Shown here in pieces: positions 1 through 64,000 of a stretch of 64,000 nt of DNA. Made by a program: the position numbers and the translations under genes. The DNA lies in assembly GCF_007954275.1 (NCBI RefSeq), contig NZ_VOLT01000010.1:124001-188000 (forward strand), in the 5' to 3' direction. Below the pieces are notes generated by a model. That model was not told the DNA's origin and made no database searches. It saw nothing but the letters and a program-made list of their open reading frames with translations. The stretch's first letter is position 1. The number at the start of each line of letters is the position of its first letter. Source of the DNA: Colwellia demingiae (lineage in GTDB: Bacteria > Pseudomonadota > Gammaproteobacteria > Enterobacterales > Alteromonadaceae).

Positions 1-2
1 TA

Positions 3-416
3 TGTGAAGAGCAAGCGCAAATGGCACTACCTGAAGCATCTGTTGGTCTATTACCCTGTGGTTTAGGCTCGCAACAACTGTCATGGTTAATCGGTGAAGG
101 CTGGGCTAAGCGAATGATTTTATTAGGTGAACGTATCAAAGCACCGCAAGCTGAAAAAATAGGGCTAGTATCTGAAGTCGTTCCGACGGGCACTGTATTA
201 ACACGCGCTTTAGCGTTGGCAGAAAAAGCCGAAAAACAATCACCAACCTCAGTAGCTTTTTGTAAGTCATTAATTATGGAAGCACGTAATGGTGACATAA
301 ATTCTGCTTATGCTAAAGAACGTGAACTTTTTGTAAAATTATGGGATACCGAAGATCAAAAAGAAGGTGTTAGCGCCTTTGTTGAAAAACGTAAACCTCA
401 GTGGAAGAATAACTAA
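3..416 (+). CDS. Enoyl-CoA hydratase/isomerase family protein, C-terminal part (5' end outside window)
   Basis: The reading frame is open from the window edge, so the start lies upstream; only about 137 residues are present. The segment with ALPEASVGLLPC, then GEGWAKRMILLGERI and IGLVSEVV, is the typical second half of a crotonase-fold enoyl-CoA hydratase. The C-terminal helix ends at KPQWKNN, as in the short-chain (ECH1/PaaF-like) hydratases of branched-chain amino acid breakdown. It overlaps the next gene by one base (TAATG), so the two are translationally coupled. Together with 3-hydroxyisobutyryl-CoA hydrolase it probably acts in valine degradation (methacrylyl-CoA hydration). Substrate is inferred from context. 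Confidence 0.88.
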   Translation, partial: CEEQAQMALPEASVGLLPCGLGSQQLSWLIGEGWAKRMILLGERIKAPQAEKIGLVSEVVPTGTVLTRALALAEKAEKQSPTSVAFCKSLIMEARNGDINSAYAKERELFVKLWDTEDQKEGVSAFVEKRKPQWKNN

Positions 417-1522
417 TGACAAGCCCTGTAATAGTTGAAGAATTAGCAATTAACAATGGCCAATATATTGGTGTTTTAACACTAAACAGTGAAAAAACAT
501 TAAACGCATTAACGCTGGAAATGATTGACCTTATGTCAGTTCAATTACAGCATTGGCAAAACAACGATGAAATTGCCGCTGTATTGATTCAAGGCGCGGG
601 TGAAAAAGCCTTCTGTGCTGGTGGTGATGTACAAGCTTTGTATAAGTCATCGATTGAACAGCCCGGTGGTCCATGCGAGTATGCAGAAACATTTTTTGAG
701 CGAGAGTATCGCCTAGATTATTTACTGCATAATTACCCTAAACCAACCATTGCTTGGGGCCATGGCATTGTGATGGGCGGTGGTCTGGGAGTTTTTGCTG
801 GTTGCGCTTATCGTATTGCCACCGAAAGAACACGTATTGCGATGCCAGAAGTGACCATTGCATTATTTCCGGATGTCGGCGGTAGTTACTTTTTAAATAC
901 CATGCCGGGTTATTGTGGTCGATTTTTAGCATTAACAAGTTCCTCCATTAATGCTGCTGATGGTCTTTATGCAGGTATTGCTAACTACGCCATTGCTCAT
1001 GCAAACAAACAAAACATTATCGATGAGTTGTTGTCATTAGAATGCCCTCCCATTGAAATCAACAATAGCTTAGATAATATTTTCAGTCATCATCAAAGTC
1101 AGTGTATTGACGATATTCCTGCTGGAAACTTAGCCATTAATCAGACATTAATTAACGATTTATGTCGCAGTGATGATGTAGAAAAAATAGTGGCTAATTT
1201 TTATGCACTCGAGACTGATGATAAGTGGCTTCAGCGGGCAAAAAATGGTTTAGCCAGCGGCTCACCTTTAGCGGTTAAGTGGATATTCCATCAACTCGAA
1301 CTTTGTAAAGGTTTAGGTTTAAAAACTGTCTTTGAAAAAGAAGTACTACTGGCAACTACTATTATTCGTCACACCGAGTTTGCTGAGGGTGTACGGGCTT
1401 TATTGATTGATAAAGACCAAAATCCAGACTGGCAATATAAGCAGTTGAGTGAAGTTACCAACGAAGTGATAGCACCATTTTTTGAAGCACCTTGGCAACA
1501 AAACCCGTTGGCTGATTTATAG
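416..1522 (+). CDS. 3-hydroxyisobutyryl-CoA hydrolase
   Basis: 368 residues, the usual length for the HIBCH family within the crotonase superfamily; it hydrolyses 3-hydroxyisobutyryl-CoA to free acid and CoA in valine catabolism. Visible family signatures are KAFCAGGDV near residue 65 and GHGIVMGGGLG near 115 (the oxyanion-hole loops), and MPEVTIALFPDVGGSYFLN near 143-161 carrying the catalytic Glu and Asp of hydrolase-type members. Its start codon overlaps the stop of the hydratase. The dehydrogenase mmsB, which often follows in related bacteria, is not next to it; the operon appears to end at the hairpin just downstream. Confidence 0.93.
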   Translation: MTSPVIVEELAINNGQYIGVLTLNSEKTLNALTLEMIDLMSVQLQHWQNNDEIAAVLIQGAGEKAFCAGGDVQALYKSSIEQPGGPCEYAETFFEREYRLDYLLHNYPKPTIAWGHGIVMGGGLGVFAGCAYRIATERTRIAMPEVTIALFPDVGGSYFLNTMPGYCGRFLALTSSSINAADGLYAGIANYAIAHANKQNIIDELLSLECPPIEINNSLDNIFSHHQSQCIDDIPAGNLAINQTLINDLCRSDDVEKIVANFYALETDDKWLQRAKNGLASGSPLAVKWIFHQLELCKGLGLKTVFEKEVLLATTIIRHTEFAEGVRALLIDKDQNPDWQYKQLSEVTNEVIAPFFEAPWQQNPLADL

Positions 1523-1537
1523 CTTTTTAAATATAAC

Positions 1538-1567
1538 AATATTAACCTCAGTAATGAGGTTAATATT
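1538..1567 (+). terminator. Perfect hairpin after the hydrolase gene
   Basis: A 13-bp perfect inverted repeat (AATATTAACCTCA / TGAGGTTAATATT) with a GTAA loop lies 16 bases after the hydrolase stop codon. There is no clean T-run after it on the plus strand, so it may slow or end transcription or protect the 3' end. Confidence 0.55.
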
Positions 1568-1571
1568 ACAA

Positions 1572-1819
1572 CTAAAAAGTAGCTTTCATTGATTTAGGAA
1601 CAACTGACTCATTACTTATTTTTCTATAAACAGCTACTTTTCTAGCAGCCTCATTCAATTCACGTTACAAGCATTAATCATTGTCGAGAAAGCTTCAAAA
1701 TTCATATTATTCGGATTGTCCCGTGCTGTAAATCCAGCATAAAGATAAAAGATACTTAGCACTGAAGAAAGTGGATTTGCGTTGACTCCTATAGGATAGC
1801 AAGCAAGTCGATAAGAAAG
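1572..1819 (-). pseudogene. Decayed gene fragment, frameshifted, family not recognised
   Basis: On the minus strand two adjacent open frames look protein-like but are out of register. The upstream one (1655-1819) reads through LACYPIGVNANP, then YLYAGFTARDNPNNMNF and ends in MINACNVN. The downstream one (1572-1664) begins RELNEAARKVAVYRK and ends KSMKATF. They join naturally if a single frameshift is assumed near 1660. No ATG with a ribosome binding site begins either part. I do not recognise the family. It is best read as a remnant of a small gene, in the otherwise empty 456-base gap 1523-1978; chance open frames remain possible. Confidence 0.4.
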
Positions 1820-1978
1820 TTACTGCACTATTTGACAAAAAAGAGTAAGATCTTGCGCTAATTTGTTACACCTTAATTTGTCACAGATTAACGTATTAGC
1901 ATAAGCTCACTGGTAAGTGTTTACTCGAATAATCACATTGCTAACAAGATAGTAACTTAAACATAAGTATTAAAAGCA

Positions 1979-3058
1979 ATGGATAACAAAGCAGCCTCGC
2001 TACATTCAGATATAGATACTGTTCTAAATAATTATGATTATGACTTTTCTGAAGTTGAAATAAATATTTTAGGCAATGGTCATATCAATAATACTTATCA
2101 GTTAACTACCCCTAAAGTTGAGTTTGTCTTACAGCAAATTAACCATGTTGTTTTCCCCAAAACCGCAGAGTTAAGTAGTAACGCTCAAAAAATCAACCTG
2201 CACTTACAACAACAGAAAGATGCCGGCAACTACCCGCTAACAGTTCCTCAGCAAATATTAACCAAAACGGGTGAGACTTATAGCAAAGTTGGCGATAACT
2301 ATTGGCGCTTGATGGAATTCATCAGTAACTCCTACACACTAGAGGAAGTTGAATCACCAGAACAAGCGGCACTCGTTGCTAATGCTTTTGCAGAATTTAG
2401 CTGTACGCTAAGTGATTTTCCCGTTAAAGAACTCGCTGTTATTATCGAAGACTTTCATGATATTAGTTTCCGCATGCAACAACTTAACGAAGCCGTTAAA
2501 AACGATCTGCAAGGTCGTTTATCGAGTTGCCAAACATTAGTAAACTTTTGCTTAGATCAACAAGATTTTATTAATCATGTTGCCGAGATTAGTAAAAAAT
2601 TACCCCTACACGTTACACACAACGATACTAAGATAAACAATCTATTATTTACCACAGGTGACATCCCTTGCGCGGTAATTGACCTTGATACCTGCATGCC
2701 TGGCTTATTGATGCATGACTTTGGCGATATGGTAAGAACATGTTGTAGTAACCTTGCAGAAGATGACACCAGTATTGATGACATGGTGATTAAATTTGAT
2801 ATTTTTGAAGCATTAATTCAGAATTATCAAAATGCTTTTGGCGATAAGATGACTGCGCTGGAAAAAGACAGCTTAATTGTTGGCGCTAAGTTATTACCTT
2901 TCATTATTGGTACTCGTTTTTTAACAGACTACTTAAATGGTGATACCTATTTCCAAGTAAGCCGTGAAAAGCATAATTTAGATCGCGCGATCAGCCAAGT
3001 TCAATTATTTACTTTACTTTGTGAAGCTGAGCTTGAGTTAGTAAAACTCGCTAAGTAA
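1979..3058 (+). CDS. APH/choline-kinase fold phosphotransferase, NahK-like sugar 1-kinase
   Basis: 359 residues. The kinase fold is shown by a glycine-containing ATP loop (GNGHINNTYQL, residues 32-42), the catalytic loop HVTHNDTKINN (211-221, Asp216 as base, Asn221 for Mg) and the metal motif VIDLDTCMPG (233-242), followed by HDFGDMVR. The HNDTKINN plus IDLDTxMPG pairing is characteristic of the N-acetylhexosamine 1-kinase (NahK) group rather than of aminoglycoside resistance enzymes, so the expected reaction is ATP-dependent phosphorylation of a hexosamine or similar sugar at C1. It stands alone, flanked by non-coding DNA, with only a weak ribosome binding site. Exact substrate is unknown. 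Confidence 0.75.
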   Translation: MDNKAASLHSDIDTVLNNYDYDFSEVEINILGNGHINNTYQLTTPKVEFVLQQINHVVFPKTAELSSNAQKINLHLQQQKDAGNYPLTVPQQILTKTGETYSKVGDNYWRLMEFISNSYTLEEVESPEQAALVANAFAEFSCTLSDFPVKELAVIIEDFHDISFRMQQLNEAVKNDLQGRLSSCQTLVNFCLDQQDFINHVAEISKKLPLHVTHNDTKINNLLFTTGDIPCAVIDLDTCMPGLLMHDFGDMVRTCCSNLAEDDTSIDDMVIKFDIFEALIQNYQNAFGDKMTALEKDSLIVGAKLLPFIIGTRFLTDYLNGDTYFQVSREKHNLDRAISQVQLFTLLCEAELELVKLAK

Positions 3059-3265
3059 ACATTGTTAATAGAAGATTCTCTACTCTTAAGTTCTCTAGTC
3101 AAAATAACGGCTATCAATATAGCGTAATATCCATGACTATTTATTCTAAAAGCCTTTGAGAAAAGCGATTAATAAATCTCTCCTATAGCCTAACGCTGAG
3201 TTACGTTGTATAACAATCACTCTACTGTTACCATAATCTAGTTCATTAATTTAAAAGGATTTTTC

Positions 3266-4117
3266 ATGAAATCATGGTGTTTTTTTGTATTCGTTTTTAT
3301 GCTCTCTGCATGCGGAGAAGGCGGGGGTTCATCTGATAATAAAATATCGTCCCAGCATTCAGAAATAATTTACCTTAAAAGTCACTCTATAAACGACTTA
3401 ATAAAGTTAGAAGATGGCACGCTATGGAGTATTGTCGGTTTATCACTCGGTGATGGAACGCTTAGTGCTGGAGAAGTAGACGTCATTATTTATGATAACC
3501 CAAAGGATTTTGGTGAGCCTAACCAGGGTATTAAAGGGCAATATTACGTATTCATTAACAATAGCGCCGCTAGCTTTTACATTGACCCGATCCAAACCCC
3601 CACTATTTTACAACAAGGAAATATTGAGTTAGCGCCATTATCCGTAGGTAGCGTAATGTTATTAGATGATGATTCAATATGGAGAGTTAACGGTATTGAC
3701 TATTCAGACATTAACACTGGGGGTATTTTTGATTACACACTCTATACTGTAAGAAGCAACTTTCCTGATCTAACGTCACAAACAGCTGAAAAACTGGGCG
3801 AATCTAGTGCGTGGTATTTATATAATGAATACGCACCTTTTGGTTATTATCTTAAGCCTTTAACGAAAGCAAAAATCATATGGCAAGGCCTTCACACATT
3901 TTATTCTGAAGGTGAAAATGATTCAATACTGTTAAGTGATGGTTCTTTATGGGTAATTACGGGTGCCTTAGCGCCAGCAACCACTGCTTCAGGAGAATAT
4001 TCAATAACATTGATTAAAAATGTAAGTTCGCTAGATGAGCCTACCCTTGGAGACAAAGCAGAAACAGTTATGTACATACAGGGTCATGAAACGGCTTTTT
4101 ACGTGAAAAAAATATAA
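3266..4117 (+). CDS. Lipoprotein with three internal repeats, function unknown
   Basis: 283 residues starting MKSWCFFVFVFMLSACGEGGG: a signal peptide with lipobox LSAC (Cys16) predicts an anchored lipoprotein. The mature part has three related units, each opening with a Trp-containing turn: LEDGTLWSIVG (48-58), LDDDSIWRVNG (133-143) and LSDGSLWVITG (223-233), spaced 85 and 90 residues apart. Each unit ends in a short aromatic strand (ASFYIDPI, FGYYLKPL, TAFYVKKI). This suggests three copies of a small beta domain. No family was recognised. Start has AAAGGA 8 bases upstream. A perfect hairpin follows the gene. Confidence 0.75.
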   Translation: MKSWCFFVFVFMLSACGEGGGSSDNKISSQHSEIIYLKSHSINDLIKLEDGTLWSIVGLSLGDGTLSAGEVDVIIYDNPKDFGEPNQGIKGQYYVFINNSAASFYIDPIQTPTILQQGNIELAPLSVGSVMLLDDDSIWRVNGIDYSDINTGGIFDYTLYTVRSNFPDLTSQTAEKLGESSAWYLYNEYAPFGYYLKPLTKAKIIWQGLHTFYSEGENDSILLSDGSLWVITGALAPATTASGEYSITLIKNVSSLDEPTLGDKAETVMYIQGHETAFYVKKI

Positions 4118-4132
4118 CCGCAGTTACCCCAT

Positions 4133-4162
4133 ATTTAGAGGTGTATAACAACACCTCTAAAT
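4133..4162 (+). terminator. 12-bp perfect hairpin after the repeat lipoprotein gene
   Basis: ATTTAGAGGTGT pairs exactly with ACACCTCTAAAT across a six-base loop, 15 bases beyond the stop codon. No long T-run follows. It is the main feature of the gap 4118-4423 apart from the palindrome at 4381. Confidence 0.5.
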
Positions 4163-4380
4163 TCACTATGCCGCTATAACCACCAACCACCGCATAAAAT
4201 TCCCTTCTATCTATCGCTTACTTGTGAAGCTTTAGACTCTCAAAAGCCTTTGAATACTATTTAAAACACCATTCCTTCATTGCTGTGATACTTCTGTGAT
4301 TAATTCTCCAACAAAAAGTGATAAATGCGTGATCTCCAAGCGATAATTCAGTCGCATACTTTCTTTACTACAACAAAACC

Positions 4381-4402
4381 ATACCAAACAGATTGGTATA
4401 AT
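4381..4402 (+). promoter_or_regulatory. Palindrome overlapping an extended -10 box before the spondin genes
   Basis: ATACCAA-ACAGA-TTGGTAT is an inverted repeat whose right arm runs into TGGTATAAT, an extended -10 match (TGnTATAAT) ending at 4402, 21 bases before the first spondin gene. The arms equal the terminal repeats of the 264-bp elements elsewhere in the window, so this could be an operator, or a collapsed element footprint that became a promoter. No convincing -35 hexamer is seen. Confidence 0.4.
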
Positions 4403-4423
4403 CTAACTGCAAAGGAAAGTATC

Positions 4424-5143
4424 ATGAAAGTAATCAAGAAATCGCCAATCACATCTACATTAAGTGTTTTAGCACTCGCGCTTGCGAGCTCAACCACTAT
4501 GGCACAAGAATTATCCATTACTGTCACAAACCTAACGCAAGGTTTGTACTTCACCCCTGTTATTACAGCAGCACATACCAGTGAAAATCACATTTTTATG
4601 GCGGGTGAAATGGCTAGCGATGAGCTTCAAGCCATGGCTGAGGGTGGTAGCATCTCAGGTTTATCAAGTATATTAACTAATGCCGACGCTAATATTAATG
4701 AAAACCCTGCTGGAGGATTATTAGCACCAGCAATGTCAGCAAGCTTTGATTTAACGAATGACAGCACCAATACTCATTTATCACTTACTGCGATGGTTTT
4801 GCCTTCTAATGATGGTTTTGTTGGTTTAGACAGTTGGAAAATACCTGAAGAAGCCGGTACTTATACCGTATTTTTAAATGCCTATGATGCGGGTACCGAA
4901 GCCAATGATGAACTTCGTGGCAGTGGTGCACCTGGGGAAGCTGGCATGCCAGTGCCACCACCACTAGATCCTCTATTAGGCATGAACGGTACTGGCGTAA
5001 CAGATATGGAGTCAAACGATAAAGTACATATTCACCGTGGTAGTTTAGGTGATAGTGATATGTCTGCAGGCACAAGTGATATTAATAATAGCGTGCAACG
5101 TTGGTTAAACCCTGTCGCTAAACTTACCATTACCGTGAAATAA
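4424..5143 (+). CDS. Exported spondin-domain protein
   Basis: 239 residues from the ATG at 4424, chosen because AAAGGAAAG precedes it and because a clean signal peptide follows (MKVIKKSP...LALASSTTMAQE). An upstream in-frame ATG at 4325 would add 33 unrelated residues ahead of the signal. The mature protein has the Spondin_N pattern: ITVTNLTQGLYFTPVI at the N-terminus, AMAEGGSISGL, then LTAMVLPSNDGFVGLDSW, and the acidic NAYDAGTEANDELRG, ending in VAKLTITVK. Bacterial members are secreted or periplasmic and of unknown role; the domain binds a metal in eukaryotic F-spondin. It is nine bases upstream of a paralogue, so both are probably one transcript. Confidence 0.85.
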   Translation: MKVIKKSPITSTLSVLALALASSTTMAQELSITVTNLTQGLYFTPVITAAHTSENHIFMAGEMASDELQAMAEGGSISGLSSILTNADANINENPAGGLLAPAMSASFDLTNDSTNTHLSLTAMVLPSNDGFVGLDSWKIPEEAGTYTVFLNAYDAGTEANDELRGSGAPGEAGMPVPPPLDPLLGMNGTGVTDMESNDKVHIHRGSLGDSDMSAGTSDINNSVQRWLNPVAKLTITVK

Positions 5144-5152
5144 GGGGGCAAC

Positions 5153-5884
5153 ATGTTAACCTTTAACACTCAAAAAAAGAGTACAAAAAAACTAGCTAAG
5201 CCATTACTTATTGCGGGTTTACTCACTTTAGGTCTATCTGCTTGTAATGATAATGACAATGCGGAGACTCCTCCAGAAGAAGTTCCTACGGAATATAGCT
5301 ACTCATTAACGCTGACTAATCTAACCTACGCTCAGCCTCTTTCACCTGCAGCGGTTTTACTTCACGGCGATGCTAAAATGTGGCAAGTTGGTCAAGCAGC
5401 TTCAGTGGCTTTAGAGAAACTAGCCGAAGGTGGAGATAATACTGACTTTATTGCACTAGAGAATAATCTAGCTACAGCAACGGCTGAAGGCCCTACTCTA
5501 CCTGGTACCAGCGTTACTGTGAACATCAGCACAATGGATCCTACAGCAACTTATTTGACCGTTGCCACAATGTTGGTGAATACAAATGATGCTTTCTCGG
5601 GTCTTACTGGTGTAGATATATCAACATTGACCCTTAACCAAGAAAAATCGTGGCGATTAAACGTCTACGATTCGGGTACCGAGCAAAATAACGAAGCCGC
5701 CGGTACTATTCCAGGCCCAGCAGATGGTGGGGTTGGTTATGATTCAACGCGAAATGATATCGATCTAGTCGGTTATCATTCAGGTGTGGTTAGTAAAGAT
5801 GATGGTTTACCAAGCTCAGTACTAACTCAGGCTCATCGCTTTGATAACCCTGCAGTTAAATTAACTATAACTCGAACTAAGTAG
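5153..5884 (+). CDS. Spondin-domain lipoprotein, paralogue of the preceding gene
   Basis: 243 residues with signal LLIAGLLTLGLSACNDND, lipobox LSAC, so the protein is predicted to be lipid-anchored while its upstream paralogue is soluble. It repeats the same order of motifs: SLTLTNLTYAQPLSPAAVLLH, LEKLAEGGDN, VATMLVNTNDAFSGLTGVD, NVYDSGTEQNNEAAG and a final PAVKLTITRTK. GGGGG lies just before the ATG, nine bases after the first gene stops. The pair looks like a tandem duplication followed by divergence in membrane anchoring. A role in surface adhesion or ligand binding is only a guess. Confidence 0.85.
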   Translation: MLTFNTQKKSTKKLAKPLLIAGLLTLGLSACNDNDNAETPPEEVPTEYSYSLTLTNLTYAQPLSPAAVLLHGDAKMWQVGQAASVALEKLAEGGDNTDFIALENNLATATAEGPTLPGTSVTVNISTMDPTATYLTVATMLVNTNDAFSGLTGVDISTLTLNQEKSWRLNVYDSGTEQNNEAAGTIPGPADGGVGYDSTRNDIDLVGYHSGVVSKDDGLPSSVLTQAHRFDNPAVKLTITRTK

Positions 5885-5898
5885 TGTCCTTGGTCAAG

Positions 5899-6162
5899 AT
5901 ACCAAGCGGATTAATTAATTGACTAACTTAGAGCTACAGTAGTGAACTTAGAACAAACAAAATTTTTAAACATAGTTATTCTATATTTCATTGGTTTTGT
6001 GATGTTATCAGTTTTCTACTGAGCTCCCGAAGGGCGAGTTTAAAAGGTTTATATACGGCGTTATTGATTTTGACAAGGGGGTAACCATTCTCTTCAATCA
6101 ATGCCTTGCCTCTAAACCTTTTAATTCTCGCTAAGTAATCACTTAATTAGTTCGCTTGGTAT
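5899..6162. mobile_element. MITE-like element, family R1, full-length copy
   Basis: 264 bp with terminal inverted repeats, ATACCAAGCGGATTAATTAA at the left and its near-complement ending CTTGGTAT at the right. No coding potential. Closely matches 27711-27975 over its whole length and 13643-13764 over its left part. It contains the CGTTATTGATTTTGAC...CTTCAATCAA module that appears inverted in family R2. Its right end lies 30 bases before the response-regulator start, and TGGTATAGG at the end resembles an extended -10. Fills most of the gap 5885-6192. Confidence 0.75.
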
Positions 6163-6192
6163 AGGTGGCTCAGTTCACTCATTGGCCAAAAT

Positions 6193-6969
6193 ATGAAAGA
6201 TAATATTCTAATAATTGAAGACGAAATTGATATTGCCAAACTTATTAAGGTGCATTTATCTGAATTAGATTTAAATTGCGATATTTGTACTCAAGGAAAC
6301 GAAGCATTACAACAAGCTTTAACAAAAGACTATCAGCTTATTTTGCTTGATGTGATGTTGCCAGGTATTAGCGGCTTAGATATTTGTCGACAAGTTAGGC
6401 AAGAAAAACCATTACAGTCCATTATTATGCTTACTTCTAAAACGTCAGAAATAGACCGTATATTGGGACTTGAGTTGGGGGCTGATGACTATATGACTAA
6501 ACCTTTCAGTGTTCGAGAATTACAAGCCCGAGTCAGGAGCCAATTACGCAGGGTTCATGCAGTTACCGCCAAGAATGCCTCTGAAATTAACAGCTCGGTA
6601 ATTGAAGAAAAACCAGCTCAAGAATCGGCTCAGTTAGATAAGACAAGTACATCGATAGGACAGCTGCTGGTTGATCATAGATTTCATCAAGTCACGTATA
6701 AAAATAAAGCAATTAATTTAACGGTTACAGAATTTGAATTGATTGATTTTTTCTGTCAGCACCCTGATCAGGTATTTTCACGTGCTCAGTTACTCGATGG
6801 TGTTTGGGGTTACCATCACAATGGCTATGAACACACAGTTAACTCTCATATTAATCGCCTTAGAAGTAAACTTGAGGAAGATTGTACTGAACCAAAAATA
6901 ATTCAGACCGTCTGGGGAGTTGGTTATAAACTTAATTCAGCGGGCGTAATGCCATCAGCGGTATTATAA
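6193..6969 (+). CDS. OmpR-family response regulator
   Basis: 258 residues. A receiver domain (1-120) shows the acidic pair at Glu9-Asp10, phospho-acceptor Asp53 in LLDVMLP, Thr81 and Lys103 in MTKPF. A winged-helix DNA-binding domain (about 155-247) ends with the family pattern HINRLRSKLEED...VWGVGYKL. Between them is an unusually long polar linker (about 121-154, rich in Glu, Ser and Ala), making the protein roughly 25-30 residues longer than OmpR or PhoB. The partner kinase follows after 21 bases. No strong ribosome binding site is visible. Target genes are unknown; the adjacent spondin genes are candidates. Confidence 0.92.
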   Translation: MKDNILIIEDEIDIAKLIKVHLSELDLNCDICTQGNEALQQALTKDYQLILLDVMLPGISGLDICRQVRQEKPLQSIIMLTSKTSEIDRILGLELGADDYMTKPFSVRELQARVRSQLRRVHAVTAKNASEINSSVIEEKPAQESAQLDKTSTSIGQLLVDHRFHQVTYKNKAINLTVTEFELIDFFCQHPDQVFSRAQLLDGVWGYHHNGYEHTVNSHINRLRSKLEEDCTEPKIIQTVWGVGYKLNSAGVMPSAVL

Positions 6970-6990
6970 TTTAGTAAGGACTTTTCTCCG

Positions 6991-8481
6991 ATGAAAACAT
7001 CACTTTATCAACGTTTAGCATTAACACTCTGCGCTACTTTCATGGTCATGGCCTCATTGCTTGTTGCTTGGAGTAACTCTTTAGTACAGCAATCAAAGTA
7101 CCAGGCAGAGCAAAAGTTACACGTAAATCTCGCGGAACATCTAGCCCATGATAACCCGTTATTACAAGATGGTGTTTACGATAAAGCTGCCCTAGAAAAC
7201 CTTTTTCATACGCTAATGCTTTTAGGTCCTGCCTTTGAATTTTACTTTTTAGATACCCAAGGTAATATTTTAACGTACTCCGCTGATCCCGCTAAAATAA
7301 AACGAAAGTCTGTTTCACTAACGCCGCTAAAAAAGCTTATTGATAAACCACAACAAGTGCCTGTTTTTGGTGATGATCCTCGAGATATAAACGATAAAAA
7401 AATATTTTCAGCCTCCCCTGTTTATCAAGGTGAGCTGCTGCAGGGGTATTTATATATTATTATTGGTGGCGAAATTTATGATTCAATTTTTAGCCAAGTG
7501 CAATCAGATAAAGACTTACAGAAGTATGGCGCATTTGTTGTCGCCGGCTTGTTCCTCTTTTTACTTGTTTTATTAGCTGTTTTTCGATTTTTCACTCGTC
7601 CGGTAAGAGAGCTTGCAACACAAATGCAGGCACTTAAAGCGGTAAAATTTGATCAAACAAAAGTACAATTAAAGCAATGGGGCTCTGAATCAAGCCAGAA
7701 TATTGATAGTAATGAAGTGCACTTTCTCGGTGCTACGTTTAACGATATGGTTGTACAAATTAACCAACAGTTTTCTTTATTGACTGAAAACGACCGTATA
7801 CGTCGAGAATTATTAGCCCATTTATCTCATGATCTACGGACGCCATTAGCGACAATGCAAGGGTATATTGAAATATTAGCGATCAAAGGTGACAATTTAT
7901 CCAGCATTGAAAAACAAGATTATTTAGCAACCGTTCAGCGCAATGTTAGTCAACTTAAACGCCTTATTGATCAAATTTTTGAACTCGCGCATCTAGAAAA
8001 TGGTCAAGTGACTGTCAATCTAGAGACATTTCCTATAGGTGAGTTGTTACACGACATTCTGGCTAAATTTAACTTAAAAGCTGCCGAAAAAAACATTGCG
8101 CTAACCTTACAACCTCAGCCTTGCCAATTCATTGTTTACTCTGATATTGCCAAGTTAGAGCGCATAATGACAAATTTATTAGAAAATGCCATTAGACATA
8201 CCGACAATGGTGGTGACATTGTTATGACAGTAACTCAATTATCCACACAAGTTAAAGTAAGCGTGACTGATAATGGTAGTGGGATAAGTAAAGAAGATAT
8301 CGCCTATATATTTGATGCAAGGTATAGAGCGAGTAATGCTATAGAAGATAGCACTCAGCATGCCGGCTTAGGTCTCGCGATTAGCCAAAAATTATCTCAA
8401 GTTATAAATTCTGAACTGATGGTTAAGAGTGAACTAGGCAATGGCAGCAGCTTTTCATTATCTATACCTATGTTGCCTTAA
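6991..8481 (+). CDS. Membrane sensor histidine kinase, EnvZ/OmpR-type partner
   Basis: 496 residues. Transmembrane segment near 8-28, a periplasmic sensor region of about 150 residues, a second membrane segment at about 181-201, then HAMP (about 201-260), the H-box LLAHLSHDLRTPLATMQGY with His280, N-box LLENAIRHTDNGGD, G1 DNGSGIS and G2 GLGLAIS. This is a complete class I kinase that should autophosphorylate and pass phosphate to Asp53 of the preceding regulator. The signal is unknown; the periplasmic region contains a PAS-like stretch (FEFYFLDTQGNILTYSAD). The gene converges on pfkA with 87 bases between. Confidence 0.92.
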   Translation: MKTSLYQRLALTLCATFMVMASLLVAWSNSLVQQSKYQAEQKLHVNLAEHLAHDNPLLQDGVYDKAALENLFHTLMLLGPAFEFYFLDTQGNILTYSADPAKIKRKSVSLTPLKKLIDKPQQVPVFGDDPRDINDKKIFSASPVYQGELLQGYLYIIIGGEIYDSIFSQVQSDKDLQKYGAFVVAGLFLFLLVLLAVFRFFTRPVRELATQMQALKAVKFDQTKVQLKQWGSESSQNIDSNEVHFLGATFNDMVVQINQQFSLLTENDRIRRELLAHLSHDLRTPLATMQGYIEILAIKGDNLSSIEKQDYLATVQRNVSQLKRLIDQIFELAHLENGQVTVNLETFPIGELLHDILAKFNLKAAEKNIALTLQPQPCQFIVYSDIAKLERIMTNLLENAIRHTDNGGDIVMTVTQLSTQVKVSVTDNGSGISKEDIAYIFDARYRASNAIEDSTQHAGLGLAISQKLSQVINSELMVKSELGNGSSFSLSIPMLP

Positions 8482-8568
8482 TCATGAAAAGTTCTGCTGA
8501 AATTGAAACACTTTTGAACAAGATTTAACCGCGAAAGATCAACAGCCCCTAATATCTTGTCCGTTTTC

Positions 8569-9621
8569 TTAACACTGAGTTTGTGCCGTTAACGCCAAGA
8601 TATTTTGTTGTGCATCAATGAGCTGTTTGCTTACTACCTTTTCGTGCTTAATTGCTTCATCCAGCGTAATAAAATGCATCGCATTATTTTTCTCTGCCAC
8701 CATAATATTAGATTCACCGTCGATTAGTGCTTGCACAGCAGCTACGCCCATTTTTGTCGCGAGTATTCTATCTTTAGCAACGGGTGAGCCACCTCGCTGA
8801 ATATGTCCTAAGATACAGGGCGTGCACTCAATATCAGCTTGTTGGTGCAATTGCTTCGCTAATTCTACTGCGCCACCTGGCCATAGATTTTCTGCGATAA
8901 CAATAATATAACTTGAATGACGATTTTTCTTTGCTGTGGTAATTTCTGTCGCGAGTTGCTGTAATTTTGACGACTGCTCATTCGCGGTGAAATTTTCAAA
9001 AGATAATACCTGCTCTGCCGCACAAGCAATACCAACATTAAACGTAATATGGCCACAATGTCGCCCCATCAACTCAACAATAAATATTCGTTCAAAAGCA
9101 TCTGCAGTATCTCGAATTTTATCAATCGCTTCTATACCCGTGTTCACTGCGGTGGCAAAACCAATGGTATAGTCGGTACCATCTAAGTCATTATCTATCG
9201 TACCGGGAATTCCAATCATCTGACCTGACCAATAAGATTTAAGCGCCAGCATTCCCGAAAAAGATCCATCTCCACCTATAACCACCAGTGCATCGATATC
9301 TTTATCATTTAAGGTATCAGCGGCTAATTGTAAGCCTTTTTCTTCATGCATTAATTGACAACGTGCACTCTTCAATATCGTACCGCCGAGATGAATGATG
9401 CCATTTACTTTTAACAAGGTTAACGATTCAGCCATAGCGATATATTCTTCACATACCAAGCCGTTATAACCATGATAAAAGCCAATCACTTCAATGTGGT
9501 AATGATGCGCTGCTAATACAACTGAACGTATCGCAGCATTCATACCTGGTGCATCGCCACCACTGGTTAATAGTGCAATGCGCTTAATCTGCTTAGCTGA
9601 CTTAATTGATTTATTATTCAT
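8569..9621 (-). CDS. pfkA: ATP-dependent 6-phosphofructokinase
   Basis: 350 residues, about 30 longer than E. coli PfkA. Shows the ATP loop LLTSGGDAPGMNAAIR (18-32), GGDGS (116-120), catalytic loop GTIDNDLDGTDYTIGF with Asp143, the fructose-6-phosphate loop ELMGRHCGH and C-terminal GHIQRGGSP. It phosphorylates fructose 6-phosphate in glycolysis; Gly at GGDGS indicates ATP rather than pyrophosphate as donor. The N-terminus carries 12 extra basic residues (MNNKSIKSAKQI) before the conserved core; the start is supported by TTTGGAG 8 bases upstream. Monocistronic by its surroundings. Confidence 0.95.
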   Translation of the reverse strand: MNNKSIKSAKQIKRIALLTSGGDAPGMNAAIRSVVLAAHHYHIEVIGFYHGYNGLVCEEYIAMAESLTLLKVNGIIHLGGTILKSARCQLMHEEKGLQLAADTLNDKDIDALVVIGGDGSFSGMLALKSYWSGQMIGIPGTIDNDLDGTDYTIGFATAVNTGIEAIDKIRDTADAFERIFIVELMGRHCGHITFNVGIACAAEQVLSFENFTANEQSSKLQQLATEITTAKKNRHSSYIIVIAENLWPGGAVELAKQLHQQADIECTPCILGHIQRGGSPVAKDRILATKMGVAAVQALIDGESNIMVAEKNNAMHFITLDEAIKHEKVVSKQLIDAQQNILALTAQTQC

Positions 9622-9944
9622 ATTTTCACTCCAAACCCGTTACCATTCAAAGTACAAGATTTCTGCGATAATTAATATGACTTTGGTTAAGGTCTGTTGA
9701 TCTATCGAGATATATTTACAGTAATTTGTTGGGTATTTATACACGGTAGAGCCTTTGTCATGTGGTTTTTCCACACAAAAAGGTGATAGCGCCGTAAAAA
9801 TGAAGGTAACAATGGAGGTGACATAGCTAACAATAACGAACGACTGTTAGCTATGACGAATCATATAAATTGAAATGTGGCTTGTTGGACAAACTATTTA
9901 GCCAGAGTTGCAGCCAAGTTGAGTTTTGTTACGCTAAACAGTTA
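9622..9944. other. Intergenic gap between feoB and pfkA
   Basis: 323 bases without a supported gene. It holds the pfkA 5' region and one perfect 9-bp inverted repeat (TAGCTAACA at 9824-9832, TGTTAGCTA at 9845-9853) downstream of feoB, which could end feo transcription although no T-run follows. Confidence 0.5.
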
Positions 9945-12128
9945 TTAGCTGTAACTGACCCTTACAGGAATAGTTAATACCTTTTTACCTTTATGTTTAA
10001 GCCAAAAGTAAATCAAAACAAAGGTTAATAAAGCAAGAGCAATAGTGATACTAGAACTTAATGGTGAGGCCAAGAAATTACCAATTTGATAACATAACGT
10101 TGATACCAAATAGGCAAAAACAAAGCTCCATATTCCAGCAAATCCAGCCCAGCGACTACCTACTTCATTTTTAATTGCTCCCATAGCAGCAACGCAAGGA
10201 GTATAAAGTAAGATGAATAATAAATAGCTAAAAGCGCCTAACTGGCTTACAAAAGCTATTTGCATTCGTTGGTAAGTAGTTAATTCAACACCTTGCTCTT
10301 GTGCAGCAATATTTAAGTCACTGATTTCGCCGACGCTAATACCTAATGGGTCATCAGGGGAAAGACCAAATAAATTTTCTTTTATGCTATCTGTAGCGTC
10401 CTGCCAACTTTGTACCAACGATGGCTCTCCTTCACTCTCTGAGGCATGTGGTGAATATAAATTATTAAACGTAGCAACCAATACTTCTTTGGCAAATATT
10501 CCGGTGATTATTCCTACGCCGGCTTGCCAATTATCTTCTTGAACGCCCATAGGTGCCAATAGCGGCATAACCACTTTTGCCCCTTGGCTCAATACTGAAT
10601 TCTCACTGTCTTGGCTACCAAATTTACCGTCAATGCCAATAGAGTTAAAAAAGTTAAGTAAACACACCACAATCACAATGGTTTTACCTGCACCTGTGAC
10701 AAAACTACTGGTACGTTGCCATACTCGCTTACTAAGAGCACCAATTCTTGGCATCTCATACTGCGGCAATTCCATAATGTTTAATGAAGTCGTGCCTGAT
10801 AAAACGGTTTTCTTTAATAAGAATCCGGTAAATATAGCGGCGGCAATACCCACTAAATACAATAAAAACACTAAATTCTGACCGTTATCAGGAAAGAATG
10901 CTGCAGCAAATAATGCATATACAGGTAGCCTTGCGCCACATGACATAAAGGGTGACATCATTACTGTGGTAATACGTTCTCGTTCACTATCAAGAATTCT
11001 TGCTGACATTACCGCCGGTACCGTACAGCCAAAACCAACAATCAAAGGAACAAAAGCTTTACCGGGCAAACCAATTTTTTGCATCAAACTGTCGACAACA
11101 AACGCAGCACGAGCTAAATACCCTGAGCTTTCAAGCAGCGATAAACCGATAAAGAGACAAGCAATGATAGGAATAAAAGTCGCTACCGTTTGCAAGCCAC
11201 TGCCCAAACCTTCAACAATAGTAAGCATCCACTGCGGTAAATCTAAAGGTGCAAGAAAGTGCAAAGGATATTCAACGAATAAAGTACCACTAAGAATATC
11301 GAAAAAGTCGATAAAGGCACTACCTACGTTAATGGCAAACATAAAGAGTAAGTACATCACGCCAAGAAATACAGGTATGCCTGTTATGGGGTGCAATACT
11401 ACGCTATCAATTTTTTCTGAAAAGGGCTTGTTGCTAGAGGCTGGATTAGCAAAAGCTGCGTTTGTCGCCTCAACACTGCTTACGCGCGCCAGCATGTCAG
11501 TAATGTAGTCATAACGAGCTTGCATTACTTTGACACTTGGCTTTGCCTTATTTTTTGGCTCCGTGTAAGCATTATCAATAATTTTTTGGTGCACGGCAGA
11601 TAGGTCACCGTTCAATTGACCAAGTGCTTGTTGCACCTTTTTTAAGGCATCATCACGTTGTGCGCTAATGGCAACAACAGGACAACCTAATTCGGCTGCT
11701 AATTGCGAAATATCAATATCTAAATGTTTTTGTCGATCGATTTTATTAAGTACCACGATCATTGGTACTCCCAACTCTAGTAACTGGCTAGTTAAATAAA
11801 GTTGGCGACTAAGTTGATTAACATCAACAACATTGACTAAAAAATCAATATCATTCTCTTGCAAAAATGATTGAGAAATAGTGAGATCTTTACCCTGTTC
11901 TGCATGACGTTCTAATGAACTTAAGCCGGGAAGATCGGATAAATAAGCAGCTTGCTTATTTAGGGTAATACTTGTTTTTTTAGCTGCAACAGTCACACCT
12001 GACCAATTGCCTACATTTTGTTTACTCTGCTTTTTATTGCTTTCGCTATCAGATAATAACAGATTAAATAATGTGCTTTTGCCCGAGTTGGCAAAACCAA
12101 CCAGTGCGAAATGTTTTGATTGTTTCAC
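9945..12128 (-). CDS. feoB: Ferrous iron transport protein B
   Basis: 727 residues. N-terminal G-protein domain: P-loop GFANSGKSTLFNLLL (12-26), DLPGLSSLE (G3), VVLNKIDRQ (G4) and ISAQ (G5). Two gate-type membrane halves follow; the hallmark MSPFMSCGARLPVYALF is present, as is the distal SQLGAFSYLLFILLYTPCVAAMG. It imports Fe(II) across the inner membrane, mainly under low oxygen. The start is GTG with only a weak ribosome binding site, 50 bases after feoA. Operon feoA-feoB; no feoC follows. Fur and FNR-type sites precede feoA. Confidence 0.95.
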   Translation of the reverse strand: MKQSKHFALVGFANSGKSTLFNLLLSDSESNKKQSKQNVGNWSGVTVAAKKTSITLNKQAAYLSDLPGLSSLERHAEQGKDLTISQSFLQENDIDFLVNVVDVNQLSRQLYLTSQLLELGVPMIVVLNKIDRQKHLDIDISQLAAELGCPVVAISAQRDDALKKVQQALGQLNGDLSAVHQKIIDNAYTEPKNKAKPSVKVMQARYDYITDMLARVSSVEATNAAFANPASSNKPFSEKIDSVVLHPITGIPVFLGVMYLLFMFAINVGSAFIDFFDILSGTLFVEYPLHFLAPLDLPQWMLTIVEGLGSGLQTVATFIPIIACLFIGLSLLESSGYLARAAFVVDSLMQKIGLPGKAFVPLIVGFGCTVPAVMSARILDSERERITTVMMSPFMSCGARLPVYALFAAAFFPDNGQNLVFLLYLVGIAAAIFTGFLLKKTVLSGTTSLNIMELPQYEMPRIGALSKRVWQRTSSFVTGAGKTIVIVVCLLNFFNSIGIDGKFGSQDSENSVLSQGAKVVMPLLAPMGVQEDNWQAGVGIITGIFAKEVLVATFNNLYSPHASESEGEPSLVQSWQDATDSIKENLFGLSPDDPLGISVGEISDLNIAAQEQGVELTTYQRMQIAFVSQLGAFSYLLFILLYTPCVAAMGAIKNEVGSRWAGFAGIWSFVFAYLVSTLCYQIGNFLASPLSSSITIALALLTFVLIYFWLKHKGKKVLTIPVRVSYS

Positions 12129-12178
12129 GGAAAGATTCTTTTTGGTTGCTTGTTATGAATGAATAGCTCATTCATTAA

Positions 12179-12400
12179 TTAAAAATTAACGCCAATTTGT
12201 TTTGCGATATCACGCTGAATGCTAATTTTAGTATTGTGTAAGCGAAAAGCCATTGGACCATTAAAAGGAGCCTTATGCGCTAATGATACATGTGACCTAA
12301 GCGTGAAGCCCTGTTCAATCAATTGAGCAGCGATAGCTTCATCTTTCGGTAGCGCGCTAATTTTGGCTGGTTTATTAAGGGGAAGTTCAGCTAGAGTCAT
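12179..12400 (-). CDS. feoA: Ferrous iron transport protein A
   Basis: 73-residue SH3-like FeoA: MTLAELPLNKPAKISALPKDEAIAAQLIEQGF at the start, then the family pattern GPMAFRLHNTKISIQRDIAKQIGV. It modulates FeoB. First gene of feoAB, preceded by a Fur box and, further upstream, a perfect FNR-type box. Confidence 0.93.
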   Translation of the reverse strand: MTLAELPLNKPAKISALPKDEAIAAQLIEQGFTLRSHVSLAHKAPFNGPMAFRLHNTKISIQRDIAKQIGVNF

Positions 12401-12450
12401 AATATAAATCCAAAAAACAAATTCATCTCACTCAAAAGGGTAACCTAAGA

Positions 12451-12469
12451 GCTAATGATAATTACTATT
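12451..12469 (-). promoter_or_regulatory. Fur box upstream of feoA
   Basis: GCTAATGATAATTACTATT matches 15 of 19 positions of the consensus GATAATGATAATCATTATC. It lies about 50 bases before the feoA start, between the expected transcription start and the gene, as fits iron-dependent repression. Confidence 0.75.
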
Positions 12470-12524
12470 ATTTAGATAGTAGCATTTAGTCTTCCAATAC
12501 AACAGTAAAAGCTGCTCTTCTGGC

Positions 12525-12538
12525 TTGATTTTGATCAA
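12525..12538 (-). promoter_or_regulatory. FNR-type box upstream of feoAB
   Basis: TTGAT-TTTG-ATCAA is a perfect match to the FNR consensus TTGATnnnnATCAA. It is centred at 12531.5. A class-II promoter would then start near 12490, and TGTATT at 12496-12501 is a plausible though weak -10. Anaerobic activation of feo by FNR is known in enterobacteria. Part of the gap 12401-12711. Confidence 0.75.
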
Positions 12539-12711
12539 GTTAGCGTTGATAAAAAACCTAAGCGATACTAAAGACCTGTTATCTTGTGGTATCACTAAAT
12601 GGCTCGCCTCACATTCAGCCTCAGGTAAATAATAGCGAACACCCTCGCCTAACCATCAATGGTTAACTTATAGGTTAAGTCACCACAAACTCACTAGCTG
12701 GTATTTAACAT

Positions 12712-13566
12712 TTAGTGCTTTATTAAATTACTGAAGCTTACGTCTTTAACTAAATGTTTTTTAGCGCCATAAGCAATACGGTGTGTTCCATGACAACGAG
12801 CACATGCTAATACGGCTAACGTACCAAGATCGCGTCCTTGTTGTTTAGCGGTACCTGATTCTATGGATGTCTTTAAACTACTGAGTGTTTTTTTCATCAC
12901 TTCACTTGGGTAAGGCTTCCGGTCTTTTTTATGGCAACCTACGCAGGTTTCTCCCAGCGTTGCCATTTCATCATTAAGGCCTGCTAAAGATGATAGCGCT
13001 AAAGACTTATTACCATCTTGTGCTGAAATTTTTATCTGGTTCACTTGCCTTGTTAATATATCCATATGTTCAACAAAGCTGAGCTTTGGGGTAATTTGAA
13101 TGTTTGAAAAGTCTGGAGTTCTATAGGTCAAAGCTGTAATTGCTTGATAATCGTCATGACAAGAGTCACAACTTTTTTGCAACGTTTCATGCTGAACTAA
13201 TACCGAGGTAAAATCTTTTTGTTCACTAGCAAGCTTCAACTCAGCCATAGTGTTTATCGCTAATTTTTTTTGCCAAGCGGGTACCATGTCAGCAATTTTA
13301 AAGTAGTGTTTGTTTAATTTTTCTGCCCATATTTGCAAGTGTTCAACATCTTGCTGTTGTGCATAAAATTCTACCGCCTGCATTTCCCGGCGAAGTTTGA
13401 ACATATTATGTAGCCAAACTTGACGTTTATTTTCAGGCTTATACCATTTTGCCAATTCAATGGGCGGAGTTTTAATTAACTTAACTTTATCTTGATGTTT
13501 ATAAACGAGTCCTGCTACGACGAGCAAAATAATAGCTTGTAAAATAATGAAATAACGCCAACGCAT
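12712..13566 (-). CDS. Membrane-anchored triheme cytochrome c
   Basis: 284 residues. An N-terminal hydrophobic segment (5-21, FIILQAIILLVVAGLVY) probably stays as an anchor with the rest in the periplasm. Three CxxCH haem c sites are present: CDSCH (133-137), CVGCH (208-212) and CARCH (255-259). The helical region 50-130 and the spaced motifs resemble two tandem cytochrome c' / NapC-soluble-like helical units plus a C-terminal haem site, but I cannot assign a named family. It lies upstream of feoAB on the same strand, separated by 311 bases holding the feo promoter, so it is probably independent. A role in electron transfer is clear; the partner is not. Confidence 0.85.
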   Translation of the reverse strand: MRWRYFIILQAIILLVVAGLVYKHQDKVKLIKTPPIELAKWYKPENKRQVWLHNMFKLRREMQAVEFYAQQQDVEHLQIWAEKLNKHYFKIADMVPAWQKKLAINTMAELKLASEQKDFTSVLVQHETLQKSCDSCHDDYQAITALTYRTPDFSNIQITPKLSFVEHMDILTRQVNQIKISAQDGNKSLALSSLAGLNDEMATLGETCVGCHKKDRKPYPSEVMKKTLSSLKTSIESGTAKQQGRDLGTLAVLACARCHGTHRIAYGAKKHLVKDVSFSNLIKH

Positions 13567-13642
13567 AACTAAGTACTCAATATAATTTATTAACTTAGTG
13601 TAAACAAATTGATGATTATGGTTATTGATCTATACCCATGAT

Positions 13643-13764
13643 ATACCAATCGGAATAATTTATTGGTCAGCTTAGAGCTACATCAGCGAGCTTAAAACAA
13701 GCAAAATGAGTTAAACATAGTTATTCTATATTTCATTCATTTTGTGATGTTATCAGGTTGGTAT
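13643..13764. mobile_element. MITE-like element, family R1, internally deleted copy
   Basis: 122 bp. Begins ATACCAATCGGAATAATTTA and follows the left part of the copies at 5899 and 27711 through the motif ATAGTTATTCTATATTTCAT, then jumps straight to a terminal GGTTGGTAT. Both ends are kept, the middle and right part are gone, as expected for a deletion derivative that remains mobilisable. Confidence 0.7.
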
Positions 13765-13782
13765 TATCTCAAAAGGCAGGAT

Positions 13783-13818
13783 TCAGCTGGAATTAGAAAG
13801 CGCGTTAAGGCGCTTTCT
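13783..13818 (-). terminator. Hairpin formed next to a family R2 end fragment
   Basis: 13783-13799 is identical to the start-proximal motif of the R2 elements (GATTCAGCTGGAATTAGAAA). It overlaps a perfect 9-bp hairpin AGAAAGCGC / GCGCTTTCT (13795-13818), 33 bases beyond the stop of the minus-strand gene at 13851. It is therefore a likely terminator built partly from element sequence. Confidence 0.5.
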
Positions 13819-13850
13819 GTATACTAGATTATTCACTCATAGAATTAGGG

Positions 13851-14246
13851 CTAAAATGAAAAACGTACTCCAACAGCACCATCAACGCTGAACTTAAAGC
13901 CATCATCAAAATTTGCTACTGGCTGTACTTGTCCATATAAATCCCATCCCTTAGCAAAGTACCAAGAAATACCTACGGGAGCACGAACACCAAAGCCGTC
14001 ATCCCATTCAGTCCAGCCGCCACCGGAAAAATACCAAGATAATGGCGTTTTATTATCAAATTGACCTGTTTTAATTAAATAATCGACCGCAAAGCCCCTA
14101 TCACCGAGTACGATATTGTAGCGATCTATTTGCGCTACTAGACTTAAATCCATATCGAGCGCGACCCCCATTTTCATGTCGGCTTGAGCAAAGCTAGACA
14201 CAGATGAAAGCAGCATAAAAATACTTACCCACAATAGTTTTTTCAC
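13851..14246 (-). CDS. Small exported, probably outer-membrane protein, unknown function
   Basis: 131 residues with signal peptide MKKLLWVSIFMLLSSVSSFAQA. The mature part is about 110 residues, rich in Gly and aromatic residues in alternating strands (YNIVLGDRGFAVDYLI, GISWYFAKGWDLYGQVQPV) and ends VGVRFSF, with the C-terminal Phe typical of outer-membrane beta-barrels. It resembles the small opacity/OmpW-like barrels or DUF3996-type proteins in general character, but no family can be named with confidence. AAGGGAAAAAT precedes the ATG. Confidence 0.75.
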   Translation of the reverse strand: MKKLLWVSIFMLLSSVSSFAQADMKMGVALDMDLSLVAQIDRYNIVLGDRGFAVDYLIKTGQFDNKTPLSWYFSGGGWTEWDDGFGVRAPVGISWYFAKGWDLYGQVQPVANFDDGFKFSVDGAVGVRFSF

Positions 14247-14539
14247 ATTTTTCCCTTAAATTTATAAACGTATATTCAACGAGGTTGGCGCTATTCTAGT
14301 GTCTTTCGATGCCAAAGCAAGCGAACTATTAACGCACTAATTAAGCTGGCGAGCAGAACGGGCTTACTGTGAAGTGTTTTTATACAGAACAAAGCTATTA
14401 ACAGCCTCATTCGCCTAGGAAAAGTAATCTTCATATTTAAAGCTAAGTTACTAAAGTGTAACGGCTACTTGTTAACACCAATCACAGCCTTTACTATGAG
14501 CTACAAATTCGAACCATTAACTGCAAACTTAGGTTGTCC

Positions 14540-15406
14540 ATGTTTACACAAATAACAAAGAAAAATACCAGAAAGATATTAGCCCTTGTCGGCATCGCTA
14601 CTGCCAGTTTAGTTTTTACTAACACCGCCAGCGCAACTATTGTAGAAATTAAGACATCGTTAAGTACAGATCTTATTAAAGTTAACTTGTTTGATACAAC
14701 TACACCTGCAACGGTCGCTAACTTTCTAAGCTATGTTAACTCACAACACTATGATGATTCCGTAGTGCATAGAGTAGCATCTGGCAATGGATTAAATATC
14801 GTACAAGCTGGTGGCTACGAGTTTGGTGGTACATGGCCATTAACACAATTAGTTTCAAATGATCCAATAATAAATGAACCTGTTTATTCTAATGTCAAAG
14901 GCACCATAGCCATGGCAAAAAAAAGCGACAGTGTTCATAGTGCTACTAACCAATGGTTTTTCAACTTAGCTGATAGTAGTGATAATTTAGACAGACAGAA
15001 TGGCGGTTTTACCGTTTTTGGCCAAGTGATTGAAGGCTTGGATGTTATAGAAAAAATAGCTCAACTTAAGCTATGTAATAATAACAACCTAACGGGTATT
15101 CCTATGGTCGTAGACGAGGGTCAAGCCTGTGCGGATATGAGTGCACCCGGAATGGAAAATTTTGCGGTTATTGAGTATGTAAAGGTTTATGACTCTTCTC
15201 CTGTGACGGACAGCGATTTATTCCCATCGAAGTCAAAAGAGCCTGATAGTGATAACGATGGCGTGATAGACATCGCTGATGCCTTCCCAAATGATCCAAA
15301 TAAATATTTACCTGACGCTGAAGAAGACAGCGGTGGTTCAATCACGTGGTTTTCACTTGTTATGTTAGCACTCGTTTCAACACGAAAACGTTTTATTAAA
15401 AGCTAG
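14540..15406 (+). CDS. Exported cyclophilin-type peptidyl-prolyl isomerase with GlyGly-CTERM tail
   Basis: 288 residues from ATG 14540, preferred over the in-frame TTG at 14534 because AGG lies six bases before it. Signal peptide ends near NTASA. The cyclophilin domain (about 33-215) shows VHRVASGNGLNIVQAGG, GTIAMAK, SATNQWFFNLADSSDNLD and FTVFGQVIEGLDVI, the usual isomerase core. A calcium-binding thrombospondin type-3-like stretch (DSDNDGVIDIADAFPNDPN) follows. The C-terminus, SGGSITWFSLVMLALVSTRKR, is a GlyGly-CTERM sorting signal: small residues, one membrane helix, then basic residues, processed by rhombosortase in marine gammaproteobacteria. So the enzyme is probably displayed or secreted via type II secretion. 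Confidence 0.88.
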   Translation: MFTQITKKNTRKILALVGIATASLVFTNTASATIVEIKTSLSTDLIKVNLFDTTTPATVANFLSYVNSQHYDDSVVHRVASGNGLNIVQAGGYEFGGTWPLTQLVSNDPIINEPVYSNVKGTIAMAKKSDSVHSATNQWFFNLADSSDNLDRQNGGFTVFGQVIEGLDVIEKIAQLKLCNNNNLTGIPMVVDEGQACADMSAPGMENFAVIEYVKVYDSSPVTDSDLFPSKSKEPDSDNDGVIDIADAFPNDPNKYLPDAEEDSGGSITWFSLVMLALVSTRKRFIKS

Positions 15407-15460
15407 CTGTTAACAATAACTATTGTTTAAGTCATTAACTGAATCAAACAATAGACAAGT

Positions 15461-15498
15461 AAAAAGCCGCCTATCATTTACGATAGACGGCTTTTTTT
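15461..15498. terminator. Bidirectional rho-independent terminator
   Basis: AAAAAGCCGCCTATC pairs with GATAGACGGCTTTTT (one mismatch) across a six-base loop, with T-runs on both strands. It serves the converging cyclophilin gene and amtB. Confidence 0.88.
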
Positions 15499-15578
15499 GG
15501 CTGCAATTTTGAATACTAATAGCAGGCTTGTATATTAACGCCTACTACTAGGAAGGTTAATTTTAACCTCTCGTACTC

Positions 15579-16859
15579 TTAACCCCTAGTAAACTCTGGG
15601 TAAGCTTCCATACCACAATCAGAGATATCAACACCTTCATATTCTTCTTCAGCACTCACTCGAATACCGATAATTTTCTTCAAGCTGAACCAAACGATGA
15701 AGCTCGTCACAAAGACCCAAACAAAGATAGTTGCAGCGCCAATAAGCTGACCGCTAAAGCTAGAAGCTGAATTAGTAATAGGAACAATCATCAAACCAAA
15801 GAAACCAACAACACCGTGAACTGAAATAGCACCTACTGGATCATCAATCTTAATTTTATCTAATGCTAAAATTGACATCACCACAATAACACCAGCAATA
15901 GCACCAAAGATTGTCGCTTGTAATGGCGATGGAGTTGATGGCTCAGCAGTAATCGCGACTAAACCTGCTAATGCACCGTTTAATGTCATGGTTAAATCAG
16001 CTTTTTTAAACAATATTTTAGCAAAGATAAGCGCTGATATTGCACCTGCCGCAGCGGCAGCATTGGTATTTAAAAACACCATAGCGACTGAGTTAGCACT
16101 ATTAATGTCAGCTAGTTTTAAGACTGAGCCACCATTAAAACCAAACCACCCCATCCATAAAATGAAAGTTCCTAATGTAGCCATTGGTAAGTTAGCACCA
16201 GGAATTGCATTAACTTTACCGTCTTTGCTGTATTTCCCTTTACGAGCACCCAGCAATAAAACACCAGCTAATGCTGCAGAAGCACCTGCCATATGAACAA
16301 TACCTGAGCCAGCGAAATCTGAGAAACCCAAGTCACCTAAAGTATATAAGCCAAATACAGCTTCGCCGTTCCAAGTCCAACTACCTTCCATCGGGTATAT
16401 AAAACCGGTTAACACGACAGTAAATGCTAAGAAAGCCCATAACTTCATGCGCTCAGCAACAGCACCTGACACAATCGACATCGCGGTAGCAACAAAGACT
16501 ACCTGGAAGAAGAAATCAGAAGCATTGGAATAAACCGCGCCGCCATCAAAACCTGCTTCAGCCGATTCAGCTAAAACTGCACCAACAAGTGACTCTGCAT
16601 CACTAGCACCATCTAAGGCAATACCATTTAGAAATACACCGCCACCATACATAATGTCGTAACCAACAATAAGGTACATGATGCAAGCAATAGCATAAAG
16701 TGCAACGTTTTTAGTCAATATTTCTGTGGTATTTTTAGCTCTTACCAGACCAGCTTCAAGCATTGAAAAGCCTGCCGCCATCCACATAACCAAGGCACCG
16801 CACATTAGAAAATAAAAGGTATCTAATGCATATTGTAATTGAAAAATATTTTGTTCCAT
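15579..16859 (-). CDS. amtB: Ammonium transporter
   Basis: 426 residues with about 11 membrane segments. Key sites: FILWMGWFGFNGGS, the twin-histidine pore residues in SGIVHMAGASAAL and SVHGVVGFFG, and the acidic-site region DFAGSGIVH. The N-terminus begins without a cleaved signal. It conducts ammonia/ammonium across the inner membrane and is blocked by uridylylation-free GlnK, encoded 12 bases upstream in the same operon. The C-terminal cytoplasmic tail (EEEYEGVDISDCGMEAYPEF) is the GlnK-contacting region of Amt proteins. Confidence 0.95.
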   Translation of the reverse strand: MEQNIFQLQYALDTFYFLMCGALVMWMAAGFSMLEAGLVRAKNTTEILTKNVALYAIACIMYLIVGYDIMYGGGVFLNGIALDGASDAESLVGAVLAESAEAGFDGGAVYSNASDFFFQVVFVATAMSIVSGAVAERMKLWAFLAFTVVLTGFIYPMEGSWTWNGEAVFGLYTLGDLGFSDFAGSGIVHMAGASAALAGVLLLGARKGKYSKDGKVNAIPGANLPMATLGTFILWMGWFGFNGGSVLKLADINSANSVAMVFLNTNAAAAAGAISALIFAKILFKKADLTMTLNGALAGLVAITAEPSTPSPLQATIFGAIAGVIVVMSILALDKIKIDDPVGAISVHGVVGFFGLMIVPITNSASSFSGQLIGAATIFVWVFVTSFIVWFSLKKIIGIRVSAEEEYEGVDISDCGMEAYPEFTRG

Positions 16860-16871
16860 TATTATTATCCT

Positions 16872-17231
<360 letters not shown>

Positions 17232-17324
17232 TTAATATATCTAATAACTTGATAATACAATTCATATGCCAAGTTGAATTTACCATATTAATTAGAGGCT
17301 TAGAGGTATTGTGTATTTCGAGGT

Positions 17325-17341
17325 CGCTTTACTCGCACCAA
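17325..17341 (-). promoter_or_regulatory. Weak sigma-54 promoter candidate before glnK
   Basis: Read on the minus strand, TTGGTGCGAGTAAAGCG has the invariant GG and GC pairs with the required 10-base gap and an upstream TTGG. The TTGC element is imperfect (AAGC). glnK-amtB operons are usually NtrC/sigma-54 controlled, which makes the site plausible. Confidence 0.3.
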
Positions 17342-17451
17342 GAGCGTGCAGAATATCCCCCCCACTGAGATCATCTGGTGCAATGTAGGGGTGAGAATAA
17401 GTGGAGTGTTAAAGAGGGGGAATAATCTAGGGAGCAGACGACTAAAAAACT

Positions 17452-17679
17452 TTAGCTATTGTACATTTCGGTAAACGCTTGTACTGAAAAGCCGTTAAGC
17501 AGCTGATCACCTATTTTCAGCACAGGTACACCGCGAAGGCGAGTGGCTGCGAACTCTTTTTGTCCTTTTGCCGTTTTAATATTACATAACCTAAAAGCAA
17601 TACCTTGTTGTTCAAGGTAACGTTTTGCCGTTTGGCAATGAGGACACTTTTCAGTGGTATACAAGACAACTCTTTTCAT
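17452..17679 (-). CDS. Glutaredoxin family protein
   Basis: 75 residues: MKRVVLYTTEKCPHCQTAKRYLEQQGI with dithiol active site Cys12-Pro-His-Cys15, then RGVPVLKIGDQLLNGFS containing the cis-proline and Gly-Phe. The size and CPHC site fit small thiol-disulfide oxidoreductases of the glutaredoxin/NrdH type, reduced by glutathione or thioredoxin reductase; which one cannot be told. Monocistronic between glnK and the porin. Confidence 0.88.
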   Translation of the reverse strand: MKRVVLYTTEKCPHCQTAKRYLEQQGIAFRLCNIKTAKGQKEFAATRLRGVPVLKIGDQLLNGFSVQAFTEMYNS

Positions 17680-17883
17680 TTTTTTACCTTAGTTACTTCG
17701 ACCTAGCTATATTAAGAATCTGGTCTACTCTGTTAACGTGATAAGCGTGGCATAATGTTTGCTATTTTATCCTAAGCTGCGCTTAACTAGGTAACACTTT
17801 CTTAAGCACAATTATCGTTGTGCAAAAATTTTAAGCCAGAAGAGTACCAACAATAAGAATCTACACTTAAGTTGGAGCTAAGC

Positions 17884-17897
17884 TTGATTTAAATCAA
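17884..17897 (+). promoter_or_regulatory. FNR-type box, distal site of the porin promoter
   Basis: TTGAT-TTAA-ATCAA, a perfect and fully palindromic consensus match, 157 bases before the porin start and 49 bases upstream of a second identical core. Together they are the main content of the gap 17680-18053. Confidence 0.75.
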
Positions 17898-17932
17898 GTT
17901 AGTAAACCTATTAAAATACATATATTAACAAT

Positions 17933-17946
17933 TTGATTTAAATCAA
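17933..17946 (+). promoter_or_regulatory. FNR-type box, proximal site of the porin promoter
   Basis: Same 14-base sequence as the distal box, 107 bases before the porin ATG. TGCAAT at 17961-17966 is a possible weak -10, so activation geometry is less clear than at norC. Two identical boxes suggest cooperative or activation/repression control by an FNR/Crp-family regulator. Confidence 0.75.
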
Positions 17947-18053
17947 ACTATTCAATCTGATGCAATGCAAAACTCCCCCCCATCAGTTACCTATAGCAAT
18001 AATAATAATAAAGTTAACGTACCCTCTTAAAAACATGAAATTAGGATATTATT

Positions 18054-19256
18054 ATGAAAACATTAGTAAATAAGTTTACCTTATCATTAATCAGTGCAGC
18101 TATTTTAGCAGCTCCTACCGCCTTTGCTGGTGAAACAGAACACGGCAACAGCATTACTGAAGCGTTAAGTGAAAGCACAGTTAAAGTTAATTTACGTGCT
18201 CGTTATGAAGGCGTAGATCAAGACGGTATAGACAAAAAGGCTGCAGCGTTAACGCTTAAAAGTCGCATCACTGTGAATACTGGCAGTTACAGCAATTTCT
18301 CACTAGGTTTAGAAGTTGATAAAGTAGATGCACTAGTAGATGACTACAATAGTAAAACTAATGGTAACACTGAATATCCAGTAGTTGCTGATCCACAAGG
18401 TACTGATGTAAACCAAGCTTTTATCAAGTACGCGAATAGTGGTTTTAGTGCCGTAGTTGGTCGCCAACGTGTTTTACACAACAATCAACGTTTTGTTGGT
18501 GGTGTAGGCTGGCGTCAAAATGAACAAACATATGATGGAGTTCGCGCACAATATAAAGCTAATGCTTTCTCAGTTGACTATAGCTACATCCATAACATCA
18601 ATAGTATTACTGCTGCCGATGTAAAAGGTGAATTCCATTTAGTTAATGCTAAGTACAACATTAACAAAAGTCATAAATTAGCGGGTTTTGCTTACCTTCT
18701 AGACTATGATGCTGTAGCTAACTATAAAAACTCTAGCAGCACAGTAGGTGCACTATATAATGGCAAGTTTGGTAAGTTCTTAGTAAATGCTAGCCTAGCG
18801 AGTCAAAGCGACAATGGTGATAACCCAACGAGCTATTCAGCAATGTATATTAATGCTGAAGCCGGTTATAACTTTGGTAAAGTAACTGTTTTAGGTGGTT
18901 ATGAATTATTGGGTAGTGATGATGGTAAAGTTGCATTTAACACACCATTAGCAACTAAGCATAAATTCAACGGTTGGGCTGATAAATTCTTAGGTACGCC
19001 AAAAGAAGGTCTACAAGATGTTTATTTAACTGCCAAAGGTAAAGTGTCTGAAGTTAAATGGGCTGCAACTTACCATGATTTCTCATCTGATGAAGGTAGC
19101 ATTGATTTTGGTAACGAAATAGATTTAGTTGCCACTTACCAAATTAACAAAAACTACGGTGTTTTAGTTAAAGCCGCTAACTACAGCGAAGGCGATTCAG
19201 GCATAGCCCCAACTGATACCAATAAACTTTGGGTTCAAATGACGGCTAAGTTCTAA
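18054..19256 (+). CDS. Outer-membrane porin, probably anaerobically regulated
   Basis: 400 residues with signal peptide MKTLVNKFTLSLISAAILAAPTAFAG and a C-terminal Phe (VQMTAKF) typical of beta-barrels assembled by BAM. The body has alternating strands ending in aromatic girdles (INVNTGSYSNFSLGLEVDK-type repeats; GAVYNG, AGYNFGKVTVLGGYELL). A short N-terminal region with NSITEALSESTVKVNLRARYEGVDQDG matches porins of the Alteromonadales that resemble alginate-export or OprD-like 16-18 strand barrels. TTAGGA precedes the ATG by 9 bases. Substrate unknown; the two upstream FNR-type boxes suggest it feeds anaerobic respiration, for example by admitting nitrate or an organic donor. Confidence 0.82.
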   Translation: MKTLVNKFTLSLISAAILAAPTAFAGETEHGNSITEALSESTVKVNLRARYEGVDQDGIDKKAAALTLKSRITVNTGSYSNFSLGLEVDKVDALVDDYNSKTNGNTEYPVVADPQGTDVNQAFIKYANSGFSAVVGRQRVLHNNQRFVGGVGWRQNEQTYDGVRAQYKANAFSVDYSYIHNINSITAADVKGEFHLVNAKYNINKSHKLAGFAYLLDYDAVANYKNSSSTVGALYNGKFGKFLVNASLASQSDNGDNPTSYSAMYINAEAGYNFGKVTVLGGYELLGSDDGKVAFNTPLATKHKFNGWADKFLGTPKEGLQDVYLTAKGKVSEVKWAATYHDFSSDEGSIDFGNEIDLVATYQINKNYGVLVKAANYSEGDSGIAPTDTNKLWVQMTAKF

Positions 19257-19359
19257 ATAATACTGACTAGATAATTGCTTAAATACGTACTTTGATGATT
19301 ACTAAAAAAAGTACTTATCCAATTAATCTAAAAATAGTAGAACTTTACGCAATATAATA

Positions 19360-19384
19360 AGAAGCTAGCAACTTGCTAGCTTCT
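19360..19384 (+). terminator. Perfect hairpin after the porin gene
   Basis: AGAAGCTAGC pairs with GCTAGCTTCT across a five-base loop, about 100 bases past the stop codon. Weak T-content follows. It abuts the left end of an R2 element. Confidence 0.55.
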
Positions 19385-19648
19385 ACTCAAACCACTTGTA
19401 GATGTAGGTTTCAGCTGGAATTAGAAACGCCTTTAGGCAAGGTATTGATTGAAGAGAATAGTTATTCTATTGTCGAAATCAATAACGTAGCATAAAGCGT
19501 TTCTAAACCAGCCCTGCGGGGACACCTGAGTAAACCATGCTCTTCGTTGCCTCTTTTTTTAAGGGAATAACCCTTAATAAAATGAGCCGCCTTGATCATG
19601 AATTGCTCAAGCGTCCTGAAACACGCATCTTCAAATGGCTTGGGTATA
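19384..19648. mobile_element. MITE-like element, family R2, full-length copy
   Basis: About 265 bp matching 32553-32818 and 54429-54695 throughout: TTCAGCTGGAATTAGAAACG, then ATTGATTGAAGAGAATAG, ATAAAGCGTTTCTAA, and right end CATCTTCAAATGGCTTGGGT. The right terminal repeat is intact; the left one is degraded (CTCAAACCACTTGTAGATG instead of TACCCGTTCCACTTGAAGATG). Non-coding. Fills the gap 19257-19734 with the hairpin. Confidence 0.75.
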
Positions 19649-19734
19649 TCGTTTATATCACCTCATTGCATTGCCCCATTCCAATAAAAGCATTAGAATA
19701 GCCGCGAATTTTATAAGCTGCGAGGCGACTTTTT

Positions 19735-20334
19735 TTGTTATTAATGATCGACAATTACGACTCATTTACTTTTAATTTAGTGCATTATTTTCAAGCGCTA
19801 GGTCAAGAGGTTGTTGTCTATAGAAATAATGAAATTAGCCTTAAAGAAATTGAGCTGTTAACGCCTCAATATATTGTTATATCTCCAGGTCCTTGTGATC
19901 CTGATTCGGCTGGCATCTCCCTTGACGTTGTAAAAAAATTCGCCGGCAAAATACCTTTATTAGGTGTGTGTTTAGGCCATCAATGTATTGCGCAACATTT
20001 TGGTGCTAGTGTGGAAAAAGCAAAAAAAGTGATGCATGGTAAAACCTCCAAGATTTCACACAATCAACAAGGTTTATTCGCTGAGTTAAATCATCCATTA
20101 CAAGTCACACGTTATCACTCTCTAATTGTTAACAAACAATCATTACCAGCAGAACTCACCATGACGGCATGGAGCCAAAATGAACAGGGTGAAGTAGATG
20201 AAATTATGGCGCTAGAACATAAAACCCTTCCGATTAGCAGTGTACAATTCCATCCAGAATCAATACTGACGGAGCAAGGACAACGTTTATTAGAAAATTT
20301 TATCAAGCAATTTAAAAATTACCCGATAAGCTAA
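19735..20334 (+). CDS. pabA: Aminodeoxychorismate synthase component 2 (glutamine amidotransferase)
   Basis: 199 residues. Class I amidotransferase: oxyanion loop VISPGPCDPDSAG, nucleophile Cys in LLGVCLGHQCIA, and His/Glu of SVQFHPESILTEQG. It supplies ammonia for 4-amino-4-deoxychorismate (folate) and in many bacteria also anthranilate. The start is TTG at 19735: it aligns exactly with the MILLIDNYDSFT family start and has GAGG nine bases upstream, whereas the later ATG at 19744 would trim the first beta strand. pabA beside argD is the arrangement seen in other gammaproteobacteria, which favours pabA over trpG. Confidence 0.85.
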   Translation: MLLMIDNYDSFTFNLVHYFQALGQEVVVYRNNEISLKEIELLTPQYIVISPGPCDPDSAGISLDVVKKFAGKIPLLGVCLGHQCIAQHFGASVEKAKKVMHGKTSKISHNQQGLFAELNHPLQVTRYHSLIVNKQSLPAELTMTAWSQNEQGEVDEIMALEHKTLPISSVQFHPESILTEQGQRLLENFIKQFKNYPIS

Positions 20335-20440
20335 TAACAAGAGCTTTTTAGAGTAAAGCCAGATAAAGTAGTACCTTAAAGCGATAGACTTCACGCATTC
20401 GATGCTCAATTTTATATTTTAAGTAAGCAATAAAACCTCT

Positions 20441-21586
20441 ATGCAGATTTTTGAAAACAATCAAACCGTCGCCACAGTTTACCAACGTGCTATTAGCCTC
20501 TCTATCTGTAAAGATTTTGCGGAAAAGCAAAGTGGTAAAGTCTCTATGGTTGACCATCAAGGTAGCGAACAAGAAAATCGCCGCCGAGAATTGTTATCAG
20601 TTGAAGTACAAGCTCAACAAGAGAAAATTATTGCCGAGCATGGCGAAGAGCATTTTCGAAAACAAACTAAACTGAATTTTTTTAGTCGTCTGCGTACGCA
20701 AATTAATAGTGACTTTGATAATAAAGAGCACCTATACCATTATATTTTAGGCATTGAAGATGCCTGCCCTGCTATCCTCGATATTTTATCTGCTAGCGCG
20801 GCTTCAGTGAACCAAATCAAGGATCTTGCTGCTTCATTACCTTGGTTAACCATTGATCTAATTAGCTTAGTGAATAAGCCACAATATAGAAAACGTGCTG
20901 ATGTACAAGTTACTGATGCCAAGCTAGCATTAAGCTATATTGGTTTAGATAATTTAAAATTGGTTATGCCAACTTTTACTCTAAAACATTGGTTGCCAAC
21001 AAGTACCGCTCCTTACGGTTTAATGAAACGTAAGCTTTGGAATGATAGTTTATCCATTGCACTGGCTTCACGCGTATTAGCCAAAGAGCAAGGCCTTGAT
21101 GAATTTACTGCTTTTACCACAGGTATGTTGTCAAATATTGGCAGACTTGCTGTTACTCGCTGCTATTTAACAAAGTTTAGTGAGATGCATAAAAAAGAAG
21201 TACGTGAAGCCTTTGAGAAAAAAGACAAACGTTTGCACAATGTTTTATCAAAAATTGAGACGAGTGAAGGATTGCTCCTTGAGCAGCTAATTATGCGAAG
21301 TTCACAACTATCGGCTGATTTAATTGAGAAAATGCATTTCAAACGACTTGCTATCACCGAGCCCATTTTTGATTTAGCTTATGCCGATAGTATTGAAAAA
21401 ATGCACCCTATTGCGCAACTTGTTGCCAAAGCTAAAGCCTATATCGCGTTTAGAGCACTAGCGAAAGAAGAATTAATTGACAGTGATGAAAGTAAAAAAC
21501 TACTCAGTACGGTTAATTTAACACCTGCAGAAATAACACTATTGAAAAAAAGCGATATTGATCACATTAAGCTTAACTTCAATTAG
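20441..21586 (+). CDS. HDOD domain protein
   Basis: 381 residues. The middle part (about 105-320) has the HDOD pattern: ILGIEDACPAILDILSASAASVNQIKDLAASLPWLTIDLISLVNKPQY at its start, ALSYIGLDNLKLVMPTFTLKHW in the centre, and LWNDSLSIALASRVLAKEQGLDEFTAFTTGMLSNIGRLAVTRCY. HDOD proteins resemble HD phosphohydrolases without all metal ligands and act in signalling. The N-terminal 80 residues are polar and partly coiled-coil (EQENRRRELLSVEVQAQQEK). No partner is nearby. A function in stress or motility signalling is only family-based. Confidence 0.8.
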   Translation: MQIFENNQTVATVYQRAISLSICKDFAEKQSGKVSMVDHQGSEQENRRRELLSVEVQAQQEKIIAEHGEEHFRKQTKLNFFSRLRTQINSDFDNKEHLYHYILGIEDACPAILDILSASAASVNQIKDLAASLPWLTIDLISLVNKPQYRKRADVQVTDAKLALSYIGLDNLKLVMPTFTLKHWLPTSTAPYGLMKRKLWNDSLSIALASRVLAKEQGLDEFTAFTTGMLSNIGRLAVTRCYLTKFSEMHKKEVREAFEKKDKRLHNVLSKIETSEGLLLEQLIMRSSQLSADLIEKMHFKRLAITEPIFDLAYADSIEKMHPIAQLVAKAKAYIAFRALAKEELIDSDESKKLLSTVNLTPAEITLLKKSDIDHIKLNFN

Positions 21587-21761
21587 GCCCTGAAAAACAG
21601 TCTCAAAAGATCAACTTCCGCTATTTTGTCACTCATTTGCTTCAACATTTAGTTTTTCACGTGATTTTTTTCTGATTAATTATTAAAAAATCACACTGAT
21701 GGCTTTCATCAAGCAAGCGCCTACTCCCTCACTTATTTCCTTATTTCCACAAAACAATCCG

Positions 21762-21800
21762 AATCAATAAATATTCATCTTTTATGAATAAAGTTAGCTA
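21762..21800 (+). promoter_or_regulatory. ARG-box-like operator before the ast genes
   Basis: Box 1 (21762-21779) has TCAAT-AAAT-ATTCA, 13 of 14 core positions of TGAATwwwwATTCA. Exactly three bases later box 2 (21783-21800) has a clear left half, TGAAT, and a poor right half. Two 18-base boxes separated by 3 bases is the standard ArgR operator layout. It lies about 190 bases before the aminotransferase gene in the gap 21587-21987. Confidence 0.55.
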
Positions 21801-21972
21801 AGCCTTTGTTTCTTCTGGGCTACAGGCTAGCACAGCAAGACAAGCAGACTATTTCCTGTCATACTATTGCTCTACTTTTTAACTCGCTGTTATTATTTTT
21901 TACAATAATTAGATATTCATTAAGCTTTATCTAGATTTTGCAGTAAGCTGTTAAAAAATTACCCACTTATAA

Positions 21973-23199
<1,227 letters not shown>

Positions 23200-23292
23200 C
23201 TTAACCGAGACTAGCCTAGTCAATGCTAATAGTTACCTGTTCTTGCCGCTAGGGTTTGAGCAGGTTACCACTTCTTTTCATCGAGAGCATTT

Positions 23293-24309
23293 ATGATCAT
23301 TGTACGTCCTATTAAAACAAGTGACTTGAAAGCCCTATACCAAATCGCGATAGATTCTGGCCACGGTTTTACTTCACTACCAGTAAATGAACAATTACTT
23401 CAACAACGCATTAGCCTTGCTGAAGAATCCTTTTCTAAAGAAGTGAGCCAAGCGGGAAAAGAAGGCTATCTTTTTGTTATGGAAGATACCGAAACAGGTG
23501 ACGTTGTTGGTACCAGTGGTATTGAAGCTGCTGTTGGTTTAGATGATGCTTTTTATCATTATCACTTAGGTAAAGTTGTCCATAGCTCGCGTGAACTGAA
23601 TATTTACAATACCGTAGAAACCCTTTCACTGTGTAATGATTACACCGGTGCGAGTGAGATTTGTACGTTATTTTTAAGTGACAGCCATCGTAAAAATAAC
23701 AATGGTCGTTTTTTATCACGTTTCCGCTTTCTTTTTATCGCGGAACATAAAGAGCGTTTTTCTGACACTATTATTGCAGAAATGCGTGGTGTTTCAGACA
23801 ATGAAGGTCGCTCACCATTTTGGAATTGGCTTGAAGAACATTTTTTCTCAATGGACTTCCCTACTGCCGATTACTTAACTGGGATAGGTAAAAAAGAATT
23901 TATCGCTGAGTTAATGCCGAAGTATCCAATTTACGTCAATTTGCTAAGTAAAGAAGCACAAGACGTGATTGACAAGGTACATCCACAAACAGTGCCTGCA
24001 CTTCGCTTATTAGAAGCGGAAGGCTTTGCAAGACGTGGCTATGTTGATATTTTTGATGCGGGTCCAACGGTTGAATCGCATGTTAACAATATTAGATCGG
24101 TTAACCAAAGTAAGCGTTGCCAAGTGATCATTGACGAAGTGCAATCAACGGATAATTACATTATTTGTAATAGTAAAGTTGAAGACTTTAGAGCCACTCA
24201 AGCACCACTTTCATTGCGCGACACGGCTAACCAAGTTGTGATTAGTCAATCAGTTGCCGATGCATTGATGGTCAGTGCTGGTGACTGGGTTCGTATAATA
24301 GCCAATTAG
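23293..24309 (+). CDS. astA: Arginine N-succinyltransferase
   Basis: 338 residues, the normal AstA length. Starts MIIVRPIKTSDLKALYQIA; shows GTSGIEAAVGLDDAFYHYHLG, ELNIYNTVETLSLCNDYTGASEICTLFL and EMRGVSDNEGRSPFWNWLEEHFFSMDF, all typical of AstA. It transfers succinyl from succinyl-CoA to arginine, the first step of the AST pathway. It lies 93 bases after astC and 99 before astD, so the cluster is probably one transcript. The succinylarginine dihydrolase astB is not in the window. Confidence 0.95.
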   Translation: MIIVRPIKTSDLKALYQIAIDSGHGFTSLPVNEQLLQQRISLAEESFSKEVSQAGKEGYLFVMEDTETGDVVGTSGIEAAVGLDDAFYHYHLGKVVHSSRELNIYNTVETLSLCNDYTGASEICTLFLSDSHRKNNNGRFLSRFRFLFIAEHKERFSDTIIAEMRGVSDNEGRSPFWNWLEEHFFSMDFPTADYLTGIGKKEFIAELMPKYPIYVNLLSKEAQDVIDKVHPQTVPALRLLEAEGFARRGYVDIFDAGPTVESHVNNIRSVNQSKRCQVIIDEVQSTDNYIICNSKVEDFRATQAPLSLRDTANQVVISQSVADALMVSAGDWVRIIAN

Positions 24310-24408
24310 CTCCTACCTATTTAGCGTGGCTAATACTAGCCACTCATCAAATTACTAATGGTGATAGCAGAACGCCTCTGTCACCACTATCAATGAGAAG
24401 GAAATACC

Positions 24409-25887
24409 ATGTCTCACACAGATCCAGTTCAATTTATTAATGGTCAATGGCAAGCCGGCTTAGGTCATGCTGTTAGCTCATCTAACCCTGCTCGTAATGA
24501 AGTCATTTGGCAAGGTAAAACTGCCAGTACAGATCAAGTAAACGATGCCGTTTTAAGCGCTCGTCAAGCATTTGAAAGCTGGGCAAATATTAGCTTAGAA
24601 GCACGTGTTGCTGTAGTAACAAAGTTTGCTGAGTTATTAGCAGAGAACAAAGATGCGTTAGCAACAACTATTGCCTTAGAGACAGGTAAGCCAAAGTGGG
24701 AAACTACTGGTGAAGCTGGCGCGATGGTGGCTAAAGTGGCTATTTCACTTAAAGCTTACAACGAACGTACTGGCACAGTTGAAAACCCTATGCCTGGCGC
24801 TAAAGCCTTTATCCGCCATAAGCCTCATGGTGTAGTTGCTATTTTTGGTCCTTATAACTTTCCTGGACACTTACCAAATGGTCACATAGTACCAGCATTA
24901 ATTGCCGGTAATACTATTGTATTTAAACCAAGTGAATTAACGCCTCGTGTTGCACAAGAAATGTTAAAACTTTGGGAACAGGCCGGTTTACCTAAAGGTG
25001 TTATCAACCTAGTTCAAGGTGAAGTAGAAACAGGTAAAGCACTTGCCAGCCATAAACTTATTGATGGTTTGTTTTTCACGGGTAGCTCTAATACTGGTCA
25101 TATATTGCATGAACAATTTGCCGGTCAACCAGGTAAGATTCTTGCACTAGAAATGGGCGGTAATAATCCGCTTGTTGTTAAAGATGTTAGTGACATTGAT
25201 GCCGTTGTACATGACATTGTGCAATCTGCTTTCGTTACTACTGGCCAACGTTGTACTTGTGCACGTCGTTTATTCATTGAAGCTAATGAACAAGGTGATG
25301 CTATTTTAGCCCGCCTGATCGAAGTAACTAAAAACTTAACTATTGGTTACTACGATGATGAAGAGCAGCCATTTATGGGCTCTATGATTTCAGAAAAAGC
25401 GGCATTAAGCTTAGTTGATGCACAAGCTAAATTGCTAGCTTTTGGTGCAACATCTGTTGTAGAACTTAAACACCTAGAAGTAGGTACTGGTTTTGTTTCT
25501 CCTGGTATTATCGATGTGAGTGATATTATTGCCGACATACCTGATGAAGAATATTTTGGTCCACTAGTTAAGTTATACCGTTACAACGATTTCGATAAAG
25601 CGATTGATGAAGCTAATAATACTGGCTTTGGTCTTTCTGCCGGTTTGTTATCTGATAGTGAAGATTCATACAATCACTTCTTTACCCGTATTCGTGCTGG
25701 TATTGTTAACTGGAATAAACCAATTACAGGCGCAAGTAGCGCTGCACCATTTGGTGGTATTGGTGCTAGTGGTAACCACAGAGCCAGCGCATTTTATGCT
25801 GCTGATTATTGTGCTTACCCAATTGCCTCAGTTGAAGCAGAAAAAGTGAGCTTACCTGCAACATTGACTCCTGGTATAAAATTCTAA
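24409..25887 (+). CDS. astD: N-succinylglutamate 5-semialdehyde dehydrogenase
   Basis: 492 residues, aldehyde dehydrogenase superfamily. Visible are the NAD-binding [19 protein letters not shown] and FTGSSNTG, the general base in [11 protein letters not shown], and catalytic Cys in [12 protein letters not shown]. AstD-specific N-terminus [11 protein letters not shown]. It oxidises succinylglutamate semialdehyde with NAD in arginine breakdown. The strong AAGGAAA ribosome binding site precedes the ATG. The next gene, astE, begins on the base directly after the stop codon. Confidence 0.95.
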
Positions 25888-27030
25888 ATGCAAAACAATA
25901 ATACTCTTACACTAGAAACACCAAACCTTACCGATATTACCAGTGATAGCTTTACCCAAGCTTATCGCCAATTTATTGCAAAAGGTGACTTTATCGCGTT
26001 AACTCGCCAGTTTGAACAGGGCTTTATCCAAACTGGCGCAGAAAACCAATTAAGTTTTAACGTCAAGCAAGCGAAAGTTAGCTTACTCGATACCGGTGTT
26101 CTATTAATTGAACCTGAAAATGTTGAGCCTGAATTGGTTAAAAAAAATTCGGCAACGCCAAGTAAGAGTATTATTATTTCATCGGGCATTCATGGTAATG
26201 AAACTGCGCCGATTGAAATAGTGCAACAATTGATTAGTGACATTATTGCGCAAAAAATTCAAGTGAAGCACAGAACCCTATTAATTATGGGTAACCCTGT
26301 TTCTATGAATATCGCAAAGCGCTTTCAAACTGAAAATTTAAATCGCTTATTCTGTGGTAAGCACCAAGAGATAGACCCTTGCTTTGAAAAATATCGTGCA
26401 GAAAAATTAGAAGGTTACGTTAGTGATTTCTTTAATGGTGATGCTAGTGATGGTGATGTGATTAATTACCACTACGATTTACATACTGCTATTCGAAATT
26501 CTAAATATGAAAAGTTTGCCATTTATCCTTACCAAGCTGGTAAACCATGGAATAAAGAACAGTTAAGCTTCATGGCTAGCTGTGGTGTTAACACTATCTT
26601 ATTCGGTCATGGACCCAGTGGCACATTCTCCTACTTCAGTAGTGCCAACTTTGCCGCTCATGCTTTTACTATTGAGCTGGGTAAAGTAAGACCCTTTGGT
26701 GAAAACGATATGGCAAATTTTACAGCCATGACAAACAATTTGAGTGCACTGGTTAGCGATGAAGAAATCACGCTGAAAAGCTTCGATAATAACGATTTCA
26801 ATTTATTTGAAGCGTTAGGTGATATCACTAAAGTAAGTGATAAATTTGAACTTTATGTTGCTGATGAAGCGAGTAACTTTACTAACTATCCAGTAGGTAC
26901 ACTATTGTCTACTGATAAAAATCAAGAATATCGCACTACTCTTCCTGGAGAGAGCATTGTATTCCCTAATGCCAATGTCGGTAATGGTCAACGTGCTGTG
27001 TTAATGGTTGTCCCTACAACACTGCAGTAA
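25888..27030 (+). CDS. astE: Succinylglutamate desuccinylase
   Basis: 380 residues. Zinc carboxypeptidase-like AspA/AstE fold: SSGIHGNETAPIEI supplies the His and Glu metal ligands, LIMGNPVSMNIAKRFQTENLNRLFCG and YHYDLHTAIR supply the substrate Arg and third ligand His, and AFTIELGKVRPFG carries the catalytic Glu. It releases glutamate and succinate, the last AST step. Longer than E. coli AstE (about 320), with extra N-terminal residues. No separate ribosome binding site; expected to be coupled to astD. Confidence 0.93.
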   Translation: MQNNNTLTLETPNLTDITSDSFTQAYRQFIAKGDFIALTRQFEQGFIQTGAENQLSFNVKQAKVSLLDTGVLLIEPENVEPELVKKNSATPSKSIIISSGIHGNETAPIEIVQQLISDIIAQKIQVKHRTLLIMGNPVSMNIAKRFQTENLNRLFCGKHQEIDPCFEKYRAEKLEGYVSDFFNGDASDGDVINYHYDLHTAIRNSKYEKFAIYPYQAGKPWNKEQLSFMASCGVNTILFGHGPSGTFSYFSSANFAAHAFTIELGKVRPFGENDMANFTAMTNNLSALVSDEEITLKSFDNNDFNLFEALGDITKVSDKFELYVADEASNFTNYPVGTLLSTDKNQEYRTTLPGESIVFPNANVGNGQRAVLMVVPTTLQ

Positions 27031-27164
27031 ACTAGTAGCTCTTATCTTTTAATGCCTTTTATCATCAAATAAAGGGCTATTGATTCACACCCATTAAAAA
27101 CACTAAACTTCCTGCTATACTCAAACAAAAGTACTAATAATTTACACAGGTAAGCCAAAATATT

Positions 27165-27509
27165 ATGGTTACAGACACTGACGGTTACATTCAAATAATT
27201 GAATATCTTACCGAACATCTCAGTCTATTTGAAAACTCAAAAGCACCTGCTCAAGCTACTGAAACGGTAATGTCAGCTATTGAAGTAGAATTGTGTGACC
27301 AAATCATTAGTGTCTGCAGTCAGAACCAAGACCTGACTTTTAATCAACGTAATGCCATTATTCGAGAAGTAGATGCTATCGTTTACGATCTTGAAGAAAT
27401 CCTATCAGGCGTTATCAATAATCCAGTTAATGCTGCGCAACAAGCCTTTATAAAAGAATTTGCAGGTTTAATCAAAAACCTCTTTGATACCGTTATTCAT
27501 AAAGGTTAG
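27165..27509 (+). CDS. DUF3802-like small cytoplasmic protein
   Basis: 114 residues, acidic and helical, no signal or membrane segment. Begins MVTDTDGYIQIIEYLTEHLSLFEN and contains VELCDQIISVCSQNQDLTFNQRNAIIREVDAIVYDLEEILSGV. I recognise it as resembling the DUF3802 group found in Shewanella and Colwellia next to the arginine-catabolic genes, but this is from memory of the family and no function is known. It is 134 bases after astE on the same strand. Confidence 0.65.
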   Translation: MVTDTDGYIQIIEYLTEHLSLFENSKAPAQATETVMSAIEVELCDQIISVCSQNQDLTFNQRNAIIREVDAIVYDLEEILSGVINNPVNAAQQAFIKEFAGLIKNLFDTVIHKG

Positions 27510-27537
27510 CTTATTAGTTAATCTAGCAATTACCTCT

Positions 27538-27606
27538 TATATCCGTTCCGCCTGATGGCGTTTCTAATTCAAGCAGAACCCAAAATATTCAAGTAAAATG
27601 GGTATA
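27538..27606. mobile_element. Short R2-type element fragment, inverted
   Basis: 69 bp between TATATCCGTTCC and GGGTATA. Its right part read on the minus strand (TATACCCATTTTACTTGAAT ... TTGAATTAGAAACGCC) follows the left end of R2 copies. It keeps both ends but lacks the body, like a minimal deletion derivative. Confidence 0.5.
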
Positions 27607-27710
27607 GTTAGCCTTACCATTGCAGCGCTCGCTCCAACGAGAAACTCTATTACACATAACGACTGGTGATGGTGCTTCAACTTCGATAGAATCCCTATAT
27701 ATTAATAATA

Positions 27711-27975
27711 ATACCAAACGGATTAATTTATTGGTCAGTTTAGAGTTACATTAGTAAGCTTAAAACAAGTAAAATGAGTGAAACATAGTTATTCTATATT
27801 TCATTCATTTTCTGATGTTGTCTGTTTCCTAATGAACTTCCGAAGGACGAGTTTAAAAAGCTTACAAGCGACGTTATTGATTTTGACAATAGAATAACTA
27901 TTCTCTTCAATCAATTCCTAGCCTCTAAGCCTTTTAATTCTCGCTAAGTAATCAATACATCAGTCCATTTGGTAT
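27711..27975. mobile_element. MITE-like element, family R1, full-length copy
   Basis: 265 bp, ATACCAAACGGATTAATTTA at the left and ...CAGTCCATTTGGTAT at the right, matching the 5899 copy end to end. No coding capacity. Contains CGTTATTGATTTTGACAATA...CTTCAATCAATT, the reverse complement of the module in R2 elements. It ends 14 bases before the yhfA start codon. With the R2 fragment it fills 27510-27989; the 100 bases between them hold nothing recognised. Confidence 0.78.
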
Positions 27976-27989
27976 CAATAGAGTCGATT

Positions 27990-28394
27990 ATGAAAGCACA
28001 AGTAAAATGGTTAGGCGAAGAGTTATTCATGGGCACCTCAGAAAGTGGCCACACCATGGTTTTAGATGCAAATGGTGGCAACTTAGCCCCTAGCCCTATG
28101 GAAGGCGTACTCATATCTCTGGGTGGATGTTCTTCGGTAGATGTAGTTAGCATATTGCAAAAGGCGAGACAGAGCATAATCGGTTGTCGTGTCGATATTT
28201 CTGGTACTCGTGTTGATAGCGTACCTGCATTATTTGAAAAAATTCATCTTCATTTTGTTATTACTGGATCAGATGTTGCTGCTAAGCATGTTGAGCGCGC
28301 AGTAAACTTATCAGCAGACAAATATTGTTCAGTCGCCTTAATGTTAAATGCTACCGTTGACATTACTCACGATTTTGAAATTGTTGCCCAGTAA
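27990..28394 (+). CDS. yhfA: OsmC family protein, YhfA type
   Basis: 134 residues from ATG 27990; upstream in-frame TTG lies inside the R1 element and is rejected. Matches E. coli YhfA closely: MKAQVKWLGEELFMG, APSPMEGVLISLGGCSSVDVVSILQKARQ and LSADKYCSVALML, with the two redox cysteines Cys47 and Cys113 of OsmC/Ohr peroxidases. It may reduce organic peroxides, though YhfA itself is uncharacterised. In E. coli yhfA lies with prkB and crp; here prkB is 3 kb away on the other strand. speD follows after 14 bases. Confidence 0.92.
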   Translation: MKAQVKWLGEELFMGTSESGHTMVLDANGGNLAPSPMEGVLISLGGCSSVDVVSILQKARQSIIGCRVDISGTRVDSVPALFEKIHLHFVITGSDVAAKHVERAVNLSADKYCSVALMLNATVDITHDFEIVAQ

Positions 28395-28408
28395 AGTTAT
28401 TAATCCTT

Positions 28409-29167
28409 ATGCATACTGACAATAAAATCCCCCTGTATGGTTTTAATAATTTAACGAAAAGTCTAAGCTTTTCGCTATACAGGGTACATTATTTACCATC
28501 GACTCAGTCCGTTGGTAGTTATAACACCTACATCAATCAAACCTATAGCAGCTCACTGCTTGAAGTTCTGCTTACTAAAGTTTGTCACGCTATCGGTGGT
28601 AATGTACTAAATATAGCAAGCCAAGATTACACTCCACAAGGAGCGAGTGTGACCTTAATGATTTCTGAAGAAGCAAAACCAGAATCTTTAGTGGCTCATC
28701 TAGATAAAAGCCATTTATGTATTCATACCTACCCAGAGGAAACCGCAAAAAGTGGCACAGCCATTTTTAGAGCTGATATTGAATTATCAACCTGCGGTAT
28801 TATATCGCCTTTAAAAGTATTAGATTATGTGATTGAGGCTTTTTCAGCGGATGTTATCGATATAGATTATCGTGTTAGAGGCATGACTCGCGATCAAGAC
28901 GGTAAAAAGCACTTCTGTGACCATGATATAACTCAAATCAGTGATCATTTAACCACTGATACACTTAAGAAGTATCAGGTCAAAGACAGTGTTATGACCA
29001 CCCATAACTTGTTTCACTGTAAGCTAGTAAGACAGTCAATTGAATTGAACAAACATGTTTTCCATGTTGATTCGCCCTCTGGTAAACATCAAATATCAGC
29101 GCTGGATGAAATGCAAATCAAAGCACAACTAGCATTAGAGTTAAATGAACTTTTTATGGGTAAATAA
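28409..29167 (+). CDS. speD: S-adenosylmethionine decarboxylase proenzyme
   Basis: 252 residues, the long bacterial (E. coli-like) form. The self-cleavage site is visible at LDKSHLCIHTYPE, where Ser101 becomes the pyruvoyl group; Cys and His next to it are conserved. The C-terminal half (FRADIELSTCGIISPLKVLDYVIEAF and YRVRGMTRDQDGKKHFCDHDI) matches SpeD. It makes decarboxylated SAM for spermidine synthesis. The spermidine synthase gene speE is not adjacent. Probably co-transcribed with yhfA. Confidence 0.93.
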   Translation: MHTDNKIPLYGFNNLTKSLSFSLYRVHYLPSTQSVGSYNTYINQTYSSSLLEVLLTKVCHAIGGNVLNIASQDYTPQGASVTLMISEEAKPESLVAHLDKSHLCIHTYPEETAKSGTAIFRADIELSTCGIISPLKVLDYVIEAFSADVIDIDYRVRGMTRDQDGKKHFCDHDITQISDHLTTDTLKKYQVKDSVMTTHNLFHCKLVRQSIELNKHVFHVDSPSGKHQISALDEMQIKAQLALELNELFMGK

Positions 29168-29391
29168 TTCACGTACCCCAACGAAGTCATAAATGTTACC
29201 TCTTCCATAAAGGCTAAAAGGCTTCTAACGATTTATTTTTCTTGATGTCTTCAGCTTTAAGTAATCACACATCACTAGCAATTATTACACTCCGTATATG
29301 GTCCGCATTCCTAGGGCCTTACAGGATAAACAGAACCGTTTAACTTCTATGATGGTATAGTGCGTTAATCATTATGGTATAGGAGTATTTA

Positions 29392-31272
29392 TTGTTAATT
29401 AAGCAATGTTTTGTCACTTTTTTAATTATTGTCAGTTACATTAGTAGTATTTTTTTCTGTATATCCGTTAACGCTAATGAAAACACACGCGCTGATGCCA
29501 TCATCGAATTATTTAAAACTAACAAACCAGCATCCCCGCAACAAGCAGATAGCTTACTTCAAGAATTAAAAACTGCAATTGCTACCGATGATTTCCTGCG
29601 TCAAAAAGAATATATACGTGCAAAATGTTGGAATCAAAAAGCTGAGACAAACGAACAAATATTAGGAGCAATATCATACGCAAATAAACAACTTGATATA
29701 TTCAGCCCGTACATTCCATCAAAAATAACAATTGATTTAACGTTATGTAAAACAAGCTATCAACGATTATTAGGTCAAGTCGATACTACACTCCAAGATT
29801 TAACTAACGTAATTAACCAAGCATACACCATTGAAGCACCGCTATTGATTGCCCATGGACATAGTCAACGAGGCACTCTGCACTCTTATCAAGGTAATTA
29901 CTCCGCATCCCTAGAAGATTTACTGACTGCACAAAATCACTATGAGTCCCTTAAGTTGACCTATTGGGCCAATATAAATCTAGGTGAATTAGCAACCAGT
30001 TATCGACGGTTTGGTGATGCAAAAACAGCTTTAAAATATCAATTACAGTTAGAAGAGATTTATAAAACAGAAGGCAAAATATTTGAAGCCAACGACATAA
30101 ACATTCAAATAGCTTCTTCTCTAGAGCAATTAAAAAAATTAGATGAAGCCAACGCCCGTTATCGAGTAAGCCAGCAATTTCTAGTCAATAAACAGCCGGT
30201 AATTTCGGCCGATATGTCGATAAACATCGCCAATAACCTAATATCATTAGGCCAATACAACAGAGCGCTAATTTTATTACAACAAGCAGAAAATACGATC
30301 ACACCTGAGTTCAATGCCCCTTATAGTTTTTTACAATTATATTTAGCAAATGTACAGTTTAAACTTAACAATTACCCCGCCAGTTTACACGCTTTACAAA
30401 ACGCTGAAGAAGCCTTCATAATCGATAAGAATCAACGTGGTCTGAGTAAAGTACATTTACTTAGAAGTAACATTTATGCGGCGGATAAAAGTTGGCAAGA
30501 TGCCTACCTTGCATTAAGAAACCACCTTCACGTTCATTTGGCACAAGATAAAAGTGTGCTTACTAAACTCAATGCTGAATTACAAACTCGTTTTGATACT
30601 GATAGGATTAAACACGAGAATACCTTACTGGTTCAACACGCTAAAGATAAAGAAATGCAATTGAGCATGTTGCAACGTAATAAGACGATGCAAATCATCA
30701 TAATCACCTTAGTCGGTATTATATTAATCTTGGTGTCAATATTTGCATATAAGCAAATGCATCATAAACACCAATTTAAAAAACTCGCCTTTACTGACGA
30801 ATTAACGAAAATAGCTAATCGGCGAGAAACCTACTTTCAGGCTGAAAAATTCCTGACTTTCAGTAAGAGAAACCAAACACCATTCTCGTTAATCTTCTTT
30901 GATGCTGATTACTTTAAATTAGTGAATGATGAATTAGGTCATTATATTGGTGATCAAGTCTTAATTTGCCTCGCCGATATCGCATCTAACGTCATTCGAA
31001 GTGGTGACATTGTCGGTCGTGTCGGAGGGGAGGAGTTTATAATTTTACTACCTGATACTGACATAGACACAGCGTTATCTATCGCTAATAGGCTTTTGAC
31101 TACCATTGAGCAGTATGAATGGTCGATAATTTCAAACGATTTAACACAAACAGTCAGTGCAGGTGTTGTTAGTTATCAAGAAGAGAAAAATTTATCAGAA
31201 CTATTATTAAAAGCTGATAAAGCGCTTTATGAAGCAAAGGCAGCTGGTCGTAATCATGTAAAGACCTGTTGA
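29392..31272 (+). CDS. TPR-repeat membrane diguanylate cyclase
   Basis: 626 residues. The start is TTG at 29392: AGGAG lies six bases before it and no early ATG exists. A signal/anchor segment (about 7-27) leads to a periplasmic region of helical TPR-like repeats (about 60-390), a membrane segment near 428-447, and a C-terminal GGDEF domain (about 465-626). Active site is GGEEF (545-549) and the inhibitory I-site RSGD (536-539) sits exactly five residues before it, so it should make cyclic di-GMP and be product-inhibited. Signal unknown; TPRs suggest protein or peptide sensing. Stands alone. Confidence 0.9.
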   Translation: MLIKQCFVTFLIIVSYISSIFFCISVNANENTRADAIIELFKTNKPASPQQADSLLQELKTAIATDDFLRQKEYIRAKCWNQKAETNEQILGAISYANKQLDIFSPYIPSKITIDLTLCKTSYQRLLGQVDTTLQDLTNVINQAYTIEAPLLIAHGHSQRGTLHSYQGNYSASLEDLLTAQNHYESLKLTYWANINLGELATSYRRFGDAKTALKYQLQLEEIYKTEGKIFEANDINIQIASSLEQLKKLDEANARYRVSQQFLVNKQPVISADMSINIANNLISLGQYNRALILLQQAENTITPEFNAPYSFLQLYLANVQFKLNNYPASLHALQNAEEAFIIDKNQRGLSKVHLLRSNIYAADKSWQDAYLALRNHLHVHLAQDKSVLTKLNAELQTRFDTDRIKHENTLLVQHAKDKEMQLSMLQRNKTMQIIIITLVGIILILVSIFAYKQMHHKHQFKKLAFTDELTKIANRRETYFQAEKFLTFSKRNQTPFSLIFFDADYFKLVNDELGHYIGDQVLICLADIASNVIRSGDIVGRVGGEEFIILLPDTDIDTALSIANRLLTTIEQYEWSIISNDLTQTVSAGVVSYQEEKNLSELLLKADKALYEAKAAGRNHVKTC

Positions 31273-31287
31273 TTATATTGACTCAAA

Positions 31288-31486
31288 TTAGACAGTAAAT
31301 AACAGTACTTTTCTTTTGAAAAAGCGCTTTTACGTAACGCATGATTGTAGAGCACTTGTTTGCTCCGAGTGTTCGCCTTAATACCTCTTCAAAACGTTGT
31401 TCTGATTTTGGTGCTACGAAAGGCTCTACATTATTGGTTACAGTGCCCGCTAATACCTCCTCAGCTATTAAATATACTGGTGGATA
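31288..31486 (-). pseudogene. Possible gene remnant downstream of prkB
   Basis: A 66-codon open frame on the minus strand in the gap 31273-31545 reads like protein: IAEEVLAGTVTNNVEPFVAPK, then EQRFEEVLRRTLGANKCS and a basic end RYVKALFKRKVLLFTV. It has no start codon with a ribosome binding site; a short ATG-led frame (MISTSIFN) lies upstream in another phase. A truncated, frameshifted gene is the simplest reading. Family not recognised; could be a chance frame. Confidence 0.35.
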
Positions 31487-31545
31487 TCATGTGCAACCAC
31501 TTCGTTACTGAGATCACATAAATGAGTAAGCTGTAGAAAGGAGCT

Positions 31546-32445
31546 TTATAAATCGCTCATCCAGTCTAATTGTTTGTTGGCTTGGTTTTTACGATCCATC
31601 AAGTCACGAATTAGCGGTGTTAAAATTAACTCCATCGCTAGACCCATTTTTCCACCAGGAACTACAAGGGTATTAATTCGCGACATAAATGAACCGTCAA
31701 TCATACGAAGATAATACTGAAAATCTACATTTTTAACTTCACGAAAGCGAATAACAACAAAACTTTCGTCTAAGCTTGGGATTGCCTTAGCACTAAATGG
31801 ATTTGAGGTATCTACAGTCGGCACTCGTTGGAAATTAATATGAGTTCGAGAAAACTGGGGCGTGATGAAAGAGATATAATCTTCCATACTGCGAACGATG
31901 CTTGCGGTTACCGCTTCTCTTGAATGTCCACGCTTATTGGTATCGCGAATAATCTTTTGAATCCACTCTAAATTAACAATCGGAACCATTCCGATAAGTA
32001 AATCGACATGCTTAGCTACATCATTGTCCTTGGTTACTACACCTCCATGAAGCCCCTCGTAATACAATAAGTCTGTACCTTCACCAAACTCTTCCCATGG
32101 GGTAAAAGTACCAGGCATTTGATTGTACGGAACCGCTTCATCAAACGTATGTAAATAGCGTCTAATTTGTCCTCTACCTGTTTCACTATAATCACGAAAT
32201 TGTTTCTCTAACGCACTAAAGTCATTAGCAAGATCACCAAAATAGCTGATATTTTTCCGTGCTTCTTTTGCTTTACGCTTTTCCATATCCATTTCTTGTC
32301 GTGAGAAGCGATGAAAGCTATCACCTTCAACATTGACAGAGGATATACCAAGTGTTCTAAAGATATGCTCAAAGGAAGCAGTCGTTGTTGATGTTCCTGC
32401 TCCTGATGAGCCAGTGACTGCTATGATTGGATTTCGTGACGACAT
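31546..32445 (-). CDS. prkB: Phosphoribulokinase/uridine kinase family protein PrkB
   Basis: 299 residues. P-loop AVTGSSGAGTST (9-20), the acidic stretch NVEGDSFHRFSRQEMD and the conserved DEAVPYNQMPGTFTPWEEF and LLYYEGLHGG match PrkB of E. coli (289 residues). No Calvin cycle genes are nearby; in heterotrophic gammaproteobacteria PrkB is conserved next to yhfA and crp, and its real substrate is unsettled. Here it faces yhfA-speD across the GGDEF gene, so the ancestral cluster appears loosened. The start has TTGAGCC rather than a strong ribosome binding site. Confidence 0.92.
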   Translation of the reverse strand: MSSRNPIIAVTGSSGAGTSTTTASFEHIFRTLGISSVNVEGDSFHRFSRQEMDMEKRKAKEARKNISYFGDLANDFSALEKQFRDYSETGRGQIRRYLHTFDEAVPYNQMPGTFTPWEEFGEGTDLLYYEGLHGGVVTKDNDVAKHVDLLIGMVPIVNLEWIQKIIRDTNKRGHSREAVTASIVRSMEDYISFITPQFSRTHINFQRVPTVDTSNPFSAKAIPSLDESFVVIRFREVKNVDFQYYLRMIDGSFMSRINTLVVPGGKMGLAMELILTPLIRDLMDRKNQANKQLDWMSDL

Positions 32446-32552
32446 AAAGGCTCAAAGAATAAACTAAAGTACAATAGATATTTTATACGGTGAATTTACG
32501 TTTAGGTCAAGGAAGAAAGCGACAAGTTTAACGATGAAGTCTACATAGTCAC

Positions 32553-32818
32553 TATACCCAAGCCACATAAAGCTGCAGAATTCAGCTGGAATTAGAAATG
32601 CTTTTAGGCATTACATTGATTGAAGAGAATGGTTGTTTTCTTGTCGAAATCCATAACGTAGCATAAAGCGTTTCTAACGCCAGTCCTGCGGATGCGTCAG
32701 AGTAAATCATCTTCTTCGTTATCCCATTTTGTATGGGAATAACCATTAGTATAATAAAGTGCCTTGATCACGATTAGACCAGACGACTTGAAACCGTATC
32801 TTCAAGTGGCTGGGTATA
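32553..32818. mobile_element. MITE-like element, family R2, full-length copy
   Basis: 266 bp, TATACCCAAGCCACATAAAG at the left and CTTCAAGTGGCTGGGTATA at the right, imperfect terminal repeats. Body shares ATTCAGCTGGAATTAGAAA, ATTGATTGAAGAGAATGG, CATAAAGCGTTTCTAA and ATAACCATTAGTATAATAAA-type stretches with the other R2 copies, with more substitutions. Non-coding. Main content of the gap 32446-32903 together with the terminator. Confidence 0.75.
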
Positions 32819-32854
32819 AACCATGGAAAATATGTTTAACAAATTTTAGGCAAT

Positions 32855-32882
32855 AAAAAACCGAGCCTAAGCTCGGTTTTTT
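32855..32882 (-). terminator. Rho-independent terminator of the alpha operon
   Basis: AAAAAACCGAGC - CTAA - GCTCGGTTTTTT: perfect 12-bp symmetric hairpin with T-run, 21 bases after the rplQ stop codon. Confidence 0.93.
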
Positions 32883-32903
32883 AATTGAAGTATAAACTTT
32901 CGT

Positions 32904-33308
32904 TTATGCTTCGGCTGATTCTTCAACTACTTCAGGAGCATCTTCTACTACTGGGCGGTCTACTAATTCAATATATGCCATAGGCGCTTTATCACCAGTA
33001 CGGAAACCACATTTTAAAATGCGAGTATAACCACCTGGACGTTCTTGGTAACGAGCACCAAGTTCGTTGAATAAAATACCTACTACTTCTTTATCTTGTG
33101 TACGAGCAAACGCTAAACGGCGATTTGCAACACTGTCGGTCTTGGCCAATGTAATCAGTGGCTCAAGAACACGACGTAGTTCTTTAGCTTTAGCAACAGT
33201 CGTTTTAATAACGCCGTGCTTAACTAAAGAGCTTGCCATATTGCGGAACATCGCTTGACGATGACTGCTATTACGGTTTAACTGGCGACCGCTTTGACGA
33301 TGACGCAT
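32904..33308 (-). CDS. rplQ: 50S ribosomal protein L17
   Basis: 134 residues, starting [32 protein letters not shown], the L17 signature. The last 15 residues ([14 protein letters not shown]) form an acidic tail a little longer than in E. coli (127). Located near the exit tunnel of the 50S subunit. Last gene of the alpha operon (rpsM-rpsK-rpsD-rpoA-rplQ), 43 bases after rpoA. Confidence 0.97.
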
Positions 33309-33351
33309 AAGTTAATCCTTCTCTCTAACTATTAAAAAAATGATGATCGAA

Positions 33352-34341
33352 CTAGTCGTTGTCAACAATGCTTTCAGGTGGCCAGTTTTCTAGGCGCATG
33401 CCTAGAGACAAACCACGCGACGCTAACACGTCTTTGATTTCAGTTAGAGACTTCTTACCTAAATTAGGCGTTTTAAGAAGCTCCACTTCAGCACGTTGTA
33501 CTAAATCACCAATGTATTGAATTGCTTCTGCTTTTAAACAGTTAGCTGAACGAACAGTTAATTCTAGATCATCAACAGGACGAAGCAAGATTGGGTCGAA
33601 CAATGGTTTTTCTTCCACTTGCTCTACTTCTTTGATATCACGAAGTTCAACAAACGCATCAAGCTGTTCAGCAAGAATAGTTGAAGCACGACGGATAGCT
33701 TCTTCCGGATCCAATGTACCATTGGTTTCCATATCTAAAACTAATTTGTCTAAATCTGTACGTTGTTCAACACGTGCAGAATCAACATCATAAGCAATTC
33801 TAACTACTGGGCTGAATGAGGCGTCAACCAACAAACGACCAATAGCACGATCTTCTTCCTCGGCATCACGGCGCGCAGAAGCGGGAACATAACCACGTCC
33901 CATTTCAACTTTAATGCGCATGCTGATAGAACCTTCACCTGTTAAGGTGCAGATAACATGATCAGGATTTGCAATTGTTACATCTCCGTCATGTTGTATA
34001 TCAGCTGCCGTTACAGGGCCTTCACCAGACTTAGTTACGGTAAGAACGGCTTCATTCTTGCCTTCTAAAATAACTGCAAGCCCTTTAAGGTTTAACAATA
34101 TTTCGATGATGTCCTCTTGAACACCTTCTTTACTACTGTACTCATGTAAAACACCGTCAATTTCAACTTCAGTTACGGCACAACCCGGCATTGAAGATAA
34201 AAGAATACGACGTAACGCATTACCTAAAGTGTGACCAAAACCACGTTCTAGTGGTTCCAAAGTTACCTTAGCACGACGAGGGCTAACGGTTTCAATGCCA
34301 ACTAAGCGTGGTCTAAGGAATTCGGTTACAGAACCCTGCAT
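33352..34341 (-). CDS. rpoA: RNA polymerase alpha subunit
   Basis: 329 residues, same length as E. coli. N-terminal dimerisation domain ([23 protein letters not shown]) and C-terminal domain (about 250-320) with [22 protein letters not shown] and [27 protein letters not shown], which contact UP elements and activators such as CRP/FNR. Starts [17 protein letters not shown]. Fourth gene of the alpha operon. Confidence 0.98.
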
Positions 34342-34366
34342 ATATGTCCTCTCTTAAAGTGCAACT

Positions 34367-34987
34367 CTACTTAGAGTAAAGTTCAACAATCAACTGTTCA
34401 TTAATTTCGGCAGATAAGTCAGCACGATCTGGAACACGTTTGAAAACGCCTTCAAGCTTCTTAGTATCTACTTCAACCCAAAGTGGTTTCTCACGTTGAT
34501 CAGCTAATTCTAAAGCAGCGATAATACGCGCTTGAGTTTTAGACTTCTCACGAACAGAAACAGTATCTTCAGCTTTAACAGTGAAAGATGGAATATTAAC
34601 TACAACGCCGTTTACCACGATAGCCTTATGGCTAACTAATTGACGGGCTTCAGCACGAGTGCTTGCATAACCCATACGGTAAACTACGTTATCTAAACGA
34701 GTCTCTAAAAGCTGTAACAAGTTTTCACCTGTGTTGCCTTTTTGACGTGCCGCTTCTTTGTAGTAATTACTGAATTGTTTTTCTAGCACGCCAAAAATAC
34801 GACGAACTTTTTGTTTTTCACGAAGTTGAACACCATAGTCTGACAAACGACCGCGACGGGCGCCGTGCTGACCTGGTATTGTTTCGATTTTACATTTAGT
34901 GTCAATTGCTCTAACACCGCTTTTAAGGAACAAATCTGTACCTTCGCGGCGACTAAGTTTTAACTTAGGACCTAAATATCTAGCCAT
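34367..34987 (-). CDS. rpsD: 30S ribosomal protein S4
   Basis: 206 residues with [24 protein letters not shown] and an S4 RNA-binding domain ([34 protein letters not shown]). A primary 16S binder and, in E. coli, the translational repressor of the alpha operon. Gap of 25 bases to rpoA. Confidence 0.97.
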
Positions 34988-35019
34988 TTTCTTTCTCCAA
35001 CTATCCTAAAAAAAAGCGC

Positions 35020-35409
35020 TTAAACGCGACGTTTCTTCGGAGGACGACAACCATTATGAGGAATAGGTGTTACGTCAGTAATGTTGGTGATTTTAAAACC
35101 AGCAGCATTTAAGGCACGGATAGCAGATTCACGACCTGGACCTGGACCTTTTACGAACACTTCAATATTCTTCAAACCAAACTCTTTTGCAACAGCGCCT
35201 GCGCGATCTGCAGCTACTTGCGCAGCAAATGGAGTAGATTTACGTGAACCACGGAAACCTGAACCACCGGCAGTCGCCCAAGATAACGCATTACCTTGAC
35301 GGTCTGTAAGAGTCACGATTGTGTTGTTGAAAGAAGCATGGATATGAGCCATGCCATCAGCAACTTGTTTTTTTACGCGTTTACGCGTACGAACTGGTGT
35401 TTTAGCCAT
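35020..35409 (-). CDS. rpsK: 30S ribosomal protein S11
   Basis: 129 residues; [30 protein letters not shown] and the C-terminal [20 protein letters not shown] are diagnostic. Platform protein of the 30S subunit near the mRNA exit. 13 bases after rpsM. Confidence 0.97.
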
Positions 35410-35422
35410 TGTCTAGTTCCTC

Positions 35423-35779
35423 TTACTTCTTAATTGGCTTACGAGGGCCTTTACGGGTACGCGCATTTGTTTTAGTGCGTTGACCACGTAGAGGAAGACT
35501 GCGACGATGGCGAATGCCACGGTAACAACCTAAATCCATAAGACGTTTAATGTTCATTGAAACTTCACGGCGTAAATCACCTTCAACGGTAAATTTATCC
35601 ACTTCAGCGCGTAGCAAATCTATTTTTGCTTCGTCTAGTTCACTGATCTTCGTTGATTCAGCGATACCAGTAGCTGCACAAATTGCTTTCGCACGTGTAG
35701 CTCCGATACCGTAAATCGCAGTAATGGCGATTACTGCATGCTTACGATCAGGGATGTTAATGCCAGCGATACGGGCCAC
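35423..35779 (-). CDS. rpsM: 30S ribosomal protein S13
   Basis: 118 residues starting [26 protein letters not shown]; ends with the basic tail [21 protein letters not shown] that contacts tRNA at the P site. First gene of the alpha operon; a promoter-like element lies about 95 bases upstream, leaving a leader in which S4 autoregulation would act. Confidence 0.97.
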
Positions 35780-35871
35780 TAATCACATCTCCTATTTATA
35801 ATTAAAATTACTTTGGTTGGAAAGCCCGTTAGGATACCCAACCATTCTCTTTTTCTGCAAATCGAAGCGGC

Positions 35872-35900
35872 ATTATACAGATAAATCTACATAATGCCAC
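35872..35900 (-). promoter_or_regulatory. Probable alpha-operon promoter between rpmJ and rpsM
   Basis: On the minus strand a -10 TATAAT (35872-35877) and a -35-like GTGGCA (35895-35900, four of six matches) are separated by 17 bases. The region follows rpmJ and would give a leader of about 85 nucleotides before rpsM. Confidence 0.55.
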
Positions 35901-35930
35901 TTCTAAAAGATATTAGATTAAAAGCTAAGC

Positions 35931-36044
35931 TTAACCTTGTCTTTGTTTGTGCTTTGGTTCAACACAAAGAACGCGAATTACGCCTTTACGCTTTACCACT
36001 TTACAATTACGACAAATCTTTTTTACGGATGCACGTACTTTCAT
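35931..36044 (-). CDS. rpmJ: 50S ribosomal protein L36
   Basis: 37 residues: [20 protein letters not shown] followed by [17 protein letters not shown]. The zinc-ribbon ligands Cys11, Cys14, Cys27 and His32 are all present, so this is the zinc-containing C+ form. It follows secY by 30 bases, last gene of the spc operon. Too short for routine ORF calling but clear by family match. Confidence 0.96.
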
Positions 36045-36074
36045 TTTATACTCCGTTAACTAAATCGACTCGGT

Positions 36075-37412
36075 CTAACGACCATAGCCTTTCAAGTTCG
36101 CTTTTTTAAGTACATTGTCATATTGATGAGACATCATATGCGTTTGTACTTGTGCCATAAAGTCCATAATCACTACTACGATAATCAATAAAGATGTCCC
36201 GCCGAAATAGAACTGTACGTCCCATGCCATGATCATAAACTGTGGAACCAAACAGACAAAGGTAATATACGCCGCACCACAAAGGGTTAAACGTGTCATG
36301 ACTTTATCAATATATTTGGATGTTTGTTCACCCGGACGAATCCCTGGAATGAACGCACCTGACTTTTTCAAGTTATCTGCAGTTTCACGCGGATTGAAAA
36401 CAAGAGCCGTGTAAAAGAAACAGAAAAATATAATTGCTCCCGCTAACATCATCACATACAAAGGTTGTCCTGGAGACATAGCTCCTGAAACACCTTGTAA
36501 GAAGTCAGCGACAGGGCCGTCACCTTGACCAAACCAGCTCGCAAGCGTGCCTGGAAACAAGATTAAACTTGAGGCAAAGATTGGCGGTATAACACCAGCC
36601 ATATTCACTTTCAAAGGTAAATGAGTACTTTGTGCAGCAAACACCTTACGGCCTTGCTGACGTTTAGCGTAGTTAACAACGATACGTCGTTGACCACGTT
36701 CCACAAATACTACTAAGAAAGTTACTGCAAATACCACAACGCCTATAAGCAATAATACTAATAAGTGCAATTCACCTTGACGCGCCATTTCAGCTGTTTG
36801 ACCAACCGCGGATGGCATGCCAGCAACAATACCTGCAAAAATGATAATCGAAATACCATTACCGATACCGCGTTCAGTAATTTGCTCACCTAACCACATT
36901 AAAAACATGGTACCCGTGATCAAACTAATTACTGCGGTGAAATAGAAACTAAAGCCTGCATTTATAACAAGACCTTGCATCATTTCCGGTAAACTTCTGG
37001 CAATCGCTATCGATTGTACTGTTGCTAGAACTAAAGTGCCGTAGCGTGTGTATTGACTGATTTTACGTCGTCCAGCTTCACCTTCTTTTTTAAGCTCTGC
37101 CATTGCGGGATGAACCACAGTAAGCAATTGCATAATAATCGAAGCTGAGATGTACGGCATAATACCAAGTGCCAACACTGAGGCTCGCTCAAGTGCACCA
37201 CCGGAGAACATGTTAAACATCTCTACGATAGTGCCCTTTTGTTGTTCAAAGAACTGAGCTAATACAGCGGCGTCAATACCAGGGATTGGCACAAAAGACC
37301 CTAAACGAAGCACAACTAAGGCAACGAATACGAACCATAATCTTTGTTTAAGCTCAGACAAACCGCCTGCGCCCTTACTACCTTGTGAGGTAGCCGTTCC
37401 TGGTGTAGCCAT
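36075..37412 (-). CDS. secY: Preprotein translocase subunit SecY
   Basis: 445 residues, ten membrane segments. Signatures: [10 protein letters not shown] at the periplasmic plug region, MLQLL-type [36 protein letters not shown] and FERGQRRI-like [20 protein letters not shown], the cytoplasmic loop contacting the ribosome and SecA. Forms the SecYEG channel. Six bases after rplO in the spc operon. Confidence 0.97.
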
Positions 37413-37418
37413 TGTGTA

Positions 37419-37853
37419 TTATTCCTCTACTTTGCCACCAGCAGCTTCAATAGCTGCTTGTGCGCCTTTAGTTACTGCAATACCACGTAATGTAATTGGA
37501 CGAGTAATTTCGCCAGATAACATAACTTTAACAGCTACGATATTACGTGTAATTAGGCCAGCGTCTTTAAGTGCATGGATATCAACAACATCACCAGTGA
37601 TAAGGTTTAATTCGTGTAAACGAACTTCAGCGCGAACTAAAGATTTACGTGAAGTAAAACCAAATTTAGGTAAACGTTGTTTCAATGGCATTTGACCACC
37701 TTCAAAACCTGGACGTACACTACCGCCAGAACGAGACTTCTGACCTTTATGACCACGACCACCAGTTTTACCGATGCCTGAACCAATACCACGACCACAG
37801 CGTTTTCTAGCTTTGTGAGATCCCGGTGCAGGGGATAAAGTATTTAAATGCAT
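37419..37853 (-). CDS. rplO: 50S ribosomal protein L15
   Basis: 144 residues: [22 protein letters not shown] then the Gly-rich [23 protein letters not shown], diagnostic of L15, a late-assembling 23S binder. Two bases separate it from rpmD. Confidence 0.97.
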
Positions 37854-37855
37854 AA

Positions 37856-38035
37856 TTAATCCTCCACCTTAACCATATAGTAAACCTTGTTAATCATACC
37901 ACGTACAGATGGAGTATCTTCTAACTCAACTGTATGATTGATACGACGTAGACCAAGGCCTCTTAATGTAGCTCTATGCTTCGGTAAACGACCGATAGAA
38001 CTTTTTAATTGAGTTACTTTAACTGTTTTAGACAT
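37856..38035 (-). CDS. rpmD: 50S ribosomal protein L30
   Basis: 59 residues from ATG 38035 ([29 protein letters not shown]). An in-frame TTG two codons earlier overlaps the rpsE stop and is less likely. Its start lies 7 bases past the rpsE stop, with GGGG of that region serving as ribosome binding site. Confidence 0.95.
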
Positions 38036-38041
38036 GCTCAA

Positions 38042-38551
38042 TTACCCCAAAATTTCGTCAACGCGCTTGCCACGTTTAGCTGCCATGCCTTCTGGTGAAT
38101 GCATATTCACTAGGGCAGAAACAGTAGCGCGAACTACGTTGATTGGGTTAGTAGAACCGTATGCTTTTGACAATACGTTCTGAACGCCTGCAACTTCAAG
38201 TACTGCACGCATCGCGCCACCGGCGATGATACCTGTACCTTCAGAAGCTGGTTGCATGTAAACTTTAGAACCAGAATGCTTGCCAATAATGACATGCTGA
38301 AGAGTAGTACCCTTCAAGTCTACGTTTACTATGTTACGGTGTGCTTTTTCCATTGCTTTTTGGATTGCAGCAGGCACTTCACGTGCTTTACCGTAGCCAA
38401 AACCAACACGACCGTTACCGTCACCAACTACTGTTAGTGCTGTAAAACTGAAAATACGACCACCTTTAACCACTTTTGAAACGCGGTTAACTGCAATTAG
38501 CTTTTCAGCCATATCACTTTGCTGTGAGTTTTCTTGATTATGATTAGCCAT
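38042..38551 (-). CDS. rpsE: 30S ribosomal protein S5
   Basis: 169 residues. [28 protein letters not shown] is the double-stranded-RNA binding fold of S5, and [24 protein letters not shown] the second half, involved in decoding fidelity. N-terminus is Gln/Asn-rich and varies between species. Confidence 0.97.
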
Positions 38552-38560
38552 TATAAACCC

Positions 38561-38914
38561 TTAGAACTGAAGGCCAGCTTCACGAGCTGCTTCTGCTAAC
38601 GCTTTTACGCGACCGTGGTAAAGGAAACCAGAGCGATCAAAAGCTATCTTAGAGATACCTTTTGCTACAGCACGTTCAGCGATTGCTTTACCTACTGCAG
38701 TTGCTGCTGCAACATTACCTGTTTTTTCAATTTGAGCTGCAACTTCTTTGTCTAAAGTAGACGCAGATGCGATTACTTCAGAACCAGTTGGCGCGATCAA
38801 TTGAGCGTAAATGTGACGAGGAGTACGGAATATAACTAAACGATTCGCACCCAACTCGCTAATTTTTGCACGAGCGCGTTTAGCGCGGCGCAAACGAGAT
38901 GTTCTCTTATCCAT
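38561..38914 (-). CDS. rplR: 50S ribosomal protein L18
   Basis: 117 residues, [40 protein letters not shown]; binds 5S rRNA with L5. Ends AAREAGLQF as usual. Confidence 0.97.
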
Positions 38915-38923
38915 AGTATTACC

Positions 38924-39457
38924 CTACTTCTTCTTAGCTTCTTTACGACGAACGTATTCATCAACATAACGAACACCTTTACCTTTATAAGGCTCAGGTT
39001 TACGGTATGCACGAATGTTCGCAGCGGTTTGACCAACTAAATGCTTATCACAACCTTTCAGTGTAATTTCAGTTTGGCTAGGAGTTTCACAAGTGATTCC
39101 TTCAGGAATCGCATGTTTGATTGGGTGTGAAAAACCTAAAGATAAATCTAAAGACTTACCAGCAGCTTTGGCACGGTAACCAACACCTTGTAAAACTAAT
39201 TTCTTTTCAAAACCTTTACTAACACCTTCAACCATATTATTGATTAAAGAACGTGTAGTACCGGCTTGAGCCCAAGCGCCTTTAACATCAGCAACGATAT
39301 TAGTAATGATATTGTTTTCTTCTTGAGAAACAACAACGTCACTATGGATCGTGCGAGATAATTCGCCTATTGGACCTTTAACTGTAATGTCTTGACCTGA
39401 TAACGTAATGGTAACGCCAGCAGGAACAACGACAGGTGCTTTTGCAACACGAGACAT
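38924..39457 (-). CDS. rplF: 50S ribosomal protein L6
   Basis: 177 residues, [21 protein letters not shown] at the start and the L6 signature region [24 protein letters not shown] at the end. Lies near the GTPase centre of the 50S subunit. Gap of 9 bases to rplR. Confidence 0.97.
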
Positions 39458-39467
39458 ATTATTCTCC

Positions 39468-39863
39468 TTACTCTACGAAACCAAGAACTTCACCGCCGAT
39501 ACCCGCAGAGCGAGCGGCACGATCCGTCATCAAACCTTTAGAAGTTGAAATGATCGCAATACCCATACCTGCAAGAACTTTAGGAAGTTCATCACAGCTT
39601 TTGTATATACGAAGACCAGGACGTGAAACACGTTTGATCTTTTCAATTACTTCTTTACCTTCAAAATATTTCAACGTTACAGCTAGTTCAGGTTTAACTT
39701 CGCCTGATACTGAAAACTCTGAAATATAACCTTCTTCTTTAAGTAAAACTGCAATTGCAACCTTAACTTTTGAAGATGGCATTTGTACTGCAACTTTTGC
39801 TGCAGATTGACCGTTGCGGATGCGTGTAAACATGTCCGCGATAGGATCAGTCATCATAACCAT
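39468..39863 (-). CDS. rpsH: 30S ribosomal protein S8
   Basis: 131 residues as given. The true start is one of three ATG codons (39863, 39857 or 39854; [19 protein letters not shown]): GGGAG precedes the first by only 3 bases and the second by 9, so initiation at 39857 is quite possible. S8 is a primary 16S binder and in E. coli represses the spc operon at rplE. C-terminal [26 protein letters not shown] is diagnostic. Confidence 0.95.
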
Positions 39864-39876
39864 TTACTCCCGTGAA

Positions 39877-40182
39877 TTACCAACTAGCTTTCTTAAGACC
39901 TGGAACTTCACCACGCATCATAGTTTCGCGTAATTTAATACGGCTCAAACCAAATTTGCGTAAGAAACCATGTGGACGTCCAGTAATGTTACAACGGTTA
40001 CGTTGACGACTACTGCTCGAATCACGAGGTAAACTTTGAAGTTTCAATACAGCATCCCAGCGTTCTTCATCCGAAGATTCAGTGCCTGAGATGATTGCTT
40101 TTAACGCAGCACGCTTTTCAGCATATTGTGCTACTAACTTGGTTCTTTTAGCTTCACGAGCTTTCATTGACGTTTTAGCCAT
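39877..40182 (-). CDS. rpsN: 30S ribosomal protein S14
   Basis: 101 residues from ATG 40182 ([20 protein letters not shown]). An upstream in-frame start inside rplE would add 11 residues not found in the family. The long, zinc-free (C-) form: [25 protein letters not shown] has only one of the ribbon cysteines. Four bases after rplE. Confidence 0.95.
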
Positions 40183-40186
40183 AACT

Positions 40187-40732
40187 CTACACCTTCTTCT
40201 TGAACGGGAAATCAAAGGCGGACAATAAAGCTAGTCCTTCTTCGTTATCTTTCGCGCTAGTAGTAATAGTGATATCTAATCCGCGAATCTTATCGATTTT
40301 ATCGTATTCGATTTCAGGGAAGATAATTTGCTCACGAACGCCCATGCTGTAGTTACCACGACCATCGAATGACTTAGGGTTTAAGCCACGGAAGTCACGG
40401 ATACGAGGAATAGAAATAGAGATTAAACGCTCTAAAAATTCCCACATACGCTCGCCGCGTAGAGTTACTTTCGTACCAATAGGGTAGCCTTCACGAATTT
40501 TGAAGCCCGCAACTGATTTGCGTGCTACTGTCGTGATCGGCTTTTGCCCAGAGATTGCAGTAAGATCATTTGTGGCGTGTTCTAAAACTTTTTTATCAGA
40601 AATAGCTTCACCAACACCCATATTAAGGGTGATCTTTTCAATCCGAGGGACTTGCATGACACTTTTATAACCGAATTGCTTTTGCAATTCAGCTACAACT
40701 GTATCTTTATATAAATCATGCAGTTTCGCCAT
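40187..40732 (-). CDS. rplE: 50S ribosomal protein L5
   Basis: 181 residues, [37 protein letters not shown]; binds 5S rRNA and contacts P-site t[29 protein letters not shown] is the family signature. Its translation start is the S8 autoregulatory site in E. coli. Confidence 0.97.
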
Positions 40733-40744
40733 CGTTTACTCCAA

Positions 40745-41059
40745 TTAAATTAATTCGTTATTAGATTTGAAAAAACGTACTTTTTTGCCGTCTTCAATTC
40801 TAAAACCAACACGATCTGCTTTACCCGTTGCTGAGTTAACGATCGCTACGTTGGAAACTTGTAAAGGTGCTTCTTTTTCAACAATCCCACCAGGCTGCTG
40901 TAACTGAGGTACAGGCTTAGTGTGCTTCTTGATTAGGTTAATACCTTCTACGAATACTTTGCCGTCTTCAACAAGAACTTTGGTAACTTTACCAGTTTTG
41001 CCCTTGTCTTTACCTGCAAGTATAATTACTTCATCATCACGACGAATTTTAGATGCCAT
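40745..41059 (-). CDS. rplX: 50S ribosomal protein L24
   Basis: 104 residues with KOW motif: [42 protein letters not shown]. Assembly initiator protein of the 50S subunit. Confidence 0.97.
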
Positions 41060-41071
41060 TATCGTGACTCC

Positions 41072-41440
41072 TTATAGTACTTCTGGTGCTAATGATACGA
41101 TCTTCATAAATTTCTCATTACGAAGTTCACGTGTCACAGGCCCGAAAATACGAGTACCAATTGGTTGTAAGTTAGCGTTTAACATTACAGCCGCGTTTTC
41201 GTCAAAACGGATAGCAGAACCATCTGTACGACGAACACCTTTCTTAGTGCGCACCACTACCGCAGTGTTAACATCACCTTTTTTTACTTTACCGCGAGGA
41301 CTTGCTTCCTTTACGGCAACTTTGATGATATCACCAATGCGTGCATAGCGACGGTGCGAGCCACCAAGAACCTTTATACATTGAACACGCTTAGCGCCAC
41401 TGTTATCAGCAACATTCAGCTGTGATTGCATTTGGATCAT
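41072..41440 (-). CDS. rplN: 50S ribosomal protein L14
   Basis: 122 residues: [28 protein letters not shown] and a C-terminal [23 protein letters not shown]. First gene of the spc operon here. Nothing ribosomal lies upstream: rpsQ, rpmC and the rest of the S10 operon that normally precede rplN are absent, and a promoter-like element and the dtd gene occupy that place. Confidence 0.97.
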
Positions 41441-41610
41441 TGATTTTGCTCCATTGTTATCTTTTTTCTAAACCTTGCTAAATGCAAGATAAACAATAAG
41501 ATAATATAAAATTTAAGGCCGAAAATTGACCCGTCACTGCCTTTTGAAAGACCCCCGTCTTGTATAGAATTTAGACATTAAAGCCATAACTCAAACTTAA
41601 CGGGCGCGAG

Positions 41611-41619
41611 ATTATAACA
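41611..41619 (-). promoter_or_regulatory. Probable spc operon promoter with extended -10 and GC-rich discriminator
   Basis: On the minus strand TGTTATAAT (extended -10, TGnTATAAT) is followed directly by CTCGCGCCCG, a discriminator of the kind found at stringently controlled ribosomal promoters. No good -35 hexamer. The leader to rplN would be about 165 nucleotides and has a small hairpin AAGAC-GGGG-GTCTT. Confidence 0.65.
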
Positions 41620-41699
41620 CCACTTAATATAAAGTGATAGTTAATTAGCTAAAAAATAAGCAGTGCTATGGCTGATGAGATTTATACTAATAAGAAAGG

Positions 41700-42137
41700 T
41701 TAAATGGTCAGTGTGAAAGTTACCGGCCCATCATTAATTAAGGCTACTTTCATGTCGGCAGCAAACTCCCCAGTAGGAACATCAAAACCTTTATCTCTAA
41801 GCTGGGTAACAAAAAACTGATAGAGATGATTACTAAAGTCTGGCTTTGCTGCTGTAGTGAAACTTGGTCGCATACCACTTGAGGTATCTGCCGCTAAGGT
41901 AAATTGAGATACCACTAAAATATTGCCACTGGCTTGTTTCACATTTAGGTTCATCTTGTCATTTTCATCATTAAAAATGCGATACCCTGCGACCCGCTCG
42001 GCTAATCGTTTTGCTTTTTGTTCACTATCTAACGGCTCAATGGCAAGAAAAACTAATAAGCCTTTTTCTATCTCCCCTATGATTTCACCATCAACAGTGA
42101 CACTTGCCTGGCTTACCCGTTGTATTAAAGCTATCAT
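41700..42137 (-). CDS. dtd: D-aminoacyl-tRNA deacylase
   Basis: 145 residues. Signatures [17 protein letters not shown] and the C-terminal [11 protein letters not shown] (Gly-cisPro dipeptide neighbourhood) are those of Dtd, which removes D-amino acids and glycine mischarged on tRNA. Overlaps the upstream yihY gene by four bases (ATGA), as in many gammaproteobacteria, so the two are co-translated. Confidence 0.95.
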
Positions 42138-43033
42138 GATATTTCCTCATCCTTTACTTGTGCTCTATCGATTCCTTTTGCTTTTTGCTCTTTTAACATT
42201 TCATACTCTTGTAAAGAAACAGTGATTAACGCCCCTGTTAGTACAATAAGCCAAGAGACATAAACCCACAGGAATATAATAGGAATAGTCGCTAATGCAC
42301 CATAAATCACTTGATAAGAAGGAAATGCAGTTATATATAAAGCAAAAGCCTTTTTCGCTAGTTCGAATAGAATACCCGCAACTATGGCACCAGATAAAGC
42401 AAACCTGAAAGGTACCGCTTTATTAGGTACAGCGATGTAGAGGATGATAAAGGCGATAATGGAAGAAAGCAGCGGTAGCATACGTAAAAACATATCAGAT
42501 AAACCTAATACATCGTATTCATCAACAGCGACAATAGAAACTAAGTAAGAAGATAACGCAATACTTGCTCCAACCAATATTGGACCCAAGGTTAATACCA
42601 TCCAATACATGGCAAATGAAGTAATGGTGCGTCGTTTATCAGTGACTCGCCAAATTTTATTAAAGGTATTATCAATTGATGAAATCAATAATAGTGCCGC
42701 TACAAACAAAAAGGAAATTGCGACAGCCGACATTTTTGAGGCGTTTGATACAAAGCCAGTTAAATACTGCTGCACCACATCGCCTGCAGCAGGTACAAAG
42801 TTTTGATAAACAAATTGTTCAATACTATGTTGTAACTCAGCAAAAAGTGGAAATGCTGTCATTACCGATAACATTACAACAATGAGTGGAACCAATGACA
42901 TTAAACAAACATAAGATAAATAACCGGCAACGACTTGTATCTGCTCACGTTGTACTCGACGAGTAAAATAAAAAAGTAACTCTTTATTGTCATGCCAAAA
43001 ACTAATTAGCTTTTTTTTGTTGAATAAACTCAT
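42134..43033 (-). CDS. yihY: YihY/BrkB family inner-membrane protein
   Basis: 299 residues from ATG 43033 (an in-frame TTG at 43045 would add four). Six membrane segments; family patterns [35 protein letters not shown] and [31 protein letters not shown]. Once called ribonuclease BN by mistake; true function is not established, possibly transport. Operon with dtd. Confidence 0.9.
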
Positions 43034-43133
43034 ATTTGTTAACAATTTACTGATTTGCCCTAGTTAGTATATATATTAAGATAGAGACAATTAATTAGCT
43101 AGCTTATCAATAGATAAAAGGTTGGAGTGACTG

Positions 43134-43358
43134 ATGGCAAGTCAAGGTTCTGCAGGTAATGTAATTTCTGCTATATGTAATGTGTTTTTCCCTGGATTAG
43201 GGCAACTGGTGCAAGGCAGGTTAATGGCTGCATTAATTTTTGCTATTGTATGTGTGGGTGGTTATGCACTTTGGTGGATGGTCATTCCAGCAATTATTGC
43301 TGGAATATTTCATGTGTGGTCGATAATCGATGCGGCAACTTATAAAGATTACGATTAG
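43134..43358 (+). CDS. Small membrane protein, TM2-like
   Basis: 74 residues: a Ser/Gly-rich N-terminus, then FFPGLGQLVQGRLMAALIFAIVCVGGYALWWMVIPAIIAGIFHVWSIIDA, i.e. two membrane helices with the PGLGQ-xxxGR turn and a DA end typical of TM2-domain-like proteins. GGTTGGAGTGACTG precedes the start. Divergent from yihY. Function unknown. Confidence 0.75.
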   Translation: MASQGSAGNVISAICNVFFPGLGQLVQGRLMAALIFAIVCVGGYALWWMVIPAIIAGIFHVWSIIDAATYKDYD

Positions 43359-43413
43359 TAAGGGTAAGCGCTAAGCTGCCCTTATCCGCTTTGGGTAAAA
43401 TAGTCGCTCAATA

Positions 43414-43596
43414 TCAACCAAAGTGCGGAGCGCCAGTAAAGTTAATTTTCTCACTTTCTTCCGCTCTGTTTTCTTCACCGTAACAATTAATTTGTGCAAG
43501 TAAAGCTGAAAGCTGCTGCACTTGTTGTGGGCTAGCTTTGCCTTGACTAAAAATATGGCTTAACTCTTGGAGTTCTTTTAGCTGTGCTGGGGTCAT
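43414..43596 (-). CDS. Small hypothetical protein
   Basis: 60 residues, MTPAQLKELQELSHIFSQGKASPQQVQQLSALLAQINCYGEENRAEE, a helical, Gln/Leu-rich, soluble protein. AGGA lies 9 bases before the ATG, which supports a real gene. No family recognised. Converges on the TM2-like gene. Confidence 0.6.
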   Translation of the reverse strand: MTPAQLKELQELSHIFSQGKASPQQVQQLSALLAQINCYGEENRAEESEKINFTGAPHFG

Positions 43597-43953
43597 AATA
43601 CAATTCCTTTTGTTTGGACAAAGCCGCTATAACTTACTGCTTTATCCCCATAAGCGTAGTTATAAAAAATATTCTCTGCTTAGTTATTTGTAAAATAGAA
43701 GTAACAAGATATTTATATATTGATAAAATCTTATCGTTTATTACGAAGAAACAGTCACTTACTAGAAAACCATTCTCGCTATTGTTGATGAAATCGGTAG
43801 CAATTGCAGATATGTCTTACAAAAACAATTAGGTATTTACAGGAAAGTTTTACTGATCGATTTGCTGAATGTGGCTTAAGGTCATTAGAATGCTCCTAGA
43901 TATGCTATATCCGTAAGCTACTCGACTTCCTTTACATAAGAAGTCCTGACATA
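43597..43953. other. Intergenic region with no supported gene
   Basis: Between the 60-residue gene and the typA terminator. A plus-strand 72-codon frame starts at TTG without a convincing ribosome binding site and overlaps the promoter region of the 60-residue gene; it was not accepted. No repeat family or regulatory motif seen. Confidence 0.5.
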
Positions 43954-43989
43954 AAAAAACGCCTATTACATAAGCAATAGGCGTTTTTT
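43954..43989 (-). terminator. Rho-independent terminator of typA
   Basis: AAAAAACGCCTATT pairs with AATAGGCGTTTTTT over an eight-base loop, 25 bases after the typA stop codon, T-runs on both strands. Confidence 0.92.
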
Positions 43990-44013
43990 AATATTTATAA
44001 AGGTGGTCAGTAA

Positions 44014-45831
44014 TTATTTAACACCGCGACCTTCACGTTTACGATCATTCTCTTTCAAGAATTTTTTACGTATACGAATACTATCAGGCGTAACTTCGAC
44101 TAATTCATCGTTATCGATAAATTCTAAAGCTTGCTCTAATGACATAACAATAGGTGGCGTTAATGTTTGTGCTTCATCAGTACCTGATGAACGAACGTTA
44201 GTTAACTGCTTACCTTTAAGGGCATTTACTGTTAAATCGTTATCACGACTATGAATACCAATAACTTGACCTTCATAAATATCAACACCGTGTCCGATCA
44301 ACATACGACCACGAGATTGTAAGTTGAAGATAGCGTTAGTTAGTGCTTTACCCGTTGCATTACCAATCATTACACCATTTTTACGTTGGCCAATTTCGCC
44401 ACCCTTGTGAGGACCGTATTCATAGAATGTATGGTAAATCAAACCAGAACCTGACGTTAATGTCATGAATTCAGTTTGGAAACCAATCAAACCACGACTT
44501 GGCATGATGAAATCCATACGAATACGACCAGTACCATCTGGTGCCATATCTGTTAATTCAGCTTTACGAACACCCATCTTTTCCATGATAGGTCCTTGAT
44601 GTTGTTCTTCAACATCAATAGTTACGTTTTCATAAGGTTCTTGTAACTGACCATCAATTTCACGGATGATAACTTCTGGACGTGATACAGCTAACTCGAA
44701 ACCTTCACGACGCATGTTTTCAATTAGGATACCTAAGTGAAGTTCGCCACGACCTGATACTTTAAATTTATCAGCATCTGCAAGTTGTTCAACACGTAAA
44801 GCAACGTTATGAATCAATTCTTTGTCTAAACGGTCTTTGATGTTACGTGAAGTAACATACTTACCTTCTTTACCACAAAATGGTGAAGTGTTTACTTGGA
44901 AAGTCATGTTGATAGTAGGTTCATCAACAGATAACGCAGGTAAACCTTCAACTTCTGTTGGACAACAAACCGTATCAGAAATCTTTAATTCGCCTAAACC
45001 AGTAAGTGCAATAATGTCGCCAGCAAAACCTTCAGCGATATCAAGACGTTCTAAACCTAGGTAACCAAATACTTTACCGACTTTAGCGTTATGAACGCCG
45101 CCGTTTGCTAATTGTATAGTTACTTGTTGGTTCGGCTTAACAGAACCACGGGTAATACGACCAACACCAATTACACCTAGGTACGAGTTGTAATCAAGCT
45201 GAGAGATTTGCATTTGGAATGCACCCTCTGGATCAGCGATTGGCTGTGGAACTTCTTTAAGAATAGTATCAAATAAAGGAGTCATGTCAGTGCCGATAAC
45301 GCCTTCTTCTAACGAAGCCCAACCATTGATTGCTGAAGCGTAAACAACTTTAAAGTCAAGCTGTTCATCTGTAGCGCCAAGGTTATCAAACAATTCAAAA
45401 ACTTGGTCCATAACCCAATCAGGACGAGAACCAGGCTTATCAACTTTGTTAATGACAAGAATTGGTTTTAAACCTTGAGCAAACGCTTTTTTCGTTACGA
45501 AACGCGTTTGTGGCATAGGGCCTTCTTGTGCATCAACAATTAGTAAAACTGAATCTACCATAGACATTACACGCTCAACTTCACCACCGAAATCAGCATG
45601 GCCAGGAGTATCTACGATGTTTACACGGTAGCCATTCCAGTTAACAGCCGTATTTTTAGCTAAGATTGTGATACCACGTTCTTTTTCGATATCATTCGAA
45701 TCCATCGTGCGTTCTTCTAGACCGCCACGCGTATCTAGGGTACCAGACTGCTCTAGTAATTTATCAACTAAAGTGGTTTTTCCGTGATCAACGTGAGCAA
45801 TAATTGCCACATTTCTTAATTTATCTAACAC
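44014..45831 (-). CDS. typA: Ribosome-associated GTPase BipA/TypA
   Basis: 605 residues. G1 [13 protein letters not shown], effector ERGITI, G3 DTPGHADF, G4 NKVDKPGS; domains II, III and V as in EF-G and the BipA-specific C-terminus with [17 protein letters not shown]. Promotes 50S assembly at low temperature and stress adaptation, fitting a cold-adapted host. Unlike in many relatives, glnA is not next to it. A -10 box with GC-rich discriminator lies 75 bases upstream. Confidence 0.96.
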
Positions 45832-45905
45832 AGGCGTTACTCGCTGTTACTATCGTTTATTGCTACTTCAAGCAGATTAACGAATAGGGCTATAATTGGG
45901 CGCGC

Positions 45906-45911
45906 ATTATA
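45906..45911 (-). promoter_or_regulatory. Probable typA promoter -10 with GC-rich discriminator
   Basis: On the minus strand CTGTATAATGCGCGCCC: consensus TATAAT followed by seven G/C bases. No strong -35. Layout is the same as at rplN. Confidence 0.5.
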
Positions 45912-46112
45912 CAGTTGTTTAGGCTAAAAAGAAAACAATAAAGCCATAAGCATTGTTATTAGTATCTAATACTACATTAGCTTTACATTTATCAATTGTT
46001 CTTGGCATCACAGAAACTGAGCAATAACGGGTGATGCAGACACTTTTAACTCATCTACTGCTACCAATAGCTACTATTTATAAAAAGCGGCATGGTCTTA
46101 CTTTTTTTGTTC

Positions 46113-48371
46113 TTAATGTCGATTATCCTCCTTCAATTGCCATATTGTTAAATGGGGTTGAACTACCGTAAAGTGACGTGTATTAGTCTTAATGATTTGA
46201 GTAACCTCTTGCTCATCAACCAAGGTGAAATTATTAGATAATAAAGCGGTTAATGCTTCAAAACCGGTCAAGTTTTCACCATTAATTTTTTGTCCACCCA
46301 ACCATTTAGTTTTATCTGTGACTTCTTCAGTAAATTGATAATCTGAAATAATAACCAAGATACCTTGTGCATTAAGTCGCTGATGAACATGTGCTAAAAA
46401 TAACGCGGGGTCATAACTTTGCTCTAAAGTATTTTGTGCAATGATGACATCATAACCAGCAAATATATTTTTTAGATTACCAATATCTCCTTGACTAAAA
46501 TGAATGTTTTTTGATTGTTCTTGTAATTCGATAGGTAAGGTAAACTCATGAAAATCAGTTAGCTCTCCTTCACGAGGCATTACATATCGTATCGATTCGC
46601 CTTGTTGGAGCTTTACACCGTATTGAATATATCTAGCAGAAAAATCAACCGCATCGATCGAGGAATAATACTTAGCCAAGATAAAGCTTAAACCGCCAAC
46701 ATTACAGCCTAAATCTAGACATTTTAACATTGGTTTTACGTTATATTTATCGACTACTTTAACAATGGTGTTAGCCAGTCTATCTAAGTAATTACTCGCT
46801 AGGTGCTGTTCATTGACAGCTAAGTTCGGATCTTTTTTAGGTTGTTGTTTCGTATTTGGTAACGAAGCACTTAACGAGTTCAGCTGTTCGAAGTGATTAT
46901 GAAGTTGCCGGCATACTTGAGTATCGGTTTCATAGTGATTGTCAGCTAAATTCGGTACATTCTCATTTTTACTCACAACATACCTAAAGCCTGCATGTTG
47001 AAAAAAGTGCCGACGAAAAGCATAACGAGAATTTTGCATCGCCTCGTTACCTGTCGAGATCCAAGAGCCACCTTTAATTAGGTTGTGTTTACCATCAAAG
47101 GTGGGCGTAGAGAAATCATCATATAAAGGATGAACTGAGAAACCGTTGAAGCCATCAATGGCTGATTCTGTCCACTGCCATACATTACCGACAATGTCGT
47201 AAAAATCACCTTGGGAGAACATATTTATCGGGCAAGAAGAAGCAAAGTATTCACTGTTAATATTACCTGGTGCTTTTTGCCATGATAGTAAGTCACCTTC
47301 AACTTGCTCTCGTAAAGATAGCCATTCGCCTTCAGAAGGCAGTCTATAGAGACCTTGGTTGTCTTTATCGCTTAAACCATTATCACTTAAGGCTTTATCA
47401 TCTAAGCTATTTTTCCAATTACAGAAGGCTTTCGCTTCGAGGTAGTTTACTTCTACTGGCCAATCCAGCGGCAAAGGCATTTCATTTAATAAGTTTCGCT
47501 GCCAATATTCGCCCGATTGCTTTAACCAAAATCGTGGCATCGTTGCTTCGCTATATGCCAACCATTGTTGCCCTTCTTGGGTCCATAAAAAAGTATTTTG
47601 ATAACCACCTGACTCGACAAAGCCCAAAAACTCTTCATTAGAGACTAAATATTTTGCAGCGTGAAAATCATCTAAGGCTAATGTTGCACATCCGTATTCA
47701 TTGTCCCAACCAAAGCTATCATCTGATGTTGGCTTGCCAAACTTAATAACACTTCCCTCTACTGGCATTAATACATTATTTGGCGGGCTATCGGTTTGCA
47801 GGCAAGTAGGCCAACATTCATTCGGAGTTAATGAAGCTAATGGCAACATCCGCATAATCACTGAAGAGGTTTCAATGTGAATACGCTCATGTTCACAGCC
47901 CATTAAAATAATCCACGCTAATGAATTTTGCTTAATAGGTAATACTAGCGACATAGTGTCAATGATATGATCGACAACAGTAAAAACTTGTTGTCGGTAG
48001 ACTCTTACTTCATCAACTGCTGGCCAATCATAATGTGCACTATTAAGATCATCCCAGCTCATTTCATCTACACCAACGGCGCAGATTGCTTCTATTCGAG
48101 GGTTAATTCTCTCATCGATATATTTACCTAATATGAGCTTATTTATATAAAAGCAGGCTGTATGTCCAAAGTAAAAAATCAATGGATGTCTTAATCGCTC
48201 AGGTCTCTGATAGTAAGCCTCATCATTATTGACCAATGAGAACAAAGAATCATAACGTTGCCATGTTGCTTTAAAATAGCGTTTTAATTCAGCACGTTTT
48301 CCATTTACAGAGTCCCCCATTAACGTTGGTGACTTGGGCTCGCTTACTTCGTTGTATTTGTTAGTGTCCAT
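46113..48371 (-). CDS. ovoA: Ovothiol synthase OvoA: 5-histidylcysteine sulfoxide synthase with methyltransferase domain
   Basis: 752 residues, the full three-domain form. DinB-like helical domain (about 25-190) with iron ligands His70 (YFGHTACFY) and HERIHIE (161-167, HX3HXE). FGE-sulfatase-like domain (about 195-480) ending in GGSWISTGNEAMQNSRYAFRRHFFQHAGFRYV. C-terminal SAM methyltransferase (about 540-750) with LDLGCNVGGLSFILAK and DVIIAQNTLEQSYDP. It joins cysteine to C5 of histidine using oxygen, and the methyltransferase makes the N1-methyl product leading to ovothiol A, an antioxidant thiol. 10 bases after a GS-like ligase gene on the same strand; no ovoB-type lyase is adjacent. Confidence 0.93.
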   Translation of the reverse strand: MDTNKYNEVSEPKSPTLMGDSVNGKRAELKRYFKATWQRYDSLFSLVNNDEAYYQRPERLRHPLIFYFGHTACFYINKLILGKYIDERINPRIEAICAVGVDEMSWDDLNSAHYDWPAVDEVRVYRQQVFTVVDHIIDTMSLVLPIKQNSLAWIILMGCEHERIHIETSSVIMRMLPLASLTPNECWPTCLQTDSPPNNVLMPVEGSVIKFGKPTSDDSFGWDNEYGCATLALDDFHAAKYLVSNEEFLGFVESGGYQNTFLWTQEGQQWLAYSEATMPRFWLKQSGEYWQRNLLNEMPLPLDWPVEVNYLEAKAFCNWKNSLDDKALSDNGLSDKDNQGLYRLPSEGEWLSLREQVEGDLLSWQKAPGNINSEYFASSCPINMFSQGDFYDIVGNVWQWTESAIDGFNGFSVHPLYDDFSTPTFDGKHNLIKGGSWISTGNEAMQNSRYAFRRHFFQHAGFRYVVSKNENVPNLADNHYETDTQVCRQLHNHFEQLNSLSASLPNTKQQPKKDPNLAVNEQHLASNYLDRLANTIVKVVDKYNVKPMLKCLDLGCNVGGLSFILAKYYSSIDAVDFSARYIQYGVKLQQGESIRYVMPREGELTDFHEFTLPIELQEQSKNIHFSQGDIGNLKNIFAGYDVIIAQNTLEQSYDPALFLAHVHQRLNAQGILVIISDYQFTEEVTDKTKWLGGQKINGENLTGFEALTALLSNNFTLVDEQEVTQIIKTNTRHFTVVQPHLTIWQLKEDNRH

Positions 48372-48381
48372 GAAACGCCGC

Positions 48382-49533
48382 CTATAATGTGTAATTAAAA
48401 TTAACAGGTAATGCTATTTTATTAGTTTGATATTTAGCGAGAATTTGTTGCTTAATTGAGTCACCTAAATAAGCAGGTTGGTGATTGTCATCATTTATTA
48501 AACTCATGAACTGCTGCACCTTATTGATTCGTTCACTAAACCATGGACAGCGAGTAAATAGTTCAATAGCACCAATAGAATCTTTAGCGCCACCAGCCCC
48601 TTGTTGGTATTGGTTATATAGTGACTTGGGTAATTCGATGGTTTGTATTGAAGAAGATAAATCGGATAAGCAACTTTCTTGCAGATATACCTCGAGGGCA
48701 TCAACAACATTCATTAAAGAAAATAAGACATTAACATATGGATTATAAGCCGCACTTGAAGCTCCTAGTCTGTGTTCTATACGTGCTGTTTTTTGCCAAT
48801 TTTGCTCAGTAACTAGTATTTCATTATGTTGATCAAACAGTAACGTCTCTTCGCCCATTTGTTGATTATGCTTACCTAACTCTTTATACAGCGCAATACT
48901 ACCTTGATGTCCACCGGAAATATCACAAGGAGAACAAAGCTCTGCTGCCAAACCATAGGTTGATTTTAATTTTAAACGTTCGAAGGCTTCTTCTTCGGGC
49001 AAATATAAAAGACTACATTCCTTACTCGTTTGCAAAAAACATTGCTGTAAGTATTCGCCAAAACCATCATGTGAAATAATATTAACGCCGTGCTCATTGA
49101 TAACACTGACATTGATTTGAATGGCATTGGGTATATGAACAGCTCGAGTGTCTGTGGTAAAAATATCGCGAGAGCCTACCGCTAACTTTCCTTGATCACC
49201 TGACCAAACTACTGGTTGAATTAACGTTTCCGTAATGCCATGTTGAGCAAAGATTATGGGAAGGTGATTCATAGCTCGAACTAAGTTATCGGCTTCTTTT
49301 AGTGGAGACTGGCCATTAAATAAAGAGACATACTCCCATTGGTTTTTCCAATATTCATTAACGACTTCACCGTCGATATCCAACATAGATAAGCTATGGT
49401 TAATGGCTGTAAGGTCAATTTTGTTAATATTGTCAGGGATTTTATAGCAGCCTTCTAACTCAAAGTGAATTTGAGCTTTAAAGCCTAAGTGACTTAGGTA
49501 ATCTTGGAGCAAGACAAGTGCTTTTTTTAACAT
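48382..49533 (-). CDS. Glutamine-synthetase-like ATP-dependent ligase, co-transcribed with ovoA
   Basis: 383 residues. Although divergent, it follows the glutamine synthetase catalytic fold: FELEGCYKI (24-32, Glu25 and Glu27 where GS has its ExE metal ligands), GEVVNEYWKNQWEYVS (55-70, further Glu ligands), PLKEADNLVRAMNHLPIIFAQHGITETLIQPVV (77-109, like the helix before the metal loop), and the phosphate/substrate loop TARIEHRLGASSAAYNPYVNVLF (249-271) with Arg251, Glu253, Arg255 and the NPY of GS. It is about 80 residues shorter than GlnA, and the beta-grasp N-terminal domain seems reduced. Expected chemistry is ATP-driven amide or gamma-glutamyl bond formation. Position 10 bases ahead of ovoA suggests its substrate is in the ovothiol route; this is inference. 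Confidence 0.7.
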   Translation of the reverse strand: MLKKALVLLQDYLSHLGFKAQIHFELEGCYKIPDNINKIDLTAINHSLSMLDIDGEVVNEYWKNQWEYVSLFNGQSPLKEADNLVRAMNHLPIIFAQHGITETLIQPVVWSGDQGKLAVGSRDIFTTDTRAVHIPNAIQINVSVINEHGVNIISHDGFGEYLQQCFLQTSKECSLLYLPEEEAFERLKLKSTYGLAAELCSPCDISGGHQGSIALYKELGKHNQQMGEETLLFDQHNEILVTEQNWQKTARIEHRLGASSAAYNPYVNVLFSLMNVVDALEVYLQESCLSDLSSSIQTIELPKSLYNQYQQGAGGAKDSIGAIELFTRCPWFSERINKVQQFMSLINDDNHQPAYLGDSIKQQILAKYQTNKIALPVNFNYTL

Positions 49534-49890
49534 CCTATTTAGTTACCTTAAGTGGTTTAAATTATTCAGTTCACTTAAATTAACAGCTAACTTAATGTCT
49601 AACTTAACAGTTAAATATAGTGTCTATTCTCAACGCTACCTATCACTTATTATTTACGGTGACATAACCGATTAAGATCACATTTATCTTCACTTTATTT
49701 GCAATATAATCACTACATATTTGCTCAATATTTTTCATCTCATGCAAGTGTTAATATGTTCAAGCTTATAAAATAAACGTTAACTTTAAAAACATAGCAC
49801 AATGAATCACTTTAACCATAAATTCTTATAATTCAACGTGGCTATCGCTTAATTACAAATGTCGGTCCTCTATCAAGCAGTATTAGACAT
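49534..49890. other. Intergenic region upstream of the GS-like/ovoA operon
   Basis: No gene seen. It holds the promoter region of the ligase-ovoA operon near 49534-49700, with two direct copies of a TAACTTAA-type motif at about 49588 and 49602, and otherwise AT-rich DNA. No clear -10/-35 pair or known operator. Confidence 0.4.
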
Positions 49891-49923
49891 AAAAAAAGCT
49901 TACTATTTACAAGTAAGCTTTTT
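49891..49923 (-). terminator. Rho-independent terminator of the S10 peptidase gene
   Basis: AAAAAGCTTACT pairs perfectly with AGTAAGCTTTTT, 42 bases after the stop codon, flanked by A/T runs on both sides. Confidence 0.9.
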
Positions 49924-49964
49924 AATAAGCTGACTACTGTTACGTAATCATATAAATCATGTTT

Positions 49965-51509
49965 TTAGTACTTGGCTGCTTGACCTTTCGCCGGCAAGCT
50001 TCTCTTAATAAACTCACGAATGTCTTGGTTTGCATCTCGTAAGTCTTCATGACGTAAGTACATCATATGACCACTCTCATAACCTTTAAATGACAATCTA
50101 TCTTTCATTAAACCACTTGGATCTAATTGCCACATAGTATATTTAGCATCAAAATAGTTTGTCGCGCCATCAAAGTAACCCGATTGAATCATCACTTGTA
50201 AATAAGGGTTTTGTGCCATGGCAGAGCGAAGTCCTTCACCTGTTTTATTACCGGTACGATCCCACGGACGGACGTTGCCAAACATATTGTATTTAATATC
50301 AGTTTTATAATTTAATTCTTCACGTAAATAATAATTAATTGCTGGGGTAAAACTGTGTAACCATGAGCTTAATTCAGCATTATAATCTGGGCTAGAGCCG
50401 GCAACTTTTTTATCAATTCCCAAGTAGCGAGAATCTAAACGTCCAATGGTTTGCTTTCTATCACGTAATAATTCTTTCCAGAAAAATGAATTATCAACAT
50501 CTAAATTATTATTAATAACCGCTTCTACCGATAAACCGGCATATTTTGCAACTTGCTCTGCAATAACGTGCTTCTCTTGTGCGGTAATAAAGCCGCCTTT
50601 AGCTAAAGCAGGTAAATATTCACTTATAGTAAAGGTCTCAACTTCTGCAAGTAGTTCTGCTAAAGGCTTTTGTTGAAGTGATGGCGTTAGGGCTTTGTGA
50701 TACCAAGCGGCAGCAGTAAAGTAAGGTAGTCTATTTGCCGCTTTTACCGGCCCATCTCGTTTGATACCAATATCGGTTGGTGAAACCAAAATCACACCAT
50801 TAACATACATCCATTGGCGTTCTTGTAGTTCTTTCGCCAAACCTGCAACACGCGTAGTGCCATAGCTTTCACCAATTAAATATTTAGGTGAACGCCAGCG
50901 ATTGTTGCGACTTACAAAGGTATTAAGCCACTCGGCTAAATAGTTAATATCAGCATTAACGCCAAAGAACATTTTTTTCTGTTGCTCTTTACTTGGCATT
51001 TCTCCGTCTTTACCAGCCAACACACGCGAGTAACCGGTATTTACAGGGTTAACAAAAACAATATCCGCGACATCTAAAATTGAGTAGGGATTAGTCTTTA
51101 CGCCATAAGGCTGTAATGGATAACCTTCATCATCTACATTCAGCACTCTAGGGCCAGTATAAGCAACATGCATCCAGACAGAAGCAGAACCTGGCCCACC
51201 ATTAAAAGAAATCACCAATGGACGTTTAGCGCTATCTTTTACATCACTACGTTGATAGTAGGTATAAAACAAACTCGCGATTGGATTGCCTTCTTCATCC
51301 CAAACGGGTTGCGTTCCTGTAGTAGCGGTATATTTAAACTTCTGTCCATTGACCTTAGTACTGTGCTTTGTGATGTTTTTGTCATCGATAGCCAGTTTAC
51401 GTTCATGCATTTTTTGCTGTTGCTCAGGCTCTTTAGCAGCTAAAACAGGGCTGGATGATAAGCTGAACATCACCATAACAGGAACTAAAAAGTTTAAGCC
51501 TTTCTGCAT
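49965..51509 (-). CDS. Exported S10 family serine carboxypeptidase
   Basis: 514 residues with signal peptide MQKGLNFLVPVMVMFSLSSSPVLAA. Alpha/beta hydrolase of family S10: oxyanion region VISFNGGPGSASVWMH, nucleophile GESYGTTR, Asp in MIQSGYFDGATNYFD and His in FKGYESGHMMYL. Such enzymes release C-terminal residues from peptides, at low pH in eukaryotes; in marine bacteria they probably work in the periplasm in peptide scavenging. Terminator follows; an R3 element lies upstream of its start region. Confidence 0.92.
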   Translation of the reverse strand: MQKGLNFLVPVMVMFSLSSSPVLAAKEPEQQQKMHERKLAIDDKNITKHSTKVNGQKFKYTATTGTQPVWDEEGNPIASLFYTYYQRSDVKDSAKRPLVISFNGGPGSASVWMHVAYTGPRVLNVDDEGYPLQPYGVKTNPYSILDVADIVFVNPVNTGYSRVLAGKDGEMPSKEQQKKMFFGVNADINYLAEWLNTFVSRNNRWRSPKYLIGESYGTTRVAGLAKELQERQWMYVNGVILVSPTDIGIKRDGPVKAANRLPYFTAAAWYHKALTPSLQQKPLAELLAEVETFTISEYLPALAKGGFITAQEKHVIAEQVAKYAGLSVEAVINNNLDVDNSFFWKELLRDRKQTIGRLDSRYLGIDKKVAGSSPDYNAELSSWLHSFTPAINYYLREELNYKTDIKYNMFGNVRPWDRTGNKTGEGLRSAMAQNPYLQVMIQSGYFDGATNYFDAKYTMWQLDPSGLMKDRLSFKGYESGHMMYLRHEDLRDANQDIREFIKRSLPAKGQAAKY

Positions 51510-51668
51510 ATTTTGGAATATTTGAGCGGTTGAAGCAGAGATAATGAAATCCTCATCAGATTAAGTGTGCTGAAATTAACATTAGTTAATTAGGGAAGCG
51601 CAAAGTAACAGCTAGTATCGATGGGATAAAACTATTTTCGGTAAAGCGAAGATAAAATAGGATGAATA

Positions 51669-51827
51669 ATACCAATTCCATTAAGTTTATGATCTTGTTG
51701 TGTATAGAAAAAATAAATCAGGGCAAGGCATTCGATTGAGAAATAACTGGCTATTGGGATTGAGAGCAACGCCGCCATGGAGTATTTTAACCAGCACAAG
51801 TGGGTAATAATTTAATGGGATCGGTAT
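51669..51827. mobile_element. MITE-like element, family R3
   Basis: 159 bp with terminal inverted repeats ATACCAATTCCATTAA at the left and TTAATGGGATCGGTAT at the right (14 of 16 pairs). Sequence between is unrelated to R1 and R2 and non-coding, e.g. GCAAGGCATTCGATTGAG and GAGCAACGCCGCCATGG. Only one copy is in this window. It lies in the gap 51510-51895 between the peptidase start and the norB terminator. Confidence 0.65.
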
Positions 51828-51842
51828 GATATAAATGCAAAA

Positions 51843-51871
51843 AAAAAGCCGTGACACTGTCACGGCTTTTT
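51843..51871 (-). terminator. Rho-independent terminator of norCB
   Basis: AAAAAGCCGTGAC - ACT - GTCACGGCTTTTT, a perfect 13-bp stem 25 bases past the norB stop codon. Confidence 0.93.
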
Positions 51872-51895
51872 ATCAGTCAACCAAACATATTTACA

Positions 51896-53290
<1,395 letters not shown>

Positions 53291-53737
53291 CTACCCCTCA
53301 ATGTTTGGTGGCCAGTTATTGGCGTCTAGCTTTGATGTCCATATAAGGAACTCAGCTAAATCATCAATTTCTTGGTCATTTAAGTGGAAGTTAGGCATTT
53401 GACGACGACCTGGAATGTTTAATGGCTGAGCATTCATCCAACCATTTAAGAAAGCTTTAAAAGCTACTTCATTACCACCGCCGCGACGGTCATATACGTT
53501 CATTAGTTCTGGAGCAAAATATGCGCCTTCACCAATAAGTGTATGACAACCAATACAGTTGTTTTTTTCCCATAAGTGTTTACCGCGTTCAACCGCTTCG
53601 GTAATATTTTCTCGATTATCCCGTTTGGGCATCTCTTTTACTGTGTGAAAAGTCAAAGCTAAGAATATTAAGAAGAAGAATATACTTCCTCCGTAATAAA
53701 TATTCCTTGCCATGCCTTTAGTAAAGCTCTCTGACAT
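53291..53737 (-). CDS. norC: Nitric oxide reductase cytochrome c subunit
   Basis: 148 residues. N-terminal membrane anchor (about 12-31), single haem site NCIGCHTLIGEGAYFAPEL (Cys61, Cys64, His65) and distal Met in GRRQMPNFHLNDQEI. Passes electrons to NorB. First gene of norCB, with a perfect FNR-type box centred about 87 bases upstream of the start codon. Confidence 0.95.
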   Translation of the reverse strand: MSESFTKGMARNIYYGGSIFFFLIFLALTFHTVKEMPKRDNRENITEAVERGKHLWEKNNCIGCHTLIGEGAYFAPELMNVYDRRGGGNEVAFKAFLNGWMNAQPLNIPGRRQMPNFHLNDQEIDDLAEFLIWTSKLDANNWPPNIEG

Positions 53738-53789
53738 GGTGTTTCCTTAATGAAATAGTTCATGCGTAAGTTTTTTATAAAGCAAATAG

Positions 53790-53831
53790 ATAATAACGAG
53801 GAAGTTTAGTCAGCGACTTGATGGAAATCAA
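53790..53831 (-). promoter_or_regulatory. Class-II FNR/Dnr-type promoter of norCB
   Basis: TTGAT-GGAA-ATCAA (53818-53831) is a perfect consensus box centred at 53824.5. TATTAT at 53790-53795 (five of six -10 matches) puts the start near 53783, so the box centre is at -41.5, the exact position for class-II activation. No separate -35 is needed in that design. Confidence 0.82.
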
Positions 53832-53924
53832 GTTTTCAAGGGGTTGTAATAAATAGTTACATAATTAGATGCAATTTTGCGCTATATCAAAAAACCTGCC
53901 TTTATTATTAACTTATTTCACTAC

Positions 53925-53964
53925 AAAAAAGGGCTATAACCTCAGTTAAATTAAGGTTATAGCC
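53925..53964 (-). terminator. Rho-independent terminator of the cupredoxin gene
   Basis: GGCTATAACCT and AGGTTATAGCC pair over an 11-base loop; on the minus strand the stem runs into CTTTTTT. It isolates the cupredoxin from norCB downstream. Confidence 0.88.
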
Positions 53965-54001
53965 ACTAATAGCAAGATTTATATCAACAAAACATTTAAG
54001 G

Positions 54002-54340
54002 TTATTGCTGCAACTTTTTAACGATCACCTTACCTTTCATCTTAGGATGAGGACCACATTCATAAGCAAAAGTACCTGACTGATCAAATTTACGCTGGTA
54101 GCTTTCATCAGGAAAAAAGTAATCCGGCTCTTCTTCACCAGAGCCTTTAAACCAAACATTGTGGTATTGACGTTTTTCAATGTTTTTCCAAATCACTCTA
54201 TCGCCAGCTTCAATGGTTACTTCGCTGGGAATAAACTGCTTTTTATATATTTCAACAATGACATCTTTAGCTTGTACTTGGCTTGTACCTATAAACAGAC
54301 TCATCGTCATAAAGAGCCATACTCTTTTATCTATCATCAT
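54002..54340 (-). CDS. Periplasmic cupredoxin (plastocyanin/azurin-like)
   Basis: 112 residues; signal peptide up to VQA (about residue 24). Type I copper ligands are visible: His60 in YHNVWF, and Cys95, His98, Met101 in YECGPHPKMKG. Mature size near 88 residues fits small blue copper electron carriers. It may give electrons to NorC or another reductase; the next gene downstream is norC but a terminator and promoter stand between. Two ATG codons lead the frame; AAGGATG gives the second the better spacing. An R2 element lies upstream. Confidence 0.88.
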   Translation of the reverse strand: MMIDKRVWLFMTMSLFIGTSQVQAKDVIVEIYKKQFIPSEVTIEAGDRVIWKNIEKRQYHNVWFKGSGEEEPDYFFPDESYQRKFDQSGTFAYECGPHPKMKGKVIVKKLQQ

Positions 54341-54428
54341 TCATCCTTATTTAATGCATATTTAACCTAAGGGTACAGTGTTTTAATTCATACCCATTTA
54401 TTCTAGATCACTCTTCATATGTTTCATA

Positions 54429-54695
54429 TATACCCGTTCCACTTGAAGATGCTTGATTCAGCTGGAATTAGAAACGCCTTTAGGCGAGGCATTGATTGAA
54501 GAGAATAGTTGTTCTATTGTCGAAATCAATAACGCAGCATAAAGCGTTTCTAAACCAGCCCCTTGGGGAAGGCTGAGCAAATCATACTCTGCGTTACCTT
54601 TCTTTTTAAGGGAATGACCCTTAATAAAATAATGCGCCTTGATTATGAGTCGCTCAGACTTCCTGAAACGAACATCTTCAAGTGAAGCGGGTATG
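54429..54695. mobile_element. MITE-like element, family R2, best-preserved copy
   Basis: 267 bp. Terminal repeats TATACCCGTTCCACTTGAAG and, complementary, CTTCAAGTGAAGCGGGTAT are the best matched of the R2 copies. Shares nearly the whole body with 19384-19648. Contains ATTGATTGAAGAGAATAGTT at 54491 onward, whose reverse complement is found inside R1 elements. Non-coding. Fills 54341-54765 with flanking AT-rich DNA. Confidence 0.78.
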
Positions 54696-54765
54696 ATTGC
54701 ATAAACTTACACTTTTTATACAGCTATCTTCTTGCTATATACTGTTAACAAGATAAGCTACTAAC

Positions 54766-56217
54766 ATGCTGAATATTCCTTCCAAAATCTCGATAATCAT
54801 ACTACTTTCACTCGCACTAAGTGCTTGTGCAGGCACTTCATTTAGTGATTTATTTAGTAACTATAATAAACAGATGCAAGGGGCAAAGAATGCCCAGCAA
54901 CAAGGTAACTTCGAACAAGCAGTATCATTGCTACCAGAGCGTAGTGAAAGCAATGGCAGTTATGGTTTAAGTTTATTAGAAAAAGCCCGTTTAGAGTTTC
55001 TCGCCAATAATCACACACAAAGTCAGCAAGACTTTGCCCTAGTATACCGACAGGTTCAACAAGCAGAGCAAGCAGCTAAAATTCAACTAAGCCGCGGCAT
55101 AGAAAACATTCAGGCCGTCGTTAGTAACGACAACGCAACCCGATATGACATTCACTACTATGAACAAAGTATGCTGCATTGTTACCAAGCCCTTAATTAC
55201 TTAAACCAAAACGATCTCTCTGGTGCCTTGGTTGAAATACGACGCGCGAATTTAGTACAACAAAAAGCCTTACAAGCCAATCAAAAAGCACTTTATGATA
55301 GCCAAGAAGAAATGACAAACAAAGGTGTTAGTTCTGAAAGCTTAGCAAGTAAATACCCATCAATGAGTACCGCTATTGGCAAAGTAAAAAATGGTTTTCA
55401 AAATGCCTATACCTTTTACTTATCAGGCGTACTTTATGAAGCCGCAGGACAAGCCAACGATGCTTATATAGACTATAAAAAAGCATTAGAAATTTACCCT
55501 CACAACGTAACAGTGCAAAAAGATGTATGGCGCTTGGCTACAAAGCTTGGCATGACTAATGACATTCAATTATTCGGTAACCGTTTTTCTAGCGATATTA
55601 CCCAAGGCAATAACCAAGGTATTGATCATCGACAAAGTTTGACTAAAAGTGGCCAGCTTGTCGTTCTTGTTGAACAAGGCATTATCCCGAGTAAGCAGGA
55701 AGTATCCATCCACCTACCCATTTTCACTAGCCATAACGATATGCGTTTTTACAGTTTAGCCTTACCTAGTTATCAAAATCGCTTGCGCCAATACTCAGGG
55801 CTCTCATTAAACTATCAAGGCAATACCTATCAATCTCAAGAAATCGTCCGCTTACAATCTCTTGCCGCTAAGCAATTACAAGATGAAATGCCAGCGATTG
55901 TCACCAGACAAGTTGTGCGTCTTTTTGCTAAGGAAGAACTTAGACAACAAATGAGCCGCAAAGGTGGTGATGTAGGTAACATTTTAGCCGGACTTTACAA
56001 TATAGCGTCTGAAAAAGCAGATACTCGAAGTTGGAGTACGCTACCCGATAGCATTCATATACTACGACTAGACTTAGCACTTGGCCAACAAGAAGTAGAA
56101 TTGACCATTAACGGTAACAGCCGCACCATCACGGTTGAAATTAATGAAGACAGGCAAACCTTAGTAAAATTAACCTCAATCGGAAGTTATACTAATTATC
56201 AGAGTATCAATCTTTAA
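54766..56217 (+). CDS. COG3014-like TPR lipoprotein
   Basis: 483 residues. Lipobox LSAC (signal to Cys21) in SIIILLSLALSACAGT. The mature part has helical TPR-like repeats (about 35-260: QQGNFEQAVSLLPE, YGLSLLEKARLEFL, SGVLYEAAGQANDAYIDYKKALEIYP), then a beta-rich C-terminal half with PGNRFSS-type and VEINEDRQTLVKLTS strands. This matches the COG3014 family, encoded beside YcfL and LpoB in many gammaproteobacteria. First gene of a four-gene envelope cluster. Probably outer-membrane lipoprotein; function unknown. Confidence 0.82.
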   Translation: MLNIPSKISIIILLSLALSACAGTSFSDLFSNYNKQMQGAKNAQQQGNFEQAVSLLPERSESNGSYGLSLLEKARLEFLANNHTQSQQDFALVYRQVQQAEQAAKIQLSRGIENIQAVVSNDNATRYDIHYYEQSMLHCYQALNYLNQNDLSGALVEIRRANLVQQKALQANQKALYDSQEEMTNKGVSSESLASKYPSMSTAIGKVKNGFQNAYTFYLSGVLYEAAGQANDAYIDYKKALEIYPHNVTVQKDVWRLATKLGMTNDIQLFGNRFSSDITQGNNQGIDHRQSLTKSGQLVVLVEQGIIPSKQEVSIHLPIFTSHNDMRFYSLALPSYQNRLRQYSGLSLNYQGNTYQSQEIVRLQSLAAKQLQDEMPAIVTRQVVRLFAKEELRQQMSRKGGDVGNILAGLYNIASEKADTRSWSTLPDSIHILRLDLALGQQEVELTINGNSRTITVEINEDRQTLVKLTSIGSYTNYQSINL

Positions 56218-56292
56218 ATTAAAGTATCACAGTGAAATACACCTAAAATATAAGTTAAGCATAGCGCCCTGTTAAACATGGAGTACTAAATA

Positions 56293-56766
56293 ATGAAAAA
56301 AGTTAAAATAATGACATCGACTACAACAAAACGTTCCGCGCTGTTAATTGCAGCGTTGACAGCAACGTTACTGATCAGTGGTTGTAAAAATGTCCCACCG
56401 GTTACCTCTGGTATGGGCAGTGACCAAATAGCCCCAGGGCAAAAATTCAGTAAGCATTTACAGGTGCATAACCCAGAGTTAGGTAAGAAGCTTCATATAA
56501 GTGACATCAGATCTCGAACAAGTAATGAGTTGCTTGAAATTAATTTATCACTCACCAGCACTTATGAAAAAACACTCAAACTGCAGTATCAATTTACTTG
56601 GTTTGATAAAGATGGCTTTGTGATTGAAGCGGGTAAAAGCCCTTGGCAACCGCTTGATTTACATGGCATGCAAACTGCGACAGTCCCCGGGCTAGCGCCA
56701 ACGACCCAAGTAGCATCTTTTAGTCTCTATGTACGTGAAGTACCAGAAAAGTTTTTTAAATTTTAG
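56293..56766 (+). CDS. ycfL: YcfL family lipoprotein
   Basis: 157 residues, lipobox LISGC near residue 31. DUF1425 pattern: LQVHNPELGKKLHISDIRSRTSNELLEINLSLTSTYEKTLKLQYQFTWFDKDGFVI, ending in LYVREVPEKF. Encoded just before lpoB in enterobacteria too, so its likely role lies with peptidoglycan synthesis control, though unproved. Confidence 0.85.
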   Translation: MKKVKIMTSTTTKRSALLIAALTATLLISGCKNVPPVTSGMGSDQIAPGQKFSKHLQVHNPELGKKLHISDIRSRTSNELLEINLSLTSTYEKTLKLQYQFTWFDKDGFVIEAGKSPWQPLDLHGMQTATVPGLAPTTQVASFSLYVREVPEKFFKF

Positions 56767-56833
56767 TACTCAAACGATAATACTCAACCAAAAAACACAT
56801 TTACTTTATTGAAATTAGTTAAAGGAAAACCAA

Positions 56834-57436
56834 ATGAAAAAACTTATTATGATTACCAGTGTTGCACTAACACTTACTCTTGTTGCCGGTTGTACCAACA
56901 AATCCGTAGTACGTTATGGAGATGCGACTGAAGTTGAAACAACCGACATTAGTTTTGGCTCTACTGACCTACAAAAAGTGGCTGGTGATATGACTGACTC
57001 ATTATTGGTCTCGCCTGTCATTGGTACCTTAACGGCTAACACTCGTCCTATTATGTTTGTAGAAAGTATCAAAAACAAAACCAGTGAGCACATTGATACA
57101 GAATCAATTACTGACTCTATTTCTACCAAGTTACTTCGTTCAGGTAAATTTAGATTTGTAGATATGGGCCGTGTAGAAGCTGCACGCAAGCAACTTGATT
57201 ATCAACAAAACAGCGGTATGGTTGATGCAGGTAAAGCCATGCAATTTGGTAAGCAAGTGGGTGCTCAATATATGCTTTACGGTAACTTAGCCAGCATTGT
57301 TAAATCTAATAAAGATCAGTCTGATGTTTATTACAAATTTACCCTACGTTTAATGGATTTAGAAAGTGGCTTAGTGGAATGGGCTGATGAAACTGAAATC
57401 CGCAAAACTAAAGGCAAAGAATTCGTTAGCTGGTAG
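56834..57436 (+). CDS. lpoB: Penicillin-binding protein activator LpoB
   Basis: 200 residues; lipobox LVAGC (Cys20). Core motifs RPIMFVESIKNKTSEHIDTESITDSISTKLLRSGKFRFVD and AQYMLYGNLASIVKSNKDQSDVYYKFTLRLMDLESGLVEWADETEIRKTK match LpoB, which reaches through the periplasm to activate PBP1b. The disordered stretch after the lipid anchor is short. AAAGGA sits before the ATG. Cluster with ycfL and the glycine-zipper gene. Confidence 0.88.
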   Translation: MKKLIMITSVALTLTLVAGCTNKSVVRYGDATEVETTDISFGSTDLQKVAGDMTDSLLVSPVIGTLTANTRPIMFVESIKNKTSEHIDTESITDSISTKLLRSGKFRFVDMGRVEAARKQLDYQQNSGMVDAGKAMQFGKQVGAQYMLYGNLASIVKSNKDQSDVYYKFTLRLMDLESGLVEWADETEIRKTKGKEFVSW

Positions 57437-57452
57437 CTAGTGAGGGGGACGT

Positions 57453-57935
57453 ATGAAATCATTATTATTAACAAGTTTGGCCCTATTCACATTTTTTTTC
57501 AGTCATTTAGCTATTGCTGACTATGATAGAAACAAAGCAGTACCTGTTGAAAAGGTACTCTTTGGCACTGTCATTTCTGCAAGAAATATTAGCCAAGAAG
57601 AATTGATTGAAGATAAAAATAGTGGTTGGAAAACCTTTGGCGGAGCGCTTATAGGTGGCGTCATTGGCAATCAATTTGGTGGTGGTAGTGGACAGACTGT
57701 GGCTACCGTATTAGGCGCCGTTATCGGTGGCCGGATTGCTAATAATAATAGCCAAGGTCAAACAGTAGTTGTTCGTTTAGTAGAGTTAATGATAGAAGTT
57801 GACTGCGCTGACCGACAATGCCAGCAATATATGGTGATACAAGATTATGACCAACAGATGGTCTTTCATAACCAAGATGCGGTGAGAATGGTTTATCTTA
57901 CTAATGGTAACGTAAGAATAGATAAACAATTTTAA
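57453..57935 (+). CDS. Glycine-zipper 2TM domain protein
   Basis: 160 residues, signal peptide ending LAIA. Two membrane-type glycine zippers: FGGALIGGVIGNQFGGGSGQTVATVLGAVIGGRIANN (about 69-105), as in SlyB/PcP outer-membrane lipoproteins, here without a lipobox. The C-terminal region has two cysteines (DCADRQCQQY). Last gene of the lpoB cluster, 17 bases after lpoB, with AGGGGG ribosome binding site. Confidence 0.85.
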   Translation: MKSLLLTSLALFTFFFSHLAIADYDRNKAVPVEKVLFGTVISARNISQEELIEDKNSGWKTFGGALIGGVIGNQFGGGSGQTVATVLGAVIGGRIANNNSQGQTVVVRLVELMIEVDCADRQCQQYMVIQDYDQQMVFHNQDAVRMVYLTNGNVRIDKQF

Positions 57936-57979
57936 AAAAAGTGTAAATCACTAGCCGCTGGATCGTATATCAAATAATG

Positions 57980-59275
57980 CTAATTTAGCGGTAAATTTAC
58001 TTCGACTTGTAAGCCGCCTTGTGGATGGTTATTTAAGGTTATTTGACCTTGATGACCATCACTAATCTCTCGGCAAATACTTAAACCAATACCGCTGCCA
58101 TCTGCTTTTGTTGAATAGTAAGGTAAGAATGCCTTCTGTAATACTTCTACCGGCATACCTGTACCAAAATCTCTTACGGTAATAACGAGCTTATCCTGCT
58201 TAAGACTAACACTAACAGCACTAGCCTTTTCAGGAGTAACGTAGTCAGGACATGCTTGTTGAGCATTTTTAAGTAAGTTTATTAACAACTGTTCAATTTG
58301 GCTCTCATCCCCTGTAAACATCAAACTATTATCCTGACAACTCAACGTAAACTGATACAACTCTTGTAATTGCTTCAAGGTTTTTATTAAATCAAACTCC
58401 TGCTTTTTCGGTTGAGAAAGTCGTGCTAGTTGACTGTAACTCTGAATGAATTCTGCTAGTTTATTTATCCGCTTAGAGATAGTAGCGAACACTCGAATGA
58501 GCTGTGGTTCATTCAAACGTTCTGCCAGTATATTACCGCTATGACACATAGAGCTAATAGGGGCGATAGAGTTATTCAGCTCATGATTAATAACGCGTAT
58601 TACTTTCTTCCATGTTTGTAATTCTTGTTGATGCATGGCTTTGGTTATGGGCTTGAGTAACGTTAATCGATGACGACTGCCATGCAGTTTCAAATGATGA
58701 CGAGACAGGTGCCAGCTATGTTCTGCTTTCGTTTCAGCTAACAGTAATTGAATGATGGCATTATCTTTATCATTATGGGGGATTAGCTCAGGTAACTTCT
58801 CATCGAGTAACGAAACCCAAGACATGCCCAACATGCTCTTTTGATTAAAAAAGTATTCCGCTGCTCGATTAGCAAAAATAATAGTATCTCTGTGGTTAAC
58901 CAGCACAGTGACAACATCTGAGGCATTGACGACCTTATCTAACAAAAGTTCACGTTGATAGAGTGATTGCTTCTCTTGCCTTAGCTTATCAGTCACTTGA
59001 TTAAAGAGCGCTAACACTTCAGATTGGCTTTGACTTTTATTGGTCTTGTTATCCGCTAGGGTAATAGAAAAGTCACCGTCTTGTAAGTTACGTAGACCGT
59101 GTAATAACGTCTGCAAGATCTGATGAGTTTGTCGATGGTAATGCTGATAGCGCATAGCGGCTAAAGCAATTAACAGTATTGAACTTATAGAGAATAACCA
59201 AGGTGAGCTAGGCCATAAAAGAGAAAAGCTAACGATAAAAGCAATATTGATGAGAATGAGTTGTACGATCAACAT
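57980..59275 (-). CDS. Sensor histidine kinase, NtrY/NtrB-like
   Basis: 431 residues. Two N-terminal membrane segments (about 2-45), a HAMP-like linker, PAS region (VVTVLVNHRDTIIFANRAAEYFF), then H-box RVINHELNNSIAPISSM, N-box QLLINLLKNAQQ, G1 VRDFGTGMP and G2 KADGSGIGLSICREISDG. The periplasmic loop is almost absent, so it senses inside the membrane or cytoplasm. Partner is the sigma-54 regulator directly upstream (22 bases). Confidence 0.9.
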   Translation of the reverse strand: MLIVQLILINIAFIVSFSLLWPSSPWLFSISSILLIALAAMRYQHYHRQTHQILQTLLHGLRNLQDGDFSITLADNKTNKSQSQSEVLALFNQVTDKLRQEKQSLYQRELLLDKVVNASDVVTVLVNHRDTIIFANRAAEYFFNQKSMLGMSWVSLLDEKLPELIPHNDKDNAIIQLLLAETKAEHSWHLSRHHLKLHGSRHRLTLLKPITKAMHQQELQTWKKVIRVINHELNNSIAPISSMCHSGNILAERLNEPQLIRVFATISKRINKLAEFIQSYSQLARLSQPKKQEFDLIKTLKQLQELYQFTLSCQDNSLMFTGDESQIEQLLINLLKNAQQACPDYVTPEKASAVSVSLKQDKLVITVRDFGTGMPVEVLQKAFLPYYSTKADGSGIGLSICREISDGHQGQITLNNHPQGGLQVEVNLPLN

Positions 59276-59297
59276 ATGGATTCAACTAACATAGCGG

Positions 59298-60605
59298 CTA
59301 ACATAAGGTATCAACATCTATCTGGTATTTTTCTATACGGCGGTATAAAGCTTGTCGACTTAACCCTAGCTCAAGTGCCGTATGTTTGATAACGCCATTA
59401 TGCTTAATCAATACTTGCTCTATATTTTCCTTTTCATCTAACGCTGGTTCTACTTGACTCAAACCCAATTGAAAATCACTTGGTGCTAAAATGTTACTAT
59501 TAGCAAAGACTAACGCACGCTTACAGGCATTCTCTAATTCACGAACATTGCCAGGCCAACTATAATGAGTTAATGCCTGTGATGTTTCATCACTCAATGA
59601 GTAATCATTACCGATAAAGTATTGTGCTAGCGGAACAATATCAGCTTTTCTGCGCGCTAAATCAGGTAAGTTTAACTCTATAACATTTAACCTATAATAT
59701 AAGTCTTCCCGAAAAGTACCTTGCTGAACAGCTAAACGTAAATCAGCATTAGTGGCACTAAGTACTCTCACGTCTACCTTCAATGTTGCGTTAGCCCCTA
59801 AGCGTTCAAATTCACCAGTTTGCAATACTCTGAGTAATTTCATTTGACCTGATAAGGTTAAATTAGCGATTTCATCTAAAAATAATGTGCCGCCATCCGC
59901 GGCTTCAAAACGACCAATCCTCGCTTGATTGGCACCGGTGAAGGCACCTTTTTCCGCTCCAAAAAGTTCTGCTTCCATTAAGTCATGAGGTAAAGCCCCC
60001 ATATTTACTTTAATAAAAGCACTGTTATAACGCGGTGATTGTTGGTGAATATAATCGGCAAGCTTTTCTTTGCCTGCACCATTAGCTCCGGTAATTAATA
60101 CATTGACGTTTGCACCAGCTACTTTGCTCGCTTGAGATATCAAGGTTTGCATTTCTTGGCTTTTATAAATGAAATCATCCGCAGGTTTTTGATTGATCTT
60201 TCTTTGACTGTTCTTATTTTGGCTTATCGTGGAGCTTCGACTATATTTGGCCACCAAATCTAGCAGTTTCACATCATCCCAAGGTTTTTGTAAGTAGTCC
60301 GTTGCGCCACTTTTCACCAAAGATATAGCGGTTTCTAATTGAGTCCACGCAGTAATCAATATGATAGGTAAATCACTGTTTAGTGCTTTCAAAGCAGTAA
60401 ATAGTGACTTTCCATCTTTTCCAGAGGTAATACCTTGCGCGAAATTCATATCTTGAATAACTAAATCAACACGTTGATGAGATACAGCCAATAATGCTTG
60501 TTTCTCATTTTCAGCCGTCAGCACCGAGTAACCATGCAAACTTAATAACAACTCAAGGGCTTCGAGTATATCGGGGTTATCATCAACGACTAATATTTGT
60601 GGCAT
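59298..60605 (-). CDS. Sigma-54-dependent response regulator, NtrC family
   Basis: 435 residues. Receiver (1-120) with Asp53 in VIQDMNF; AAA+ domain (about 145-375) with Walker A LITGANGAGKE, GAFTGA loop at ELFGAEKGAFTGANQARIG, Walker B GGTLFLDEIANL; C-terminal Fis-type helix-turn-helix (HTALELGLSRQALYRRIEKY). Its Walker A reads GANGAGKE rather than the usual GESGTGKE, which still keeps the P-loop Gly, Lys. Likely controls the neighbouring ABC exporter genes from a -24/-12 promoter outside the window. Confidence 0.92.
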   Translation of the reverse strand: MPQILVVDDNPDILEALELLLSLHGYSVLTAENEKQALLAVSHQRVDLVIQDMNFAQGITSGKDGKSLFTALKALNSDLPIILITAWTQLETAISLVKSGATDYLQKPWDDVKLLDLVAKYSRSSTISQNKNSQRKINQKPADDFIYKSQEMQTLISQASKVAGANVNVLITGANGAGKEKLADYIHQQSPRYNSAFIKVNMGALPHDLMEAELFGAEKGAFTGANQARIGRFEAADGGTLFLDEIANLTLSGQMKLLRVLQTGEFERLGANATLKVDVRVLSATNADLRLAVQQGTFREDLYYRLNVIELNLPDLARRKADIVPLAQYFIGNDYSLSDETSQALTHYSWPGNVRELENACKRALVFANSNILAPSDFQLGLSQVEPALDEKENIEQVLIKHNGVIKHTALELGLSRQALYRRIEKYQIDVDTLC

Positions 60606-60672
60606 TTTGTTCCTTTAAAAATGGTCAGCAGCTAAGCTTGATGATTGTCATTCCCGAAATGTATTGTCGGAC

Positions 60673-60723
60673 GTAGCATGGATGCTACTTATTAGAGAAT
60701 TCAGGATGCACATTCTCCTGAAT
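60673..60723. repeat. Two small palindromes between the exporter and the regulator
   Basis: GTAGCAT-GG-ATGCTAC (60673-60688) and ATTCAGGA...TCCTGAAT (60699-60723, nine-base loop) lie in the 152-base gap downstream of the permease gene and before the regulator. They may act as attenuator or terminator, or belong to a dispersed repeat; CATTCCCGAAATG sits next to them. Confidence 0.5.
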
Positions 60724-60757
60724 CCAGACACTTTTCACCAACCTATCAATTTACGCT

Positions 60758-61972
60758 TTATACCGTTCTAGTCGCAATCACGGGTGGAATATTACTAGTC
60801 TTTATTGCGGGGATCAAAGTTGCGATCGTACCTGCGATAAAAATGACAGCACTTGCTAGTAAAAACATCATAATATCTGGTTTACTCAAGCTAATATACT
60901 GACTTAATAATATATTAAATCCTAAAGCCATCACCAAACCTAACGCACAACCAATACTGTATACTAGCCAGTTTTCCGTGAGTACATATAAAAGAATATC
61001 TTTTTTACGTGCTCCTAACGCTCGTCTAATGCCAATGTATTTTTTCTGACGTGATATATGAAATTGTGAGTAAGCATAACTGCTAATAGCAGTAACAAAT
61101 ATCATTAGCCCACATAGTAAGAGAAACAATTCGGCTAAACCTTTATCGTGACTATAAAAGCGTTTCATATGCTCTGCCATAGTCATTATTCTGTATATAT
61201 CACGCTCGGCTTGGACTGCTAAAATGGTGTCACTTACTTTATTACGCACTGCTTCAACTTGACCTGGAATCACCTTAAGTAAGTAATATCGACCAGTGAA
61301 GATAAACTCCATTACACGATTCCCAAAAACACCGTATTGCTTATCTATGGGTAACGTCGGGTCAAGCATAATATCTTTTACCACGCCCACAATGCGACCA
61401 TTATTGGTTTCTTGTCCCAATGCCGAACCTTCGCCATATAGCGCTTTTTTAAGTGACTCAGTAATCAGTACATTACCATTTTCATCACTACCAAAATCAA
61501 GTTGATCATCTTTCGTTAAAAAACGACCTTCAAGTAATGCCAATGCTAGCGTATTGCTAAGCTCTTCATTAGTGAGAAAAATCTTTGAATCTTGCAGATA
61601 TACATCACGACGAACGATTTCAGGATCATCTAGATCATATACATTACCTAACATGCCTCTTGTATTTATTGGCAATTGATTCATAAGTGAAACACTTTCA
61701 ACTCCTGAAAGTTGACTCAATTGTTGTAAGTCTTCACTAACAATCGAGCGATAGTAATCCAGATTACGATATTCTCCCGATGTCGGATGCAATGAAACAA
61801 TTAACGTATTGTCTATATCTAGACCCGTATCTTGAGCCAATTTATTATTAGTATCTACGGCTAAAATAACACTGTTTATCAGCAAACCTAACGTTATAGC
61901 TAATTGTAATATTAATAAGCCAGTGGTAAATTTTCTTAATAATAAGGACTTAAGTAGTGCTTTAATATTCAT
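60758..61972 (-). CDS. MacB/FtsX-type ABC transporter permease (second)
   Basis: 404 residues: N-terminal membrane helix, periplasmic MacB-PCD-like domain (about 40-270) and three C-terminal helices. Signature QKKYIGIRRALGARKKDILLYVLTENWLVYSIG is the FtsX coupling segment. C-terminus ATLIPAIKTSNIPPVIATRTV. Together with the upstream permease and ATPase it forms a type VII (MacB-like) mechanotransmission transporter, which does not move substrate through the inner membrane but drives an outer-membrane exit or peptidoglycan enzyme. 21 bases after the first permease. Confidence 0.9.
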   Translation of the reverse strand: MNIKALLKSLLLRKFTTGLLILQLAITLGLLINSVILAVDTNNKLAQDTGLDIDNTLIVSLHPTSGEYRNLDYYRSIVSEDLQQLSQLSGVESVSLMNQLPINTRGMLGNVYDLDDPEIVRRDVYLQDSKIFLTNEELSNTLALALLEGRFLTKDDQLDFGSDENGNVLITESLKKALYGEGSALGQETNNGRIVGVVKDIMLDPTLPIDKQYGVFGNRVMEFIFTGRYYLLKVIPGQVEAVRNKVSDTILAVQAERDIYRIMTMAEHMKRFYSHDKGLAELFLLLCGLMIFVTAISSYAYSQFHISRQKKYIGIRRALGARKKDILLYVLTENWLVYSIGCALGLVMALGFNILLSQYISLSKPDIMMFLLASAVIFIAGTIATLIPAIKTSNIPPVIATRTV

Positions 61973-61993
61973 AATTTTTCCCTATTTACTTGG

Positions 61994-63292
61994 TTACTTA
62001 AGTTCAGCAGAAATACTGTAACGATTAGCGCGATATAGTGGGTATAGAGCACTGGCAATTGAAGTCACTAGCGCCAATAACATTCCTAACACAAGTAGCT
62101 TAGGTTCTAAAACAGCGATATTTGCTAAGCGCGGTAAAAATTGCACTGATAACTTTAGAAACAACCAACTCAACACCAATGCTACTGCACCAGTAAATAT
62201 CCCTAATAATAAACTTTCTGTTAAACCTTGCATCAACATATGTCGATTACTAGCCCCAATAGCGCGTCGTAAACCCACTTCAAACTTTGCTGCATGAAAG
62301 CGTGAAAGTAGTAAACTACTGGCATTAAAAATACACACCGATAAAAATAATATTGAAGCTAATGTGAATGCCAATACTTTTTGATCAACGACTTTTTTTT
62401 CTTTCAGCCATTCATTAACATTATGCAGTTCATTTTTTATTGCTAAAGGGTGCTCTCCTGCGTCTTTAAGTTGCTGGCTATAGTTATCTATGTAGCTTTG
62501 TAATGCCGGCTTTTGATTTACATCCTCCAACTCCACCCACGCATGTAAATAATAAACATCTCTGTCACGGGTTTCTTCTATTCCTGCATAGTTAACGGCA
62601 GAAGAACTTCTGGCATGTATTGACCAACCTAAATCTATCGCCGTTTCGAGGGGCGCATAAATATCATCCGTTAACTTGAAAGCACGTCCTTCCGTTGCAT
62701 GGTAAAACAATGGCCTTAATACCCACGGTTTTAATACGCCAACAATCGTTAACAACTCACCATCAAGCTCTAGTGTTTTACCAACACTGTTTTTACCGGC
62801 GAATATTTTTTGGTTTAATTCATCACCAATAACAACCTCCATACCACGACTTTTTTCAAATGCAGAACCGTAAGCAAAAGGTGCATTAGTGAGTTTAAAA
62901 AAACCGGGCGTGGTTGCTCTAACGTCTGAATCAAATCGTGTCATACTTGGTGATTCTGCATCTCGCGCATAAACACCAGAGGCATAGAATATAGCACTAC
63001 GTTTAGGTATATCTGATGCAGCGATTGCCATAGCATCTCGATAACGCAATATGTGCATTGGCTCATCTGGTGGTTGATCATCTGGCCAAGTATTCATATT
63101 AATATGAATTAATTTGCTACTTTTTTCTGGGATTGGATCACTCGCCATAGAGTTGACTAATGCAAGATTTGCACAAAGTACGCCAACGCCAATAGACAAG
63201 GTAAGCATGATTAAAAAGTACAAGGTAGGAGCCCGCTTAAAGCTCTGCATTGCCAAAGTGAGGTTATAAACAAATAGACTATCGCTACGCAT
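61994..63292 (-). CDS. MacB/FtsX-type ABC transporter permease (first)
   Basis: 432 residues with N-terminal helix, periplasmic domain (about 45-290) and C-terminal FtsX segment FEVGLRRAIGASNRHMLMQGLTESLLLGIFTG. Overlaps the ATPase gene by eight bases, indicating tight translational coupling. The two permeases are paralogues and probably form a heterodimer. Confidence 0.9.
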   Translation of the reverse strand: MRSDSLFVYNLTLAMQSFKRAPTLYFLIMLTLSIGVGVLCANLALVNSMASDPIPEKSSKLIHINMNTWPDDQPPDEPMHILRYRDAMAIAASDIPKRSAIFYASGVYARDAESPSMTRFDSDVRATTPGFFKLTNAPFAYGSAFEKSRGMEVVIGDELNQKIFAGKNSVGKTLELDGELLTIVGVLKPWVLRPLFYHATEGRAFKLTDDIYAPLETAIDLGWSIHARSSSAVNYAGIEETRDRDVYYLHAWVELEDVNQKPALQSYIDNYSQQLKDAGEHPLAIKNELHNVNEWLKEKKVVDQKVLAFTLASILFLSVCIFNASSLLLSRFHAAKFEVGLRRAIGASNRHMLMQGLTESLLLGIFTGAVALVLSWLFLKLSVQFLPRLANIAVLEPKLLVLGMLLALVTSIASALYPLYRANRYSISAELK

Positions 63293-64000
63293 TTTCCATC
63301 TCCTCGCTTACCGCAGCAGAAATTGTTTTTCCCATACTCTCAGAAGCTTTAGCCAACGGTGCGTAAATTTTAAAGTCAGCAAGTTGACCATCAATAACTT
63401 GTACATTGCGGTTCACTTCACGTGCTTGGTCAGGATCGTGGGTAACCATAATAATGGTAGCCCCGTCTTTGTTAAGGTCGTGTAATATTTCCATCACTTG
63501 GCGTGCCATTAATGAGTCTAGGTTACCTGTAGGCTCATCTGCTAGTAATATTTTCGGCTCCCCCGCCAATGCTCTAGCGATAGCAACGCGCTGTTGCTGA
63601 CCACCTGACAACTGACTTGGCAGATATTTAAACCTTGAAGCTAAGCCAACTTTTTCTAAGGCTTGCTCAACTCTGCGCTTTCGCTCACTCGCGCTGAAAC
63701 CACGGTAACGCAAAGGCATATCAACATTATCAAAAATACTGTAATCAGGGATAAGATTGTAGTTTTGAAAAATGAAACCTATTTTTTCATTTCTTAATCG
63801 CGAAAGTTCATCATCTTTTAGTCCCTGTACGCTAACACCATCTAATTCATACTGACCACGATCGAAGTTATCAAGTAATCCCGCAACATTAAGAAAAGTC
63901 GATTTTCCTGAACCCGAAGGGCCAGTTACCGCAACAAACTCTCCTGCTTTAACATTCAATGAGAAGTCTCTTAGGGCATGCGTTTGAATAGTATCATTTT
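63285..64000 (-). CDS. MacB-type ABC transporter ATPase (5' end outside window)
   Basis: Open from the window edge; 238 residues present. Walker A VTGPSGSGKSTFLNV, Q-loop FIFQNYNLIPDYSIFDNV, signature LSGGQQQRVAIARALAG, Walker B ILLADEPTGNLDS and H-loop IMVTHDP. Frame continues upstream through TIQTHALRDFSLNVKAGEF, so a TTG inside the fragment is not the start. C-terminal extension of about 25 residues after the NBD. First visible gene of the exporter operon. Confidence 0.92.
   Translation of the reverse strand, partial: NDTIQTHALRDFSLNVKAGEFVAVTGPSGSGKSTFLNVAGLLDNFDRGQYELDGVSVQGLKDDELSRLRNEKIGFIFQNYNLIPDYSIFDNVDMPLRYRGFSASERKRRVEQALEKVGLASRFKYLPSQLSGGQQQRVAIARALAGEPKILLADEPTGNLDSLMARQVMEILHDLNKDGATIIMVTHDPDQAREVNRNVQVIDGQLADFKIYAPLAKASESMGKTISAAVSEEMENA

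Follow-up and report, generated by a model that had tools for sequence, protein, structure and literature searches.

In the window, a stretch of 64,000 nucleotides from Colwellia demingiae, ovoA is directly preceded by a gene, here called gsl, whose product is predicted to have a glutamine synthetase (GS)-type fold. The link of gsl to one OvoA clade is supported by computation, and the predicted fold likewise has computational support. Because gsl stands directly ahead of one ovoA type in every copy examined and its product is predicted to fold like GS, its likely task is to add glutamate, or some similar group, to the antioxidant ovothiol or a precursor. Our main reading, to which we give a probability of about 45%, is that gsl encodes an ATP- and metal-dependent amide ligase dedicated to the ovothiol pathway, with gamma-glutamylation of the ovothiol A or 5-thiohistidine amine as its probable reaction. 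The features of the locus are:

49893..49923, minus strand: weak hairpin resembling a terminator, located between gsl and the peptidase gene upstream (3 such sites against 2.4 expected by chance)
48382..49533, minus strand: gsl, GS-fold ligase-like protein of 383 amino acids, predicted to be a catalytic domain only (ORF with ATG start; predicted fold)
48372..48381, minus strand: 10-base gap from gsl stop to ovoA start (from the ORF limits)
46113..48371, minus strand: ovoA, 5-histidylcysteine sulfoxide synthase and 5-thiohistidine N-methyltransferase, 752 amino acids (TIGR04344, TIGR04345; match to 8khq)

The ORF coordinates confirmed what an earlier note had described, a 383-residue protein 10 bases ahead of ovoA on the same strand; the whole open frame has 386 amino acids, which adds just three codons. 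Over 30 distinct loci the gap after the gsl stop ranged from -4 to 83 bases, with ovoA taken to start at its farthest upstream in-frame ATG, and the two genes are probably co-transcribed. Promoter prediction was uninformative (5 found, 15.2 expected).

The survey of gsl homologues bore out the linkage, with ovoA adjoining gsl in 30/30 distinct loci. Among 25 genomes of the same genus, 12 had both genes, 13 had neither and none had a single one. In the OvoA tree the 30 gsl-linked OvoAs formed a single clade (SH-aLRT 100), and all 19 gsl-unlinked OvoAs, including five that belong to the same family, fell outside it. The earlier note had said that a plain GlnA or GCS paralogue living apart from ovoA, or a lack of ligase residues, would speak against its reading; the genomes and loci examined gave no gsl copy away from ovoA, and conservation extends to the candidate ligase residues (see below). 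Related proteins were numerous: 542 clusters at E<=0.001, 552 by profile search and 489 with the most divergent member as query, with no other named family among the 120 matches listed of the 552 or the 120 listed of the 489. The family members are marine bacterial proteins without a named function. The search of a class sample gave 2 matches in 369 genomes, and that of a phylum sample 5 in 398, all within the family of the window; in the phylum sample gsl was missing in 19 of 24 OvoA bearers. The loci are not independent, since the link belongs to a single clade made up of Colwelliaceae and a few close relatives. Still, the recurrence of the pair together with the 542 related clusters means that the observation exceeds chance.

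At the level of sequence families, gsl is hard to place. It matched zero Pfam and NCBIfam families at E<=1. With Pfam, 41 members gave no GS family at E<=10 (PF00120 and the GS N-terminal family included) and no GCS or EgtA family; with NCBIfam, 116 members matched no GS, GCS or EgtA model. In its own genome PF00120 picked three other genes, and PF04262 picked one GshA gene on a separate contig (523 bits) with no match to gsl; PF04107 had no match there and one in only 1 of 41 genomes. A GlnA or GshA paralogue was therefore rejected, since these models pick other genes and no Pfam or NCBIfam model fits gsl, which agrees with the earlier claim that it is neither GlnA nor a standard GshA. An alignment by hhalign of the gsl family with 32 GS proteins of this and related genomes reached a probability of 23-25%, and global mode failed. 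Sequence matches in the PDB were dismissed as chance (inositol trisphosphate receptor, E 0.016; E 0.36 with a profile). The name ATP-grasp, which UniRef gives to one member (P0131), is unsupported, because P0131 has no precomputed Pfam domain and the model of the window protein is GS-like.

The family results also bear on whether gsl supplies a precursor. EgtA supplies EgtB with gamma-glutamylcysteine, and gsl might likewise make gamma-glutamylcysteine or gamma-glutamyl-histidine, to be used by its OvoA clade instead of the free amino acid. This is compatible with GS/GCS superfamily chemistry, and gsl lies ahead of ovoA and goes with a single OvoA clade that has a few positions of its own. The neighbouring OvoA is full-length against NCBIfam (TIGR04344, 633.6 bits, cut-off 400; TIGR04345, 242.2 bits, cut-off 170), and its H161, H165 and E167, among others, are invariant in the 30 linked and 18 unlinked OvoAs compared, the divergent L159 being excluded. 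The clade-specific positions are few, for example M175 for Q and S403 for T, with near stretches invariant in both sets, and on the aligned sequences we judge them not decisive. However, the EgtA analogy, which the earlier note had drawn, lost ground on three sides: there is no EgtA or GCS match among the members searched as above, the separate GshA should already make gamma-glutamylcysteine, and the Erwinia OvoA showed in a published assay a strong preference for free cysteine over gamma-glutamylcysteine, as stated in excerpts of PMC9103826. We consider precursor supply unlikely.

The GS-like character was visible in motifs and predicted fold while it stayed invisible to Pfam and NCBIfam. The earlier interpretation as a whole was upheld in part, for the GS-type ligase fold and the tie to ovoA and not for the EgtA analogy. 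Both motifs that it named are present, the ExE motif as HFELEG (residues 23-28) and RIEHRLG...NPY (residues 251-266). Structure prediction pointed to a GS-superfamily ligase fold. Model 1, from 41 sequences, had pLDDT 82 and model 2, from 116 sequences, pLDDT 92.6; both gave the same fold answer, and a chance fold match was rejected because the two models of different depth agree. In Foldseek the predicted structure matched GS catalytic-domain chains with a TM-score of about 0.56 on the query; GS-type chains were among the fold matches listed and GCS-type chains were not. In the best match residue 1 of the gsl model aligns at GS residue 111. Thus gsl is predicted to be the GS catalytic domain alone, without the N-terminal beta-grasp domain in which the ammonium-binding Asp50 of GS sits.

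The metal ligands of GS are E129, E131, E212, E220, H269 and E357. Its R321 and R359 bind glutamate, R344 binds phosphate and R339 is among the ATP-phosphate arginines. Conservation in gsl was counted over 220 sequences and equivalence with GS was taken from six alignments, giving these candidate sites:

49450..49467, minus strand: HFELEG, residues 23-28, E25/E27 equated with GS E129/E131 (E25, E27 and G28, 220/220)
49333..49356, minus strand: E60..QWE67, equated with GS E212 and E220 (E60 and E67, 220/220)
49105..49119, minus strand: Q139-x-N141-x-S143, equated with GS H269-x-H271-x-S273 (220/220; 5/6 alignments)
48976..48978, minus strand: R186, equated with GS R321 (220/220; 5/6 alignments)
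48769..48783, minus strand: RIEHR, residues 251-255, E253/R255 equated with GS E357/R359 (R251, E253 and R255, 220/220)

The register is firmest at E253 and R255, aligned with E357 and R359 in 6/6 alignments. E25/E27 were in exact register with E129/E131 in 1/6 and offset by two in 5/6; E220 fell on E67 in 2/6 and E212 on E60 in 0/6, their placement being otherwise by inspection. The position of the metal ligand H269 is Q in gsl (5/6 alignments), R344 falls on K217 in just 3/6, and R339 has no basic counterpart in the six alignments. The Q for H269 and the ATP-phosphate arginines that are not clearly retained would fit a regulator or accessory fold that supports OvoA without ligase activity. 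Against this, conservation reaches at least 98% at 83 residues across the 220 sequences, the candidate catalytic ones included, which suggests catalysis, and we regard a role without ligase activity as improbable.

The candidates for both glutamate-binding arginines are invariant, which favours a dicarboxylate donor such as glutamate. The same observation speaks against amidation at the other end, in which gsl would activate the carboxylate of ovothiol or of the sulfoxide precursor for coupling with an amine or amino acid; a predicted GS-fold amide ligase without named function beside ovoA could do so, but we find this doubtful. For gamma-glutamylation we propose that the R321 and R359 equivalents would hold glutamate at a two-metal site, where its side-chain carboxylate would be phosphorylated by ATP, and that an amine larger than ammonia would attack the activated glutamate. 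Without the beta-grasp domain and its Asp50 there would be space for a bulky acceptor; the likeliest is ovothiol A or 5-thiohistidine from the adjacent OvoA, reacting through its alpha-amine, and the product would be a gamma-glutamyl, glutathione-like 5-thiohistidine. We infer glutamate as donor, together with this acceptor and product; a gamma-glutamyl conjugate of ovothiol or its precursor is our leading candidate.

The genes downstream raise another order of steps, in which gsl would first conjugate the OvoA sulfoxide and a downstream PLP enzyme would then carry out C-S cleavage on the conjugate. A PLP gene follows ovoA in 14/30 gsl loci and in 0/19 ovoA loci without gsl, among which L156 stops 145 bases past ovoA. 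Its copies are 37-69% identical to the L015 copy, and weak matches of 21-26% in 4/19 gsl-free loci fall on PatB-like genes. Such a PatB-like gene lies beside ovoA in 8/19 gsl-free loci, and the sole one tested, of G029, was over the PatB C-S lyase cut-off. The PLP enzyme itself was over the Alliinase_C cut-off (27.2 and 27.4 bits against 22), but it fits PF00155 far better and stayed under the cut-off for the best 25 of 95 NCBIfam models, GntC being the top one. Moreover, the lineage of the window has gsl-ovoA without the PLP gene: an orthologue was not found in its own genome (best match 27% identity), where every PatB match was also below cut-off. We hold this order of steps to be hardly likely, and return to gamma-glutamylation of ovothiol A or 5-thiohistidine.

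Compared with known systems, gsl shares with type I GS (GlnA; GSI-alpha/beta) the predicted catalytic-domain fold, the RIExR...NPY and ExE motifs and candidate metal and glutamate residues, whereas it lacks the beta-grasp domain with Asp50 and a PF00120 match, has Q for H269 and adjoins ovoA in all its loci. EgtA/GCS2 resembles gsl in related superfamily chemistry and single-domain architecture, and the Q-x-N motif of plant-type GCS2 resembles that of gsl, which however has no PF04107 or NCBIfam EgtA/GCS match. GSI-gamma, compared by description only, is a catalytic domain alone and mostly comprises gamma-glutamylpolyamine synthetases according to excerpts of PMC10799026; gsl would be similar in its single domain and probable non-ammonia acceptor, but fits no GS family model and has an ovothiol, not a polyamine, context. 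The nearest parallel in approach is 5THNAT, described in excerpts of PMC12631010 as an OvoA-linked 5-thiohistidine N-acetyltransferase of GNAT type that uses acetyl-CoA, mostly in Bacteroidota. It too is a tailoring enzyme found through ovoA linkage, acting on the alpha-amine predicted as the target of gsl, while gsl would be a GS-fold ligase of marine Gammaproteobacteria.

Among the papers listed in searches of the open-licence PMC literature, no description joining a GS-like gene to ovoA, or of the proposed ligation step, was found. The same 2025 excerpts (PMC12631010) state that, beside 5THNAT, OvoA is the only known enzyme recognising any 5-thiohistidine derivative, and that finding further ones is a prerequisite for understanding the roles of 5-thiohistidines. 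The PDB also holds OvoM (9bxl), a stand-alone 5-thiohistidine N-methyltransferase, so the list is short and slightly longer than those excerpts state. Tentatively, gsl may make a previously unknown low-molecular-weight thiol, gamma-glutamyl-ovothiol or gamma-glutamyl-5-thiohistidine, as ovothiol's counterpart of glutathione; it may then represent a new GS-superfamily clade working without beta-grasp, and gsl-ovoA(-PLP) a pathway variant in Colwelliaceae and near relatives. If our main reading is true, gsl, which goes with one OvoA clade in all loci examined, would join the enzymes that recognise 5-thiohistidine derivatives and would add a ligase family unrecognised by the Pfam and NCBIfam models used.

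The gene of OvoA (5-histidylcysteine sulfoxide synthase and 5-thiohistidine N-methyltransferase) in the window is preceded by a gene, here named gsl, for a ligase-like protein of predicted glutamine synthetase (GS) fold.

48382-49533, minus strand: gsl, ORF of 383 aa
46113-48371, minus strand: ovoA, ORF of 752 aa

The two genes are separated by 10 bases. The window OvoA is complete, reaching 633.6 and 242.2 bits with the NCBIfam domain models (cut-offs 400 and 170), and the OvoA chain 8khq was its top PDB match.

No Pfam or NCBIfam model matched the window gsl at E<=1. Among the GS, GCS and EgtA families, none of 41 gsl family members matched in Pfam at E<=10, and none of 116 in NCBIfam at E<=1. 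In the same genome PF00120 found three GS genes elsewhere and not gsl, PF04262 found one GshA on a different contig, and PF04107 gave no match. These searches agree with the earlier note, which had held gsl to be neither GlnA nor a standard GshA. Judged from listings of the open-licence literature, nothing was found on a GS-like gene with ovothiol or ovoA. A survey of ovoA neighbourhoods reports an acetyltransferase, and the available part of it mentions no ligase (PMC12631010).

Twelve residues (E25, E27, E60, E67, Q139, N141, S143, R186, E198, R251, E253 and R255) were invariant in 220 of 220 gsl sequences, that is, the window gsl and 219 sequences out of some 550 reported clusters. Residues of gsl were compared with those of 32 GS proteins in six MAFFT alignments, made in three modes and at two sample sizes. 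According to the excerpted source, GS binds metal through E129, E131, E212, E220, H269 and E357, glutamate through E131, N264, G265, R321 and R359, the ADP phosphates through H271 and R344, and ammonium through D50 (PMC6529630). E253 and R255 of gsl aligned to GS E357 and R359 in all six alignments, and R186 to R321 as well as Q139, N141 and S143 to H269, H271 and S273 in five. The gsl ExE motif met E129/E131 in exact register once and with a two-residue shift five times; E67 aligned to E220 twice, and E60 never fell on E212, so this last pairing rests on inspection. GS R344 aligned to gsl K217 in three of six, and no basic gsl residue stood opposite R339 in any. From the invariant residues, these placements and the GS roles, the metal site and glutamate clamp of GS look largely kept in gsl, with one change, H269 to Q; retention of the phosphate arginines is not clear. 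The ammonium site is missing together with the domain carrying it. GSI-gamma proteins likewise lack the N-terminus, and most characterised ones make gamma-glutamylpolyamines, as far as the consulted part of PMC10799026 goes.

Among 41 relatives, gsl was present in 13, adjacent to ovoA in every case, and a strong OvoA match in 14; the remaining one of these, G029, carries OvoA but lacks gsl. Six others gave weak and partial OvoA matches (E no better than 8.6e-17, apart from G037 at 8.3e-17). Two gsl matches, in G008 and G017, count one stop each, their frames reaching a first stop after 377 and 370 residues. Within the genus (25 genomes), 12 carried gsl together with ovoA and the other 13 lacked both; three of these 13 belong to the weak partial matches. 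Of 398 genomes sampled across the phylum, 294 had some OvoA match, mostly far below the cut-off, 24 passed it, and all five gsl genomes were within these 24. All 15 loci from genome contigs, spanning Colwellia, Pseudocolwellia, Thalassotalea, Thalassomonas, Psychromonas and a Colwelliaceae bin, had ovoA next to gsl. Whether gsl homologues adjoin ovoA elsewhere had been raised before, and they do: ovoA was directly 3' of gsl in 30 of 30 distinct loci (31 entries minus one partial piece of a genome already counted), the intergenic distance, measured to the most upstream in-frame ATG of ovoA, being -4 to 83 bases. At one locus (L067, genome G009) gsl has an open frame, and that of ovoA is broken near residue 105, through assembly error or decay.

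For 49 OvoAs, a quick maximum-likelihood tree (SH-aLRT support, no bootstrap) placed the 30 gsl-linked OvoAs in one clade (SH-aLRT 100) and the 19 unlinked ones outside, so the linkage counts are not independent events. Five of the unlinked OvoAs came from the window's family, and two linked ones from other families. Distances of gsl and OvoA were correlated (r 0.81; 0 of 2000 permutations as high). Thus gsl presence tracks OvoA subtype rather than host family.

A PLP-fold enzyme gene follows ovoA in 14 of the 30 gsl loci (L005-L008, L010-L012, L014, L015, L066, L160-L163), its products being 37-69% identical to the L015 copy; L066 is the deepest branch. No copy was found in the 19 ovoA loci that lack gsl, among which L156 ends 145 bases after ovoA. 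Four of these 19 gave weak matches (21-26%), all on a PatB-like gene. A PatB-like gene adjoins ovoA in eight of the 19, and seven of these share 24-33% identity with the G029 copy, whose protein scored 358.6 bits (PatB C-S lyase cut-off 340). In G029, of the same order, this PatB-family gene (L065:6502-7635) lies directly upstream of ovoA. The PLP enzyme of the 14 loci belongs to PF00155; Alliinase_C was above cut-off but scored far lower (two copies tested), and the enzyme stayed under the cut-off of each of the 25 NCBIfam models listed out of 95. In our interpretation the ancestral arrangement was gsl-ovoA-PLP, from which the PLP gene was later lost more than once, including in the window's lineage; that this enzyme is the cognate C-S lyase of gsl loci is a guess.

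Other neighbours varied. In 10 of 16 loci compared, the gene immediately upstream of gsl belongs to one and the same cluster; the L015 copy (L015:4477-6369) encodes a TPR-GGDEF diguanylate cyclase. In the window, 49965-51509 upstream of gsl encodes a serine carboxypeptidase-family (S10) protein, a family uncommon in bacteria, whose cluster occurs in three of the 16; 51896-53737 encodes a COX1-family membrane protein and a small cytochrome c, a pair we take to resemble norCB nitric oxide reductase. In Pseudocolwellia agarivorans a glutathione S-transferase-like gene (PF17172 and PF17171; L016:11351-12082) lies 3' of gsl-ovoA.

The earlier note had drawn an analogy with EgtA, a gamma-glutamylcysteine ligase, by which gsl would supply gamma-glutamylcysteine. 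This is less likely, because the OvoA of a published study showed a strong preference for cysteine (PMC9103826, in the part available), the genome already carries GshA, and the linked OvoAs keep the invariant residues of unlinked ones with few clade-specific changes. As a putative ATP-dependent ligase, gsl would instead make gamma-glutamyl phosphate and then transfer the glutamyl moiety to an amine larger than GlnA could accept. Since gsl was seen only with OvoA, this acceptor is probably the amine of ovothiol A or 5-thiohistidine.
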